From Beijerinckiaceae bacterium (GTDB taxonomy: Bacteria > Pseudomonadota > Alphaproteobacteria > Rhizobiales > Beijerinckiaceae), in the NCBI GenBank assembly GCA_947453205.1, contig CANGFT010000024.1:1-55077 (forward strand): DNA of 55,077 nt. The letters run 5' to 3'. The notes under the pieces were generated by a model. That model was not told the DNA's origin and made no database searches. It worked only from the letters and a program-made list of their open reading frames with translations. The position numbers were made by a program, and so were the translations under genes. Below, one piece after another: positions 1-55,077 of the stretch. Numbering within the stretch: the stretch's first letter is position 1; each line of letters opens with the position of its first letter.

Positions 1-414
1 GCCCGAGCCGTTGAAATGCTGGTGCCAGCAGTTCAGCGGAATGGCGAAGAGCGCGCCGGACTTCCATTCGAAGGTGATGCGCTGGCCCGCGTCGTTCCAC
101 ACGGTGGTGGAGCCGCGGCCGTCGAGCACGAGGATCATCTCCTCGAAGAGCTGGCGCTGGGGCTCGAGCTTCTTGCCTGCGGGGATTTCGCAGACATAGC
201 AATCATTCGAGGTGCGGGACGCTTCATGGTTGATGTAAACGCCCTTGCCGCCGCGACGCGCCCAGGGCTTCAGCTCGACCGTGCGCAGGTTGCGGATGTA
301 ATGGGCGCTGATGACGTCCAGGCCCTCGTCATGCACCCAGCGCAGATAGGGCGTGTCCTTCTCGGTCGCGAATTTCTGGGCAAGATCGTCAGAGACGATT
401 GCGTTCTTGGCCAT
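1..414 (-). CDS. Cupin-domain protein, C-terminus outside window
   Basis: I translated the reverse strand from the ATG at 412-414. It stays open to the window edge (138 codons) and begins MAKNAIVSDDLAQKF. A GGAGA ribosome site lies just upstream. The stretch FEEMILVLDGRGSTTVW followed by FAIPLNCWHQHFNGSG is a cupin barrel and resembles the first cupin half of the gene at 3617. It is the third gene of a leftward group EutA-like, ABC ATPase, cupin, with only 62 bp after the ATPase stop. The substrate is unknown. Cupins of this kind are usually metal-dependent dioxygenases, isomerases or ligand-binding proteins. I am sure of the fold and not of the reaction. Confidence 0.8.
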   Translation of the reverse strand, partial: MAKNAIVSDDLAQKFATEKDTPYLRWVHDEGLDVISAHYIRNLRTVELKPWARRGGKGVYINHEASRTSNDCYVCEIPAGKKLEPQRQLFEEMILVLDGRGSTTVWNDAGQRITFEWKSGALFAIPLNCWHQHFNGSG

Positions 415-476
415 AAAGATCTCCTTCTCGTTTCAAATCGTCGATAGCGTGCCGCAAGCGGCGGTGGTCTGGGCGC

Positions 477-1604
477 TCAGGCCGCCGCGCGCGTGGCTTC
501 CGCAGGCAGCGCCAGGCACTTGTGCGGATCCAGGCGGACATTGATCGGGGCGCCCACCGGCGTGCGCAGGGACGGATGCCCACGCGATTGCAAGAGGTAA
601 TCGCCCACTTTGACCTGAAAGTCCACGAAATCTCCAAGGAAAACGCGCAGGTCCATAATGCCTTGGCAGGTGTTCAGCAAACGGCCCTCGGGCGCGGCCT
701 CCTCGGTCAACTCCACATCCTCCGGGCGGATCGACAGGGTCACCGGGGCGCCGGCGACCAGTTCGGCCTCCGCGCTCGCCATGAGATCGCCGAGCTGCGT
801 GCGCACACTGAAAAGCCCGGTCGCCGCGTCCTTGCCCAGCACCTGGCCGTCCACGAAATTCGTCGAGCCGATGAAGTCGGCGACGAAGCGGTTGGCCGGG
901 CGCTCGTAGATGGTGCGGGGCGAGCCGATCTGCACGATGCGGCCCTCGCTCATCACCGCGATCTCATGCGAGAGCGCCAGCGCCTCGCCCTGATCGTGGG
1001 TGACATAGATGGTGGTCAGGCCAAGCTCACGCTGGATGCGCTTGAGCTCGACGCGCATGCGGTCGCGCAGCTTGGCGTCGAGGTTGGACAGGGGCTCGTC
1101 GAGCAGCAGGAGCTCGGGCTCCATGACAAGGGCGCGGGCGAGCGCAAGGCGCTGCTGCTGTCCGCCGGAGAGCTTGGTGGCGTCGCGCTCGGCCAGATGA
1201 TCGAGGCCCACCGCATGCAGAACCTTCATCACCTTGTCGGCGATCTGCGCCTTCGGCAGCCGGTTCGAGCGCACCTCCAGCGGAAATGCGGCGTTGGCGA
1301 AGACGGTCATGTGCGGCCAGATGGCGTAGGACTGGAACACCATGCCGAAATTGCGCTTGTTGGGGGGCACGAAGAGGCCCTGCGGCGAGGAATAGACCAT
1401 CCGCCCGTTCACCTCGATCTCGCCCGAGGTCGGGCGCTCGAGCCCGGCGATGGAGCGCAGGGTCGTCGTCTTGCCGCAGCCCGAGGGCCCCAGCAGCGTG
1501 AAGAACATGCCCTTGGGCACTTCAAAGCAGACATCCTGCGCCGCCTTCACGGGCGGGCCCTTCTGGGTCTTGTATTCGGTGTTCAGTGACCGGACGCTCA
1601 GCAC
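477..1604 (-). CDS. ABC transporter ATP-binding protein, PotA/FbpC type
   Basis: This is the nucleotide-binding subunit of an importer of the spermidine/putrescine/iron(III) class, 375 aa. Visible are Walker A GPSGCGKT (39-46), Q-loop Q91, signature LSGGQ (145-149), Walker B LLLLDEP (165-171), switch His203, and a C-terminal regulatory extension of about 130 residues like a TOBE_2 domain (SIRPEDVEL). The start is GTG at 1602-1604 behind a GGGAGG site. It sits between the EutA-like gene and the partial cupin gene on the same strand, so the three are probably co-transcribed. The permease and binding-protein genes are not in the window and may lie to the left. The substrate cannot be read from the sequence. 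Confidence 0.9.
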   Translation of the reverse strand: MLSVRSLNTEYKTQKGPPVKAAQDVCFEVPKGMFFTLLGPSGCGKTTTLRSIAGLERPTSGEIEVNGRMVYSSPQGLFVPPNKRNFGMVFQSYAIWPHMTVFANAAFPLEVRSNRLPKAQIADKVMKVLHAVGLDHLAERDATKLSGGQQQRLALARALVMEPELLLLDEPLSNLDAKLRDRMRVELKRIQRELGLTTIYVTHDQGEALALSHEIAVMSEGRIVQIGSPRTIYERPANRFVADFIGSTNFVDGQVLGKDAATGLFSVRTQLGDLMASAEAELVAGAPVTLSIRPEDVELTEEAAPEGRLLNTCQGIMDLRVFLGDFVDFQVKVGDYLLQSRGHPSLRTPVGAPINVRLDPHKCLALPAEATRAAA

Positions 1605-1713
1605 ATTCGCCTCCCTGGATCGTTTCCGCCCGCAGCCCGGCGCGTGACCGGGCCCCTCTCCGCCGACTTTTCGTCGATTATGCCTGATTCATAGCACCGT
1701 ATCATGGAAAAGG

Positions 1714-3462
1714 TCAGCTCCCTTTCCCGTGATCGTGGCCGTGGTGGTGATGATGGCTGTGTCCATGGCCATGGCTGTGTCCATGCCCGTGGCCATGCCC
1801 ATGCCCGTGGTCATGATGGTCGTGGTCGGCCTCCACATGGTGGATGCGCTCCTTGGCGCGCGGCCCGCGCGGATCCTCGCTGAAGACCAGCGACTTGATC
1901 GTCACCGGCACCGTATAGGAGGGGATGCGCACCTTGCCGAGGTCGATATAGTCGAAATCCATCAGCATGACGCCGTCGATGACGAGGATCTCGCTCATCA
2001 CCTTGCAGTCCTCGCGCAGCACCGCGCCAAGGGTCTGGGCGATGTCGCCGTCGAGGGTCACATAGATGGGCTTGCCCGCCGCGATCTGATCGGCGAGGCC
2101 AATGGCGACGCCCTGCGCGGTGGCGAGGATGCGGTCATAGGCCGGCATGCCCTTCCAGTGCAGGGCCAGCGCGATGTCGGTGTCCGCGCTCTCGACCTCG
2201 AAAGCCCTGCGGTGGGCGATGATGGCCCGGCCCAGCGCCTCCCCGTCCACCTCCTCCTCGAATTCGAAGGTCGGCGAGATCACCTGCAGGTTGCGGCGCG
2301 GCAGCAGGGCGCCGGGATTGGAGATGAAGCAGGTGTTGCCCGAGAGCTGCACGGAATATTCCGAGGCGCCCAATGCCGTCGCGCGGATGCATTCGCGGGC
2401 GGGCAGAAGCGGCCAGGGGAAGCGCCCGGCCGCGACCTTGCGCGCCAGCGCCGAGCCGAGCCTCTTGCCCATGTCGCCGAAGTCGCGCGGCTCGCGCTCA
2501 TAGACATATTCGGCGACGCCGCCCGAGAACATGACGCCCCCGAGGTCGCCGAAATCCATGATGGGATCGGTGAGGTAGAGATGCTCCACGTCATGGGCCA
2601 TGGGGCGATGGGTCAGGGCCGCGATCAGGGTCTCCGCCATCTTGTCGGCGACCGCGTCGAGTTGATCGCTCGTCACCTGATCGCCCAGCGACCAGTCGAA
2701 GCCACCGCGTTTCGCGTGATGCTTGCCTGCGGGATCGAGGCGGGTGATGCGGAAGTTCTCGTCCACCACCTGCAGGCGCCCGCCCACATGGAAGGCGGCG
2801 GTGGCGACGCATTGGCCCTTGTCGAGCAGGCCGAGCTTGGTTGTGCCCCCGCCGATGTCGATGTTCAGCACGCGCTTGCCAAGGTCAAGCGAGGCCTGCG
2901 CCGCGCCCGAGCCATAGGCCGCGAGCATGGATTCCATGTGATGGCCCGCCGTGGCGCAGACGAAATCGCCGCCCGCCTCCGACAGCATGGCCGAAATGCC
3001 CTGGGCGTTCTCGCGCCGCAGGGCCTCGCCGGTCAGGATCACCGCGCCCGCGTCGATCTCGCCGGGGGTGAGGCCGGCCGCCTCATAGGCGTCCTCGACG
3101 ATCTTGCGAAGGGCCTTGTCGTCGATGCGGGTCTCGCTGGAATAGGGCGTCAGGGAGACCGGGGAGAGGAACAGCGTGTCGCGGGAGACCACATAGAACC
3201 GGCTGGTCAGCTCCTCCGCGAGGCGGCGCAGGCGGATCTTCGAGAAGATGACCTGCGTGCCGGAGGAGCCGATGTCGATGCCTACGCTGACCAGCGTCAC
3301 ATTGTCCTGAATCCAGAGGGGATTCTGCTCCAGCGGCCCGTCGGAGTCGAATTCGTCATGGTCATGGTCGGCGTCGTCGGCATGGGCGTGCGCCCAGCTC
3401 AGGCCCTTGGCGTGCTCATCCATCGAGTGACCGGCCGATGTCTTGTCGTCGTCCTTCGCCAT
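1714..3462 (-). CDS. EutA-like ATPase (ethanolamine ammonia-lyase reactivase family) with His-rich tail
   Basis: 582 aa from the ATG at 3460-3462 (MAKDDDKTSAG). The frame runs further upstream, but that part has no family character. EutA proteins are ASKHA-fold ATPases that free ethanolamine ammonia-lyase of damaged cobalamin. Visible are the two phosphate-loop motifs GIDIGSSGTQVIF and NIDIGGGTTKLGLL, plus VMFSGGVAEYVYE and RATALGASEYSVQLSG. The C-terminus is a run of about 40 residues that is mostly His with Gly, Asp and Ser, and residues 15-40 are also Asp/His-rich. Such tails bind nickel, zinc or cobalt in other proteins. No eutB or eutC is present. It is the first gene of the leftward group and is divergent from the double cupin at 3617. 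The family is secure; the partner enzyme is unknown. Confidence 0.85.
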   Translation of the reverse strand: MAKDDDKTSAGHSMDEHAKGLSWAHAHADDADHDHDEFDSDGPLEQNPLWIQDNVTLVSVGIDIGSSGTQVIFSKIRLRRLAEELTSRFYVVSRDTLFLSPVSLTPYSSETRIDDKALRKIVEDAYEAAGLTPGEIDAGAVILTGEALRRENAQGISAMLSEAGGDFVCATAGHHMESMLAAYGSGAAQASLDLGKRVLNIDIGGGTTKLGLLDKGQCVATAAFHVGGRLQVVDENFRITRLDPAGKHHAKRGGFDWSLGDQVTSDQLDAVADKMAETLIAALTHRPMAHDVEHLYLTDPIMDFGDLGGVMFSGGVAEYVYEREPRDFGDMGKRLGSALARKVAAGRFPWPLLPARECIRATALGASEYSVQLSGNTCFISNPGALLPRRNLQVISPTFEFEEEVDGEALGRAIIAHRRAFEVESADTDIALALHWKGMPAYDRILATAQGVAIGLADQIAAGKPIYVTLDGDIAQTLGAVLREDCKVMSEILVIDGVMLMDFDYIDLGKVRIPSYTVPVTIKSLVFSEDPRGPRAKERIHHVEADHDHHDHGHGHGHGHGHSHGHGHSHHHHHGHDHGKGS

Positions 3463-3616
3463 GCGCCGCTTCAGCTCCCTCAGCCGATGTCTGTTCCCTG
3501 CTTGGTTCGCGCATGGCGGGATTGGAGTCAACTGCCACGCGCGAGATTGACAGCGCCCGGCCTTTGGCGGATTAGCCAAGGACAGGATTTGCACCCAGAG
3601 CTCCAAGGAGGATCCC
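3463..3616. promoter_or_regulatory. Divergent intergenic region with a short palindrome
   Basis: This 154-bp gap separates the leftward EutA-like operon from the rightward double-cupin gene, so it should hold promoters for both. At 3564-3579 it contains TTGGC-GGATTA-GCCAA, a 5-bp inverted repeat with a 6-bp spacer that could be an operator. I could not fix convincing -35/-10 boxes. A strong AAGGAGG site precedes the ATG at 3617. Confidence 0.4.
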
Positions 3617-4843
3617 ATGCCCCATGACGGGAAAGACGGCGTTCACTGGCACGAACCGGCCGGCGCCAAGAAGGCGGGTTTCGGTGAATTCAAGAAGCAG
3701 CCGACCCCCTATGACGCCTGGATGGAGGCCGAGGGAATCCCGGTTTTCCGCGGCATCGGCATCAGCAAGGTGCAGAATCTGCCCCTGATGCCCTGGAAGC
3801 GCACGGGCGGCAAAGGCCATTTCATCCAGCTCTATGGCACCGAGACCAAATGGGGCTGCTATGTCGTGGAGATCCCGCCCGGCGGCGCGCTGAACCCTGA
3901 AAAGCACATGTATGAGGAGATCTTCCTCGTGGTGGAAGGGCGCGGCTCGACCGAGGTCTGGATCGAGGGCCAGTCCAAGAAGCATGTCTTCGAATGGCAG
4001 AAGGGCTCGATGTTCTCGATCCCCATGAACGCCATGCACCGCCATGTGAACGCGACCTCCGGCGGCGCCCTGCTGCTGGCGGGCACCACCGCCCCCGTCG
4101 TGCTGAACGCCCTGCAGAACACGCAGGCCGTGTTCGAGAACCCCTTCGTCTTCTCCGACCGCTTCTCGGGCGCAGACGACTTCTTCAAGGCCAAGGACGA
4201 CATCGAGCCCGATCCGGTGCGGGGCCTCGCGATGCGCAAGACGAACTTCATCCCCGACGTCATCAACTGCGAACTCCCGCTCGATAACCGCAGGTCCGTC
4301 GGCTATCGCCGGGTCGAGCCCTTCATGACGAACAACAGCTTCTATTACTGGATCGGCCAGCACGAGAACGGCCGCTACTCCAAGGGCCACGCCCACACCT
4401 CCGCGGCGGTGCTGATCTGCCTCAAGGGCAAGGGCTACACCTATTCCTGGCCTGAGCGCTGCGGCGAGCGGCCCTGGGAGAACGGCATGGCCGATCAGGT
4501 CAACCGGCTCGACTACGAGCCCGTGGGCCTCGTGACGGCTGCGCCGGGCGGGGCGCGCTGGTATCACCAGCATTTCAGCGTCTCCAAGGATGACTTCCGC
4601 CTGACCGCGTGGTTCGGCCCCCACAACCCCGGCCGCGACCCCGGCGCCCCCGGCCAGAAGCACACGGACTACACCGCCATCGACGTGAACCAGGGCGGCA
4701 CCGCCATCCCCTACTGGATGGAGGATCCCTTCATCCGCAACGAATACGAAGCCACCCTCCGGGAAAACGGCGTCACCTGCCGCATGGACCCCAAGTGGTA
4801 CGAAAAGCCCGCGGACGCCGACACCCGCAAGGACGTGGTCTGA
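3617..4843 (+). CDS. Double-cupin protein
   Basis: 408 aa with two cupin barrels. The first has candidate metal ligands H97, E100/E101 and H141/H143 in ALNPEKHMYEEIFLVVEGRGSTEVW and SIPMNAMHRH. The second has GRYSKGHAHTSAAVLICLKGKG (H258, H260). It begins with ATG behind a strong AAGGAGG site and ends at an intrinsic terminator. It is divergent from the EutA-like/ABC/cupin operon, whose last gene resembles its N-terminal half. No signal peptide is seen, so it is probably cytoplasmic. The reaction is unknown. A two-cupin dioxygenase (gentisate-like) or a substrate-binding role are both possible. Confidence 0.85.
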   Translation: MPHDGKDGVHWHEPAGAKKAGFGEFKKQPTPYDAWMEAEGIPVFRGIGISKVQNLPLMPWKRTGGKGHFIQLYGTETKWGCYVVEIPPGGALNPEKHMYEEIFLVVEGRGSTEVWIEGQSKKHVFEWQKGSMFSIPMNAMHRHVNATSGGALLLAGTTAPVVLNALQNTQAVFENPFVFSDRFSGADDFFKAKDDIEPDPVRGLAMRKTNFIPDVINCELPLDNRRSVGYRRVEPFMTNNSFYYWIGQHENGRYSKGHAHTSAAVLICLKGKGYTYSWPERCGERPWENGMADQVNRLDYEPVGLVTAAPGGARWYHQHFSVSKDDFRLTAWFGPHNPGRDPGAPGQKHTDYTAIDVNQGGTAIPYWMEDPFIRNEYEATLRENGVTCRMDPKWYEKPADADTRKDVV

Positions 4844-4853
4844 GAGACGAAGG

Positions 4854-4879
4854 AGCCCCGGTTTTCCGGGGCTTTTTTT
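4854..4879 (+). terminator. Rho-independent terminator of the double-cupin gene
   Basis: Perfect 8-bp stem AGCCCCGG / CCGGGGCT with a TTTT loop, followed by a run of seven T. It starts 10 bp after the stop codon of the cupin gene. Confidence 0.93.
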
Positions 4880-4887
4880 GGGGGCGC

Positions 4888-4918
4888 GGCAGTCGGCAGT
4901 CGGCAGTAGGCAGTCGGA
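4888..4918. repeat. 7-bp tandem repeat (GGCAGTC), left block
   Basis: Four to five imperfect copies of the heptamer GGCAGTC, one with a G-for-C change, lie between the cupin terminator and vapB. The same heptamer forms a longer block just after vapC. Confidence 0.8.
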
Positions 4919-4997
4919 AGGGGACGGTTCCTGAGTTCAGGGCGCGCCCTCAGGACTGCCGACCGCCTGCCCCCATCTTGGCCCCTCCCCGCTTTTC

Positions 4998-5009
4998 TGA
5001 TATCTATCA
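4998..5009. promoter_or_regulatory. Candidate VapB operator
   Basis: TGATA-TC-TATCA is a 5-bp inverted repeat 27 bp before the vapB ATG. VapBC loci are normally autorepressed through palindromes in this place. The assignment rests on position and symmetry only. Confidence 0.4.
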
Positions 5010-5035
5010 AAGGTAGCCACTTCCTCGGAGGCTCC

Positions 5036-5308
5036 ATGACGAGTGCTGTTGAAAAGCGCCCGACCGCCAAGCTCTTCATGCATGGCCGCAGCCAGGCGGT
5101 GCGCCTGCCCAAGGAGTTTCGGTTCGAGGGCAAAGAGGTTCGCGTCAGCCGAATGGGCGACAAGGTGATCCTTGAGCCCATGGAGGCCCCGCCCATTGAT
5201 GTCGACGCCCTCTGGGCCAGGCTCGACGCAATGGGCGCGCGCGATTTCCTCATCGAGGGCCTGCCCGAAGATGCGCCGGTCGAGCCCGAAGACTTCGATC
5301 TCGACTGA
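5036..5308 (+). CDS. vapB: VapB-type antitoxin
   Basis: 90 aa. The N-terminal half ([38 protein letters not shown]) is the AbrB/SpoVT swapped-hairpin DNA-binding fold of VapB antitoxins. The acidic tail ([13 protein letters not shown]) would wrap around and inhibit the toxin. The start is ATG behind CGGAGG. The stop lies 6 bp before the vapC ATG, the usual translational coupling of these pairs. It probably represses its own operon, with a small palindrome upstream as candidate site. The module is bracketed by 7-bp tandem repeats, which suggests an accessory insertion. Confidence 0.92.
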
Positions 5309-5314
5309 GGCCCC

Positions 5315-5722
5315 ATGTTCTGCCTCGACACCAACATCATCATCCACGCGATCAACCGCCGCAGACCGGAGTTTGCGGCGCGCATATCCCAGGAACTGCA
5401 AGCGGGGCGCACCCTGATCGTCCCGGCCATCGTGCGCTTTGAACTCGAATATGGCCTCGCCCGAAGCCAGCGCCGCGAGGCCAACCGCGCCATTCTCGAC
5501 ACCTTCATGGCGCGCGGCTTCGAACAGCCCGCCTTCGACCTCGAAGACGCCGCCGAAGCCGGCGACATCCGCGCCGCCCTGGAAGCCAAGGGCGCCCCCA
5601 TCGGCCCCTATGACCTGCTCATAGCCGCGCAAGCCCGGCGCAGAGGCGCAGCCCTCGTCACGCTGAACCGCCGGGAATTCGAGCGGGTGCCGGGATTGAT
5701 GGTGACGGATTGGGCGGGGTAG
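5315..5722 (+). CDS. vapC: VapC-type PIN-domain ribonuclease toxin
   Basis: 135 aa, a normal VapC length. PIN-domain acidic residues are in place: D5 in MFCLDTNIII, E43 in RFELEYGLA, D100 in PYDLLIAAQA, and N118 near the C-terminus in TLNRREFERVPGL. VapC toxins cleave tRNA or rRNA in a Mg-dependent way. It forms a two-gene unit with vapB. The TAG stop runs directly into a block of seven 7-bp repeats. Nothing in the sequence suggests that it is inactive. Confidence 0.93.
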   Translation: MFCLDTNIIIHAINRRRPEFAARISQELQAGRTLIVPAIVRFELEYGLARSQRREANRAILDTFMARGFEQPAFDLEDAAEAGDIRAALEAKGAPIGPYDLLIAAQARRRGAALVTLNRREFERVPGLMVTDWAG

Positions 5723-5770
5723 GCAGTCGGCAGTCGGCAGTCGGCAGTCGGCAGTCGGCAGTCGGCAGTA
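5722..5770. repeat. 7-bp tandem repeat (GGCAGTC)x7, right block
   Basis: Six perfect heptamers plus a final GGCAGTA start on the last base of the vapC stop codon. An inverted partner, GCCGACTGCC, lies at 5837-5846, so the transcript could fold. The same unit occurs at 4888-4918, on the other side of vapBC. Confidence 0.88.
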
Positions 5771-5848
5771 AAGGTTTTGAATCAAGACCTTCATGTCAAG
5801 CGAAGTCTTCCGGCATAAACCCCACCACTGCCGAATGCCGACTGCCCC

Positions 5849-6112
5849 CTACCCCCCATCCAGCCGCGCGGCCTGCGCCTCGATCCGCCGGCGCCAGCTC
5901 GCCGCCTCTTCCGCGTCGGGCAGGAGGCCGAGGAGGTAGGGCCAGACGGTCTCGCGATAGAGCCGCACGGTCACCGCAGGCCAGGGCCAGCTTGCAGCGC
6001 CCTGCATCTGCTCCAGCATGTCCTCCAGCCGGTTGCGCACATGCAGCGCGTCGGGGACATAGGCGGCGGGCGCGGGGGCTTCGGCGAAGAGTTCGAGTTG
6101 ATCTGTGGGCAC
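5849..6112 (-). CDS. Small hypothetical protein, paralogue of the gene at 9470
   Basis: 87 aa from GTG at 6110-6112, with GGGAG upstream. I do not recognise a named family. It aligns clearly with the 88-aa product at 9470: both begin with an (E/D)LFA motif, share R.RL..ML in the middle, then RLYR...WP/FPQ...LPDEEAA and end in a basic helix with RR and L. It is likely helical and soluble. It lies 74 bp downstream of the restriction-modification gene on the same strand and may be co-transcribed with it. The two copies are in opposite orientation and frame that gene. Confidence 0.7.
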   Translation of the reverse strand: MPTDQLELFAEAPAPAAYVPDALHVRNRLEDMLEQMQGAASWPWPAVTVRLYRETVWPYLLGLLPDAEEAASWRRRIEAQAARLDGG

Positions 6113-6186
6113 GCTGGGCTCCCGGAAAGGCCAGAACGGGGCATGGGTAGCATCGGATGGCCGGGGGCGCGAGGGCGCGCGCAGGC

Positions 6187-9100
6187 TTATCCCCGGTCAG
6201 GAAAGGCCTGACGCCACGCCTCGTCGATGCGGGCCATCTGCTTAATGGTGAAGGCGAGGCAGTCGGCCACAGCGCCGACATGTTTGACCTCATCGAGCGA
6301 CAGCTTTCGGCCCTTGCGGGACTTCAGATATTTATCGAGCACCTGATAGCCGCCGATGGTGAAGCGCCAGACCGGCTCGGGCACGGGGCCGAAGCTCTGG
6401 GTCTGGTTGATGTGGATGCGCTGATCCGCCTCGCCCCAGACCACACGCTCGACCGCATGATCGCCCTTCCCCGCATATTTCGCGATGCCCTTGCGGGGCA
6501 GGTCGCGCAGAAGGTGGGCCTGAACCAGAGCCCAGCCGAGAGAAGAAAGCGAGCCAAAATGCTGGCGATCCTGCGGAAACGGAATGCGGGGGAAGTCACG
6601 CCTTAAAAATTCACAATATCTTGTTCGGTAAGTATCTGAGTACAAACAGGCATAGGCATACCCGAATATCTCCTCAGGAGAGAAGTGATATTCATACAAC
6701 GAATCTAGGTAACCGCGAATTTCGTCAGAAATATTTTCTTTTTTGGAAATTTCTCCCGTATCGCTACAAGCATAAATATACAATGGAAATGAGTAACATA
6801 TTTCGGAAGTCCTGTTTGATACAGCCGTAGATTCTGCTGGCTCAGAAGTTATGTATACATGCTGCCAAGTCGCACCTGATTTAACCTGACGACAAGCGAC
6901 CAAGCCCATATTATCGAAACGAAGATGGTGATTCACTCGATCACGTTTGTGAACTGCGACATTCCGATCCCATATCGTCCAACGCTGATCGAAAGGCCTA
7001 TATGTAACTGCCTGCAAGTGATTTTTTAATTTAATATTTTTCAGCTCCGCCTTAGCCCTACTGTAATTCCATTGTGATTGCGAGCAAAGCCTAAATGAAT
7101 TCCTCGCTTCCGTCTCGCTACTTGATAAAAGTAGGGTTCGCACTTTTTCGATGGACTCCTCGCCGGAATAAGAAATAGCAAACTCGTCGTGAGTTGTAAC
7201 GAAACCTGGGGCCGGATCGCCTGACTTTGAGAACATATCCGCAACGGAGGCAAACATCCTGTATTTATCTCCGAGGATCTTATTTTGAGGTTTAAAAAGA
7301 TAATCTGGCGCGCTTGGCCTTACTTGCTCCCAATGCATGTCCGACGGCGCAGTTAGAGCGGTAGCTCTATACTTACTAATTCGATTACCCCAAAGGTCAC
7401 AATGAAGGACTTTGTTTTCCAGGCCACGGCTTTTAACAAGTAACGTTATTGAAACCCCCTGCTCAATATCAAAAACGTTTTCGTCTCGTGACCCGTCCGG
7501 CGCGGCTTCACTCTTTTTGGTATTACCGTGCAAATCGACAATAAATATCTGATTAAATGAGGTGAGTAGCGATTTGCGCATGCCTTTAAAAGTTGGATTA
7601 TCGAGGAATGAATGATTGGTAATTACAGCAATCACACCTTGCTCGACACTGGCTACCTCGATTGTCTGTGGATCGCCTTTTTTATCGGAAAATTCAAAGC
7701 TTCCCCCGTCCATTTTAATTTGGGCGAATCGTATGAACTTGACATAGTCATCTTGCAACCACTTGCCTTGCCCAGGCTTCGAAAGATCAGGAAAACCTTC
7801 ACGATATTTTTTAATCTGCGAAGTTATCCATTTGCCCTTGTTTTTGGAATGACCTGCATAAGGCGGATTTCCCACAATCACCAAAACAGGCTGTTTCTTA
7901 ATTGCGTGCGCAGCTTCCCCTTCTGCCGTCACTCCCGGAAACAACAAATCTTTTTGCGGTTTAATCGGCTCCAGCGTATTCGTCAAAAACACCTTCAACC
8001 GCTCATCATCCTTCAAAGGCAACTGCAGCTCGCGCAGATATTGCGACAGCTTGAGATGGGCGATGGTGTAGGGCGCGATGAGATATTCGAAGCCGTAGAT
8101 GTTCTTCAACAAATGCTCGCGCACGATCAGGTCCGCATGGCCTGCATTGGCGCCGCCGATGTTGTCGAAGATGCGCTGGAACACCTCCAGCAGGAAAGTC
8201 CCGGTGCCGCAGGCGAAATCCAGCACCGTGACGCGCTGGTGGTCGGCGAGCCCCTGCTTGATGGCGAATGTGTCTTTCAAAATATCGTCCACCGCCCGCA
8301 CGATGAAGCTGACCACCGGCGGGGGCGTATAATAGACGCCGCGCGCCTTGCGGGTGTCCTTGTCATAGTGATTGAGGAAGTCTTCGTAGAAATAGATGAA
8401 GGGGTCGCGCTCGAAGAGGCGATGCTCCTCCTCGTCCTTCGCGCGAAGCTTGCGCGTCGTCGCCTTGCGATGGCGGAAGGACAGGTCTTCATGAATGGCC
8501 AGAAGATCGAGCCCGTTGACGATGGAGAGGATCTCCTCCACCACCCAGCGCACCTGCGCATAGTCTTTCTTGTCGAGCTCCGCGAGAAAATCCACGAGTT
8601 CGCGAATGAGCTGGAAGGAGCTGGGCACGAACTCGCGCGCATTATGGAGGGAGACAGGCTCGTTGTCGGAATTGAGCCGCGCCAGAAAGAGACCATAGGC
8701 CAGCATCTGCGCGAAGGCGTCGGCGAACTCCTTGAGGGTGAGCTCCTGAAACACCTGTTTCTGGAACACCTGATAGAGACCCAGAAGCCGCCCTTCCTGA
8801 TGCTCCTTCTGCTGCCGGGTCAGCTCCTCGAAAAGCGAGTCGCGCAACAACCGCGCCCGGGTGGCGAGCGCGATGGCGAGCTGCGAGGCCCGTCCCAGGC
8901 CCTGCGGCGGCGTGGAGAAAAATCCGTGCAGCAGGTTGCGCACCGCCTCGACCCGGTCAGGCCGCAGGCGGAACTTGCGGTTTTCAAGATCGCTCGCGTG
9001 GCAAAGGCTTTCGCGCTGCACACCCGTTTCGCTGATCCAGATGAAATGCAGATAGTCCGTGAGGATGATGTTGCCCGAGAGGGTCCGGTATTTGGCGATC

Positions 9101-9375
9101 TGCTCTGATTTGAGGGTCTTGTCGAGGTTATTGCCGACCGGCTTGTTCTCCACATAGCCAAGGATCATGCCGTTCAGGACAGCCTTATAGTCGGGGGCGC
9201 CGCTGGCGGCGGAACGTTTCGGCTCATGCTGGACAAGAACCGCCGCATTCTTCTCGGCGGCCATCGCCTGCAACAGGGTTTCCAGCGCCGCGCGGTCGGA
9301 ATGCTCGGTCTTGTCAGACATGGCGAACTTGCGAAGTTTGGAAATGTAGGCGTCGAAAGGATCAACAGCAGGCAT
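6187..9375 (-). CDS. One-polypeptide restriction-modification enzyme (Type IIG/ISP-like, N6-adenine methyltransferase)
   Basis: 1062 aa from the ATG at 9373-9375 (MPAVDPFDAYISK, GAGG upstream). Upstream codons in the frame look non-coding. Order of parts: N-terminal nuclease-like segment with PD (61-62) and EXK (E76-N77-K78), a helical linker, GVYYTP (346-351), methyltransferase motif I DFACGTG (386-392), motif IV NPPY (503-506), then a long C-terminal part that should contain the target-recognition domain. A single protein would methylate adenine and cut unmodified DNA. No separate methylase, specificity or helicase gene is present. Bases from about 6600 to 8000 are visibly AT-richer than both ends of the gene, so it is a composite. 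Two small paralogous genes flank it. Confidence 0.88.
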   Translation of the reverse strand: MPAVDPFDAYISKLRKFAMSDKTEHSDRAALETLLQAMAAEKNAAVLVQHEPKRSAASGAPDYKAVLNGMILGYVENKPVGNNLDKTLKSEQIAKYRTLSGNIILTDYLHFIWISETGVQRESLCHASDLENRKFRLRPDRVEAVRNLLHGFFSTPPQGLGRASQLAIALATRARLLRDSLFEELTRQQKEHQEGRLLGLYQVFQKQVFQELTLKEFADAFAQMLAYGLFLARLNSDNEPVSLHNAREFVPSSFQLIRELVDFLAELDKKDYAQVRWVVEEILSIVNGLDLLAIHEDLSFRHRKATTRKLRAKDEEEHRLFERDPFIYFYEDFLNHYDKDTRKARGVYYTPPPVVSFIVRAVDDILKDTFAIKQGLADHQRVTVLDFACGTGTFLLEVFQRIFDNIGGANAGHADLIVREHLLKNIYGFEYLIAPYTIAHLKLSQYLRELQLPLKDDERLKVFLTNTLEPIKPQKDLLFPGVTAEGEAAHAIKKQPVLVIVGNPPYAGHSKNKGKWITSQIKKYREGFPDLSKPGQGKWLQDDYVKFIRFAQIKMDGGSFEFSDKKGDPQTIEVASVEQGVIAVITNHSFLDNPTFKGMRKSLLTSFNQIFIVDLHGNTKKSEAAPDGSRDENVFDIEQGVSITLLVKSRGLENKVLHCDLWGNRISKYRATALTAPSDMHWEQVRPSAPDYLFKPQNKILGDKYRMFASVADMFSKSGDPAPGFVTTHDEFAISYSGEESIEKVRTLLLSSSETEARNSFRLCSQSQWNYSRAKAELKNIKLKNHLQAVTYRPFDQRWTIWDRNVAVHKRDRVNHHLRFDNMGLVACRQVKSGATWQHVYITSEPAESTAVSNRTSEICYSFPLYIYACSDTGEISKKENISDEIRGYLDSLYEYHFSPEEIFGYAYACLYSDTYRTRYCEFLRRDFPRIPFPQDRQHFGSLSSLGWALVQAHLLRDLPRKGIAKYAGKGDHAVERVVWGEADQRIHINQTQSFGPVPEPVWRFTIGGYQVLDKYLKSRKGRKLSLDEVKHVGAVADCLAFTIKQMARIDEAWRQAFPDRG

Positions 9376-9469
9376 GGGCGCCTCGGTAAAATGAGGCCGG
9401 ATCGACCGGCGCGAATCACTTGACCTTAGCTTTAATGCGGATGACAAAAAGCGCAAACGAGGTTGCGCC

Positions 9470-9736
9470 ATGAAAGCTGAGACACCCGACCTCTTCGCCA
9501 ACGAGGCCCCGCGCGGGCAGGCCTCCGCCAGCGCCGATCCGCAGGCCGTGCGCGCCCGGCTGCTCGCCATGCTCGGGCAGGCGCGGGCCGCCGAGGGGGC
9601 GTCGCCCTGGAATGAGCGCACCACCCGCCTCTACCGGATCATCTTCCCCCAGATGGCCAACTGGCTCCCCGACGAGGAGGCCGCGCAACTGCGGCGCGAC
9701 TTCGAGCAGGAGCTCTCCCGCCTGAAGGCCGCCTGA
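9470..9736 (+). CDS. Small hypothetical protein, paralogue of the gene at 5849
   Basis: 88 aa from ATG, with GAGG upstream. The start is MKAETPDLFANEAP, followed by QAVRARLLAMLGQARAAEG and then TRLYRIIFPQMANWLPDEEAAQLRRDFEQELSRLKAA. It is the same family as the 87-aa product at 5849 and lies head-to-head with the restriction-modification gene, 94 bp away. No function is known to me. The two copies could be remains of a duplicated insertion site or accessory factors of the enzyme. The start and coding status are well supported by codon use and by the paralogue. Confidence 0.75.
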   Translation: MKAETPDLFANEAPRGQASASADPQAVRARLLAMLGQARAAEGASPWNERTTRLYRIIFPQMANWLPDEEAAQLRRDFEQELSRLKAA

Positions 9737-9826
9737 CGGCCCCCTTCAAGCGCCCCGCCCTCACCAAAACCGCCCTTGCCAATCCCCGCCCTTGCCGCCA
9801 AAAGAGGGGCGACAGGGAGATGAGCG

Positions 9827-11347
9827 ATGACTGAAGAACCCGTGGGCGGGCGCATATTCTTTTCCAACGTCCGGCGCAGCCTTGAGGAGGAGGATGAGAT
9901 CCGCCTCGTGAGCGTGGGCGTCGACATCGGCTCCTCCACCTCCCACCTCGTCTTCTCGCGCCTCGTGCTGGAGCGGCTCGACAATCGCTACATCGTCTCC
10001 CAGCGCGAGATCGTGCATGAGAGCGACGTTCTGCTGACCCCCTACGCCAGCGACACCAGCATCGACGCCACCGCGCTCGGGCGCTTCATCGACCGGCAAT
10101 ATGAGCTTGCGGGCCTCGACCCCGCCGCCATCGACACGGGCGCGCTGATCCTCACGGGCGTCGCGGTGCGGCGCTCCAACGCGCGCGCCATCGGCGATCT
10201 CTTCGCGGCGCAGACCGGCAAATTCGTCTCGGTCTCGGCGGGCGACGGGCTTGAGACCACGCTCGCCGCCTTCGGCTCGGGCGCGGCGGCGCGCTCCATC
10301 CGCGAGAGCCTGCGGGTGATGAACATCGACATCGGCGGCGGCACCTCGAAGATCGCGGTCTGCGAAGCGGGCGAAATCGCCGAGATGACGGCGGTGGATG
10401 TGGGCGCGCGCATCGTCGCCTTCGACACGAATGGAAAAGTCACGCGGCTTGAGGAGGCGGGCCGCCGCTTCGCCGCCGAGGTGGGCCTGCCCATCGAAAT
10501 CGGGGCGACGCCGGATCAGGCGGGGCTGGAGCGCATGGTCGAGCGCATGGCCGAGCGCCTGTTCGAAGCCATCTCGCAGCCAAAGCTCAGCGCGGAGACC
10601 GCCTCGCTCTTGCGCCTCGACCCCCTGCGCAACGCGGCCAAGCCCGATGTCGTGACCTTCTCGGGCGGCGTGTCCGAATATATCTACAACCGCGAGGACG
10701 GCCGCTTCGGCGATCTCGGCCCGCTTCTGGCGCGCGCCATCAAGGCCCGCGTCGACGCCTGGAAGGTGCGCATCGCCCGGCCCGACGAGGGCATCCGCGC
10801 GACGGTGGTGGGCGCCTCGCAATATACGATCCAGGTCAGCGGCAGCACGATCTTCGTCTCGCCACTCGACATCCTGCCCCTGCGCAACGCCCCCGTCATC
10901 ACGCCCGACCTGCCGCTGGAGGACGAGACGCTCGACGTCGCCGCCATCGCGCAGGCCGTGCGCACGGCGTTGCGGCGGCTCGATCTGCATGAGGGCGAGC
11001 AGGCCGTGGCGCTGTGCTACCGCTGGGGCGGCTCGGCCACCTTCCGCAGGCTCGATGATTTCTGCAAGGGCGTCGCCGAGGGGCTCTCGGTCCATCTCGC
11101 CAAGGGCCATCCGCTGATCCTCGTGGGGGATGGCGACATCGGCGGGCTCGTGGGCATCCACGCCCTCGAGGAGGCGAAGCTGTCCAACCCCATCGTCTCC
11201 ATCGACGGCATCGTGCTGAAGGAGTTCGACTTCATCGACATCGGCGCGATGCTGGAGACCTCGGGCGCCGTGCCCGTGGTCATCAAGTCGCTGGTCTTCC
11301 CCACGAGTTCGGCGCTGGGCAAGGTGGAGACGGCGGGCAAGGGCTGA
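9827..11347 (+). CDS. EutA-like ATPase, second copy (no His tail)
   Basis: 506 aa, the same family as the product at 1714-3462. Shared motifs are LVSVGVDIGSSTSHLVFSR, MNIDIGGGTSKIAV, VTFSGGVSEYIYNRED, RATVVGASQYTIQVSG and the C-terminal KEFDFIDIGAMLETSGAVPVVIKSLVF. This copy lacks both His-rich ends. The ATG at 9827 follows GGGAGATGAG. The next gene, a prolyl aminopeptidase, starts 2 bp after its stop and is probably co-transcribed. EutA reactivates cobalamin-dependent ethanolamine ammonia-lyase, and no such enzyme is in this window. It may serve another B12 enzyme, or have moved to a new role together with the cupin locus 5 kb away. Confidence 0.85.
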   Translation: MTEEPVGGRIFFSNVRRSLEEEDEIRLVSVGVDIGSSTSHLVFSRLVLERLDNRYIVSQREIVHESDVLLTPYASDTSIDATALGRFIDRQYELAGLDPAAIDTGALILTGVAVRRSNARAIGDLFAAQTGKFVSVSAGDGLETTLAAFGSGAAARSIRESLRVMNIDIGGGTSKIAVCEAGEIAEMTAVDVGARIVAFDTNGKVTRLEEAGRRFAAEVGLPIEIGATPDQAGLERMVERMAERLFEAISQPKLSAETASLLRLDPLRNAAKPDVVTFSGGVSEYIYNREDGRFGDLGPLLARAIKARVDAWKVRIARPDEGIRATVVGASQYTIQVSGSTIFVSPLDILPLRNAPVITPDLPLEDETLDVAAIAQAVRTALRRLDLHEGEQAVALCYRWGGSATFRRLDDFCKGVAEGLSVHLAKGHPLILVGDGDIGGLVGIHALEEAKLSNPIVSIDGIVLKEFDFIDIGAMLETSGAVPVVIKSLVFPTSSALGKVETAGKG

Positions 11348-11348
11348 C

Positions 11349-12284
11349 ATGCTCCATCCACCGATCAGCCCGCGCGAGAGCGGCTTTCTCGACGTCGGGA
11401 CGGGCCACAGCATCTATTGGGAGACCTGCGGCAGCCCTCAGGGCAAGCCCGCGCTCTTTCTCCACGGGGGGCCGGGCGGCGGCTGCTTCGCCGACCATCG
11501 GCGCCTCTTCGATCCCGCGCGCTACAATATCGTGCTCTTCGACCAGCGGGGCTGCGGGCGCTCGCGCTTTGCGGAGCGCTGCGCGGCCAACACCACGCAA
11601 GACCTTGTGGAGGACATCGAGCGCCTGCGCCTGATGCTGGGGATCGAGCGCTGGGGCCTGGTGCTCGGGGGGTCCTGGGGCGCCACGCTCGCCCTGCGCT
11701 ACGCCCAACTGCACCGCATGCGGCTGGAGGCGCTGGTGCTGCGCGGGGTCTTCAGCGGGCGCAGGAGCGAGGTCGACTGGCTCTACCGCTTCGGCGCCTC
11801 GCAGCTTTTCCCCGAACGCTGGCGACAGTTTCAGGGGGCCGTCGCGCCCGGGCGCTGCGATGATCTGCTCCATGCCTATCACGACCTGCTGATGAACGCG
11901 GACCCTGCGGACCGCATCGCCGCCGCCCGCGCCTGGTGCGCCTGGGAGGGCTCGCTGCTGACGCTCGCGCCGCGCCGGGGAGCGGGTTCGTCGAGCGAGG
12001 ACCATGTGATGGCGCTGGCGCAGCTCGAGACCCATTATTTCGTCAACGACTGCTTCATGCCCGAGGGCGAAATCCTGCGGCAGGCCAATGTGCTGGACGG
12101 CCTGCCCGGCGTGATCGTGCAGGGCCGCTACGATGTGGTGACGCCGCCCACCACCGCCTATGAGCTGCACCGGGCATGGCCGGGCTCGCAGCTCGAGATC
12201 GTGGACGACGCAGGCCACGCGACCATGGAGCCGGGCACCCTGCGCAAGCTCATGGAGGCGACGGACAGGTTTGCGGCGGGGTGA
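11349..12284 (+). CDS. pip: Prolyl aminopeptidase (proline iminopeptidase), peptidase family S33
   Basis: 311 aa alpha/beta hydrolase that removes N-terminal proline from peptides in the cytoplasm. Visible are the oxyanion motif HGGPGGG (39-45), FDQRGCGRS (64-72), the nucleophile elbow GGSWGAT with S109, and late acid and base candidates D262 (GRYDVVTP) and H290 (DDAGHATMEP). The length and the HGGPGGG motif match the family well. It starts 2 bp after the EutA-like gene, so the two share a transcript. A functional link between them is not obvious. Confidence 0.92.
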   Translation: MLHPPISPRESGFLDVGTGHSIYWETCGSPQGKPALFLHGGPGGGCFADHRRLFDPARYNIVLFDQRGCGRSRFAERCAANTTQDLVEDIERLRLMLGIERWGLVLGGSWGATLALRYAQLHRMRLEALVLRGVFSGRRSEVDWLYRFGASQLFPERWRQFQGAVAPGRCDDLLHAYHDLLMNADPADRIAAARAWCAWEGSLLTLAPRRGAGSSSEDHVMALAQLETHYFVNDCFMPEGEILRQANVLDGLPGVIVQGRYDVVTPPTTAYELHRAWPGSQLEIVDDAGHATMEPGTLRKLMEATDRFAAG

Positions 12285-12287
12285 GGC

Positions 12288-12578
12288 TCAGGCGACCCTC
12301 GGCGTGAGACGCGTGACCACCATGTCTGCCGACCGCATGCGCGCCTGCGCCAGATCATAGGCGGTCTGGATGGCGAGCCAGTTCTCGGCTGTGCCTCCTA
12401 CGCCCTTTTCAAGACGCAGGGCCATATCCGGGGAAATGCCGCTCTTGCCCTTGAGGATGTTGTAGAGCTGCTGGCGCGTGACCCCGAGACCCACTGCGGC
12501 GGCGGACACGGGAAGGCCAAGGGCTTCAAGATCGTCGCGCAGGCCCAGACCGGGATGGGGAGGGTTCTTCATCGTCAT
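12288..12578 (-). CDS. higA: HigA-type XRE regulator, orphan antitoxin
   Basis: About 96 aa from the ATG at 12578 (MTMKNPPHPGLGLRDDL). Starts at 12593 or 12572 are also possible, and none has a strong ribosome site. NPPHPG near the N-terminus and the helix-turn-helix AAVGLGVTRQQLYNILKGKSGISPDMALRLEKGVGGTAENWL are typical of HigA antitoxins. In HigBA systems the toxin gene higB comes first. Here only 22 bp separate it from the MFS gene upstream, so no toxin is present. It may be a remnant or a free-standing repressor. It may be co-transcribed with the MFS gene. Confidence 0.82.
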   Translation of the reverse strand: MTMKNPPHPGLGLRDDLEALGLPVSAAAVGLGVTRQQLYNILKGKSGISPDMALRLEKGVGGTAENWLAIQTAYDLAQARMRSADMVVTRLTPRVA

Positions 12579-12651
12579 GGGTTGCGATTTCATAAGCAGG
12601 CGGGTCCATCCGCCTTCTAAACTCACCACCCCTTAAAAGCAATGTTTAAGT

Positions 12652-13884
12652 CTATTTCCCTACGATCTGGTCGCGCTCACGCAACTGGGGAAACATCACA
12701 GCCCACAGGGTCGCGAAGCCCACGGTCGCGGCGCCGCCGAAGATGATGGCGGGCACGGTTCCCCACCAGGCGGCGGTGACGCCGGATTCGAATTCGCCGA
12801 GATCGGAGGAGCCGCTGACGAAGATCGAATTGACCGCCGCCACACGCCCGCGCATGTCGTCAGGCGTTTCGGACTGGACCATGGTGTGGCGGATGACCAC
12901 GCTGATCTGGTCCGCCGCTCCGCTCGAGGCCAGCATGAGCATGGAGACGATCAGGCTGCCAGAGAGGCCGAAGCCGATGATGGAGAGGCCATAGATCGCG
13001 ACCGCGATCAGCATCTTCTTGCCGGCCTTTCCCCTGATCGGGGAATGGGCGAGATAGGCGCCCATGGCGATGGCGCCGAGCGCCGGGGCGGAGCGCAGCA
13101 GGCCAAGGCCCCAGGCGTCCACCTGCAGAATGTCCTTGGCCACCACCGGCAGAAGGGCCGTGGCGCCGCCGAAGAGCACGGCGACAAGATCGAGCGAGAT
13201 GGCGCCGAGGATCACCTGCCGCGAGCGGATGAACTGCAGGCCGACGCTCAGCGTCTCCCAGGTGATCGGCCCGCGCCCGCCCTGCGGGCGATCCGAAACC
13301 GACACCATGGCCACGCAAAGGCTGGCTGCGCCGAAGAAGACGCAGGCGACCATGAATGGCGCGACGGGCCCCAAGAGATACAGCAGCCCGCCCACGGCCG
13401 GGCCGATGATGCGCGAGGTGGACCAGGCCGAGGAATACCAGGTCACCGCATTGGGGAAATGCTCCTTGGGCACGACATTGGCGGTCAGGGCCTGCGCCGC
13501 CGGATTGGCGAAGGCGCGCCCCGAACCCACCGCAACGATGCAGGCGTAGATCAGCCGCACGTCAGAAGAGCCCGAGATCACCAGCGCCAGCAGGCCGAGC
13601 GCCCCCATGGTGCAGACGGCGAAGGAGCCGGCCACGATCTTGCGGCGGTTATGGGTGTCGGCCACATGGCCCGCAAAGAGCGCCAGAATGGCGGCGGGCA
13701 GAAAGGAGGCGAGGCCTGATATGCCCAGCAGCAGGGCGCTGCTGGTGACCGAATAGATGTACCAGCCCACCGCCACCGTCTGCATGGACAGGGCGATGCC
13801 GAACAGCAGCCGCGCAGTGCAATGAAAGCGGAAGTCGCGATGGGTGAAGGCGGCGTAACCTGAATTCTCTTTTCCACCCGTCAC
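12652..13884 (-). CDS. MFS transporter (MFS_3, EntS-like)
   Basis: 410 aa with about 12 hydrophobic segments and the intracellular loop GHVADTHNRRKIV of the major facilitator superfamily. The pattern (FTHRDFRFHCTARLLFGIALSMQTVAVGWYIYSVT at the start, MRGRVAAVNSIFVSGSSDLGEFESG late) fits the MFS_3 group that includes the enterobactin exporter EntS. The start is GTG at 13882-13884 behind GGGGG. It is upstream of the HigA-like gene on the same strand. The substrate cannot be inferred. Confidence 0.88.
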   Translation of the reverse strand: MTGGKENSGYAAFTHRDFRFHCTARLLFGIALSMQTVAVGWYIYSVTSSALLLGISGLASFLPAAILALFAGHVADTHNRRKIVAGSFAVCTMGALGLLALVISGSSDVRLIYACIVAVGSGRAFANPAAQALTANVVPKEHFPNAVTWYSSAWSTSRIIGPAVGGLLYLLGPVAPFMVACVFFGAASLCVAMVSVSDRPQGGRGPITWETLSVGLQFIRSRQVILGAISLDLVAVLFGGATALLPVVAKDILQVDAWGLGLLRSAPALGAIAMGAYLAHSPIRGKAGKKMLIAVAIYGLSIIGFGLSGSLIVSMLMLASSGAADQISVVIRHTMVQSETPDDMRGRVAAVNSIFVSGSSDLGEFESGVTAAWWGTVPAIIFGGAATVGFATLWAVMFPQLRERDQIVGK

Positions 13885-13907
13885 AGCCGCACCCCCCGAA
13901 GCTCAAA

Positions 13908-13934
13908 AGAAAAGGGGCGGAAAACCCGCCCCTT
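13908..13934 (-). terminator. Terminator of the NitT/TauT-type ABC operon
   Basis: Nine-bp stem AAGGGGCGG / CCGCCCCTT (13912-13920 and 13926-13934) with a 5-nt loop. Read leftward it is followed by a T-rich tail, and it lies 27 bp after the permease stop. Confidence 0.85.
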
Positions 13935-13960
13935 CGCAAGCCCTGACCATGTCTAGCCCA

Positions 13961-14785
13961 TCACCGCGAAGATTTCCACGGCACGATGATGCGCTCAAGC
14001 TCGTTGAGGAGCAGCGTGAAGACGAGGCCCAGCACCGCGATGCTGATGAGGCCCACATACATCGTCTCGACCGAGAGAATCTCCCAGGCGTTCCAGATCA
14101 TGTAGCCAAGGCCGCTCTTGGCGCCGACCATCTCGGCGATGGCGATCAGCACCAGGCCGAGGCCGACGCCGAGCTTGATGCCCGTCATGATGAGGGGCAG
14201 GGCGCCCGGCAGAGCCACCGTGCGGAACACCTGCCAGCGGCCCGCGCCGAAGTTGCGGCCGACGTCGAAGTAGATCTTGTTGATCTCGAGCACGCCCGCC
14301 ATGGCGTTGATGAGGATCGGGTAGAACACGCCCGTCGCCACCATGACGATCTTGGAGGCCTCGCCGAGGCCGAAGATCAGCAGGATCAGCGGCAGGATGG
14401 CGCTCTTGGGGATCGGGTAGGTCGCCATGATGACCGGCTCCACGATCACCCGCAGCGTCCGGTACATGCCCATGGCGACGCCGAGGATGAGCGCGGGGAC
14501 GCCGCCAAACAGAATGCCCCACCACAGGCGCTGCAGGCTCGCCCAGACATGCTTCTCCAACTGGCCGTTCTGGATCAGGTTGTACATGACCTGAAAGACT
14601 TTGGAGGGCGCGGGGAAGAAGCGCACGTCGATGAAGCCGGCGCGGGCGCAAAGCTCCCACACCAGCAAGAGCGCGACGGGCGATACGATGTTCATGGCGC
14701 GTTCGACCGACTCGCGGCTCCATGAGCGGCGGCGCGGCGCGAAGCTGCGGGTCTTCAGATTGGCGTCCTGGGCGGCGTTGGTCAT
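13961..14785 (-). CDS. ABC transporter permease, SsuC/TauC/NrtB type
   Basis: 274 aa inner-membrane subunit with about six hydrophobic segments and the BPD_transp_1 loop GAGRWQVFRTVALPGALPLIMTGIKLG, which contacts the ATPase. The family carries nitrate, taurine, aliphatic sulfonates or thiamine precursors. Its ATG overlaps the stop of the ATPase gene by 4 bp (ATGA). No periplasmic binding-protein gene is adjacent, so the substrate is open. Confidence 0.92.
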   Translation of the reverse strand: MTNAAQDANLKTRSFAPRRRSWSRESVERAMNIVSPVALLLVWELCARAGFIDVRFFPAPSKVFQVMYNLIQNGQLEKHVWASLQRLWWGILFGGVPALILGVAMGMYRTLRVIVEPVIMATYPIPKSAILPLILLIFGLGEASKIVMVATGVFYPILINAMAGVLEINKIYFDVGRNFGAGRWQVFRTVALPGALPLIMTGIKLGVGLGLVLIAIAEMVGAKSGLGYMIWNAWEILSVETMYVGLISIAVLGLVFTLLLNELERIIVPWKSSR

Positions 14786-15618
14786 GAGCCCCTCCCCTCA
14801 TCCTGAGCGCGGGCGCGCTGCACTTCTTCGCGCAGGTGGCCCCAGATGTTGTAAACGAGTTCGCCATATTCGGGACGCGCGCGCAGCTCCAGAACGCTGC
14901 GGGGGCGCTCGAAAGGCACGTCCACCATGACCTTGCTGCGGCCCGGATGGGCGGTCATGATCATGATGCGGTCGCCCAGCGTGACGGCTTCATCGACCGA
15001 ATGGGTGATGAACATGACGGTCTTGCGGGTCTCTTCCCAGATGCGCAGCAGCTCTTCCTGCAACAGCACCTTGTTCTGCTCGTCGAGCGCCGAGAAGGGC
15101 TCGTCCATCAGCAGGATGTCCGGATCATTGGCGAAGGCGCGGGCGATGGAGACGCGCTGGCGCATGCCGCCGGACAGCTGATGGGGATAGTAGTCGTGGA
15201 AGCGCGAAAGGCCGGTGCGGGAGAGATAGTGGCCCACCACATTCTTGATCTCGCCCTTGGACAGGCCGCGCATGGTCAGGCCATAGGCTGCGTTCTCCCA
15301 GACGGTCATCCAGGGGAAGAGCGAGTCGCCCTGGAACACCATGGAGTTGCCCGGACGATTGGCGGCCGGCGATGCGATCTCCAGCGAGCCCGAGGAATGT
15401 TCCTCGAGGCCGGCCAGGATGCGCAGCAAGGTGGTCTTGCCGCAGCCGGAGGGGCCGACGATCATGAAGAAGCAGCCGACGGGAATGTCGAGATTGATGT
15501 CGTCCAGCGCGACGAAGGGGCCGGTCTTCGTCTGGAAAACTTTCGATAGCTGGCGGATCCGGATCTTGGTGTCCTGATTCGCCGCAGCCGCGCCTTCCGT
15601 CAACGTGGTCGTGGTCAT
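14782..15618 (-). CDS. ABC transporter ATP-binding protein, SsuB/TauB/NrtD type
   Basis: 278 aa. Walker A GPSGCGKT (55-62), Q96, signature LSGGM (148-152), Walker B ILLMDEP (168-174) and ITHSVDEA are present. VFQGDSLFPWMTVWENAAYGL is typical of the nitrate/sulfonate/taurine group. It is the first gene of a two-gene leftward operon with the permease and ends at a clear terminator. The missing binding protein must be encoded elsewhere, or the system is incomplete. Confidence 0.93.
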   Translation of the reverse strand: MTTTTLTEGAAAANQDTKIRIRQLSKVFQTKTGPFVALDDINLDIPVGCFFMIVGPSGCGKTTLLRILAGLEEHSSGSLEIASPAANRPGNSMVFQGDSLFPWMTVWENAAYGLTMRGLSKGEIKNVVGHYLSRTGLSRFHDYYPHQLSGGMRQRVSIARAFANDPDILLMDEPFSALDEQNKVLLQEELLRIWEETRKTVMFITHSVDEAVTLGDRIMIMTAHPGRSKVMVDVPFERPRSVLELRARPEYGELVYNIWGHLREEVQRARAQDEGRGS

Positions 15619-16035
15619 GAAGTGATACCTTGCTGCGCCGGACCCCCGGCCCGTGCGAGTGAAACGCCATAGAGCCGCGCAAACCCTGCCGCAAGACGTT
15701 CAAGCGCGAAAGGCTCATGCGCGGCCAGGGCCATCGCAGGCTGTTTGTCCCCAAAGGCGGACCCGACTGGCGGCACGCTCAACTCCCTGCCATCACGAAG
15801 TCGACGAAGGCACGTTTGACCGTGCCGGAACGCGGCGTGATGTCGCTCGATTATTCTTGCGAAATACGGAGCGGACGCCCCGAAGGGGGGCGCGCGAGGC
15901 CTCTTTCGCGGAGGTTGAGAGGTAACCAGAAAGGCCACATGCGTCAACGGCTTTTCTGGCGACGGGGATGCGGCGAAGCGCCGTCCCGCACATCTTTGAG
16001 GCCCGGAAATGGCCGATCAAGCCTTTGTGAACGCC
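15619..16035. other. Intergenic region, no gene supported
   Basis: These 417 bp lie between the 3' end of hslO and the start of the ABC ATPase, both read leftward. The region should hold the promoter of the ABC pair. Short open frames exist on both strands but have no family character or ribosome site. I see no RNA gene or repeat here. Confidence 0.6.
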
Positions 16036-17013
16036 TCAGGCGCCAGCTTCGAATTCAAGCGGATCATAGGCGCGATGGGTGGAGCAGAATTCGCAGGTGA
16101 CGCCGATGCGGCCATCGTCGCCGATCATGTCCCGCCGCTCCTGCGCCGTGAACTGACGCAGCATGTCGCGGATGCGCAGATCGGAGCAGCGGCAGGCCTC
16201 CTTGATGAGGCGCGGCTCGAACACCTTCACGCCCCGCTCATGGAAGAGACGATAGAGCAGGCGCTCGCTCGACAGCAGGGGATCGACGAGTTCGTGGTCC
16301 TCGACCGTGGCCGCAAGCGACTTCGCCTCCATCCAGGCGTCATCCTCGGGGGTCTCGTCGATCTGCGTTCCCTCCGGCGCGTCGCCGGGCGGCAGATCAG
16401 GCTGGCGCCGGCCGGGCGAAGCCTCCGGCAGGAACTGCGCCATAAGCCCCCCCGCCCGCCAGGTCGAGCCGCCGCCTGTGACGCTTTCGGCGACCGCGAG
16501 GCGCACCAAGGTAGGGATCTGTTCGGACTGGCGGAAATATTCATGGGCCGCCTCTTCAAGGCCCTGCCCCGTCAAGGCCACCACCCCCTGATAGCGCGAG
16601 AGGTCGCCGCCCTGCTCGATGGTGAAGGCGAGATGTCCCGAGCCCAGAAGCTCGGCCGGGCTCAAGCCGCCCCGCGCCTGATCGAGCCGCTCGGCGTCGA
16701 ACCGCGCGAAGGCGCGCAGGCGATCCGGGGCGTCGAAATCGACCACGAGCATGTCGACGGGGCCATCGCCCCGGGTCTGCAGCTGGAAGCGGCCCTCCAT
16801 CTTGAGCGCCGAGCCCAGCAGCACCGTCAGCGCCGCCGCCTCCCCGAGCAGCCGGGCGACCGGCGCGGGATAGCCATGGCGGGTGAGGATGGCGTCGACC
16901 GAGGGGCCAAGGCGCACCACGCGGCCGCGCACATCCAGCGGCTCGACCGCAAAGGGCAGCGCCACATCGTCCAGTCCGGAATCGGACACGGGACGCGAGG
17001 TCTGCGCCATCAT
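16036..17013 (-). CDS. hslO: Hsp33 redox-regulated chaperone
   Basis: 325 aa. Hsp33 is a cytoplasmic holdase switched on by oxidation of a zinc-bound four-cysteine centre. The C-terminus shows that centre as CRCS (CXC) and CEFC (CXXC) with [24 protein letters not shown] between them. The N-terminal part ([22 protein letters not shown], then [29 protein letters not shown]) is the core domain. The ATG at 17013 overlaps the argF stop (ATGATG/TGA), so it is translationally coupled to argF. The pairing argD-argF-hslO is common in alphaproteobacteria. Confidence 0.95.
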
Positions 17014-17945
17014 GCCGACAAGGCTCCCATGCACCAGGCGATGACGCCCTTCTGGGCGTGAAGGCGGTTCTCGGCTTCGTCGAAGACCACGGACTGCGGC
17101 CCGTCCATGACCTCGTCCGTCACCTCCTCGCCGCGATGGGCGGGCAGGCAATGCATGAAGACGGCGCCTTTGGCGGCCGCGCCCATGAGGCGGGCGTTGA
17201 CCTGATAGGGCGACAGCAGCTTCTGGCGACGGCGCGCCTCGTCCTCATCGCCCATGGAGACCCAGCAATCCGTGATGATGGCGTCCGCGCCGTCCACCGC
17301 CGCGAAAGGATCGGTGGTCAGCTCGACATGCGCGCCATTGGTCCGGGCCCAGTCCATCAGCGAGGGCGGGGGGGCGAGTTCGGCGGGGGTGGCGATGCGG
17401 ATCTTGAATTCGAAGCGCTGCGCCGCATGAACCCAGCTCGCCAGCACATTGTTGGCGTCGCCCGTCCAGGCCACCGTGCGGCCCTTGATGGGCCCGCAAT
17501 GCTCTTCGAAGGTCATCACATCAGCCATGATCTGACAGGGATGGGAGCGCTTCGTCAGCCCGTTGATGACGGGAATGCTGGCGTGGGCGGCCAGCTCGGT
17601 GAGGTCGTCATGATCGAGGATGCGGATCATGATGGCGTCGACGAAACGCGACAGGACCCGGGCGGTGTCGGCGATGGTCTCGCCCCGGCCAAGCTGCATC
17701 TCGGCGCCCGTGAGCATGATCGTCTCGCCGCCAAGCTCGCGCATGCCCACATCGAAGGAGACGCGGGTGCGGGTGGAGGGCTTGTCGAAGATCAGCGCCA
17801 TCACCTTGCCTTCGAGCGGGCGATGCTCGGCGCGCTGGCCCTTGCGCCGGCGCGCCTTGATGTCGGCGGCCGCGTTCAGCACAAGGCGCAGCTCGGAGGC
17901 GGGAATGTCCGACAGGTCCAGAAAATGTTTGACCGGGCTCTTCAT
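17010..17945 (-). CDS. argF: Ornithine carbamoyltransferase
   Basis: 311 aa. The enzyme makes citrulline from ornithine and carbamoyl phosphate in arginine biosynthesis. The carbamoyl-phosphate loop STRTR (57-61), HPCQ (135-138) and the ornithine-binding [13 protein letters not shown] loop are all present. The ATG overlaps the argD stop by 4 bp. The length and motifs are those of the anabolic enzyme. It is the middle gene of argD-argF-hslO. Confidence 0.97.
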
Positions 17946-19177
17946 GATGCGGATCCATTCCCCTTCGCGGCGAGATCGGCCTCGATCTGCTGGCAGGCCC
18001 GGTCGAGCCGGGCGATCGCCTCCGCGAATTCCTCGTCTCCGGCGATCAGCGGCGGCAGCAGGCGCACGACATTGTCGCCAGCGGGAATGACGAGCATGTG
18101 CTGGGCGCGGGCGGCGACGGCGAAATCGGCGTTGGAAGTATGGGTGCGCAGGCCCAGCATCATGCCCTCGCCCCTGATTTCGGCGATGACGCTGGGGTGG
18201 GCGTCCTGCAGGGCGGCGAGGCGCTGGCGCAGCGCGGCGCCCTTGCGCGCGACCTCTTCGAGGAAGCCCGGCGCCAGCACCACATCAAGCACGGCGTTGC
18301 CGCAGGCCATGGCGAGCGGATTGCCGCCATAGGTCGTGCCATGGGCGCCCACGACCATGCCGCGCCCCGCCTCGCGCGTGGTCATGAAGGCGCCCAGCGG
18401 GAAGCCGCCGCCAATGCCCTTGGCGGTGGCGAGAATGTCGGGCGTGACGCCCATGAGCTCATGCGCGAAGAGCTTGCCCGTGCGGCCCATGCCGCTCTGG
18501 ACTTCATCGAGCACCAGCAGGAGCCCATGCTCATCGCAGAGCGCGCGCAGGGCTTTCAGGAACGCGGCGGGCGGCACGCGGATGCCGCCCTCGCCCTGAA
18601 TGGGCTCGACGAGGACGCCTGCAGTCTGCGGACCGATCAGGGCCTTGACCGCCTCGATGTCGCCGAAGGGCGCCTGATCGAAGCCCTCGGCCTTGGGCCC
18701 GAAGCCCTCGATATATTTCGGGTTGCCGCCAGCGGCGATGGTGGCGAGCGTGCGGCCGTGGAAGGCGCCCTCGAAGGTGACGAGCCGGAAGCGCTCGGGA
18801 TGGCCGCCCGCCGCATGATATTTGCGCGCGGTCTTGATGGCCCCCTCCAGCGACTCCGCGCCGGAATTGGTGAAGAAGACATAATCCGCGAAACTCGCGT
18901 CCACGATCCGCTGCGCCAGACGCTCGGCCTGCGGAATGCGGAAGAGGTTCGAGACATGCCAGAGCTTGCGGCCCTGATCGATGAGCGCATCCACGAGATG
19001 GGTATGGCCATGGCCAAGGCAGCAGACCGCGATGCCCGCGCCGAAGTCGAGATAGCGCGAGCCGTCCGAAGCCTCCAGCCAGCAGCCCTCGCCTCGCACG
19101 AAAGCCACATCCGCGCGCGCATAGGTGGGCAGTATGGCCGAAGGCGGCTGCGTGGCGGAGGAGATCGGATCAGCCAT
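17942..19177 (-). CDS. argD: Acetylornithine/succinyldiaminopimelate aminotransferase
   Basis: 411 aa from the ATG at 19175-19177 ([12 protein letters not shown]) behind GAGAG. This is a class III PLP aminotransferase that transfers an amino group to N-acetylglutamate semialdehyde in arginine synthesis. [21 protein letters not shown], the PLP aspartate in [14 protein letters not shown], and the lysine in [15 protein letters not shown] are visible. It is the first gene of argD-argF-hslO. The leader between 19178 and about 19240 contains a strong GC-rich hairpin. Confidence 0.95.
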
Positions 19178-19210
19178 GGGACTCTCGTGCTGGTCGGCCT
19201 GAAAACCAAA

Positions 19211-19230
19211 CGCCGCCCTCGTGGGCGGCG
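19211..19230 (-). promoter_or_regulatory. GC-rich hairpin in the argD leader
   Basis: Perfect 8-bp stem CGCCGCCC / GGGCGGCG around a 4-nt loop, 34 bp before the argD ATG. Read in the argD direction it is followed by a T-rich run (TTTGGTTTTC), so it has the look of a weak attenuator or leader terminator. No leader peptide was identified. Confidence 0.4.
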
Positions 19231-19378
19231 CTGCATGCTTTGACCTCATATATTGTAAGGAAGGACAGGCTCAGGGTCAATTACGCGCCGGGATCAAGGT
19301 GGAAGTCAGAGCCAGAGGTCGTCGTTCACAGTTTTTTCCCGGAAACGGCGGCTCGATGCAAACCGGCTGGGGAAAACG

Positions 19379-19412
19379 GAATCCAAAGGGCTGGGACGCT
19401 TGGACCTGAATC
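19379..19412. promoter_or_regulatory. Two GANTC methylation sites upstream of gcrA
   Basis: GAATC occurs at 19379-19383 and 19408-19412, 29 bp apart, 158-191 bp before the gcrA start. GANTC is the target of the cell-cycle methylase CcrM, and GcrA acts at promoters carrying methylated GANTC. In Caulobacter the gcrA promoter itself responds to this mark. That these sites act here is inference. Confidence 0.5.
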
Positions 19413-19569
19413 AATGGCTAGTGTAGCGTCCCCTTCGTCGAATACGAGATATCGTGTTGCCGACCATCTGAAAGTGCGTAGCGTTTGAGGCTGGCGGTGT
19501 GAACCGTCGCCGGTGGCGCCTTTGCTTTCGGGGTCTGCGGCATTGGTTCAAGAATGGATGGAGGACGCA

Positions 19570-20151
19570 ATGTCCTGGACTGATGAGCGCGTCGAACAGT
19601 TGCGAAAGCTTTGGCTCGACGGGAAGAGCGCGAGTCAGATCGCTGCGGAGCTTGCCAACGGCATCACGCGCAATGCGGTGATCGGCAAGGTCCATCGTCT
19701 CGGCCTCTCGGGCCGGGTGAAGAGCCCCGGCCAGCCGGCGCCCCGCCCTCGTCCGGCGCGGCCCCAGTCGGCCTCCCATGGGGGCGGCGCCAGCCATGGC
19801 GCGCCCGGCATGCAGCGCAGCCAGCCGGCGCCTCGCGCCGCAGCGCCCATGACCCGCGGCGCCACCGCCCTCGCCTTCGCCCCCGCGCGGGCGGAGGCCG
19901 AGCCCGTGCTGCGGCCCGTCGAGGAGGTGGTGATCCCCATGTCCGAGCGGGTCACGATCATGGAGCTGAAGGAGTCCATGTGCCGCTGGCCTCTGGGCGA
20001 TCCCGCGACGCCTGAATTCCGCTACTGCGGCAGCAAGTCCCCGGTCGGCGACACCTATTGCGCCCACCATGCGCGCATCGCCTATCAGCCCACCCAGGAC
20101 CGTCGCCGGGACCGTGAGCGCAGGGCCCAGCAACTCAGCCGCCTGTCCTGA
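19570..20151 (+). CDS. gcrA: Cell-cycle regulator GcrA
   Basis: 193 aa from the ATG at 19570 (MSWTDERVEQLRKLW) behind GGAGGA. The frame is open further upstream, but the family begins here. GcrA binds sigma70 RNA polymerase and activates promoters with methylated GANTC sites in S phase. The N-terminal helix-turn-helix (SASQIAAELANGITRNAVIGKVHRLGLSGR) is followed by a Pro/Ala-rich linker and a C-terminal domain with CRWPLGDP, FRYCG and TYCAHHARIAY, the sigma-interacting part. It stands alone and ends at a bidirectional terminator. Confidence 0.96.
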   Translation: MSWTDERVEQLRKLWLDGKSASQIAAELANGITRNAVIGKVHRLGLSGRVKSPGQPAPRPRPARPQSASHGGGASHGAPGMQRSQPAPRAAAPMTRGATALAFAPARAEAEPVLRPVEEVVIPMSERVTIMELKESMCRWPLGDPATPEFRYCGSKSPVGDTYCAHHARIAYQPTQDRRRDRERRAQQLSRLS

Positions 20152-20174
20152 CCAACGACACCCCCATCTCCTGA

Positions 20175-20212
20175 AAAAAGCCGGGCCGCCATATCAGCGG
20201 GCCCGGCTTTTT
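20175..20212. terminator. Bidirectional terminator between gcrA and the flippase-like gene
   Basis: Perfect 12-bp stem AAAAAGCCGGGC / GCCCGGCTTTTT with a 14-nt loop, A-run on one side and T-run on the other. It can stop gcrA (rightward) and the converging gene at 20239. Confidence 0.93.
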
Positions 20213-20238
20213 CATGTCAGCACGCCAGGCTTTTCATG

Positions 20239-21336
20239 TCAGTCGAGGCGGGCGTCCTCGCGCCGCCCTTCCTCCTCGCGCCGCGCCATGGCCTCCCGCA
20301 GCGAGGTCCACCGGCGCATGCCCTCATGTGCGCCGAGCAGGGCGAGCGCAAGGATGAAGGGGCCGATGTAATAGACCATGCGGAACAACAGCAGCGAGGC
20401 GAGCAGGCTTTCCTGCGAAGGCGCGGGAATGGCGTGCAGCATGGTCACTTCAAAAGTGCCGATGCCGCCGGGCGTGTTGGATGCGATGCCGATGAGGCAG
20501 GCGAAGACATAGGTCGCCGCGAAGGTGACGGGCTCGGCGCCATGGCCCTTGGGCAACAGCGCAAACAGGCAGCTCGCCGCCGCGCAGAGCTCGAAGACGC
20601 CCAGCAGCATCTGCCCAAGGGTGAGCCAGAAGCCCGGCAGCTCCAGCGTCAGCCCCTGGATGCGCGTGCGCCTGTGGCCCAGCGAAACCCAGGCGAAATA
20701 GACGAGAATGGCGGCGAGGACGCCCAGGCCTATGGCGACGTTCACGGAAACCTTCAGATGATTGATCTGCGCGATGCCCGCGGGATCGAACACAAGGGCC
20801 GCGCCGACCACGATGGTCATGCCCAGCCAGAAAGTGACTCCCGCGATGACCGTCAGGCTCGCCACCTTGGCGGCCGAAACGCCCTTCTGCGAATAGATCC
20901 AGTAGCGCACCGTGCCGCCGGTGATGATCGGAAAGCCCAGCGTGAAGGCGATGGCGTAGCTGGTGAACGAAGCGAGCGCCGTGGTCCGGTAGGGAACCCG
21001 CAAGTGCAGCTGGCGCAGGGCCAGCCCGTCATAGCCGGTGAGGGCGATATAGGAGAGCGACGCGAAGGCGCAGGCCAGGGTGATCTGGTCCCAGCCCGTC
21101 GCCTCGAAGGCGGCGCGCAGTTCACGCCAGGTCACGGCGCGCAACGTGTTGAAGAGGACCACGGCGGAGAGGGCGATCAGGGCGAGGCTGAAGGCGGCGC
21201 CAACGAGCCGCCAGCGACGGCGCCGCCGCATGGCCTTGTCATGCGCGGGATCCGTGAGCTCGGGAATGACGTCCCGGCCCGCCGGCGAAGCCTCGCCTCG
21301 TTCCTCGCTGATGTTTCGTTCGGGGCGGGCCATCAC
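20239..21336 (-). CDS. Flippase-like membrane protein (UPF0104 / MprF N-terminal type)
   Basis: 365 aa with about eight hydrophobic segments. The pattern resembles the lysylphosphatidylglycerol synthase/flippase transmembrane domain: FTSYAIAFTLGFPIITGGTVRYWIYS, and the conserved GIASNTPGGIGTFEVTMLHAIP. The aminoacyltransferase domain of full MprF is absent, so lipid or polyprenol flipping is more likely than synthesis. It is downstream of the YfhO-like gene on the same strand, 97 bp away. Both may act in cell-envelope lipid or glycan handling. Confidence 0.82.
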   Translation of the reverse strand: MMARPERNISEERGEASPAGRDVIPELTDPAHDKAMRRRRRWRLVGAAFSLALIALSAVVLFNTLRAVTWRELRAAFEATGWDQITLACAFASLSYIALTGYDGLALRQLHLRVPYRTTALASFTSYAIAFTLGFPIITGGTVRYWIYSQKGVSAAKVASLTVIAGVTFWLGMTIVVGAALVFDPAGIAQINHLKVSVNVAIGLGVLAAILVYFAWVSLGHRRTRIQGLTLELPGFWLTLGQMLLGVFELCAAASCLFALLPKGHGAEPVTFAATYVFACLIGIASNTPGGIGTFEVTMLHAIPAPSQESLLASLLLFRMVYYIGPFILALALLGAHEGMRRWTSLREAMARREEEGRREDARLD

Positions 21337-21433
21337 GCGTCCATCGAGCCGGACTGGCCCGCCCGAACCTTATGGAGAGCCCGTGTGACGGTGGCAAGAC
21401 CTGCAAGCCCTGCTGAAGCTCGTCGGATCATCC

Positions 21434-23722
21434 TCACCTTTTCCAGATCTGCGACCACAGGCCCTCGAAGGGGTTGAAGGAGAACCGCACCTGATGGACT
21501 CCAGGCCCCAATTTCACAGCCCGGAACATGACATTGGCCTGAAGGATCGGGGCGGGCGCGCCATCGACCTCAGCCGACCACCAGGAATGCCAGATGTCAT
21601 TGAGGACGAGATAGCAGCCCTCGGCTGATGTCGCCTCCACGACGACCTCGGTGTTGCGGTAGGAGATGATCTTCGCCTCGCCGGGCGGCCCCTGCAGCAG
21701 AGCCCCCGCCTCCTCGCCGTCGAGCAGCACCGTGCGGGTGAAGTCGACCTGCGGCCAGCCGCCTTCATTGAGCATCTTCTCGATGTCGACGATCTGCGCC
21801 GCGCCCGGCGCCATCACGCGCGGCAGGGCGCGCGGGTTCTCCCAGACAAAACCGTCCTTCGTCTGGCCGATGAAGGTGAAGTCTTTGGGGTCGAACGCCC
21901 TGTCCATCCGCTCCAGCGGATGGCGCGACACGATCAGCCGCACCCCCAGAAGATCCGCCAGGGGCGAGCGGAAGTGGGCGTAGAGGGGCGAGAAGGTGCG
22001 CTGGTCGGGCGTCGCCACCTGATCCTGCGCATTGGTCGCGTCGGTGAAGAGCTTCATGCGGATGGGATTGAACCCAAGATCATGGTCGAAGCCATGGACG
22101 AGGCCGAGATTGGGCCATTCGTAATCGACGGCGGCCAGCTCCACCCGGTCGCGCCGGTCAGGCGCCGCATGGGCGGCGAGGCGGTCCTTGATGAGAAGCA
22201 GCGTCTCGTTGGTGGAGTCAGGATGCAGCTCATCATAGGTCGACGGCGGCAGGCCCGTGGATTCATTGGGCTTGTTGCTGACGGCCAGATCGAGGGTCAT
22301 CAGCCCCGACAGAACCGCAAGGCCCAGATAGGGCGCCCGGCGCATCAAGGCGGGCGCAGCCGCCAGGAACGCCACCGCGACGGTCAGCGAAGCCGCCCCG
22401 ATGACGAGCGCGCCCGAGGCCTGAGCCAGGCGGCCCTTGTCGAAGGCGAGATAGACGCAGAGCCCGAAGAGCAAGGCGAGCGCAAGGCCGCCCGCCTTCA
22501 TGAAGACGCCCTTGGGCCGCGCGACGATGGCGTTCACCCCATAGCCCGCGAGAATGGCGAGCAACGCGCAGAAGGGGAAGGTTGCGTCGGCGGGACGACG
22601 GTAGAGTTCGACGGCGGGAATCCAGAAGGCGAGTTCGAAGAAGGGCGTATATTTGCCAAGGGCGTAGAGCCCCATGAAGACGGCCATGACCGCAAAGATC
22701 CGCACCGCCCGGTCGCGCATCACGCCCGCCGCGCAGGCCAGCGCCGCCAAGGGGATCGCGCCGAAATAGATAGCGCCCATGTTGCGGGCGATGTTGACGT
22801 CCATTTCCCCCCAGAAGAGCGAAGCCGGCGGGCCCCAGAATTCATTCATGGGGCCATCGACGCCATAGAGATTGGAGACGACGGCGGTCAGCATCGCCAG
22901 CGGCGGCAGGGAGCCGCGCAGGGCCTCCTCAAGGTCCATGGCCGGACGGTTGGAGTCGTCGGCCAGCACAAGGGTGAAGGCGATGGGAACGGCCACCGTG
23001 AGGACGCCCCCGACGAAGCCCGCCGAGAGCGGCGGCAGGGCGCGGCGCAGGCGCTTCCAGAGGTCCGGCCCCTCGAACATGCGCCAGATCGTATAGGCGA
23101 TGAGCGCGAAGATGCACAAAAGCGCGATCTGGTCCCGCCCCAGCGCCATGAAGCCCGCGAGCACCCCCGCCGCGAAGCCATAGAGCCAGCAGGAACGGTC
23201 GAGGGCGCGGGACAGGGCCAGAAGCGTGAGCGCGAACCAGCAGAGCGAGATCACCTCACCGATATGCTGGAGCCGCCAGGCGGCCGAGCCGCCGAAGGAG
23301 AAGGCGAAGGCCGCCACAAGCGCCCCCGCCGCGCCCCAGCCGCGATCCCGGAAATAGGCGATCAGCGCCAGACCCGCGAGGACGAGCATGCCGAACACGA
23401 CCGCGTCCACCGCGCGGAAGGAGGGAGCGGCGTTGAACAGGGCCAGCAGGAAATAGGGCGGTGAGAAGATCTGCGATTGCGGGTCGGCGATCTGGGGAAA
23501 GCCCGCGAAGACATTGGGGGTCCAGAAGGGGCTGTCGCCCGAGGCCAGCGAACGGGCGAGAAAGACGATCTGCGGATAGGCCTGCGCCTTGGCGTCCCAG
23601 GGAATGGTTACGGCGCCGGAAAGCCAGGGCCAGGCGAGGACGATGGCGCCCGCGACGAAGGCCAGACTGGCGAAAAGATGGAGCCCTCCGGGGGAACCGG
23701 GGGACTCGCGATGGAGAGACAT
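21434..23722 (-). CDS. Large YfhO-like membrane protein (GT-C-like)
   Basis: 762 aa. About 12 hydrophobic segments are followed by a C-terminal periplasmic domain of about 250 residues. The first loop (IPWDAKAQAYPQIVFLARSLASGDSPFWTPNVFAGFPQIADPQSQIFSPPY) is the hallmark of YfhO/GT-C proteins, which in Gram-positives glycosylate teichoic acid. The end, CYLVLNDIWHSWWSAEVDGAPAPILQANVMFRAVKLGPGVHQVRFSFNP, is also typical of the family. It probably transfers a sugar from a polyprenyl carrier to an unknown acceptor. It is upstream of the flippase-like gene and likely in one operon with it. Confidence 0.82.
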   Translation of the reverse strand: MSLHRESPGSPGGLHLFASLAFVAGAIVLAWPWLSGAVTIPWDAKAQAYPQIVFLARSLASGDSPFWTPNVFAGFPQIADPQSQIFSPPYFLLALFNAAPSFRAVDAVVFGMLVLAGLALIAYFRDRGWGAAGALVAAFAFSFGGSAAWRLQHIGEVISLCWFALTLLALSRALDRSCWLYGFAAGVLAGFMALGRDQIALLCIFALIAYTIWRMFEGPDLWKRLRRALPPLSAGFVGGVLTVAVPIAFTLVLADDSNRPAMDLEEALRGSLPPLAMLTAVVSNLYGVDGPMNEFWGPPASLFWGEMDVNIARNMGAIYFGAIPLAALACAAGVMRDRAVRIFAVMAVFMGLYALGKYTPFFELAFWIPAVELYRRPADATFPFCALLAILAGYGVNAIVARPKGVFMKAGGLALALLFGLCVYLAFDKGRLAQASGALVIGAASLTVAVAFLAAAPALMRRAPYLGLAVLSGLMTLDLAVSNKPNESTGLPPSTYDELHPDSTNETLLLIKDRLAAHAAPDRRDRVELAAVDYEWPNLGLVHGFDHDLGFNPIRMKLFTDATNAQDQVATPDQRTFSPLYAHFRSPLADLLGVRLIVSRHPLERMDRAFDPKDFTFIGQTKDGFVWENPRALPRVMAPGAAQIVDIEKMLNEGGWPQVDFTRTVLLDGEEAGALLQGPPGEAKIISYRNTEVVVEATSAEGCYLVLNDIWHSWWSAEVDGAPAPILQANVMFRAVKLGPGVHQVRFSFNPFEGLWSQIWKR

Positions 23723-23765
23723 GGACCTGATCCGCCTGATCCGACAAGAGACCCGGTCCTATAGA

Positions 23766-24890
23766 CTATTCCTTGCCGCTCGTCTGCGGGGGCGAAGCCT
23801 CCACCTCGATGAAGTGACCGGCGCGGTCACGCTTGGAGGCGAGGTAACGCACATTCTGGTCGGTGATGCGGCCAAGGATGCGCCGATCAGAGACGACTTC
23901 GAGGCCTGCGGTCTCAAGCGCCGCGATCTTGACGGGGTTGTTGGTCATCACATGGACCCGCGCAACGCCGATCTGGCGAAGCATTTCAGCTGCAAAATCA
24001 AAGCCGCGCTGGTCATGATCGAAGCCCAGCACCTCATCGGCGTCATAGGTGTCATAGCCCTGGGCCTGCAACTTGTAGGCGCGCATCTTGTTGGAGAGCC
24101 CGTTGCCGCGCCCCTCCTGGTCGAGATAGAGCAGCACCCCGCCGCCGTTCTCGGCCATGAAGCGCGCGGTGTGGCGAAGCTGGTCGCCGCAATCGCATTT
24201 GAGGCTGCCGAACAGGTCGCCGGTCAGGCAGGCCGAATGGAGACGCACCGTGACCGGGGCGGAGAGATCGGGCTTGCCGACCACCACGGCCACCTGATCG
24301 CGCAAGCCTTCGCCGCCGCGGAAGACCACGAACTCGCTGTCAGGCGCCCCTTCAAGCGGCACAGGCGCGCGGCCCACGATATGAAGATCGCGCACGCTAT
24401 TGCGCCGGAAGGCCTCGATGGCGGCGACCTCGACCCGGACAAGGCCCTCGCCCTCGATGTCCCGCAGGGACACGGGCAGGACGACGACGGCGGGCAGCAC
24501 GAGCGACAGGCGCACCAGTTCGAAGACCGCGAGATCAAGCCTGCCGAGCGCGGCCACGGGCGCGTCGATGCGCGCGCCGATCTCGAGCGAGAGGGTCGCT
24601 ATGCGCGCAAGGTCGATGGTGGGCAGCGCGATGGCGCCGGGCTTCGTCCGGTCAAGGCCAAGGCGGCGCAGACGCGGGCCGGGCAGGAGCAGGCGGGCGC
24701 GGCGCTTGCCCAGCGCCTCGAAGACGCTGACATGACGCGCGTCAAGCGCCTCCACGCAGAGCATCATCACATGGGAGCGGCCAGCCCTCACGATCACAGG
24801 GCGTCCGGCGCGCACTTCGGTCATGGCGCGCTCGACGGCGACCTGTCCGGCGCCACCCTCCGCTTCCAGAATGTTCTTGATTTCAGCCAC
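23766..24890 (-). CDS. ribA: GTP cyclohydrolase II-like protein with degenerate N-terminal domain
   Basis: 374 aa from the GTG at 24888-24890 behind GGGGG. An upstream ATG at 24974 is open, but its codons look non-coding. The C-terminal half is GTP cyclohydrolase II: RLHSACLTGDLFGSLKCDCGDQL gives the zinc cysteines, followed by YLDQEGRGNGLSNKMRAYKLQAQGYDTYDADEVLGF and MTNNPVKIAALE. It opens GTP to the pyrimidine precursor of riboflavin. The N-terminal half begins like a RibB domain (VERAMTEVRAGRPVIV) but lacks the acidic catalytic cluster. It is back-to-back with a RibD-type reductase gene. It could be the housekeeping enzyme or a specialised copy. Confidence 0.85.
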   Translation of the reverse strand: MAEIKNILEAEGGAGQVAVERAMTEVRAGRPVIVRAGRSHVMMLCVEALDARHVSVFEALGKRRARLLLPGPRLRRLGLDRTKPGAIALPTIDLARIATLSLEIGARIDAPVAALGRLDLAVFELVRLSLVLPAVVVLPVSLRDIEGEGLVRVEVAAIEAFRRNSVRDLHIVGRAPVPLEGAPDSEFVVFRGGEGLRDQVAVVVGKPDLSAPVTVRLHSACLTGDLFGSLKCDCGDQLRHTARFMAENGGGVLLYLDQEGRGNGLSNKMRAYKLQAQGYDTYDADEVLGFDHDQRGFDFAAEMLRQIGVARVHVMTNNPVKIAALETAGLEVVSDRRILGRITDQNVRYLASKRDRAGHFIEVEASPPQTSGKE

Positions 24891-25009
24891 GCAACCCCCG
24901 ACTGACTTGAACCGTCTTGCGTCGCTTACGCACGCTTGCATCTTCTGGATGGCTTCATACCGCAGATCATGCACATTTCATAGGCGCACAAACGGGCGGT
25001 GACGGATCG

Positions 25010-25723
25010 ATGGAGCACGGACGCAGCATGGAGAGCCCAATCGCCGACCCTTTCCTGCCCATCGCGCAGGCGCCCGCAGACAGGCCTTTCGTGGTGGCGC
25101 AGCTCGGCCAGTCGCTCGACGGCCGCATCGCCACCGTCACGGGAGAGTCCCGCTATATCAACGGCGCCGCCGCCCTTGACCATCTGCACCGCCTGCGGGC
25201 GGCCGTGGATGCGGTGGTCGTGGGGGTTGGCACCATTCTGGCGGATGATCCGCTGTTGACGGTGCGTCGTGTCGCCGGGCGCAGTCCCGCGCGCGTGGTC
25301 ATCGACCCCGGCGGGCGGGCGGGCGCGCAGGGCCAATGGCTCAAAAAGGACGGGGCGCCCCTGCTGCTTGTCACGGCCGGGCGGACCTGCCCCGAGGGCG
25401 TGGAGCCCGTGCGCCTGCCCCTGCGTGACGGCGTCATGCGGCCAGCGGACATCGTGGGGGCGCTCTTTGCGCGGGGCTATCGCAAGCTGCTGATCGAGGG
25501 CGGGGCGCGCACCATCTCGTCTTTCATAGATGCGGGCTGCATTGATCGTCTGCATCTGCTGATGGCCACGGTCATCATAGGTTCAGGCCGCATGGGGCTC
25601 GACCTCGCCCCGCAGGGGGACCTCTCCCGCGCGCTGCGGCCTCCCACGAGCGTCCATCTGCTTGCGGGCGGCGAGGTTCTTTTCGACTGCGCGCTGATCC
25701 AGCCTGAGGCCAAGGCCGTGTGA
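25010..25723 (+). CDS. RibD C-terminal-type reductase (DHFR fold), stand-alone
   Basis: About 237 aa from the ATG at 25010. An ATG at 25028 with GGAG upstream is as likely. FVVAQLGQSLDGRIATVTGESRYINGAAALDHLHRLRAAVDAVVVGVGTILADDPLLTVR and LLIEGGARTISSFIDAGCIDRLHLLMATVIIGSG match the RibD reductase domain. That domain uses NADPH to reduce a ribosylamino-pyrimidine to the ribityl form. The deaminase half of RibD is absent. It is divergent from the GTP cyclohydrolase II-like gene, whose product would be its substrate, and is followed 19 bp later by a cytochrome b561 gene. Confidence 0.85.
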   Translation: MEHGRSMESPIADPFLPIAQAPADRPFVVAQLGQSLDGRIATVTGESRYINGAAALDHLHRLRAAVDAVVVGVGTILADDPLLTVRRVAGRSPARVVIDPGGRAGAQGQWLKKDGAPLLLVTAGRTCPEGVEPVRLPLRDGVMRPADIVGALFARGYRKLLIEGGARTISSFIDAGCIDRLHLLMATVIIGSGRMGLDLAPQGDLSRALRPPTSVHLLAGGEVLFDCALIQPEAKAV

Positions 25724-25742
25724 AGGAGGGGAGGTGCCCACC

Positions 25743-26291
25743 ATGACAGATCTCATGCGTCCGACCGTTTATTCGCCGGTGTCGAAATGGATTCACTGGA
25801 TCACGGCCATCCTCGTGCTGGGGATCCTCGCCGGCGGCATCCTCATGACGCGGATGGATGAAGGCGCGCTGCAGGACCAGATCTTCGACATGCACCGCGC
25901 CTTTGGCGTGGTCGTCTTCGCGCTGGCGCTGGTGCGCGTGGCGGCCCGGCGCATGCTGGGGACTCCCGCGCCCGACGAAACCCTGTCGCCTCTTGAGCGG
26001 CGCGTCTCCGTCGGGGTCCATCATTCGCTGATCGCGCTCCTGATCCTCATGCCGCTGATCGGTTGGCTGATGACCTCGGCCTATCGGGTGGACGTCTCCG
26101 TCTTCGGCCTCTTCACCCTGCCCCATCTCATGCCCAAGAGCGAGCCGATCTATGACGCGCTTTCGGCGGCCCATGCGACGCTGGGGTTTTTGATGGCGGG
26201 GCTGATCGCCGTCCATGGCGGGGCTGCGTTCATCCATCGGTTCATCAAGAAAGATGGGGTCATGCAGCGCATGCTGCCCGCCCGCGACTAG
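25743..26291 (+). CDS. Cytochrome b561
   Basis: 182 aa from the ATG at 25743 behind GGAGGGGAGG. It is a four-helix membrane haem protein. Candidate haem histidines lie in SKWIHWITAILV (helix 1), FDMHRAFGVVVFAL (helix 2), VGVHHSLIALLILMPLIGWLM (helix 3) and AAHATLGFLMAGLIAVHGGAAFIHRF (helix 4). It would move electrons between a membrane donor and a periplasmic acceptor. It follows the RibD-type reductase gene on the same strand. Its TAG stop shares CTAG with the stop of the converging methyltransferase gene. Confidence 0.92.
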   Translation: MTDLMRPTVYSPVSKWIHWITAILVLGILAGGILMTRMDEGALQDQIFDMHRAFGVVVFALALVRVAARRMLGTPAPDETLSPLERRVSVGVHHSLIALLILMPLIGWLMTSAYRVDVSVFGLFTLPHLMPKSEPIYDALSAAHATLGFLMAGLIAVHGGAAFIHRFIKKDGVMQRMLPARD

Positions 26292-27130
26292 GGCGCCGCG
26301 AAAAGATCCATATGGCCGATCTGGCAGACCTGCGCGACGCGCCGGGCCTCGAGCCATGAGGCGACGTCGGCGGCGGGCACGCACCCCGTCTCCGCCACCG
26401 CCCCCGCCGCGCCCTCGGCGAGCGCCCCGATCAAGGGGGCTTCATCCGGCGCGGTGAGCGCCCAGGGGCTCGCGCCCTGCGTCACGGACCAGCCTGCGCC
26501 GCAGAAGGCCGCCGCCATCAACGCGAAAGCGCCGGGACCGGCGGCGCAGCCAAAACCCTTGTCGCTCGTCTGATGCGCATGGAAGGCGGCGAGAACCTGC
26601 GCGTCCGCGTCATGGGGCGGCGTCCAACGCTCGATCCCGTCGTAGGTCAGAACCGCGAGCAATGGCAGGCGCCGACGCAGCAGGGTCTCGCAGAAACGGG
26701 CCAGCCAATCGGGGGCGACGAGATCGAAAAAGGCCGCCGCCGTCACGAGATCGGCCGGGCGGTCCAGAACGGCTTCGAAATCACGCGCGAGATCGGCGGG
26801 TTCGAAATGAACCTCGATGCGCTTGCCGCCGCGCCAGAGATTCAGCGCGCCGCCTTCGATCGCTTCGGCCTTTTCGGCCCAGAGCGTCAACGCGGCCCGC
26901 GCCGCCTCCAGAAGCAGCGCATCAGCGTCCACCAACCGCCAGATCTGACCGTCCGGCAGATGCGGCGCCAGCGCCCGCAGATTGGAGCCCGAGCCGCAGC
27001 CAAGATCGACAAGGCGCGGCGCAGGATTGGCGGCGAGATGGGCGAGGGCCGCATCGCGCACGGCCTGGTTGCGGGCGCGGTGGTCGGCAGGCTCGCGCAG
27101 GGCGAGCCATTCAGCGGAAAATCCAGTCAT
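26288..27130 (-). CDS. SAM-dependent methyltransferase
   Basis: 280 aa from the ATG at 27128-27130 (MTGFSAEWLALREPADHRARN). The SAM-binding motif I is RLVDLGCGSGSNLRALAPHLP, with WRLVDADALLLEAAR as motif II and DLVTAAAFFDLVAPDWL further on. The fold is class I; the acceptor is unknown. Its ATG overlaps the glycosyltransferase stop by 4 bp, so it is coupled to it. It ends the leftward group dehydrogenase, PTPS homologue, glycosyltransferase, methyltransferase. Confidence 0.88.
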   Translation of the reverse strand: MTGFSAEWLALREPADHRARNQAVRDAALAHLAANPAPRLVDLGCGSGSNLRALAPHLPDGQIWRLVDADALLLEAARAALTLWAEKAEAIEGGALNLWRGGKRIEVHFEPADLARDFEAVLDRPADLVTAAAFFDLVAPDWLARFCETLLRRRLPLLAVLTYDGIERWTPPHDADAQVLAAFHAHQTSDKGFGCAAGPGAFALMAAAFCGAGWSVTQGASPWALTAPDEAPLIGALAEGAAGAVAETGCVPAADVASWLEARRVAQVCQIGHMDLFAAP

Positions 27131-28185
27131 GCAGCGGCTCCGGCGACGGATTGAAGGACTTGCGCGATGCGCCGCGCGCCATCGGGCCAGCGCGGCAGGC
27201 CCTGCCCGGCCGCCCATGAGGCCTGCGCAAGGCGGGCGCGCAGATCAGCCTCGGCGATGGCCGCGCGCAGGGCGGCGCGCAGGGCGGGAGCATCGCCGGG
27301 AGGGACTTTGAGCGCGGCGGCGTCGGGCACGGTCTCAGCCGCAGCGCCGCCAGTGGTCACGACCATGGGCAGGCCCCGCGCCATGGCCTCGCTCAGGACC
27401 ATGCCATAGCCCTCGTAAAGCGAGGGCAGGACGAAGAGATCGGCGCGCGCATAGGCCGCGCCCATGGCGGCCTCCGGCGCCTCGCCCGCCAGATGGACGC
27501 GCGCCTGCAGGCCATGGGCGGCGATGGCGGCGTTGAGTTCGGCGGCGCAGACCGGGTCGCGCTCGGGGCTGCCGATGATGGTGAGCCGCCAGGGCAGGTC
27601 CGTGAGGCCCGCCAAAGCCTCGACCAGAACGACATGCCCCTTGCGCGGGGTGATGGAGCCCACGGCCAGAAGCGCGGCCTCGCCGCCGCCAGAGCCCTCA
27701 AATCGGGGGGCGGGATCAGCGCCGGGCTCCGCCACGGTGACGCGCTCCCCCGGCACGCCGAAATCGGCGATGAGGGTAGCCCGCGTCGTCTCGCTCGTGA
27801 CGATCACATGGCGCGCATGGACGAGAACGGCGCGTTCATTGTCGATGAGCGCCTGCGCCGTCGCAGGATCAAGTCCGCTTTCGAGCCCGAGGGGATGATG
27901 GACCAGCGCCACCAGCGGCGTCGAAAGCCCCGCGACGCCTGCAGTCGGCAGGGCGCCCAGCGCCAGACCATCGACCAAGAGCACATCCGCCCGCGCCTCC
28001 CGGAGGAGCCGCAGGCTCTGCGCTGTGGCCTCGGCGTCCGGAAAGGGGAAGCCGTCGGGCAGGGCGAGATGGGCGGCCTCGACCCCGCAGGCCGGCAGCT
28101 CCGCCAGCATGCGCCGGTCATAGCCATAGCCGCCTGTCAGGGTCTCGAGGTCGCCGGGAATGGCGAAGAGCGCGCGAAGGCCCAA
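27127..28185 (-). CDS. Glycosyltransferase family 4 (GT-B)
   Basis: About 352 aa from a TTG at 28185, directly after the stop of the PTPS homologue and behind GAGGGCG. Starts at 28221 or 28230 would overlap that gene. Visible are the N-terminal FAIPGDLETLTGGYGYDRRMLAELP, LLAVGSITPRKGHVVLVEALAGL in the donor domain, and the E-X7-E-like motif LPSLYEGYGMVLSEAMARGLPMV. It would transfer a nucleotide-activated sugar. Its tight coupling to the PTPS homologue and the methyltransferase suggests that a small pterin- or flavin-like molecule is the acceptor. That is inference. Confidence 0.87.
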   Translation of the reverse strand: MGLRALFAIPGDLETLTGGYGYDRRMLAELPACGVEAAHLALPDGFPFPDAEATAQSLRLLREARADVLLVDGLALGALPTAGVAGLSTPLVALVHHPLGLESGLDPATAQALIDNERAVLVHARHVIVTSETTRATLIADFGVPGERVTVAEPGADPAPRFEGSGGGEAALLAVGSITPRKGHVVLVEALAGLTDLPWRLTIIGSPERDPVCAAELNAAIAAHGLQARVHLAGEAPEAAMGAAYARADLFVLPSLYEGYGMVLSEAMARGLPMVVTTGGAAAETVPDAAALKVPPGDAPALRAALRAAIAEADLRARLAQASWAAGQGLPRWPDGARRIAQVLQSVAGAAA

Positions 28186-28186
28186 G

Positions 28187-28585
28187 CTAGACCGCGCCCT
28201 CGTACCAGGCCCGCGCCACATGGGATTCATGCAGATTGACGCGAATCTTCACGATGCCTTCCCCGCCCGGCCCAAGCGCGCCGGAGCGCGCGGCGTCGGC
28301 CATGGCGTCGAAGATATATTTAGAGAGATATTCGGTCGTGGTCTGCTTGCCCGCGAACTGGGGGAGTTCATCGAGGTTCTGGTAATTGAGCGGGCCGAGC
28401 GTGGCCTTGAGCGCGTCATGGGCGCGGCCGATGTCCACCACGACACCGTCAGCAGTGATCTCCTCGCGGAAGAAGGCGACATCGACGACGAAGGTCGCCC
28501 CATGGAGCTTTTGCGCGGGGCCGAACAGCTCCCCCTTGAAACTATGCGCGATCATGATGTGGTCGCGCACTTCGACGGCGAACAT
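28187..28585 (-). CDS. 6-pyruvoyl-/6-carboxy-tetrahydropterin synthase homologue (QueD family)
   Basis: 132 aa behind AGGAG. The T-fold enzyme is recognised by FAVEVRDHIMIAHSFKGELFGPAQKLHGATFVVDVAFF, whose histidines H14 and H28 are candidate zinc ligands, and by NYQNLDELPQFAGKQTTTEYLSKYIF, where queuosine and pterin enzymes have LNDLP...PTTE. The usual HGHXY of QueD reads LHGATF here, so one zinc histidine appears to be replaced or shifted. No queC, queE or queF is nearby. The neighbours are a glycosyltransferase and a methyltransferase. A role in a modified pterin is more likely than queuosine, but this is unproved. Confidence 0.83.
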   Translation of the reverse strand: MFAVEVRDHIMIAHSFKGELFGPAQKLHGATFVVDVAFFREEITADGVVVDIGRAHDALKATLGPLNYQNLDELPQFAGKQTTTEYLSKYIFDAMADAARSGALGPGGEGIVKIRVNLHESHVARAWYEGAV

Positions 28586-28720
28586 GGGCAGCTCCTGGCT
28601 GAGGTGGAATGGGCGCAGTGTAGCTGTATTTACGGGGAAAGCTATTGATGGACCATTGCAGCGCGATTCAACGAGCCGTCCCAGAGCTCCCCACGCCCCC
28701 GGATCCTTAGCCCCAGGGCA
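28586..28720 (-). promoter_or_regulatory. Leader/promoter region of the PTPS-homologue gene
   Basis: These 135 bp lie between the direct repeats and the gene start. A weak sigma70-like pair can be drawn on the minus strand (TTGAAT at 28671-28666, ATCAAT 16 bp further). The position argues for an internal promoter in the dehydrogenase-to-methyltransferase group. Confidence 0.3.
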
Positions 28721-28786
28721 TCCGCCAATTAGAAATCAAACTTCCGCTAATTAGAAGTCTGAGCTCCGCTGATTAGAAGTCAGCCG
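28721..28786. repeat. Three 22-bp direct repeats (iteron-like operator)
   Basis: Three head-to-tail units of exactly 22 bp start at 28721, 28743 and 28765. They share TCCGCyrATTAGAArTC and differ in the last 5 bp. The last unit enters the 3' end of the dehydrogenase gene. The unit equals two turns of B-DNA, so a regulator would bind three times on one face. The middle unit is itself partly palindromic (ACTTC...GAAGT on the minus strand). Confidence 0.8.
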
Positions 28787-29814
28787 CCCTCGGAGCCCTC
28801 ATATCTCACCACCGTCGCCAGCCCCTTCGCGCCGGGCGCCAGCAGCTGCGGCAGGGCCTTGGGCAGGTCGGCGAAGGGGACTTCGGCGGTGATGAGCGCG
28901 TCAAGACGCGGATCGGCCAGCAGCTCCACCGCCTTGGCGAGGCGGCGCGCATAGGTCCAGCGGGGGCGGCGCGTCGCCGCGACATGGCCGACCTGCGAGG
29001 AGACGAAGCTGAGCCTGCGGCTATGGAAGGCGCCGCCGAGGGGGGCGGGCACATCGCCCTCGCCATACCAGCTCAGCTCCACCACCCGCGCCTCGAGCCC
29101 AGCCGCGCCCAGCGCAGCCTTGAGCCCGGCGGCGGCGGCGCTGGCGTGAAAGACCACATCAGCGTCCCCCGGCGCGCCATAATCGCCCGGGACGGCGAAA
29201 CGCGCGCCAAAGCTTTCGGCGATGGGGCGTCGGCCCGCATCCAGATCGACCACCGTCACATCAGCCCCCGGCAGTCCGGCGGCGAGATAGGCGACGAGCA
29301 GGCCCACGAGCCCCGCGCCGACCACCGTCACCCGGTCGCCCGGCCCCGCGCCGGAATCCCAGAGCGCATTGAGCGCGGTCTCCATATTGGCGGCGATGAC
29401 CGCCCGGCGGGGGGAAAGACCGGCGGGCAGCGGCGTGAGCATGGCCAGGGGCGCGGCGAACAGGGTCTGGTGCGGATGCAGGCAAAAGACGGCGCGGCCC
29501 ACGAGATCGGGCGCATCGGGCGCATCCTCCACAAGGCCCACCGCGCAATAGCCATATTTGACCGGAAAAGGCAGAGATCCTTCCTGAAGGGGGGCGCTCA
29601 TGCGTTCGAATTCGGAGGCGGGAACCCGCCCGTTGAAGACCAGCCGCTCGGTGCCGCGGCTCAGGCCCGACCAGAGCGTGCGCACCAGCGCCTGCCCGGG
29701 ACCGGACGCCGCCTTGGCCGGGCGCAAGTCCGCGACGCCTGATGCAACGTACCAGAGGGCCTGCGCCTCTCTTCCGGCCAGGGTTTTGATCTCGACCACG
29801 CGCGCCGCTCCCAC
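28780..29814 (-). CDS. Zinc-type MDR dehydrogenase
   Basis: 344 aa from GTG at 29812-29814 behind GAGGCGGG. The Rossmann motif is TVVGAGLVGLLVAYLAAGLPGADVTVVDLD. The N-terminal GroES-like part (RTLWSGLSRGTERLVFNG, VKYGYCAVGLVEDAPD) belongs to the threonine/sorbitol dehydrogenase group but lacks the GHE zinc motif, so a catalytic zinc is doubtful. It may oxidise or reduce a side-chain alcohol of the cluster product. It is first in the leftward group with the PTPS homologue, glycosyltransferase and methyltransferase, separated from them by the 22-bp repeats. Confidence 0.85.
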   Translation of the reverse strand: MGAARVVEIKTLAGREAQALWYVASGVADLRPAKAASGPGQALVRTLWSGLSRGTERLVFNGRVPASEFERMSAPLQEGSLPFPVKYGYCAVGLVEDAPDAPDLVGRAVFCLHPHQTLFAAPLAMLTPLPAGLSPRRAVIAANMETALNALWDSGAGPGDRVTVVGAGLVGLLVAYLAAGLPGADVTVVDLDAGRRPIAESFGARFAVPGDYGAPGDADVVFHASAAAAGLKAALGAAGLEARVVELSWYGEGDVPAPLGGAFHSRRLSFVSSQVGHVAATRRPRWTYARRLAKAVELLADPRLDALITAEVPFADLPKALPQLLAPGAKGLATVVRYEGSEGG

Positions 29815-29887
29815 TATGTTCCCGCCTCGCTACGACATCCGCAGCGCCAATTCCAGCCGGTCCCGCCCGAAAGGCATGTAAGAGCCG

Positions 29888-31708
29888 ATGACAGACCCCG
29901 CAACAGAGTTGACGCCCACGGGCCTGCAGAGCGTCTCCGAACTGGCAGGGCGGCGCCGCATCGCCTTCCTGTCCAGCGGCGCAGTCTATGCGGGGCTGCT
30001 GCTCTGGCTGGCGCAGATCCTTGGCGCAGGCGGGTGGAGCGTGATTGATGCGCTCATCTTTCTGTGCTTCGCCATCGCCGCGCCCTGGAGCGTGCTGGGC
30101 GTCTGGAACGCTCTGCTCGGCCTCTATCTGCTGCGCCGCAGCGACGCCATGATGCGCGTGGCGCCCTTCGCGCAAGCCGGCGACGGGCAGGCCCCCATCA
30201 CCGCCAGCACCGCCATCCTCATGACCATCCGCAACGAGGATCCAGCGCGGGCCTTCGCGCGGCTTGAGACGGTGAAGGCGAGCATCGACGCCACCGGCGC
30301 GGGCGCAAGTTTCTGCTATTACGTCCTGAGCGACACCAGCGAGGCCGATGTAGGCGCGCAAGAAGAGGCCGCCTTCGCCGCATGGGGCGCGCGCGAGGGC
30401 GACGACGCGACGCGGCTCTTCTATCGCCGCCGCACCAGCAACGAAGGCTTCAAGGCCGGCAATCTCCGCGACTTCTGCAACCGCTGGGGCGCAAACCATG
30501 AGTTCATGATCCCCCTCGACGCCGACAGCCTCATGTCCGGCGAAACGATCCTGCGGATGGTGCGCATCGGGCAGGCCTATCCAAAGCTCGGCATCTTGCA
30601 GAGCCTCGTCGTCGGCGCCCCCTCGACCTCGGCCTTCGCGCGGCTCTTTCAGTTCGGCATGCGTCAGGGCATGCGGCCCTACACCATGGGCAGCGCATGG
30701 TGGGCGGGCGATTGCGGACCCTTCTGGGGCCATAATGCGCTCGTGCGCATCGCGCCCTTCATTCACGCCTGCGACCTGCCGGAGCTGCCGGGCAGGCCTC
30801 CGCTTGGCGGCCCTATCCTGAGCCACGATCAGGTCGAGGCGGTGCTGATGCGCCGGGCGGGCTTCGAAGTTCGGGTCCTGCCGGAGGAATGCGGCAGCTA
30901 TGAAGACAATCCGCCGACCCTGCTGGAGTTCACCCGCCGCGACCTGCGGTGGTGCCAGGGCAACATGCAATATCTGAAGCTGCTGGGCCTGAAGGGCATC
31001 AAGCCCATGAGCCGCTTCCAGCTGATCTGGGCGATCATGATGTTCATGGGCGTGCCCGCATGGACGGCGATCATATTGCTGGGCGCGCTGAAGCCCTTCG
31101 ATGGCGAGGACATGGCGCAGTTTCCCGCGGGCTCGGCCATCGGGCTCTATATGGTCTTCCTGCTGATGTATCTTGCGCCCAAGCTCGCAGGCTTCATCGA
31201 CATCGCCATGACCCCGGGCGAGATGAGGCGCTATGGCGGGGTGCTGCGGTTCAGCCTGGGCTGTCTTGCCGAACTCTCCTTCTCGCTGCTGCTGGGCGCG
31301 GCGACCACCTTGCGCACGAGCCTCTTCATGATCGGGCTCTTGTTCGGGCGCTCGGTCATCTGGAACGGGCAGGCGCGCGACGCCCATGCCCTGTCCTACG
31401 CCACCGCCTTTGCGGGCCTGTGGCCGCAGACGCTCTTTGGCGCGGCCCTGTTCATCGTCACGGGTTTGAACGCGCCCAACCTGCTCCTCTGGTCGCTGCC
31501 CCTGACGCTGGGCTATGTCATCGCCACGCCCTTCGCCGTCTTCACGGCCTCGCCGGCCTTGGGAGAGCTGATTTCGCGATGGAGGCTCTGCGCCCTGCCC
31601 GAAGAGATCGCGCCGCCCGCCATTCTCATCGCCCTCGACGAAACCCTTGCGCAACGCGCCAAAAGCGACGCGCAAGACCATGCCTCCACTGCAAGGACTT
31701 TCGCATGA
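29888..31708 (+). CDS. opgH: Glucans biosynthesis glucosyltransferase OpgH (MdoH)
   Basis: 606 aa inner-membrane glycosyltransferase that builds the beta-glucan backbone of osmoregulated periplasmic glucans. It has hydrophobic segments at both ends around a GT2 domain: ILMTIRNEDPARAFARLE, RRTSNEGFKAGNLRDFC, the metal-binding DADSLMSG, and EDNPPTLLEFTRRDLRWCQGNMQYLKLL, the QXXRW-like acceptor site. It is about 240 residues shorter than the E. coli protein, as is usual in alphaproteobacteria. No opgG is present. Its stop overlaps the start of a secreted protein of unknown function (ATGATG/TGA). Confidence 0.94.
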   Translation: MTDPATELTPTGLQSVSELAGRRRIAFLSSGAVYAGLLLWLAQILGAGGWSVIDALIFLCFAIAAPWSVLGVWNALLGLYLLRRSDAMMRVAPFAQAGDGQAPITASTAILMTIRNEDPARAFARLETVKASIDATGAGASFCYYVLSDTSEADVGAQEEAAFAAWGAREGDDATRLFYRRRTSNEGFKAGNLRDFCNRWGANHEFMIPLDADSLMSGETILRMVRIGQAYPKLGILQSLVVGAPSTSAFARLFQFGMRQGMRPYTMGSAWWAGDCGPFWGHNALVRIAPFIHACDLPELPGRPPLGGPILSHDQVEAVLMRRAGFEVRVLPEECGSYEDNPPTLLEFTRRDLRWCQGNMQYLKLLGLKGIKPMSRFQLIWAIMMFMGVPAWTAIILLGALKPFDGEDMAQFPAGSAIGLYMVFLLMYLAPKLAGFIDIAMTPGEMRRYGGVLRFSLGCLAELSFSLLLGAATTLRTSLFMIGLLFGRSVIWNGQARDAHALSYATAFAGLWPQTLFGAALFIVTGLNAPNLLLWSLPLTLGYVIATPFAVFTASPALGELISRWRLCALPEEIAPPAILIALDETLAQRAKSDAQDHASTARTFA

Positions 31709-32721
31709 TGCGCCCGTTCATCGCCTCGCTTTTCCTGAGCGCCCTCGCGGCCCTGCCAGCCGTCGCCCAGCAAAAGCCCCCGGCCTCGACCCTCACCACC
31801 ATCGACAAGCCCTTCGTGCCCGCCCATGGCATCGACCCTGATGAAGTCCCCGTCGATGTCGTCAACAAGACCGTCCCCGTGCTCTGCGCGGAGAAGGACA
31901 ATGTGCAGATCGACTTCATCTCGCCGGTGGTGCGCCATTTCCGCATCCAGGCGGCGCATCCCGCCTATATCAACACGATCAATTCCGATCGCTTTGCGCC
32001 GGACTTCACGGCCTGCGACATGACGCGCGACCCCTCCTTCAAGGCCGACAATTCCCGCCGCGTCACCTTCTGGGAGACGCCGGAATTCTGGCTGACGGGC
32101 TATGCCTTCCCCAGCTTCTGGCGCCCCGCCACCGTGCCCGTGCGTGTGGGCGAGCGCGTGGAGAACGGACTGCATCTCGTGCAGCTCTGGATGCGCTATC
32201 GCGAGCGCGCCGAAGAAATCCTCGTCTTCTATCCCGCCGACGGCTACTGGCGCGTTCGCCCCCTGCCCTTCGGGGACATGCGCTGGACGGCCTATGGATC
32301 GTCCTTCCTGCTGGGGCCGGTCGAAATTCAGGAGCGACCCATCGTGGCGCTGAAGGATGTGGCCTTCGATCCCGCGACGAAAACCTTCACGCTGAATTTC
32401 ATGAAAGGCGGCTCGGCGACGATCAAGATCGACTCCATCGATCAGGAGCGCATCGCGCTTGACGTCAGCCTGTCCGACGCCATGCCCCCCGGCGCGCCCT
32501 TCGTCACGCTGCGCTCCATGTACGCCACGGAATTCAACTCTGATGTGGCGCGGCTGGCCTGGCGCAGCAAGGGCGGCGAGGGCTGGGGCGAGGCGCCCAT
32601 CACCACATTCAAGCAAACAAAGGCGACGGAATTGTGGGCGGGGCGCACCACGCCCTCGATCCATAACCTCTCCGCGCCCGACATGATCTTCAGCCACTTC
32701 AAGGGCCAGCCGACAAAGTGA
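31705..32721 (+). CDS. Secreted protein of unknown function in the opgH operon
   Basis: 338 aa from the ATG at 31705, overlapping the opgH stop. The N-terminus is a signal peptide (MMRPFIASLFLSALAALPAVAQQ). I recognise no domain. The mature part is rich in aromatic and charged residues (FWETPEFWLTGYAFPSFWRPATVPVRVGERVENGLHLVQLWMRY), as in beta-sandwich carbohydrate-binding proteins. It has two cysteines (CAEKDN, TACDMTRD) that may pair in the periplasm. By position it may replace OpgG in handling the nascent glucan. This is inference from context only. Confidence 0.8.
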   Translation: MMRPFIASLFLSALAALPAVAQQKPPASTLTTIDKPFVPAHGIDPDEVPVDVVNKTVPVLCAEKDNVQIDFISPVVRHFRIQAAHPAYINTINSDRFAPDFTACDMTRDPSFKADNSRRVTFWETPEFWLTGYAFPSFWRPATVPVRVGERVENGLHLVQLWMRYRERAEEILVFYPADGYWRVRPLPFGDMRWTAYGSSFLLGPVEIQERPIVALKDVAFDPATKTFTLNFMKGGSATIKIDSIDQERIALDVSLSDAMPPGAPFVTLRSMYATEFNSDVARLAWRSKGGEGWGEAPITTFKQTKATELWAGRTTPSIHNLSAPDMIFSHFKGQPTK

Positions 32722-33671
32722 GCGGCGGCGCCCGGACAGCCCGCATCGAGGCCATCGACGCGCTGCGCGGCGTGGCGCTGGCGGGCATGTTCGTCTTTCA
32801 TCTGATCTGGGATCTCGGCTACTTCCGCCTCGTCTCGCCCGATCTGCCCTATGAGCCTGCGGTCATGGGCTTCGGGCATGTGGTGGCGGGAAGCTTTCTG
32901 TTTCTGGTCGGCGTGAGTCTGGCGCTGTCCTCGCGCAACGGCGTCGACCTGCGCGCGTTCTGGAGGCGCCTTTTGACGATCTGCGCCGCGGCGGCGGGCG
33001 TCACCGCGGTCACCTTCTGGCTCTTTCCCGAGAGCTTCATCTTCTTCGGGATCCTGCATTGCATCGCCCTGTCGAGCCTGCTGGCCTTGCCGCTGTTGAA
33101 AGCGCCGCTGTGGATGGTGGCGACGATCATGGCGGGCGCGCTGGCGGCGCCGCTGCTCATCGCCTCGCCCATTTTCGATGCGCCGCAATTCTGGTGGCTG
33201 GGGCTTGGAACGCGCGAGCCGCTCAGCAACGACTGGCGCCCGCTGCTGCCCTATTTCGGCGTCGTGCTCGCCGGTTTGATCGCAGGGCGCATGCCTTTGC
33301 CCACAGGGGTCAGCGCGTGGCGCGCGCAGGGCCGCCCTGGCGCAGCCCTCGTCTGGGGCGGGCGCCATTCACTGCTCATTTATCTTGGCCATCAGCCGGT
33401 GTTTCTGGCGATTCTTTTTCTGCTCGCGCGCGCAGCGGCGCCCCAGCCCGTCATCCCCGCCGGCGGGGAGCCCTTCGTGGCGAGCTGCGCCGCCCAATGC
33501 GTCGCAACCGGCGGCGGCCCCCAGTCCTGCCGGAGCGCATGCGGCTGCATCGCCAGCGAGATCCATCAGCAGCCGCCGATCTGGGAACGGCTCATCCGCG
33601 ACGGCCTGACGCCCGCCGATCAGGAGGCGATCAACGGCATGACCCGCCAGTGCATCCGCGCCACCCGCTGA
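32718..33671 (+). CDS. DUF1624 membrane protein (heparan-alpha-glucosaminide acetyltransferase-like)
   Basis: 317 aa from GTG at 32718, overlapping the previous stop (GTGA). The family signature is IEAIDALRGVALAGMFVFHLIWDLGYFRL, followed by about seven hydrophobic segments with FFGILHCIALSSLLALPLL and LLIYLGHQPVFLAILFL. Relatives acetylate sugars across a membrane, so it may acylate the periplasmic glucan made by OpgH. A C-terminal tail of about 75 residues is unusual: it has six cysteines in CAAQCVATGGGPQSCRSACGC, probably disulphide-linked in the periplasm. Third gene of the opgH operon. Confidence 0.85.
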   Translation: MSGGARTARIEAIDALRGVALAGMFVFHLIWDLGYFRLVSPDLPYEPAVMGFGHVVAGSFLFLVGVSLALSSRNGVDLRAFWRRLLTICAAAAGVTAVTFWLFPESFIFFGILHCIALSSLLALPLLKAPLWMVATIMAGALAAPLLIASPIFDAPQFWWLGLGTREPLSNDWRPLLPYFGVVLAGLIAGRMPLPTGVSAWRAQGRPGAALVWGGRHSLLIYLGHQPVFLAILFLLARAAAPQPVIPAGGEPFVASCAAQCVATGGGPQSCRSACGCIASEIHQQPPIWERLIRDGLTPADQEAINGMTRQCIRATR

Positions 33672-35090
33672 CTAGGGGCCTGGGGCGAGCATGGCCTCGG
33701 GCCGCACGATGGCGTCGAAATCCTCGGGGCTGATGACGCCCTGCCCCAGCGCCTCCTCGCGGAGCGTCGTGCCATTGACATGCGCCGCCTTGGCGATCTG
33801 CGCCGCCCTGTCATAGCCGATGCGGGGAACGAGGGCGGTCACGAGCATCAGCGAACGATGCATCAGTTCGTCCATGCGCTTGCGGTCAGGCTCCAGCCCC
33901 TCGACGCAATGGAGGCGGAAACTCACGGCGGCGTCGGCCAGCAGCCGGACCGACTGCAGCATGCAGGCGGCGATCACCGGCTTGAACGCATTGAGTTCGA
34001 GATGGCCTTGCGAGCCAGCGAAGGCCAGCGTCGTCTGATTGCCGAAGACCCTTGCGCAGACCATGGCCATGGCCTCGGCCTGCGTGGGATTGACCTTGCC
34101 CGGCATGATGGAGGAGCCCGGCTCATTCTCGGGCAGGCGCAATTCGCCAAGGCCGCTGCGCGGCCCGCTGCCAAGCAGGCGAATGTCATTGGCGATCTTG
34201 GAAAGCCCTGCGGCGCAGGCCTCGAGCGCGCCATGGGCGAAAATGAGCGCGTCATGGCAGGCGATGGCCTCGAACTTGTTGGCGGCGGAGGTGAAAGGCA
34301 GCCCCGTCAACTCCGCCATGCGCGCCGCGAAGGTCTCCGCAAAGCCCACGCGGGTGTTGAGCCCTGTGCCGACCGCCGTGCCGCCCTGCGCCAGCGCGAA
34401 CAGATCCGGCAGGGTCTGGCGGATGCGCGCGGCGGCGAGGCTGACCTGTGCGCCATAGGCGGAGAATTCCTGCCCCAGAGTGATCGGCGTCGCGTCCTGC
34501 AAATGGGTTCGGCCGATCTTGATGATGTCGGCGAATTCCTGCGCGCGCGCCATCAAGGTCGATTGCAGCGCATCAAGCGCAGGCAGCAGCGCGCCATGAA
34601 TGGCGAGCGCGGAGGCGATATGCATGGCGGTGGGAAAGCAGTCGTTGGTGGATTGGCCCAGATTGACGTGGTCGTTGGGATGGACGGGCGCGCGCGCGCC
34701 GCGCATGGCGCCCATGAGCTCATTGGCCCGATTGGCCACGACCTCGTTGACGTTCATGTTGGTCTGCGTGCCCGAACCCGTCTGCCAGACGACGAGCGGA
34801 AAATGATCGTCGAAGCGCCCTTCCGCCACCTCCTGCGCGGCGGCGATGATGGCGTGGGCGCGCGGCGCATCGAGGACGCCGAGGGCTTGATTGACCTCGG
34901 CGGCGACACGTTTGACGAGCGCCAGCGCATGAATGACGCCAAGCGGCATGAGCTCGCCGCCAATGCGGAAATTGCGCCGGGCGCGCTCGGTCTGCGCGCC
35001 CCAGCAGCGATCCGCCGCGATCTCTATGGAGCCGAATGTGTCGGCCTCCGTCCGAACCGCCGTTCCGCTCACATCGCCCACGTCAATCAC
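33672..35090 (-). CDS. fumC: Fumarate hydratase class II
   Basis: 472 aa from GTG at 35088-35090, overlapping the end of ecfG by 8 bp. A GTG at 35072 is an alternative. The enzyme interconverts fumarate and malate in the TCA cycle. The superfamily signature [16 protein letters not shown], the substrate loop [21 protein letters not shown], and [14 protein letters not shown] with its catalytic site are intact. The class II enzyme is iron-free and tolerates oxidation, which fits its place directly downstream of the general-stress sigma gene ecfG. It may be partly transcribed from the nepR-ecfG promoter. Confidence 0.95.
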
Positions 35091-35658
35091 TGCCGGTGCG
35101 CGAGAACCTCTGGCCCATGATGAGCGAGTCGATGCCCGACTGCCAGTCGGCGCCCGCCGCATAGTCGGAGCTCGAGACGATGGCGAGCAATTCCACGAGG
35201 CGGTTGCGCGCGCGGTTGACGCGGCTTTTCATCGTGCCGACCGCGCAATTGCAGACGCCCGCCGCCTCTTCGTAGGAGAGGCCGGAGGCGCCGATGAGGA
35301 TCAGCGCCTCGCGCTGGTCGGGGGGCAGTTTTTGCAGCGCCGTGCGGAAATCGAGAAAGTCCATATGCCCGGATTGCGCAGGCGCCGTGGCCAGACGCGC
35401 GGCTATGGCGCCATCGGAATCGGCCACTTCGCGCCGACGCTTGCGGTATTCGGAATAATAGATGTTGCGCAGGATCGTGAAGAGCCATGCGGCGAGGTTG
35501 GTGCCTTCCGAGAAGCTCGACAGATTGCTCCAGGCTTTCACCAACGTCTCCTGAACAAGATCGTCCGCCCGATCAGGATTGCCGCACAGCGACACCGCGA
35601 AGGCGCGCAGGTTGGGAATCGTCCCGATGAGATCCGCCCTGAGTTGCTGGCTGACCAT
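35083..35658 (-). CDS. ecfG: General stress response sigma factor EcfG
   Basis: 191 aa ECF sigma factor of group ECF15. Region 2 is [61 protein letters not shown]. Region 4 is [47 protein letters not shown]. It directs polymerase to GGAAC-N16-CGTT promoters and is held by NepR until PhyR is phosphorylated. It follows nepR by 17 bp, with phyR divergent beyond it: the canonical locus. Five matching promoters can be read within 2.2 kb. Confidence 0.97.
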
Positions 35659-35675
35659 TGTTACGCATCCTCGTT

Positions 35676-35981
35676 TTACGCTTCTTCATTCCCAGACGAT
35701 TCATCATCGAGCTGGTTGAGAAGATCGAGAAACCGGTCCGGAATCGGCTGGTTCAACACGTCGTCATATATAGCCTTGAGATGGCGTCCGATGTGTTCAT
35801 CAATCGGGACATTTGGAGGATCATTGGATGTAGGCGGACGCATGCGGGTCTTCGCCGCATCAAGATTGATGACCTGCGCCATGGCGTTGGCCTGCGCGGC
35901 GTCCGACCTCTCGTCGGGCGCATCGGATCCAAATTCATCCGAAGCTTCCGGCGGCTTCTTTTTCGTCATTCGCTCGTCCAT
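35676..35981 (-). CDS. nepR: Anti-sigma factor NepR
   Basis: 101 aa. The conserved core is IGRHLKAIYDDVLNQPIPDRFLDLLNQLD, two helices that grip EcfG and are taken over by phosphorylated PhyR. The N-terminus is long and polar, as usual. ATG at 35979-35981 behind GGAGGG; an ATG four codons later is possible. First gene of nepR-ecfG(-fumC), read from a GGAAC promoter at 36063-36087. Confidence 0.95.
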   Translation of the reverse strand: MDERMTKKKPPEASDEFGSDAPDERSDAAQANAMAQVINLDAAKTRMRPPTSNDPPNVPIDEHIGRHLKAIYDDVLNQPIPDRFLDLLNQLDDESSGNEEA

Positions 35982-36062
35982 TTCGCCCTCCAGACCGCGT
36001 CTCTTTCCTGCGAAGCCTCGTCCGCTGGAAACAACATATGTCGCGGCTTACCCACGGTCATC

Positions 36063-36087
36063 AACGCATGTCGATGAAAAGAGTTCC
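36063..36087 (-). promoter_or_regulatory. EcfG promoter of nepR-ecfG
   Basis: On the minus strand GGAAC (36087-36083), 16 bp, CGTT (36066-36063): an exact match to the EcfG consensus. The nepR ATG is about 75 bp downstream of the expected start point. Its -35 box is only 9 bp from the -35 box of the divergent phyR promoter. Confidence 0.88.
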
Positions 36088-36096
36088 ACCGCAGAC

Positions 36097-36121
36097 GGAA
36101 CTTTCCGCCGCTTCGAACGTT
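36097..36121 (+). promoter_or_regulatory. EcfG promoter of phyR
   Basis: GGAAC (36097-36101), 16 bp, CGTT (36118-36121). The phyR ATG at 36165 then has a leader of about 35 nt, which supports that start. Together with the opposing promoter the -35 boxes form GTTCC-N9-GGAAC. Confidence 0.9.
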
Positions 36122-36164
36122 GAGTCACAAGCTCAGCGGCGCAATGGCAGGGGACCATATCGAC

Positions 36165-36983
36165 ATGTCCGTATCTCAGGAAATTTCCGCACATATTCCC
36201 TACCTTCGCCGTTTCGGCCGCGCCCTTTCGGGAAGCCAGGGCGGCGGCGACGCCTATGTTCTGGCGACCCTTGAAGCCATCGTCGCCGACCCCGAAGGCT
36301 TTCGGGCGGGCGGCGAGACGCGCGCGGCGCTCTACCGCACCTTCCTCACGCTCTGGGGATCCATGCCCGTCAACGAACATGTCGACCCGAACATCCTCTC
36401 GCCCGACGAACGCGGCGCGCGGCGCAATCTCGACGCCATTCCGCTGCGCCCGCGCATCGCCTTCCTGCTGGCCTCGCTCGAAGGCTTCGACACGGACCAG
36501 GTCGCCTCCATTCTTGGCGTGAGCCCGAAGGACGCCGCCAGTCTGATCGATCAGGCGGGCAAGGAGATCGCCCATCAGATCCGCACCGATGTGCTCATCA
36601 TCGAGGACGAACCCTTCATCGCCCTCGACATACAGACGCTGGTCGAAGATCTGGGCCATCGTGTGGTCGGGGTGGCGCGCACGCACAAGGAAGCCCTGGC
36701 GGCCGTGCATGTCCACAAACCCGGCCTCATTCTCGCCGACATTCAGCTCGCCGATGGAAGCTCGGGGCTCGAAGCGGTGAACCAGATCCTTGGCGAATTT
36801 CAGGCGCCGGTGATCTTCATCACCGCCTATCCCGAACGGTTCTTGACGGGGCGCCCGCCCGAGCCCGCCTTCCTCATCACCAAACCATTCGGCGTGGACG
36901 CCTTGAAGGCGGTGATCAGTCAGGCGCTGTTCTTCGACCGCCGCTCCCAGCGGCGCAATGGCCGCGAGACCGTGAAGGCCTGA
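36165..36983 (+). CDS. phyR: Response regulator PhyR (anti-anti-sigma factor)
   Basis: 272 aa from the ATG at 36165 (MSVSQEISAHIPYLRRFGRALSGSQ). Earlier starts would overlap the promoter. The N-terminal sigma-like domain (about 1-135) mimics EcfG and binds NepR. The C-terminal receiver has E147/D148, phospho-acceptor D192 in LILADIQLADGSSG, T220 and K240, with the FITAYPERFLTG sequence of the FATGUY receiver group. Phosphorylation opens the protein so that NepR is released from EcfG. It is divergent from nepR-ecfG. No histidine kinase gene is at this locus. Confidence 0.97.
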   Translation: MSVSQEISAHIPYLRRFGRALSGSQGGGDAYVLATLEAIVADPEGFRAGGETRAALYRTFLTLWGSMPVNEHVDPNILSPDERGARRNLDAIPLRPRIAFLLASLEGFDTDQVASILGVSPKDAASLIDQAGKEIAHQIRTDVLIIEDEPFIALDIQTLVEDLGHRVVGVARTHKEALAAVHVHKPGLILADIQLADGSSGLEAVNQILGEFQAPVIFITAYPERFLTGRPPEPAFLITKPFGVDALKAVISQALFFDRRSQRRNGRETVKA

Positions 36984-36990
36984 AGGAAGA

Positions 36991-37020
36991 ACCCGCGCTG
37001 GCGGGGGAGCCAACGCGGGT
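36991..37020 (+). terminator. Hairpin after phyR
   Basis: ACCCGCG / CGCGGGT stem (36991-36997, 37014-37020) with an inner TGG/CCA pairing, 7 bp after the phyR stop. There is no long T-run, so it may stabilise or only partly terminate the transcript. Confidence 0.6.
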
Positions 37021-37107
37021 CCATCTGCACGCCGGATGGGTGGGAGGGGATCGAATATCCGACGCGCCATGGAGAATGCTCGGCCCTCCCATGGGTTCCC
37101 CGAGGGC

Positions 37108-37368
37108 TCAATAGCGCTGGCAGACCCGGCCATAATAGGGATCCCACCAGCAGCGCAGTGGCGAGGCCGCAGCGCCGACCACAGCCCCGGTCGCGGCGCC
37201 TATGGCGGCCCCTGCAAGCGCGCCGCCGGGCTGGCCCGTCGCGGCCCCGCCAATCACGGCGCCCGTCACGCCGCCCACCGCCGCGCCAGTGAAGACGCTG
37301 TCGCTGCGGGTCGGCCCGCAGCCCGCCAATGCGAGGGCCATGCCTCCAACCAGGATCACTTTCTTCAT
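37108..37368 (-). CDS. Small glycine-zipper lipoprotein
   Basis: 86 aa. MKKVILVGGMALALAGCGP is a lipoprotein signal with lipobox LAGC. It is followed by a glycine-zipper segment (FTGAAVGGVTGAVIGGAATGQPGGALAGAAIGAATGAVVGAAA) able to insert into or span a membrane, and the tail CWWDPYYGRVCQRY. It is probably an outer-membrane or periplasmic stress lipoprotein. An EcfG promoter lies at 37410-37434 with a leader of about 35 nt, so it belongs to the general stress regulon. Ribosome site AAGGAGC. Confidence 0.85.
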   Translation of the reverse strand: MKKVILVGGMALALAGCGPTRSDSVFTGAAVGGVTGAVIGGAATGQPGGALAGAAIGAATGAVVGAAASPLRCWWDPYYGRVCQRY

Positions 37369-37409
37369 GCGCTTGCTCCTTTACGCGCGCACCGCCGCGC
37401 TTGAGGAGA

Positions 37410-37434
37410 AACGCTGCCATTTCCAGCGGGTTCC
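37410..37434 (-). promoter_or_regulatory. EcfG promoter of the glycine-zipper lipoprotein
   Basis: On the minus strand GGAAC (37434-37430), 16 bp, CGTT (37413-37410), 42 bp before the ATG. Confidence 0.87.
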
Positions 37435-37486
37435 CGTGGGGATCGGCACATATGTCGGGGGCGGCGCGCTTTTGGGGAGCGTGAGG

Positions 37487-37511
37487 GGAACCACAGCGCC
37501 AAGGCCGCGTT
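37487..37511 (+). promoter_or_regulatory. EcfG promoter of the first KGG-repeat gene
   Basis: GGAAC (37487-37491), 16 bp, CGTT (37508-37511), 41 bp before the ATG at 37553. Confidence 0.88.
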
Positions 37512-37552
37512 CAGGTCAGGTGTGGACCGCAGCTTTGGACAGGAGATCAGCC

Positions 37553-37840
37553 ATGCCAACCTCGACACGCGGCTTTGCTTCCATGGATCCGGAAAAGCAA
37601 CGCGCCATCGCCCGCAAGGGCGGCGAAAGCGTACCCAATGAGAAGCGCAGCTTCTCCCAGAACCCGGCCCTGGCGGCGGCCGCAGGCCGCAAGGGCGGTC
37701 AGAGCGTCAGCCCCTCCAAGCGCAGCTTCTCGCAGAACCACGAACTCGCCTCCATGGCGGGACGCAAGGGAGGCCACGCCTCCCACGGCGGCGCCCGCAA
37801 GAAGAGCGAAGCGCAGGGGGAGAAGCCTGCGGAGGATTAG
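37553..37840 (+). CDS. KGG-repeat stress protein (con-10/GsiB-like), copy 1
   Basis: 95 aa, ATG behind AGGAG. It is built of repeats of about 20 residues centred on KGG: QRAIARKGGESVPNEKRSFSQNPALAAAAGRKGGQSVSPSKRSFSQNHELASMAGRKGGHASHGG. These hydrophilic, probably disordered proteins are related to conidiation protein con-10 and the general stress protein GsiB, and are thought to protect cells in desiccation or osmotic stress. Three KGG units are seen. It is read from its own EcfG promoter and converges with a second KGG gene across a shared terminator. Confidence 0.9.
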   Translation: MPTSTRGFASMDPEKQRAIARKGGESVPNEKRSFSQNPALAAAAGRKGGQSVSPSKRSFSQNHELASMAGRKGGHASHGGARKKSEAQGEKPAED

Positions 37841-37855
37841 ACGTCACGCAACAAA

Positions 37856-37882
37856 ACGGGGCTGGCCGACAGGCCGCCCCGT
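37856..37882. terminator. Bidirectional terminator between the two KGG genes
   Basis: ACGGGGC / GCCCCGT (37856-37862, 37876-37882) with inner GGCC/GGCC pairing. A-rich sequence lies on the left and T-rich on the right, so it can serve both converging genes. Confidence 0.75.
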
Positions 37883-37905
37883 ATTTCAGACCGCCTCAGG
37901 AACGT

Positions 37906-38118
37906 TCAGCCTCCGCCTTGCGGCGCAGTGCGGCGGCGCCCGTGGGAGGAATGCCCGCCCTTGCGGCCTGCTTCCGAGGCAAGCTGATGGTTCTGCGAGA
38001 AGCTGCGCTTCTCATTGGGAACGCTGCGGCCGCCCTTGCGAGCGATCTCACGCTGCTTGTCAGGATCCATCGACGCAAAGCCGCGCGTGGAGCTCGAGCC
38101 CTTGCCTGCCTGCTGCAT
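37906..38118 (-). CDS. KGG-repeat stress protein, copy 2
   Basis: 70 aa from the ATG at 38116-38118 (MQQAGKGSSSTRGFASMDPDKQ). AGGAG lies 7 bp upstream; an ATG two codons earlier is possible. Two KGG units are visible: KQREIARKGGRSVPNEKRSFSQNHQLASEAGRKGGHSSHGRRR. It shares TRGFASMDP(E/D)KQR and PNEKRSFSQN with copy 1, so the pair arose by duplication and inversion. It is read from an EcfG promoter at 38161-38185. Confidence 0.87.
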   Translation of the reverse strand: MQQAGKGSSSTRGFASMDPDKQREIARKGGRSVPNEKRSFSQNHQLASEAGRKGGHSSHGRRRTAPQGGG

Positions 38119-38160
38119 ACCCATCTCCTGCCGATCTCCCGCCTGGCCCCCAAGCCAGTT

Positions 38161-38185
38161 AACCTCCTTGTTTTTGAATGGTTCC
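38161..38185 (-). promoter_or_regulatory. EcfG promoter of the second KGG-repeat gene
   Basis: On the minus strand GGAAC (38185-38181), 16 bp, GGTT (38164-38161), 43 bp before the ATG. The C-to-G change in the first base of the -10 element is tolerated in known EcfG promoters. Confidence 0.8.
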
Positions 38186-38277
38186 GTTGGGGCGCCCCGG
38201 CCTGTGCGGCAGACGCTGCGGGGGGCTTTGCAGAGGCGGGCCATGGGTTATGCTGAGGACGGATGGAGGGCTTGGAC

Positions 38278-38608
38278 ATGCGCAAGACATCGGCGGTTCA
38301 ATTTGCGGCGACGCTCAGTTTGGCGTTGGGGTGCCTCGCGCCCCTGCCCGCCCTGGCCGACGCCATCGACGGGGCCTGGTGCAGCCCCGAGGGCAAGCAT
38401 CTCAACATCAAGGGGCGCAGCATCACGACCCCCGGCGGGGCGACGCTCGAAGGCGACTACAGCCGCCACGCCTTCTCCTATGTGGCGCCGGCCTCCGAGC
38501 CCGGCGGCGGCGACACGATCTACATGCGCATCGTGAACGACACGACCATGCTGGTGCAGCAGGGCACGCCCGTCGCGCAGCCCATCACATGGAAGCGTTG
38601 CGAGACGG

Positions 38609-38616
<8 letters not shown>
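38278..38616 (+). CDS. Small secreted hypothetical protein
   Basis: 112 aa from the ATG at 38278 behind GGAGGG. MRKTSAVQFAATLSLALGCLAPLPALADA is a cleavable signal peptide. The short mature part (IDGAWCSPEGKHLNIKGRSITTPGG...WKRCETVS) has two cysteines at its ends that may form a disulphide, and looks like a small beta-rich periplasmic domain. I do not recognise a named family. Its 3' end overlaps the end of the converging cysG gene by 8 bp. Confidence 0.8.
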
Positions 38617-40030
<1,414 letters not shown>

Positions 40031-40042
40031 GGTGAAACGTCT

Positions 40043-41608
40043 CTAGGGCTGGGGACAGGCCGCCCCTGCGGGAGGAATGAGGCCGAGTTCGGCCGTCATG
40101 TTGGTGCGGCCGACCGGCGGCGCCGTGCGCAGCCGGACGGTCTGACGGGCCTCGCAAAGACGGGGGAAGCCTTCAAAAACGTTGCTCACGTCAGGCGTGT
40201 AGACGGCGACGGCGCCGCTTGCCTCGCACTGGGCGGGCAGTTTGCCGACATCGGCCTCGACGATGAGCGGACGACCCGGCAGCCACAGGATGCCGGAGGG
40301 GCCGATCTTCCGCTCGCCGATGAGGATGCAGCGCAGGGGCTGATCGCTGGCCTTGCGCCACAGGGCGAGCGTCTCGCCCGCCAGCCGCCGTGTGTCGATC
40401 GAATAGGCCGCGAGCGGCTTGCCGATCATGCTGGCGATGATGAGATAGAGCGCGAGGCCCAGGAAGATCACGCCAGAACCGACCATGGCCATGCGCGCGC
40501 TCGTCCCCACGCTCTGGCCCTGCCCGTATTCGCCTGCGGGAAAGAGGATCGCGAGGCCCATGGCGACCGTGCCCGCCAGAGGCAGAACCCAGAGGGGCTT
40601 GATGACCTGAACGGTCACGACCGAGCCGAGGATCAGGATCGCGAGCGGGGCGAAGCAGAGGCAGAGGGCGATGGCGCGGTGGTCGGCGGCTCTGGCCAGC
40701 GCATCCTCGGCGCGCCGCCGCTGCGTGGCGAAGAGCAGGATCGCGGGCGCGACGAAAAGCGTGAAGCAGCCGACGATCAGATTGACGCCGCTGACGTTAA
40801 GCAAGGCGAGGCTGTTGATCTTCTGCGCCCCCAGCGCCCGCGACACGCTCGCCCAGCCATGGGTGTAGAGCCACCAGACATGGGGCGCGAGAATGGCGAG
40901 GAAGATTACCCCGGACACATAGCTCGCGGGATGATGGAAGGCCGAGCGGAAGCGCGGCGTCACGACGGCGATGATGAGCAGGGTGGCCAGGGCGAACAGC
41001 AGCTCATATTTGGTGAGCATGCCAAGGCCCGCCACCACGCCCAGAATGATGGCGTCGGACCAGTTGCGCTCTTCAAGATATTGCAGGCCGTAATAGATGG
41101 TCGCGGCCCAGAAGGGCGCGAGCGCCAGATTGTGGTTGATCTGGATGGCGTAGATGGTCGAGGCGGGGCTCAGCGCGAAAAGCAGGACGGCGAAGGCCGC
41201 GGTCTCGCGGGAGGCGAAGAGCCGCACGGTCCGCCAGATGAAAAAGGAGGCCACGGCGACGCAGGCCTGCGCCAGCAGCATCAGGGCGAAGATGGACGGC
41301 AGGCCCGTGCGCAGGGCGAGGTCCATGAGCCAGGTGATGAGCGGGGGGTGCTTGGAATAGGCGAGCGCCCATTCGCGCCCCCAATAGGCCGCCTCGAGCG
41401 TATCGGTATGCAGATTGCCGAACAGAAGCGCCGGCCCGACCGACCAGAGCGCCGCCTGGAACAAAATCGCGGCCGCAAGGGGATGCGCGCCGAAGATGCG
41501 TTCGCGCCCGGGTGCGCCGAGGATGAGAGGATCCTGGCTCACCAGCGGCGCCTCGGGGCCTCGACAGGGCGGGCGACACATGTTTGACGCTGCGACATCC
41601 AACCCCAT
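40043..41608 (-). CDS. GT39-type membrane glycosyltransferase (ArnT/PMT-like)
   Basis: About 521 aa from the ATG at 41606-41608. ATG at 41581 and GTG at 41542 are alternatives, and none has a strong ribosome site. About ten hydrophobic segments follow the first periplasmic loop (LHTDTLEAAYWGREWALAYSKHPPLITWLMDLALR), where the acidic and HPP residues of the polyprenyl-phosphate sugar transferases lie. A soluble C-terminal domain of about 120 residues contains cysteines. It probably modifies a lipid A, glycan or protein acceptor at the outer face of the inner membrane. It precedes cysG, but a functional link is not apparent. Confidence 0.83.
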   Translation of the reverse strand: MGLDVAASNMCRPPCRGPEAPLVSQDPLILGAPGRERIFGAHPLAAAILFQAALWSVGPALLFGNLHTDTLEAAYWGREWALAYSKHPPLITWLMDLALRTGLPSIFALMLLAQACVAVASFFIWRTVRLFASRETAAFAVLLFALSPASTIYAIQINHNLALAPFWAATIYYGLQYLEERNWSDAIILGVVAGLGMLTKYELLFALATLLIIAVVTPRFRSAFHHPASYVSGVIFLAILAPHVWWLYTHGWASVSRALGAQKINSLALLNVSGVNLIVGCFTLFVAPAILLFATQRRRAEDALARAADHRAIALCLCFAPLAILILGSVVTVQVIKPLWVLPLAGTVAMGLAILFPAGEYGQGQSVGTSARMAMVGSGVIFLGLALYLIIASMIGKPLAAYSIDTRRLAGETLALWRKASDQPLRCILIGERKIGPSGILWLPGRPLIVEADVGKLPAQCEASGAVAVYTPDVSNVFEGFPRLCEARQTVRLRTAPPVGRTNMTAELGLIPPAGAACPQP

Positions 41609-41950
41609 CCAGAAGCGATCAACCGGGGCGGCCGCGCCGCCGCCCGAATGTCCATAACGCGCGCGTCCGACAGTCGCAACATGGATCGGGGCGGGCAGGC
41701 GGGCGAGGCTCGCAAAAGGTCTGAGCCCGCCCTCTCACTGCATAAGAGCCGGTCACAAAACTGCGTGTTCTAAACAATTCGTCTAATGGCGATTCGCCCT
41801 GAGGCGACAGGTCGGCGGCGTCAGGCCGAGGCGGCCGGGCGGAAATTCAGGAAATCCGAATTCGCTTGACTTCGTATGTGCCTCGGAGATGGATTAGTCT
41901 CTGGCGCAGCCTGAAAGGCGCGTCCGTCACAAAAGTCCGGGGAGTTGATA
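41609..41950. other. Intergenic region upstream of livK
   Basis: These 342 bp between the divergent GT39-type and livK genes should hold both promoters. TTGACT at 41866-41871 could be a -35 box for livK, but no good -10 follows at the right distance. No small gene or RNA is supported. Confidence 0.5.
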
Positions 41951-43150
41951 GTGAAGCGCACTCTTTTCGCCTTCGCCATTCTGGCGAGCACGGCCCTCAC
42001 CAGCGCGGCCTATGCCGCAGACACGATCAAAGTCGGCCTCAGCGGCCCATTCACAGGCGGGTCCTCCTCCATGGGGGTCAGCATGCGCGACGGCGTCAAG
42101 CTCGCTGTCGCGGAAATCAACAAGGCTGGCGGCGTTCTTGGAAAACAGCTTCAGCTTGTCGAGCGCGATGACGAAGCCAAGAACGAAGTCGGCGTGCAGA
42201 TCGCCCAGGAGCTCATCAACAAGGAGCAGGTGGTCGCCACCCTCGGCTTCATCAACACCGGCGTCGGTCAGGCGGCGCAGCGCTTCTATCAGGAAGCGGA
42301 GATCCCCGTCCTGAACAATGTGGCCACCGGCTCGATCCTGACCAAGCAGTGGCCCGACGCCAAGGCCAACTATGTCTTCCGCAATGCGGCGAACGACACG
42401 ATCCAGAGCGCCATGATCGCTGACGAGGCGGTGAACCGTCAGGGCTTCAAGAAGCCCGCGATTCTGGCGGACTCCACCAACTATGGCCAGCTCGGGCAGA
42501 AGGATCTCACCGAGGCCCTCGCCAAGATGAACCTCAAGCCGGTCGCCACCGAGAAGTTCAACATCGGCGACACCGACATGACCGCGCAGGTGCTGAAGGC
42601 CAAGGAGGCCGGGGCCGACGTGATCCTGACCTACGCCATCGGGCCGGAGCTGGCGCAGATCGCCAACGCCATGGCGAAGCTTGGCTGGAAAGTGCCGATG
42701 ATCGGCTCCTGGACCCTGTCCATGGCCAGCTTCATCGACACGGCTGGCCCCAATGGCGACGGCGCCATGATGCCCCAGACCTTCATCGAGGCGCCCACGA
42801 CGCCCAAGCGCAAGGAGTTCATCGAGGCCTATCGCAAGGCCTATGGCGGGGACCGCATGCCCTCGCCCGTGTCCGCCGCGCAGGGCTATGACTCGGCCTA
42901 TCTCCTCGCCGCCGCCATCACCCAGGCGAAATCGACCGACGGCAAGAAGATCAAGGACGCGCTGGAGAATCTCCAGACCAAGGTGGAAGGCGTCGTGACC
43001 ATCTACGACAAGCCCTTCTCGGCGGCGGACCATGAGGCGATCAGCCCCAACATCCCGGTCTTCGGGCTCGTGAAGGGCGGACGCGTGGTGCCCGCTCACC
43101 CCGAGGACATCGCCGGCGACAAGGCCGTTCGGATCAAGCCCAAGTCCTGA
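41951..43150 (+). CDS. livK: Branched-chain amino acid-type ABC transporter, substrate-binding protein
   Basis: 399 aa from GTG at 41951 behind GGGGAG. MKRTLFAFAILASTALTSAAYAA is a signal peptide. The mature part (DTIKVGLSGPFTGGSSSMGVSMRDGVKLAVAEINKAGGVLGKQLQLVERDDEAKNEVGVQIAQELI) is a type I periplasmic binding protein of the Leu/Ile/Val class. Members also bind amides, urea or aromatic acids, so the ligand is not certain. It is the first gene of livK-livH-livMG-livF and is followed by a stable hairpin, which should raise its expression over the permeases. Confidence 0.94.
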   Translation: MKRTLFAFAILASTALTSAAYAADTIKVGLSGPFTGGSSSMGVSMRDGVKLAVAEINKAGGVLGKQLQLVERDDEAKNEVGVQIAQELINKEQVVATLGFINTGVGQAAQRFYQEAEIPVLNNVATGSILTKQWPDAKANYVFRNAANDTIQSAMIADEAVNRQGFKKPAILADSTNYGQLGQKDLTEALAKMNLKPVATEKFNIGDTDMTAQVLKAKEAGADVILTYAIGPELAQIANAMAKLGWKVPMIGSWTLSMASFIDTAGPNGDGAMMPQTFIEAPTTPKRKEFIEAYRKAYGGDRMPSPVSAAQGYDSAYLLAAAITQAKSTDGKKIKDALENLQTKVEGVVTIYDKPFSAADHEAISPNIPVFGLVKGGRVVPAHPEDIAGDKAVRIKPKS

Positions 43151-43166
43151 TCCCTGACGCAAGACC

Positions 43167-43203
43167 GAAAGCCTCCCCTGCGGCTCGTCCGGGGGAGGCT
43201 TTC
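43167..43203 (+). terminator. Hairpin between livK and livH (partial terminator)
   Basis: Perfect 12-bp stem GAAAGCCTCCCC / GGGGAGGCTTTC with a 13-nt loop, 16 bp after livK. The T-run is short, so it probably protects the livK message and lets some transcription pass to livH. Confidence 0.75.
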
Positions 43204-43229
43204 ACCTATGGCGCAACAGGAAACGCCCG

Positions 43230-44129
43230 ATGAACATTCTCGCGCAGCTCATTATCAGTGGCGTCGTCGTCGGCATGATCTATGGCGTGATCGCCTTCGG
43301 CTACCAGTTGACGTTCGCGACATCCAAGACCCTGAATTTCGGTCAGGGCGAGGCCCTGATGCTGGGCGCGCTGGTGGGCCTCACCACGATCAATTTCCTG
43401 ATCGGCCAGTCCCTCAGCTCTTTCGCCGCCTATCTCCTGATGCTGCCGGTTGTGCTGGCCTTCGGCCTGCTGCAGGGCGCCGTGGTGGAGTTTCTGGGCG
43501 TGCGCCAGGCCATCCGCACCAAATCGGAGGCGGGCTGGATCATGGCCACCATCGCGCTTGGCATCATCTTCAAGAATCTCGCCGAGAACATCTGGGGGCG
43601 CGACGCCCTGCGCTTCCCCTCGCCCCTGCCGGAAGCCGCGCTCACCATCGGCCCCATGCGCATCCAGCCCATGGAGATCGCCATCGTTCTGGGCGCGATC
43701 GCCCTGATGATCGCGGTCGAGGTCTTCAACCGTCGCTCGATCTATGGCAAGGCGGTCGTCGCCACCGCCAATGACCGCGACGCTGCCGGCCTGATGGGCA
43801 TCAACACGCGCCTCGTCATCACCTTCTCCTACGCGCTCTCCTCCATGGCGGCGGCTTTCGCGGGCGTGCTCGTGGCCCCGATCACCCTGACAGGCGCGAC
43901 CATGGGCGCGGTGCTCGGCCTGAAGGCTTTCGCAGTCGCCATCATCGGCGGCCTGTCGTCAGGCTTCGGCGTGGTGGTGGGCGGCCTGATCCTCGGCGTC
44001 TCCGAAAACCTGACGGGCTATTACATCTCCACCGGCTACAAGGATGTGCCAGGCCTCGTGCTGCTTCTCCTTGTCCTGACATTCAAGCCATCGGGCCTCT
44101 TCGGCTCGGCCGCGATCAAGAAGGTCTGA
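43230..44129 (+). CDS. livH: Branched-chain amino acid-type ABC permease LivH
   Basis: 299 aa with about eight hydrophobic segments. Typical LivH features are MIYGVIAFGYQLTFATSKTLNFGQGEALMLGALV at the start and AFAVAIIGGLSSGFGVVVGGLILGVSENLTGYY near the end. It forms the membrane channel with the LivM half of the next gene. Its stop lies 1 bp before the ATG of the LivM-LivG fusion gene, so the genes are coupled. Confidence 0.94.
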   Translation: MNILAQLIISGVVVGMIYGVIAFGYQLTFATSKTLNFGQGEALMLGALVGLTTINFLIGQSLSSFAAYLLMLPVVLAFGLLQGAVVEFLGVRQAIRTKSEAGWIMATIALGIIFKNLAENIWGRDALRFPSPLPEAALTIGPMRIQPMEIAIVLGAIALMIAVEVFNRRSIYGKAVVATANDRDAAGLMGINTRLVITFSYALSSMAAAFAGVLVAPITLTGATMGAVLGLKAFAVAIIGGLSSGFGVVVGGLILGVSENLTGYYISTGYKDVPGLVLLLLVLTFKPSGLFGSAAIKKV

Positions 44130-44130
44130 C

Positions 44131-46140
44131 ATGCCAAAGGGCCTTTTCCCTCTCGTCGCCATCGCTGCGATTCTCGTCTGCCCCTTTCTGGTGACGAGCC
44201 CCTACTATCTGCATCTTCTCGTCACCATTGCTATCTTCGCCATCGTGACGCTGGGGCTCGACATCGTCTTCGGCTATACGGGAGAAGTCTCCATTGGCCA
44301 TGCGGCGCTGTTTGGCATCGGCGCCTATACGGCAGGCGTGCTGCTCGTCCACCTGAAGCTGGGGTTCTGGCCCTCGCTGGCGCTGGGCCCGATCGTGGCG
44401 GGGCTTTTCGGTCTGCTGCTCGCTCTGCCGGCGCTGCGCGTCACGGGCCCCTATCTCGCCATGGTGACCCTCGCTTTCGGCACCATCGTGCAGATCCTCA
44501 TCAACGAGATGACGGACCTCGGGCCGTGGCTGGGCAATTTCAACCTCACCAACGGCCCTCTGGGCGTGACGCTCAACACGCCCACCTTCTTCGACTGGCG
44601 CGACTGGAGCGATGCGCTGCCGATCTTCGAGATGAACGCCAAGCGCATGCGCGAGGTGCAGTATTTCTATGTCTGCGCCTTCTTCCTGTTGCTGACCGTG
44701 GTCATCATCAACCGTGTGCTCGCCTCGCATCTGGGCCGCGCCTTCGAGGCGCTGCGCGACAGCCCCATCGCATCGGACTGCATGGGCGTCAGCGTCTATC
44801 GCCACAAGGTCATCGCCTTCGTGACCAGCGCGGCTTTCGCGGGGCTGGCGGGCGTGCTCTTCGCCTATTCGGAGCAATATATCGCGCCGAACAATTTTAG
44901 CTTCGAACTCTCGATCACCTTCCTGCTGGCCGTCACCATGGGCGGGCGCAAGTCGCGGCTTGGGCCGATCATCGGCGCGGCCATCGTGGTCTATCTGCCG
45001 AACCTTCTGTCGGACATCGAGCTCTTCCGCCGCGTCGCCCTTCTGATCGCCGTGATCGCGGTCGCCGCTGGCGTCTGGACCTATGTGCGCAAGCCCGAGA
45101 AGCGCCGGCAGGCGGTCATTCCGGTGGCCCTCTGCCTCGCCTTCTACGCCTTCTCCTTGATGCTGCAGCGCATCACCGACTTCAAGCTGACGATCTTCGG
45201 CCTGATGATCCTCTTCGTCGTCTACTACCTGCCCGATGGCATCGTGGGCTTCCTCAAGCAGCTCGTGGGCGCCATACGGCCCGACTGGGTGCGCGCGCAT
45301 GCGGTCATCGACGCGCAGGGCGCGGCTGGCGAGGCGCTGGTGCGGGCGGGGGACGGGGTGAGCGGCGACAGCCTGCTGCGGGTGAGCCAGGCCGTGATGC
45401 AGTTCGGCGGCCTGCGGGCGCTCGACCGCGTCGATCTCGACGTGAGGCGCGGCACAATTCATGGCCTGATCGGGCCCAATGGGTCGGGCAAGTCGACCAT
45501 GATGAATGTGCTGACCGGCATCTACATTCCGACCTCCGGCGAGATCAGCTTCCGGGGCGAGGCCCTCGCCGGGCTCAAATCGCCGGAGATCGCGGCCAAG
45601 GGCGTCGCGCGCACCTTCCAGAACGTGCAGCTCTTTGGCGAGCTGACGCTGATCGAGAATGTGCTCGTGGGCCTGCACCATACCTATGGCGCGCATTTCT
45701 TTGACGTAGCGGCGGCGACCCCAAGGGCGCGGCGCGAAGAGGAGGCGGCGCGCAAGCGTGCGGCGAGCATTCTCTCGTTCGTAGGCCTCGACAGCCTCGC
45801 CAATGAAGAGGCGCGCAACCTGCCCTATGGCAAGCAGCGCCTGCTCGAAATCGGCCGCGCGCTGGCCCTCGACCCGCAGCTGCTGCTGCTGGATGAGCCC
45901 GCCGCCGGCCTCACCGCGCCCGACATCAAGGATCTCGTGCAGATCATCCGCAAGATCCGCGATCAGGGCATCACGGTCATTCTGATCGAACATCACATGG
46001 ATGTGGTCATGTCCGTCTGCGATACGGTCAGCGTTCTCGACTTCGGGCAGAAGATCGCCGAAGGCAAACCGGCGGAAGTCCAGGCCGACCCCCGCGTGAT
46101 CGAAGCCTATCTCGGCGGCGCCGCCGCTGCGGCCGCCTGA
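44131..46140 (+). CDS. Fused LivM permease-LivG ATPase
   Basis: 669 aa. Residues 1 to about 390 are a LivM permease (LGLDIVFGYTGEVSIGHAALFGIGAYTAGVL, FEALRDSPIASDCMGVSVYRHKVIAFVTSAAFAGLAGVLFA, VTMGGRKSRLGPIIGAA). After a linker of about 40 residues comes a LivG ATPase with Walker A GPNGSGKST, the Q-loop in ARTFQNVQLF, a degenerate signature (NLPYGKQR), Walker B LLLLDEPAAGL and IEHHMDVV. Most bacteria encode these parts as two proteins; fusions occur in several alphaproteobacteria. Since the transporter needs two ATPase sites, this half pairs with LivF. Confidence 0.94.
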   Translation: MPKGLFPLVAIAAILVCPFLVTSPYYLHLLVTIAIFAIVTLGLDIVFGYTGEVSIGHAALFGIGAYTAGVLLVHLKLGFWPSLALGPIVAGLFGLLLALPALRVTGPYLAMVTLAFGTIVQILINEMTDLGPWLGNFNLTNGPLGVTLNTPTFFDWRDWSDALPIFEMNAKRMREVQYFYVCAFFLLLTVVIINRVLASHLGRAFEALRDSPIASDCMGVSVYRHKVIAFVTSAAFAGLAGVLFAYSEQYIAPNNFSFELSITFLLAVTMGGRKSRLGPIIGAAIVVYLPNLLSDIELFRRVALLIAVIAVAAGVWTYVRKPEKRRQAVIPVALCLAFYAFSLMLQRITDFKLTIFGLMILFVVYYLPDGIVGFLKQLVGAIRPDWVRAHAVIDAQGAAGEALVRAGDGVSGDSLLRVSQAVMQFGGLRALDRVDLDVRRGTIHGLIGPNGSGKSTMMNVLTGIYIPTSGEISFRGEALAGLKSPEIAAKGVARTFQNVQLFGELTLIENVLVGLHHTYGAHFFDVAAATPRARREEEAARKRAASILSFVGLDSLANEEARNLPYGKQRLLEIGRALALDPQLLLLDEPAAGLTAPDIKDLVQIIRKIRDQGITVILIEHHMDVVMSVCDTVSVLDFGQKIAEGKPAEVQADPRVIEAYLGGAAAAAA

Positions 46141-46150
46141 GGAGACCGCC

Positions 46151-46873
46151 ATGCTCACGATCGAAAATCTGGTCGCAGGCTACGGCAAGGTGCAGGTGCT
46201 GCATGGCATCAGCCTCGAAGTGCCGCAGGGCCGCCTTGTCACGCTCATCGGCTCCAACGGGGCGGGCAAGACCACGACGCTGCGCGCCCTCTCTGGCATG
46301 ATCGAGCCCCAGTCAGGATCGATCCGCCTCGACGGCAAAGACATCGCGGGCCTGCCCGCCTATGAGATCACAAGGCGCGGCATGGCCCATTCGCCCGAGG
46401 GGCGGCGCGTGTTCCCGACCCTGCCGGTGACGGACAATCTGCTGCTCGGCGCCTTCACGCGCTTCACCGGCATGCGCCCGCGCGGCGACACATCGGCCGA
46501 TCTCGATCGCATGTTCGAACTCTTTCCACGCCTCAGGGAGCGGCGGACACAGCTTGCAGGAACGCTTTCGGGCGGCGAACAGCAGATGCTCGCCATGGCC
46601 CGCGCGCTCATGCTCAATCCCGAAGTGCTGCTGCTCGACGAGCCCTCCATGGGCCTTGCGCCAAAGCTGGTGGAGGAGGTCTTCGCCACCGTCGCCCGGC
46701 TGAAGGAGCGCAAGATCACCATGCTTCTGGTGGAGCAATTCGCTGCAGCGGCGCTGGAAGTCGCGGACTATGGCTATGTCATGGAGAATGGCCGCATCTC
46801 GATCCATGGACCGGCGGCGCAGCTGCGCAACGACCCGGCGGTGCGCGACGCCTATCTGGGCGTGGCCCACTGA
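46151..46873 (+). CDS. livF: Branched-chain amino acid-type ABC ATPase LivF
   Basis: 240 aa. Walker A GSNGAGKT, signature LSGGEQQ, Walker B VLLLDEPSMGL, and LLVEQFAAAALEVADYGYVMENGRI, the LivF-specific end. It starts 10 bp after the LivMG stop behind GGAGA. It is the last gene of the operon and converges with a pterin carbinolamine dehydratase gene 18 bp later. Confidence 0.95.
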   Translation: MLTIENLVAGYGKVQVLHGISLEVPQGRLVTLIGSNGAGKTTTLRALSGMIEPQSGSIRLDGKDIAGLPAYEITRRGMAHSPEGRRVFPTLPVTDNLLLGAFTRFTGMRPRGDTSADLDRMFELFPRLRERRTQLAGTLSGGEQQMLAMARALMLNPEVLLLDEPSMGLAPKLVEEVFATVARLKERKITMLLVEQFAAAALEVADYGYVMENGRISIHGPAAQLRNDPAVRDAYLGVAH

Positions 46874-46891
46874 ACCGCAGGCGATTCCGCG

Positions 46892-47269
46892 TCAGTCATC
46901 ATAATGAATATAGAGATGGGCCGCCTCGACCGGCGTTCCCTCCAGCGCGCCGTCTGCGGCGGGCCGCCACTGCACAAAGGCCTCGATGCGCGCGGCGAGT
47001 TCAAAGTCGCGGTCCGTGACGCCACCGGCGTCGTGGGTGTCGAGGCTGACCTCGACGCTGGCGTAGGTGGCTTTGAGTTCGGGATGATGCCAGGCGGCTT
47101 CCGCGAGATGGCCGATGGCGTTCACGACCATCAGCGTACCCTTCCAGCCGCCGGTGCGATAAAGGCGCGCCAGCCGTCCGTCCTGATGGCGCCAGTGGCG
47201 CAAGGGGCCGGTGAGCCGCGCGGCGATGGCGGCTGCGTCATGAACCTGCAAGGGCGCCGGGCTGTTCAT
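46892..47269 (-). CDS. Pterin-4a-carbinolamine dehydratase (PhhB/DCoH family)
   Basis: 125 aa from the ATG at 47267-47269 behind GGGAGA. The family motif is complete: EAAWHHPELKATYASVEVSLDTHDAGGVTDRD has the active-site HHP, the aromatic residue, the later His and the Asp. The enzyme recycles 4a-hydroxytetrahydrobiopterin after aromatic amino acid hydroxylation; other family members act in molybdopterin-related or unknown steps. No phenylalanine hydroxylase gene is in the window. It may or may not relate to the pterin-like cluster at 23.8-29.8 kb. It follows the cytochrome c gene on the same strand. Confidence 0.9.
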   Translation of the reverse strand: MNSPAPLQVHDAAAIAARLTGPLRHWRHQDGRLARLYRTGGWKGTLMVVNAIGHLAEAAWHHPELKATYASVEVSLDTHDAGGVTDRDFELAARIEAFVQWRPAADGALEGTPVEAAHLYIHYDD

Positions 47270-47324
47270 GACGGTCTCCCAAAGGGCGCGCCGGGGGACC
47301 GGCGCGCCGTTGACGTTCGGACGA

Positions 47325-47723
47325 TCAGATGCCGCTGCCGTCGGCCTTGATGCCCACAAGATAGGCCATGAGGTCATCGAGCTGCTTCTCGCGCTTGATG
47401 CCGGGGAAGATCATCTTGGTGCCGGGCACCTTGGCCTTGGGGTCGGTCAGGTAGGAACGCAGGGTCGCCTCGTCCCAGGTCAGGCCAGAGCCCTTGTTGG
47501 CGTCCGAGTAGTTGTAGCCGGGGACTTCGCCAGCCTTGCGGCCGACAATGCCGTTCAGGATGGGGCCGACGCCGTTCTTCGCGTCGGGGCCAACCTGATG
47601 GCAGGCCTTGCACTGGTTGAACACGGCCTTGCCAGCAGCAGCGTCGCCGTCAGCGAAAGCGGGGGCGACGCCCACGAAGGCGAGGCTGGCGGCGGCAGCC
47701 GCGATCTTCAGGATATTGCTCAT
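47325..47723 (-). CDS. Cytochrome c2-type c cytochrome
   Basis: 132 aa from the ATG at 47721-47723, with AAGGAC about 9 bp upstream. It has a signal peptide (ILKIAAAAASLAFVGVAPAFADG), then the class I haem site CKACH and the axial-Met segment VPGTKMIFPGIKREKQLDDLMAYL. It is a soluble periplasmic electron carrier between the bc1 complex and an oxidase or another acceptor. The length is that of alphaproteobacterial c2/c550 proteins. Confidence 0.95.
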   Translation of the reverse strand: MSNILKIAAAAASLAFVGVAPAFADGDAAAGKAVFNQCKACHQVGPDAKNGVGPILNGIVGRKAGEVPGYNYSDANKGSGLTWDEATLRSYLTDPKAKVPGTKMIFPGIKREKQLDDLMAYLVGIKADGSGI

Positions 47724-47906
47724 TTTAAATTGTCCTTCCAATGGATCCGAAAGCCGAAAGGGGGCTGCAAGCCAAGCGGGCCGTAAGCACCTGACGCCGC
47801 GCCAGCTCCAGCGCCCCCTGATGGTGGCTGATCTACGCGCGGCGCGGACTATAGTTTAGGAGAAGGCGACAAACAACATGGGCGATCACAAATTGTAGCA
47901 ACCTCA

Positions 47907-47946
47907 CGATCTGTCCGGTTTCTGCAGCGCGCGATCTGTCCGGTTT
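47907..47946. repeat. 15-bp direct repeat at the edge of the IS remnant
   Basis: CGATCTGTCCGGTTT occurs at 47907-47921 and 47932-47946, separated by 10 bp. It stands where ordinary chromosome gives way to transposase remains and may be a relic of insertion-sequence ends. Confidence 0.6.
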
Positions 47947-47972
47947 TCACTGGAGCCCGGCAGGGCTTCGCG

Positions 47973-48944
47973 ATGAGACGTTCGCAGGCGCCGCAGGGGG
48001 TTAGATCGATGCGTTTTGCGGCGCTTCTGGATCGGCATGAAGGTGGGGAGCTGTCGCAGGGGGAGGCTTGGGAGCTTTTGGGCGGCACGGAGCGGACGTT
48101 TCGGCGGTGGCGTGCCCGGTTCCGGGAGGAGGGCCCGGATGGATTGCGGGAGCGGCTGCCGGGGGCCAAAGGCCTGCATTCCGATCGCGTCGCCGCCGAG
48201 GCCGAGCAGTAGCTTCGCTTTAAAGGCCTCCAGATCTCTTCCGGCGGCGAGCGCGGCCTCTGGCGGCGCCACGGCCTGCTGACCAAGCACGAACGATTGC
48301 TGAGGCTCGGAAAACCAACCGCTGAACGCAAGATCGAACTCAGCGAAGAACAGGTTCGCCTCCTCGAACGCTTCTCGCCCGAGTTCCGGGAACGCCACAT
48401 CGAGGCCCCCCACACTGCCTCACTCGTCGCCGTAGACACCTTCTTCGTCGGCGCGCTCAAGGGCGTCGGGAAAGTCTATCTGCAAACGGCCGCCGACTGC
48501 CATTCCCGCCTCGCCTGGGCGCGGCTCTACCCCAGCAATCTGCCCGTCACCGCAGTGCATATGATGCACAATGCCATGCTTCCCACATTCGAGGCGCATG
48601 AGGCCACAATCGAGGTGGTGCTGTCGACCAATGGCCAGGAGTTCTGCGGTCGGCCAGACCAGCACCCTTATGAATTGCTCCTGCAACTGGAGGACATCCA
48701 GCACCCCACGCTGCTCGACGATCACTTCAGTGTGGAAGGGCGCCCGACATCGTTCGAAACAATGGACGAAAGGCAAAAGCCTCTCGATGAATCTCTCGAC
48801 GCCTGCAACGCCAAGCGACCACATCAGGATCGTGGCATGAAAGGCGGAACTCCGGCGCGGGCCTTGATCGAAGGCATCCCGAAATCAGCGCCAGAAAAGG
48901 GAGGTGACAAGACCGCCAAAACCAACCAGAAACAAGCCGCCTGA
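47973..48944 (+). pseudogene. Decayed IS481-like transposase with in-frame stop
   Basis: One frame runs from about 48009 (MRFAALLDRHEGGELSQGEAW) to 48944 and is broken by a TAG at 48210-48212. The first part is a helix-turn-helix (LGGTERTFRRWRARFREEGPDGLRER). The second part is an integrase core of IS481 type: VAVDTFFVGALKGVGKVYLQTAADCHSRLAWARLY, then VVLSTNGQEFCGRPDQHPYELLLQLEDIQH. The second catalytic Asp (normally LTDRGTEYCG) reads Asn, and the segment with the third catalytic Glu (normally NGICERFH) is missing. The element is dead. It marks the left edge of the exporter/Asn-Gly-repeat region. Confidence 0.85.
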
Positions 48945-49111
48945 AAGCTCGCTCAAAAAACAGAACTGTCAGGTGAATGGGATTTCAGCACATGCCTCGA
49001 TTGTCTCAAATTGCCTGACGACGGACAACCAGTCGCCAAGGACCGAGAAATGATCGGCAACGAATGAGATGATCAAAGCGGCTGCCCGTCGGCGCCTCAA
49101 AACTCAATGTC

Positions 49112-50341
49112 TCAAACCGACCTTAAGGCCGCCACGGGCTGAAGCGCGGCAGCCCGGCGGGCCGGATACCAACCAAAAAACACCCCGACGCCGCCAGCAA
49201 GAATGACGGAGGCCATGGCTGCTTCCGGCTGCAGAAGAATCGGCCAGTCGAACTTCATCGCCACAGCGACGGCGACGGCGTAGCCGAGCATCACGCCAAG
49301 CAAGCCCCCAGCCCCACAGAGCGCTATAGCCTCAAGCAGGAACTGGCGGCGGATGTCTTTTGGCCGCGCGCCGACAGCAAGCCGCAGCCCGATCTCGGAG
49401 GTTCTCTCCGTCACGCAAACCAGCATGATGTTCATGATGCTGATGCCTCCGACGATCAACGAAACCGCTGCAATGGAGCCAAGCAGGATCGAAATCGTTC
49501 TTGTCGAAGCTTCTTGCGCGGCCATCGTCGCGGCTGCGGTGGTCACGGTGAAATCATCATCCCCCTCCCGGGTGCGATGACGCTGGCGCAAAAGAGCCTC
49601 AATCTGCGCGATCGCCGACGCCATGACTTCGTCCGAACGCGCGCTGGCGAGAATATATCCAACTGTGTCGCGATTGACGGAATTGGCGCTGCCGATCAGG
49701 CGCAGGGTCGCGGTGGAGATCGGCACGAAGGCGACATCATCCTGATTCTGACCGCCGCCATTGACGCCTTTTTCAGACAGGACGCCAATGATCGTGAAGG
49801 GGGTGCTGAGGATCCGCACGACCTTTCCAATGGGATCTTCGGTCTTGAACAATTCATCCGCAGCCTTCGACCCGATGATCGCCACCTTGGCGGCGCTCTG
49901 GATGTCATCCTGGGAGAACTGGCGCCCCATTTTGAGGGGCCATTCCCGAATCTCGAAATGCTCAGGCACGGTTCCGTTGATGGTCGTGGACCAGTTGCTG
50001 GAGCCATAGACGATCTGCGCAGCGCCGAATACAGAGGGCGCCGCCAGGGCGACTGAGGGGAGCCGTGCTATGGCCCGCGCATCTTCACCCGTCAGCGTGA
50101 GCCGGCTGCCGACCGCCCCGCGCACCCCGTTCCTGTTGTTGGCGCCGGGGTTGACGAGAAGGACATGGGCTCCGAAGGCCCGTATCTGTTCGGCCACGCG
50201 CGCCTGCGCCCCCGCGCCTATGGCCACCATGGTGACCATGCAGCCGACGCCGATCACCACGCCAAGCATGGTGAGGGCAGTGCGCACGGGATTGCCCATG
50301 AGCGCCGCCAAAGCCATCCGGATGGCGTCCGCGAACTTCAC
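49112..50341 (-). CDS. MacB-like ABC permease (FtsX domain)
   Basis: 409 aa from GTG at 50339-50341, overlapping the ATPase stop (GTGA). One N-terminal transmembrane helix (AALMGNPVRTALTMLGVVIGVGCMVTMVAIGAGA) is followed by a periplasmic domain of about 240 residues and three C-terminal helices (FtsX fold), including MLVCVTERTSEIGLRLAVGARPKDIRRQFLLEA. With the ATPase and the adaptor protein it forms a mechanotransmission-type exporter for peptides, macrolides, lipoproteins or small secreted proteins. The gene is last in a three-gene leftward operon. Confidence 0.92.
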   Translation of the reverse strand: MKFADAIRMALAALMGNPVRTALTMLGVVIGVGCMVTMVAIGAGAQARVAEQIRAFGAHVLLVNPGANNRNGVRGAVGSRLTLTGEDARAIARLPSVALAAPSVFGAAQIVYGSSNWSTTINGTVPEHFEIREWPLKMGRQFSQDDIQSAAKVAIIGSKAADELFKTEDPIGKVVRILSTPFTIIGVLSEKGVNGGGQNQDDVAFVPISTATLRLIGSANSVNRDTVGYILASARSDEVMASAIAQIEALLRQRHRTREGDDDFTVTTAAATMAAQEASTRTISILLGSIAAVSLIVGGISIMNIMLVCVTERTSEIGLRLAVGARPKDIRRQFLLEAIALCGAGGLLGVMLGYAVAVAVAMKFDWPILLQPEAAMASVILAGGVGVFFGWYPARRAAALQPVAALRSV

Positions 50342-51054
50342 TGAGCCATCTCCATCGGTCCCAAGGCCATGCGCGCCTGCGGGCAATCACCCACCAACTC
50401 GCCATCCCGCATGGTCAGGACACGCTGCGCCTGCGATGCGACGCCGGGATCATGAGTGACCATGATGATCGTGCAGCCCTGACGGTGAATGCTGTTCAGC
50501 AATTCAAGCACGCCCCGGCCAGCGACGCTGTCGAGAGCGCCGGTGGGCTCATCCGCCAGCAGCAAGGCGGGTTCCCCGATGATAGCGCGGGCGATCGCCA
50601 CGCGCTGTTGCTCGCCGCCGGAGAGCTGAGCGGGCGATCGATCAGCCTTGGCCCGCAGCCCAACACGATCCATCGCTTCCAGAGCCCGCTGTCGGCGTTC
50701 GTCTTTCGGCGTGCCCGCGTAGATCAAGGGCAGCTCCACATTGCGCCAGGCGCTGAGGCGCGGCAGCAGCAGATAGGATTGGAACACGAACCCAATCCGC
50801 TGATTGCGCAGCCGCGCACATTCATCATCCCTGAGCGTCGAACAATTCCGCCCGTCGAAGAAAAGCGAACCGGAACTGGGTCGGTCCAGCAATCCCAGGA
50901 GGTTCATGAGCGTGGATTTGCCCGATCCGGATGCGCCGACGATCGCGACGAACTCGCCCGCGGCGATTTCGAACGACGTCGCCTTCAGCGCCGTCGCCTG
51001 AGCGCCCTCGGCGCCATAGACCCGGCTGATGCCGCGCGCCGCGATCAGCATCAA
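50338..51054 (-). CDS. MacB/LolD-type ABC ATPase
   Basis: 238 aa. Walker A GASGSGKST, Q-loop in FVFQSYLLLPRLSAWRNVELPLIYAG, signature LSGGEQQR, Walker B LLLADEPTGALDS and VTHDPGVASQAQRVLTMRDGEL, all of the MacB N-terminal/LolD class. It is a separate protein rather than fused to the permease as in E. coli MacB. Its start overlaps the adaptor stop and its stop overlaps the permease start, so all three are translationally coupled. Confidence 0.94.
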   Translation of the reverse strand: MMLIAARGISRVYGAEGAQATALKATSFEIAAGEFVAIVGASGSGKSTLMNLLGLLDRPSSGSLFFDGRNCSTLRDDECARLRNQRIGFVFQSYLLLPRLSAWRNVELPLIYAGTPKDERRQRALEAMDRVGLRAKADRSPAQLSGGEQQRVAIARAIIGEPALLLADEPTGALDSVAGRGVLELLNSIHRQGCTIIMVTHDPGVASQAQRVLTMRDGELVGDCPQARMALGPMEMAQ

Positions 51055-52442
51055 TGGACGCCATTGAAGAGTGAGGCCCGCGCGCTGCGGGTTGGCTCAT
51101 TTTCGGCGATGACGACAAGGTCGCCGACCCTGAGATCTCCTGAATTGACCGCGACACGTTCCCCGTCGTCAGCGCCGGTCATGACCCGCACTGGCGTCAA
51201 GGCGCCCTCACGCAGCGCCCAGACAAGCGCGCCCGCAGTCGCCTTCGCGTCAGCGCCGACCGTTCCTACGCGCGGCTTGAAGCGCAGGGCGGCCATCGGA
51301 ACAGAAAGCGACGACGGCAGTATGTCCGTCACGATTCTCGCCACCACCGTCATGCCGGGGAAGAGCGCGTAGTCGTCGTTCGCCACGCCCAGAACAACGG
51401 TGTAGGTGACGACATTCTGCACGACCTGCGGCGCTTTGCGAATTTGCGTCACCTTCGCGTTGAATTCACGCCCCGGAAAGGAATCGACGGTGAAGGTGGC
51501 GTTCTGGCCAAGGGCGATTTTGGAAATGTCGCTCTCATCCACCCTTGCATGAATCTCCATGCGCCTGAGGTCGCCGGCTATGTTGAACAGCGTCTTGGCC
51601 TCCAGCGAGGAGGCGAGCGTTTGTCCCTGCGTCACATTGCGGCCGACGACCACGCCATCAATGGGGGCGCGGATGAAGGTGCGCTCCAGATCGACCGTTG
51701 CGCTTGCAAGTTGCGCTTCGAGGCGCCTTATGGTCGCCTGCGCGCTTTGCACTTCGGCTTCAATGCGCGTCACATCCGCAAGAGCCGCGTCGACAGAGCC
51801 GCCATGCGCCTCCAGATTCGCTTCCGCCTCGCGCAGGGTCGCCAGCGCGGCCTCCTTTCGCGAGAGTGAATCAAGCACATCGCTGGCTGGCGCGGCGCCT
51901 TTCTCCAGCAAGGCGGCCTTCCGCTTGTTTTCGCGGGCGGCGAGCTCCATGCCGATGCGCGCCACATCCGCCCGAGCGCTGAGGACGGCGCGCTGCATGC
52001 TGATCTGTTTGACATCGATCAACGCACGGGCGAGACGCGCCTCGGTGGTGCGGGCGTCCGCGCGGGCGCTGTCGAGAGCCGCCTGCGCCGAGGCGACCTG
52101 CTCCTTGAAGGTGCTTTGGTCGAGCTGCGCCAGCACTTGCCCCTTCTTCACATCATGGTTGAAGTCGACCGCCATATGGGTGATCTGCCCCGAGAGTTGC
52201 GAGCCAACCTCCACGACGATGGATGCGTTGAGGGCCCCTGTCGCGGAGACGACTTTCGGCAGGGCGATCCCTTCCACGGTGCTGGTCAGATAGCGGTCGC
52301 CCGGCGATGAGGCTCCCTCAAGTCGATCCGGCGTCATGACGGCGGCAAAAAGATCGCCCATGCCGCGCGTGAATCTATCGGGCGCTCCAGGCCAGATCAG
52401 CGCGGCGCCGATGATGGATGCATAGACCGCGATGACCTTCAT
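51051..52442 (-). CDS. MacA/HlyD-type periplasmic adaptor (membrane fusion protein)
   Basis: 463 aa from the ATG at 52440-52442 (MKVIAVYASIIGAALIW, an N-terminal anchor). A lipoyl half (VVEVGSQLSGQITHMAVDFNHDVKKGQVLAQLDQSTFKEQVASAQAAL) leads into a long alpha-helical hairpin (about residues 105-245, Ala/Glu/Arg-rich). The second lipoyl half is RTFIRAPIDGVVVGRNVTQGQTLASSLEAKTLFNIAGDL. It would bridge the inner-membrane exporter to an outer-membrane channel, which is not encoded here. First gene of the exporter operon and 104 bp downstream of an Asn/Gly-repeat protein on the same strand. Confidence 0.93.
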   Translation of the reverse strand: MKVIAVYASIIGAALIWPGAPDRFTRGMGDLFAAVMTPDRLEGASSPGDRYLTSTVEGIALPKVVSATGALNASIVVEVGSQLSGQITHMAVDFNHDVKKGQVLAQLDQSTFKEQVASAQAALDSARADARTTEARLARALIDVKQISMQRAVLSARADVARIGMELAARENKRKAALLEKGAAPASDVLDSLSRKEAALATLREAEANLEAHGGSVDAALADVTRIEAEVQSAQATIRRLEAQLASATVDLERTFIRAPIDGVVVGRNVTQGQTLASSLEAKTLFNIAGDLRRMEIHARVDESDISKIALGQNATFTVDSFPGREFNAKVTQIRKAPQVVQNVVTYTVVLGVANDDYALFPGMTVVARIVTDILPSSLSVPMAALRFKPRVGTVGADAKATAGALVWALREGALTPVRVMTGADDGERVAVNSGDLRVGDLVVIAENEPTRSARASLFNGVH

Positions 52443-52545
52443 GGCGCTGTCCTGTGCTGCCCAATGGGCGTGGATGTTTGCTGACGCGAGCAGGGCCGCA
52501 CCGACCCTGCGCCGCGCATCGTCATGCTGTTGCAGAGGAACCCGC

Positions 52546-53067
52546 CTACCGGTTGAACCGGCCATTGAAATTCCCATTCAACGCGCCAATGTTCCCGTTG
52601 CCATTGCCGGTCCCGTTGCTTCCGGTGCTGCCGACGCCATTGGCGTTCCCATTGAAGGAACCCAGATTGCCATTGCCATTGCTGGTGCTTCCATTCCCAT
52701 TGCCGTTGAAGGCCCCGGCATTGTTGTTTCCACTCGTTGAACTTGAATTTCCAAGGCCATTGAAGGCTCCGACATTGCCTGTGCCGCCATTCATGAAACC
52801 CACATTGCCATTGGTCTGCGGGGCGCCGTTGCCATTGCCGTTGCCGTTGCCGTTTCCCCCGCCTGTATTCAGGTTTCCGTTCATATTGCCGTTGTATATG
52901 CCGATGTTTCCATTGCCATTACCGTTGCCGCAACCAACGCAGGCGACTGGGGTGGGGGCCTGAAGGCTCGGGGTCGCACGGATTGGTTGCGCAGCGAGGG
53001 GAATGGCGACGATCACGCCAAAGTCTACACAAACCGCCGCGACAAGAATGCGATTGAGTTTTTTCAT
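52546..53067 (-). CDS. Secreted Asn/Gly-rich repeat protein 1
   Basis: 173 aa from the ATG at 53065-53067 (MKKLNRILVAAVCVDFGVIVAIPLAAQ, signal peptide). After PTPVACVGC the rest is low-complexity Asn/Gly with recurring hydrophobic pairs: GNIGIYNGN, GNVGFMNGG, GNVGAFNGL, NNAGAFNGN, GNLGSFNGN, GNIGALNGN, ending NGRFNR. The N-X-G-X-(hydrophobic)-N-G pattern also builds protein 2 next door. No named family is recognised. It could be a beta-solenoid or amyloid-like surface protein. It lies directly upstream of the MacAB-like exporter on the same strand, which could secrete it. Confidence 0.8.
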   Translation of the reverse strand: MKKLNRILVAAVCVDFGVIVAIPLAAQPIRATPSLQAPTPVACVGCGNGNGNGNIGIYNGNMNGNLNTGGGNGNGNGNGNGAPQTNGNVGFMNGGTGNVGAFNGLGNSSSTSGNNNAGAFNGNGNGSTSNGNGNLGSFNGNANGVGSTGSNGTGNGNGNIGALNGNFNGRFNR

Positions 53068-53166
53068 GCGCCATCTCCACAAATTGTCACAAGCCTTGAT
53101 CGCCGGAGCGCCCGTGAGGCCGCCGAGGCGCCACACCTTGCTAAGGTTACGAGACCATAGATCGGA

Positions 53167-53221
53167 CAGTCAGGTGCGACGCAGCGAAACGAACTCGTCG
53201 CAAGCGCTTCGCACCTGACTG
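53167..53221. repeat. 13-bp inverted repeat (MITE- or IS-end-like)
   Basis: CAGTCAGGTGCGA (53167-53179) and its exact complement TCGCACCTGACTG (53209-53221) enclose 29 bp. It lies between repeat-protein genes 1 and 2. GTCAGGTG also occurs at 48969-48976, just right of the dead IS481-like transposase, so it may be a relic of mobile-element ends. It could also act as a terminator hairpin after gene 2. Confidence 0.7.
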
Positions 53222-53256
53222 GTTTTCATAGCCTGGCAAAGGCTTGTTCAGACGCC

Positions 53257-53595
53257 TTAGTGATTGAGATTGCCGTTCAGGTTGCCGTTCAGCCAACCGC
53301 TGTTGTAGCTGCCGTTGCCATTGCCATTCAAAAATCCGGCATTCAGGTTGCCGTTGCCGTTGCCGTTTCCAAAGCCATGATTTGCATTGCCGTTCAGGTT
53401 CCCATTGCCAACGCCAAAGTTGCCATTGCCGTTGAGGTTGCCATTGAGGATGCCGGAGTTTCCGTTGCCATTCGCATTGCCATTGCCAATGCCAATGTTG
53501 CCATTGCCATTGCCATTGCCGCTACCGAAAGAAGCCGCAGAAGCAGCAGATGTCAGCATTCCCAAAGCGAGTGTCGCAGCGAGGATCTTTTTCAT
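53257..53595 (-). CDS. Secreted Asn/Gly-rich protein 2, made of 13-residue repeats
   Basis: 112 aa, ATG at 53593-53595 behind GGAGA. Signal peptide MKKILAATLALGMLTSAASA, then ASFG and six full units of exactly 13 residues with a 10-residue seventh. The consensus is N-G-N-x-N-G-N-x-N-x-G-(hydrophobic)-(L/G). Examples are NGNANGNGNSGIL, NGNLNGNGNFGVG, NGNLNGNANHGFG and NGNGNGNLNAGFL. There are no Cys, Lys or Glu in the mature part and almost no charge. Such strict periodicity points to a solenoid or stacked beta-arch (amyloid-like) fold. N-x-G-x-x-N is also the spacing seen in curlin repeats. The function is not known. Confidence 0.85.
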   Translation of the reverse strand: MKKILAATLALGMLTSAASAASFGSGNGNGNGNIGIGNGNANGNGNSGILNGNLNGNGNFGVGNGNLNGNANHGFGNGNGNGNLNAGFLNGNGNGSYNSGWLNGNLNGNLNH

Positions 53596-54074
53596 AAGGG
53601 ATCTCCATACAAGCGTCGTACAGACGCATGGGGTTCATCACGCCGAGATCAACGTGATGGCCATAAGATGGAACGGTCGGGGAATGTTTGACAGTTAAAC
53701 GATGTTAGTAAGCTGAGGTATGCGAAATCAGGCGAAGAGATTAAGCCGTTTGGGCGATTGCATTTCGACCGCCAGCGGCCTCGCTTTTTAAAAACCCCTT
53801 GCAGGCTCGATGCATGAAAAGGGCTCAACCACGGTACGGCGCTGGATCATAAAAACTTCCGACCTCGATGGCGGCGTCCGACCTCGCAGGCCGCGCCATG
53901 ACGCCATTCGCAGAAGAGAACCGCAAGCAGCGCTGTAATATTGAATTAAACTTCAATATATATTATAGTTAAGGAATGAATACTTATGGCTTAGGCATTC
54001 ATCTGCTTCCGATGCGTAAATCCAAATATAGCTTCCTTCGCGGAAACGTCGCGGCAGAGAGACGAGGGATCATC
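53596..54074. other. Intergenic region between divergent repeat-protein genes 2 and 3
   Basis: These 479 bp are visibly AT-richer than the rest of the window towards 53930-53990. They hold a clear promoter for gene 3 and presumably one for gene 2 that I could not define. No other gene is supported. Confidence 0.6.
53941..53969 (+). promoter_or_regulatory. Sigma70-type promoter with overlapping palindrome, gene 3
   Basis: TTGAAT (53941-53946), 17 bp, TATAGT (53964-53969). The -35 box is part of the inverted repeat TTGAA-TTAAAC-TTCAA (53941-53956), a possible repressor site. It is the best housekeeping-type promoter in the window, 105 bp before the ATG at 54075. Confidence 0.7.
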
Positions 54075-54602
54075 ATGAACAGGCTTGTGGCGGCGCTTCT
54101 CATTCTCGTGGGCTCGGTGTCGATGGCGGTGGCGCAAGCCAACAACGGGACTGGCAACGGCAACGGCAACAAGGGAGCCGGCAACGGCAATGGGAATGGC
54201 AATGGCAATGCGAACGGGAATAACAACGGCAACGGCAACGGCAATGGAAATTCAAGCAGCGCCACCATCAGCAATCGCTATCCGCAAAATACGCCTGCGG
54301 TCTTCGCGCCTGGCCTGACTGCGGCGGGGGTCGAAAGTTGTCTGGGCAGCGCGAGCATGGGCGGTTCTGTTGCGGGATTTGGAATCAGTCTGGGCTCCAC
54401 CACTGAAGACCGCGGTTGCCAGCTTCGTCTCTACGCACGGACTTTATATGCTCTGGGGCACAGACGCGCCGCGACTCAGATATTGTGCAACGATCCGCAG
54501 GTGATGCAAGCGCTCGCCTTCGAAGGGATTTCCTGTCAAGGGGACGATCCGGCGACTTCACAAGAGCCCCGGCAACGCCAATCAAGGTCCAAGCGTAATT
54601 GA
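54075..54602 (+). CDS. Secreted Asn/Gly-rich protein 3 with four-cysteine C-terminal domain
   Basis: 175 aa from the ATG at 54075 with GAGGGATC upstream. Signal peptide MNRLVAALLILVGSVSMAVAQA; residues 23-60 are nearly pure Gly-Asn. The C-terminal domain (about 62-157) has Cys89, 115, 138 and 154 in ESCLGSASMGGSV, DRGCQLRLYARTLYALGHRRAATQILCNDPQVMQALAFEGISC, likely two disulphides in the periplasm. A basic tail (RQRQSRSKRN) ends the protein. Similar Cys-domain proteins occur as uncharacterised secreted proteins in related bacteria. It is divergent from repeat proteins 1 and 2. Confidence 0.8.
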   Translation: MNRLVAALLILVGSVSMAVAQANNGTGNGNGNKGAGNGNGNGNGNANGNNNGNGNGNGNSSSATISNRYPQNTPAVFAPGLTAAGVESCLGSASMGGSVAGFGISLGSTTEDRGCQLRLYARTLYALGHRRAATQILCNDPQVMQALAFEGISCQGDDPATSQEPRQRQSRSKRN

Positions 54603-55032
54603 AACGCCTGCCATCAGTTTTAAGTCGATCATTCGCGATTGAATGAAGGGTGAAAGCTGCGCCGCACGGGCTGCAACGCCAGACCAGCATGAACGCGAAG
54701 GCGCCTTCGCAACCCGTCCAGTCTGAGTGTCCGCCGCGAGCGCCACACCACCTTTTTGACCGACCTCAGTTGGGGCAAGTCTGCGGGGGCCCTCAAACAC
54801 CTCTTTGTGGCCACTGTTCATCATCAACGGTCGACGGGAGCTGTTCAGATTGGTTCGCCATAAACTCGACTCTAGATGTTCAGTTCCGGCATTTGATGGA
54901 TCGGGTCGAGGATGAATCTTTCGGGCTCGATTGTCCAGCGCTTGCAGATGATGAGACCTGTGCGCGGATACGCCTCGACGGATAGCTGTTTTTATGATTC
55001 TCTTTCTTAAACCAAATGATTGAGGGGGCTTC
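54603..55032. other. Intergenic region, no gene supported
   Basis: These 430 bp lie between repeat protein 3 and the IS5-type transposase start. Open frames on both strands lack ribosome sites, family features and credible codon use. The right part probably includes the left end of the insertion sequence. Confidence 0.55.
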
Positions 55033-55077
55033 ATGTCGCGACGGCAAATCGGTCAGGAAAGCTTCGGTTTTAGGGAA
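55033..55077 (+). mobile_element. Start of an IS5-type transposase, cut by the window edge
   Basis: ATG at 55033 behind GAGGGGG opens MSRRQIGQESFGFRE, which runs off the window. This matches the usual first residues of IS5-family transposases of rhizobia and relatives (M-R/S-R-R-x-I-G-Q-E-x-F-G-F). Only 15 codons are visible, so the subgroup and integrity are unknown. It marks the right edge of the exporter/Asn-Gly-repeat region. Confidence 0.65.

Follow-up and report, generated by a model that had tools for sequence, protein, structure and literature searches.

What might a small, predicted secreted protein that consists almost entirely of an asparagine-glycine repeat do for the bacterium that encodes it? 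The question is raised by one end of a 55,077-nucleotide stretch of Beijerinckiaceae DNA (the window, by which we mean the whole stretch that was analysed), where a gene that we call NGN1 heads a row of five on one strand: NGN1, NGN2, MacA, ATPase and MacB permease. The features are the following.

53257..53595, minus strand: NGN1, 112 amino acids, a signal peptide followed by N-G-N units of 13 residues, six of them full and one partial (from the open reading frame, the period, 33 aligned relatives and the model)
53536..53595, minus strand: Sec-type signal peptide of NGN1, residues 1-20, judged by eye
53167..53221, minus strand: stem-loop between NGN1 and NGN2, z -3.9
52546..53067, minus strand: NGN2, predicted secreted partner of 173 amino acids, which combines an N-terminus of its own with some NGN units and a conserved N-x-G-A-F stretch
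51051..52577, minus strand: MacA-like (HlyD/RND) periplasmic adaptor (limits of the reading frame; translation may in fact begin at the ATG at 52442)
50338..51054, minus strand: ABC ATPase of the MacB/LolD/DarD kind, a separate polypeptide
49112..50386, minus strand: MacB_PCD and FtsX permease (limits of the reading frame; tree)
54075..54602, plus strand: NGN4, divergent from NGN1, with a signal peptide, an NGN-rich linker and a C-terminal four-Cys domain

The repeat gene claimed in the preliminary description is real. Two further NGN proteins of the window, NGN2 and the divergent NGN4, escaped that description. Its ATG is preceded by GGAG, the signal peptide ends in SAASA after about 20 residues, and the mature chain consists of six 13-residue units and then a partial one of 10 residues. 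From residue 21 onwards, 33 of the 92 residues are Asn and 30 are Gly. The identity at a lag of 13 is 0.67, whereas 5000 residue shuffles average 0.24 (sd 0.04) and do not exceed 0.45 at any lag between 5 and 30; the period is thus far beyond chance. The units had been called exact, which holds for their 13-residue spacing but not for their letters: N-G-N-x-N-G-N-x-N-x-G is strictly kept in four of the six full units, and in each of units 1 and 6 a single N is replaced by S. Nor does the family follow the proposed rule of one hydrophobic pair per unit. Position 12 reads I, I, V, F, F and W along the window protein, but among 584 units counted in the wider family this position is Ala or Ser in 41%, so that the family does not require even a single hydrophobic residue in each unit. 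The Asn codons are split between AAC (17) and AAT (16), and dN/dS is 0.06 relative to the closest relative, L112, which is 94% identical. Together, the codon split and the low dN/dS indicate that selection maintains the repeat at the protein level.

A DNA search of the genome itself found NGN-like matches on this contig and, elsewhere, a single match of 25 bases. A phmmer search returned 14 relatives, found without any 13-period pattern, and 18 of the 19 unit spacings in them are 13. Scanning a named genome collection for tandem 13-mers gave 110 stretches, mostly from Hyphomicrobiales (Mesorhizobium, Methylobacterium, Labrys, Aureimonas, Roseiarcus, Bradyrhizobium, Kaistia, Devosia and others). 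These were picked by the 13-period pattern and their own period count (466 of 498 spacings) is therefore circular; 15 of them, titled as other phyla, were left unsorted. An NGN-like reading frame was found in 94 of the 110 loci, and 84 of these, with the window, pass our rule for NGN1 (at least two tandem units, fewer than 230 amino acids, no TSGN); Mesorhizobium accounts for 39 of the resulting 85 loci. The distribution is patchy: only 3 genomes carry it in the genus set of 51 and 8 in the order sample of 397, the window's own genome being counted in both. One locus, L112 (Beijerinckiaceae bacterium, a contig of 7559 bases), has the same gene layout as G042:C188, from the genus of the window.

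Alignments A1 and A2 consist of 33 and 23 hand-picked rows. The 33 NGN1 proteins share 44 invariant columns, every one of them N or G. Pfam at E<=1 gives these 33 members no family, except for weak LPAM_1 matches in four (best E 0.27); a sequence search of solved structures returned no match, and among the papers listed from the open-licence PMC literature none is about the repeat by title or abstract. Pfam and profile searches thus bear out the initial impression that the repeat belongs to no named family. It is kept in homologues, and the objection from lack of conservation, raised at the outset, fails for this reason. NGN1 is a conserved family without a Pfam family, under purifying selection. 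The relatives have peculiarities of their own. NGN proteins from Mesorhizobium soli (loci L030, L031, L032, L046, L095) carry His-rich, possibly metal-binding C-terminal tails. In P0002, P0005, P0008 and P0013 the mature part begins L-T/S-x-x-Q-L, then A-G or G-G, a start like a double-glycine leader placed behind a Sec signal.

How might such a chain fold? AlphaFold builds NGN1 as a beta-solenoid of 13 residues per turn, whose strands span positions 2-7 and 10-12 of the unit, at moderate confidence in two of five models; the other three score under 58. To this extent the stacked solenoid envisaged earlier is upheld. Fold searches gave nothing significant, and solved ice-binding beta-solenoids and the CsgA fibril of the PDB figure among the weak, non-significant matches. 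NGN1 might then be a monomeric surface solenoid that binds glycan, ice or mineral through regular columns of Asn on one face. The AlphaFold model and the ice-binding proteins among the weak matches agree with such a binder, and alternation along the long strand would set N3, N5 and N7 of each unit on one face. We find a monomeric binder quite improbable. Alternatively, the protein might form no solenoid at all and serve as an unfolded, hydrated Asn-Gly polymer filling a secreted matrix. Its complexity is very low, it contains 19 Asn-Gly dipeptides, a pair that is flexible and prone to deamidation, and three of the five models are poor. Yet the exact 13-residue register, the invariant columns across 33 relatives and the low dN/dS exceed what a filler needs, and we hold this reading, too, to be decidedly unlikely.

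The family that the repeat had brought to mind is curlin. Its minimal repeat is X6-Q-X-G-X2-N-X10, as given in the available part of PMC3521004. The window's NGN1 has no Gln and no Q-x-G-x-x-N, its unit has 13 residues versus 22-23, and none of the 33 NGN1 or 23 NGN2 members matches Curlin_rpt at E<=1. The proposed kinship is accordingly not supported; NGN1 as a curlin is ruled out by both profile and motif. The genome of the window has neither a CsgG nor a Curlin_rpt match, and among 30 NGN genomes we found Curlin_rpt in four and a CsgG match in six. What NGN loci share with the curli system (CsgA/CsgB, CsgG, CsgD) is organisation: small proteins with Sec signals, Asn/Gly-containing repeats, a predicted beta-solenoid, adjacent genes for a major and a minor subunit (putative roles in the case of NGN1 and NGN2) and a LuxR-type regulator nearby.

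Asn-rich precursors of modified peptides (RiPPs) exist, and we dropped this candidate: NGN1 has a Sec-type signal, and none of the five annotated neighbours is a modifying enzyme. A profile search (68 proteins) returned three fungal sequences (P0109, P0117, P0140), two from Geosiphon and one from Microdochium that a source calls a hydrophobin; their lag-13 NGN period was reached by none of 2000 shuffles, and they have no Pfam match at E<=0.01. Class II hydrophobins of fungi (QID3, HCF6, CFTH1) carry N-terminal glycine-asparagine repeats, according to the parts of PMC2253510 and PMC7827705 available. They are secreted surface proteins with GN repeats, as NGN1 is predicted to be secreted, but in them the repeat precedes a Cys-rich core, whereas NGN1 is repeat only; with no Cys and no Pfam hydrophobin match, it lacks the eight-Cys hydrophobin core.

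If NGN1 is part of a larger assembly, its neighbours should be informative. NGN2 adjoins it on the same strand and has a dN/dS of 0.055. The 23 NGN2 members have no Pfam match, and a plasmid search with NGN2 found nothing. Its N-x-G-x-x stretch resembles the Pentapeptide_2 and PPE-MPTR repeats; none of the 23 members matches these at E<=1. AlphaFold gives NGN2 a mean pLDDT of 50 and no usable model. The stem-loop that separates the two genes has a z of -2.9 or lower in seven of the eight loci folded (L091, z -0.9), and in the Mesorhizobium locus L028 it ends with a U run. It is possibly an attenuator or a message stabiliser, and its place after NGN1 would fit unequal expression of the two genes. 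The divergent NGN4 has 88 homologues, of which 28 form alignment A3 with the window protein. Loci of Labrys and Afipia and two MAG loci contain it as well, in all 9 of the 131 loci and stretches searched, some of which are the same place, and its four-Cys domain is also found in phages (phrog_20531; 9 phage records).

The window contig ends 1.5 kb upstream of NGN1, and the gene order of relatives must serve as a guide to what may lie beyond. A LuxR-HTH gene stands at most 3.5 kb upstream of NGN1 in 33 of the 45 loci with at least 3 kb of upstream sequence in the tile, the other 12 having none in this reach. Mesorhizobium provides 23 of these loci, and counting by genus or MAG label instead gives 14 of 19. 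Such genes occur in 5 of 29 MacB control loci. Downstream, we found one in a single case among the 45 NGN1 loci with 3.5 kb on that side; the gene is downstream in L017, L027, L080 and L090, the last three having shorter flanks. The search used an HMM built from four GerE domains, and the 4-35 GerE matches per genome (16 genomes) lead one to expect about 1% upstream by chance. The regulators near NGN1 are of several types: receiver-LuxR with a HisKA_3 kinase, receiver-LuxR, and LuxR alone. As these types differ, it is the position that is conserved and not one gene.

The remaining genes of the row encode a pump, with domain matches (PF12704, E 2e-49; PF02687, E 7e-20; PF16576, E 1.8e-20). According to the available part of PMC5985334, MacAB-TolC expels the enterotoxin STII after this has been exported by Sec to the periplasm. 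The window has a MacB_PCD/FtsX permease, a MacA-like adaptor and a related ATPase, TolC-like OEP matches lie on two other contigs of the genome (C58 and C18), and NGN1, the putative substrate, has a Sec signal. The systems differ in that the ATPase and permease of the window are separate reading frames, not fused, and in that scores are far under the equivalog cut-offs (265.9 and 253.6 bits versus 966 for MacB, 127.5 versus 342 for MacA). Next to the MacB end of the row is an IS481-type transposase fragment (48297-48944, plus strand). Elsewhere in the window, tandem heptamers at 5722-5769 (GGCAGTC, 6.9 copies) and 4887-4917 (CGGCAGT, 4.4 copies) are possible phase-variable tracts.

Is the pump linked to NGN1, or does it merely happen to be there? 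MacB is found at E<=1e-50 in 22 of 27 NGN-bearing genomes, and the 23 matches separate into a closer set of 12 at 52-62% and a more distant set of 11 at 35-39%. All 12 of the closer set are on an NGN contig, 2.7-4.6 kb from an NGN1 gene. Methylobacterium longum has no MacB at this threshold, but a fragment of one stands where a contig breaks off. In a tree of 48 MacBs, 14 NGN-linked rows and five others form one branch (100/99), and the NGN label requires 2 changes versus 12.3 in shuffles; the tree excludes 3 of the 32 order-sample MacBs, which have no locus, and one cut NGN-linked MacB (L059), and L198 is a long branch. Wide stretches around ten order-sample MacBs contain no NG-rich reading frames. 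Nevertheless, no MacA, ABC or MacB match was found in 7 of 10 further NGN regions (6-20 kb), including Mesorhizobium, Kaistia, three Labrys and one Hyphomicrobiales MAG. MacAB is thus not universal, and this is the main weakness of reading it as the exporter. In several Methylobacterium loci and in G015, from the window's genus, the pump is divergent from NGN1; in G015, MacA-ABC-MacB lies upstream on the opposite strand. One may suppose that the linked MacAB plays no part in exporting NGN1 and pumps a small molecule, the genes being neighbours only through their place in one regulated surface island. The many loci without a pump and those with a divergent one speak for this, and MacB-family pumps also move antibiotics and siderophores (PMC5985334, in the part available). 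It is harder to reconcile with the linkage of all 12 close orthologues to NGN1, with their single MacB clade and with the company kept by the five other members of the clade, which adjoin different small signal-peptide proteins. We regard an unrelated pump as quite possible, if on balance doubtful.

These five deserve attention. One, G091, is flanked by two small signal-peptide proteins sharing an APNANSQ mature start (L177, 7329-7634 and 11625-11918); the two also share an APNANSQ-TGNPGNGNQGC stretch. The other four come from one genus of another family, in which small signal-peptide repeat proteins cluster near MacAB (listed in three of the four genomes). Among the proteins sent to Pfam, Curlin_rpt was found in three of four for L178 and in one each for L179 and L181, and all Curlin_rpt matches of the four genomes are 4.2-5.4 kb from MacB. 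Hence a MacAB of the NGN clade adjoins true curlins in four genomes, and a search of 6 genomes, these four among them, gave no CsgG match. Of 27 other MacB genomes, one has a curlin, on a different contig from its MacB. The contrast, 4 of 5 in the clade versus 0 of 27 (Fisher p 1.4e-4), must be read knowing that the four are one genus and that 3 of the 27 are outside the tree. Curlins are themselves widespread, with Curlin_rpt in 77 of the 397 order-sample genomes, and stretches of 14.9-19.5 kb around 20 other curlin loci, including G402 of the same genus, contain no MacB. We thus reject MacAB as a general curlin exporter; the curlin-MacAB neighbourhood is real but lineage-bound, limited to one genus in our sample. 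Among the matches listed from the open-licence PMC literature, no paper treats this link by title. The curlins also adjoin a small conserved protein (L178, 14901-15206) without a Pfam match, with 77-79% identity across matches in L179, L180 and L181; our guess is that it plays a CsgH-like part.

The LuxR-type gene and the MacAB clade beside curlins, in four genomes of one genus, favour the earlier idea of a functional-amyloid-like surface protein. The explanation we prefer, and would place just short of probable, is that a surface fibre or coat, resembling a functional amyloid, has NGN1 as its main subunit and NGN2 as a minor partner, with MacAB-TolC as exporter in one lineage. Judging from gene order in relatives, control of the locus would rest with the LuxR-HTH regulator, which some genera pair with a histidine kinase. 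NGN1 and NGN2 would reach the periplasm via Sec. The next step would apply to the window's lineage (Beijerinckiaceae, Methylobacterium, Xanthobacteraceae/Bradyrhizobium): together with a TolC-like channel whose gene lies elsewhere, the linked MacA-ATPase-MacB may expel both proteins through the outer membrane, by the route that STII takes through MacAB-TolC; the linkage is observed and transport is the step we infer from it. Outside the cell NGN1 would fold as the 13-residue-per-turn solenoid, and these solenoids may stack end to end, as the moderate-confidence model allows one to suppose. The repeats would run regularly to the end of the chain, with no cap to close it, whereas solenoids that do not polymerise are described in the available part of PMC10192328 as having ends that are imperfect or blocked. 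NGN2 might seed or anchor the fibre. Both the export and the polymerisation of NGN1 are thus putative steps.

In many relatives NGN keeps its partner beside it, and often a pump or gene switch, an arrangement that suggests a type of surface fibre or coat not described so far. The family lives in plant- or soil-associated genera (Methylobacterium, Mesorhizobium, Bradyrhizobium), where surface attachment matters. One might go further and propose that bacteria have a second class of functional amyloid, without kinship to the first. It would be a 13-residue Asn-ladder solenoid that has major and minor subunits of its own, and a MacAB clade would act as outer-membrane exporter of amyloid-like repeat proteins, NGN in most of the members seen, and curlins in one CsgG-less genus. 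This would supply part of the postulated CsgG-free route for alphaproteobacterial curli; how some alphaproteobacteria without CsgG export curlins is a gap stated in the available part of PMC3521004. We think this broader proposal somewhat unlikely. If true, it would provide a functional-amyloid family of almost two-letter sequence, useful to amyloid physics and designed materials, and a testable answer to how curlins are exported in some CsgG-less alphaproteobacteria.
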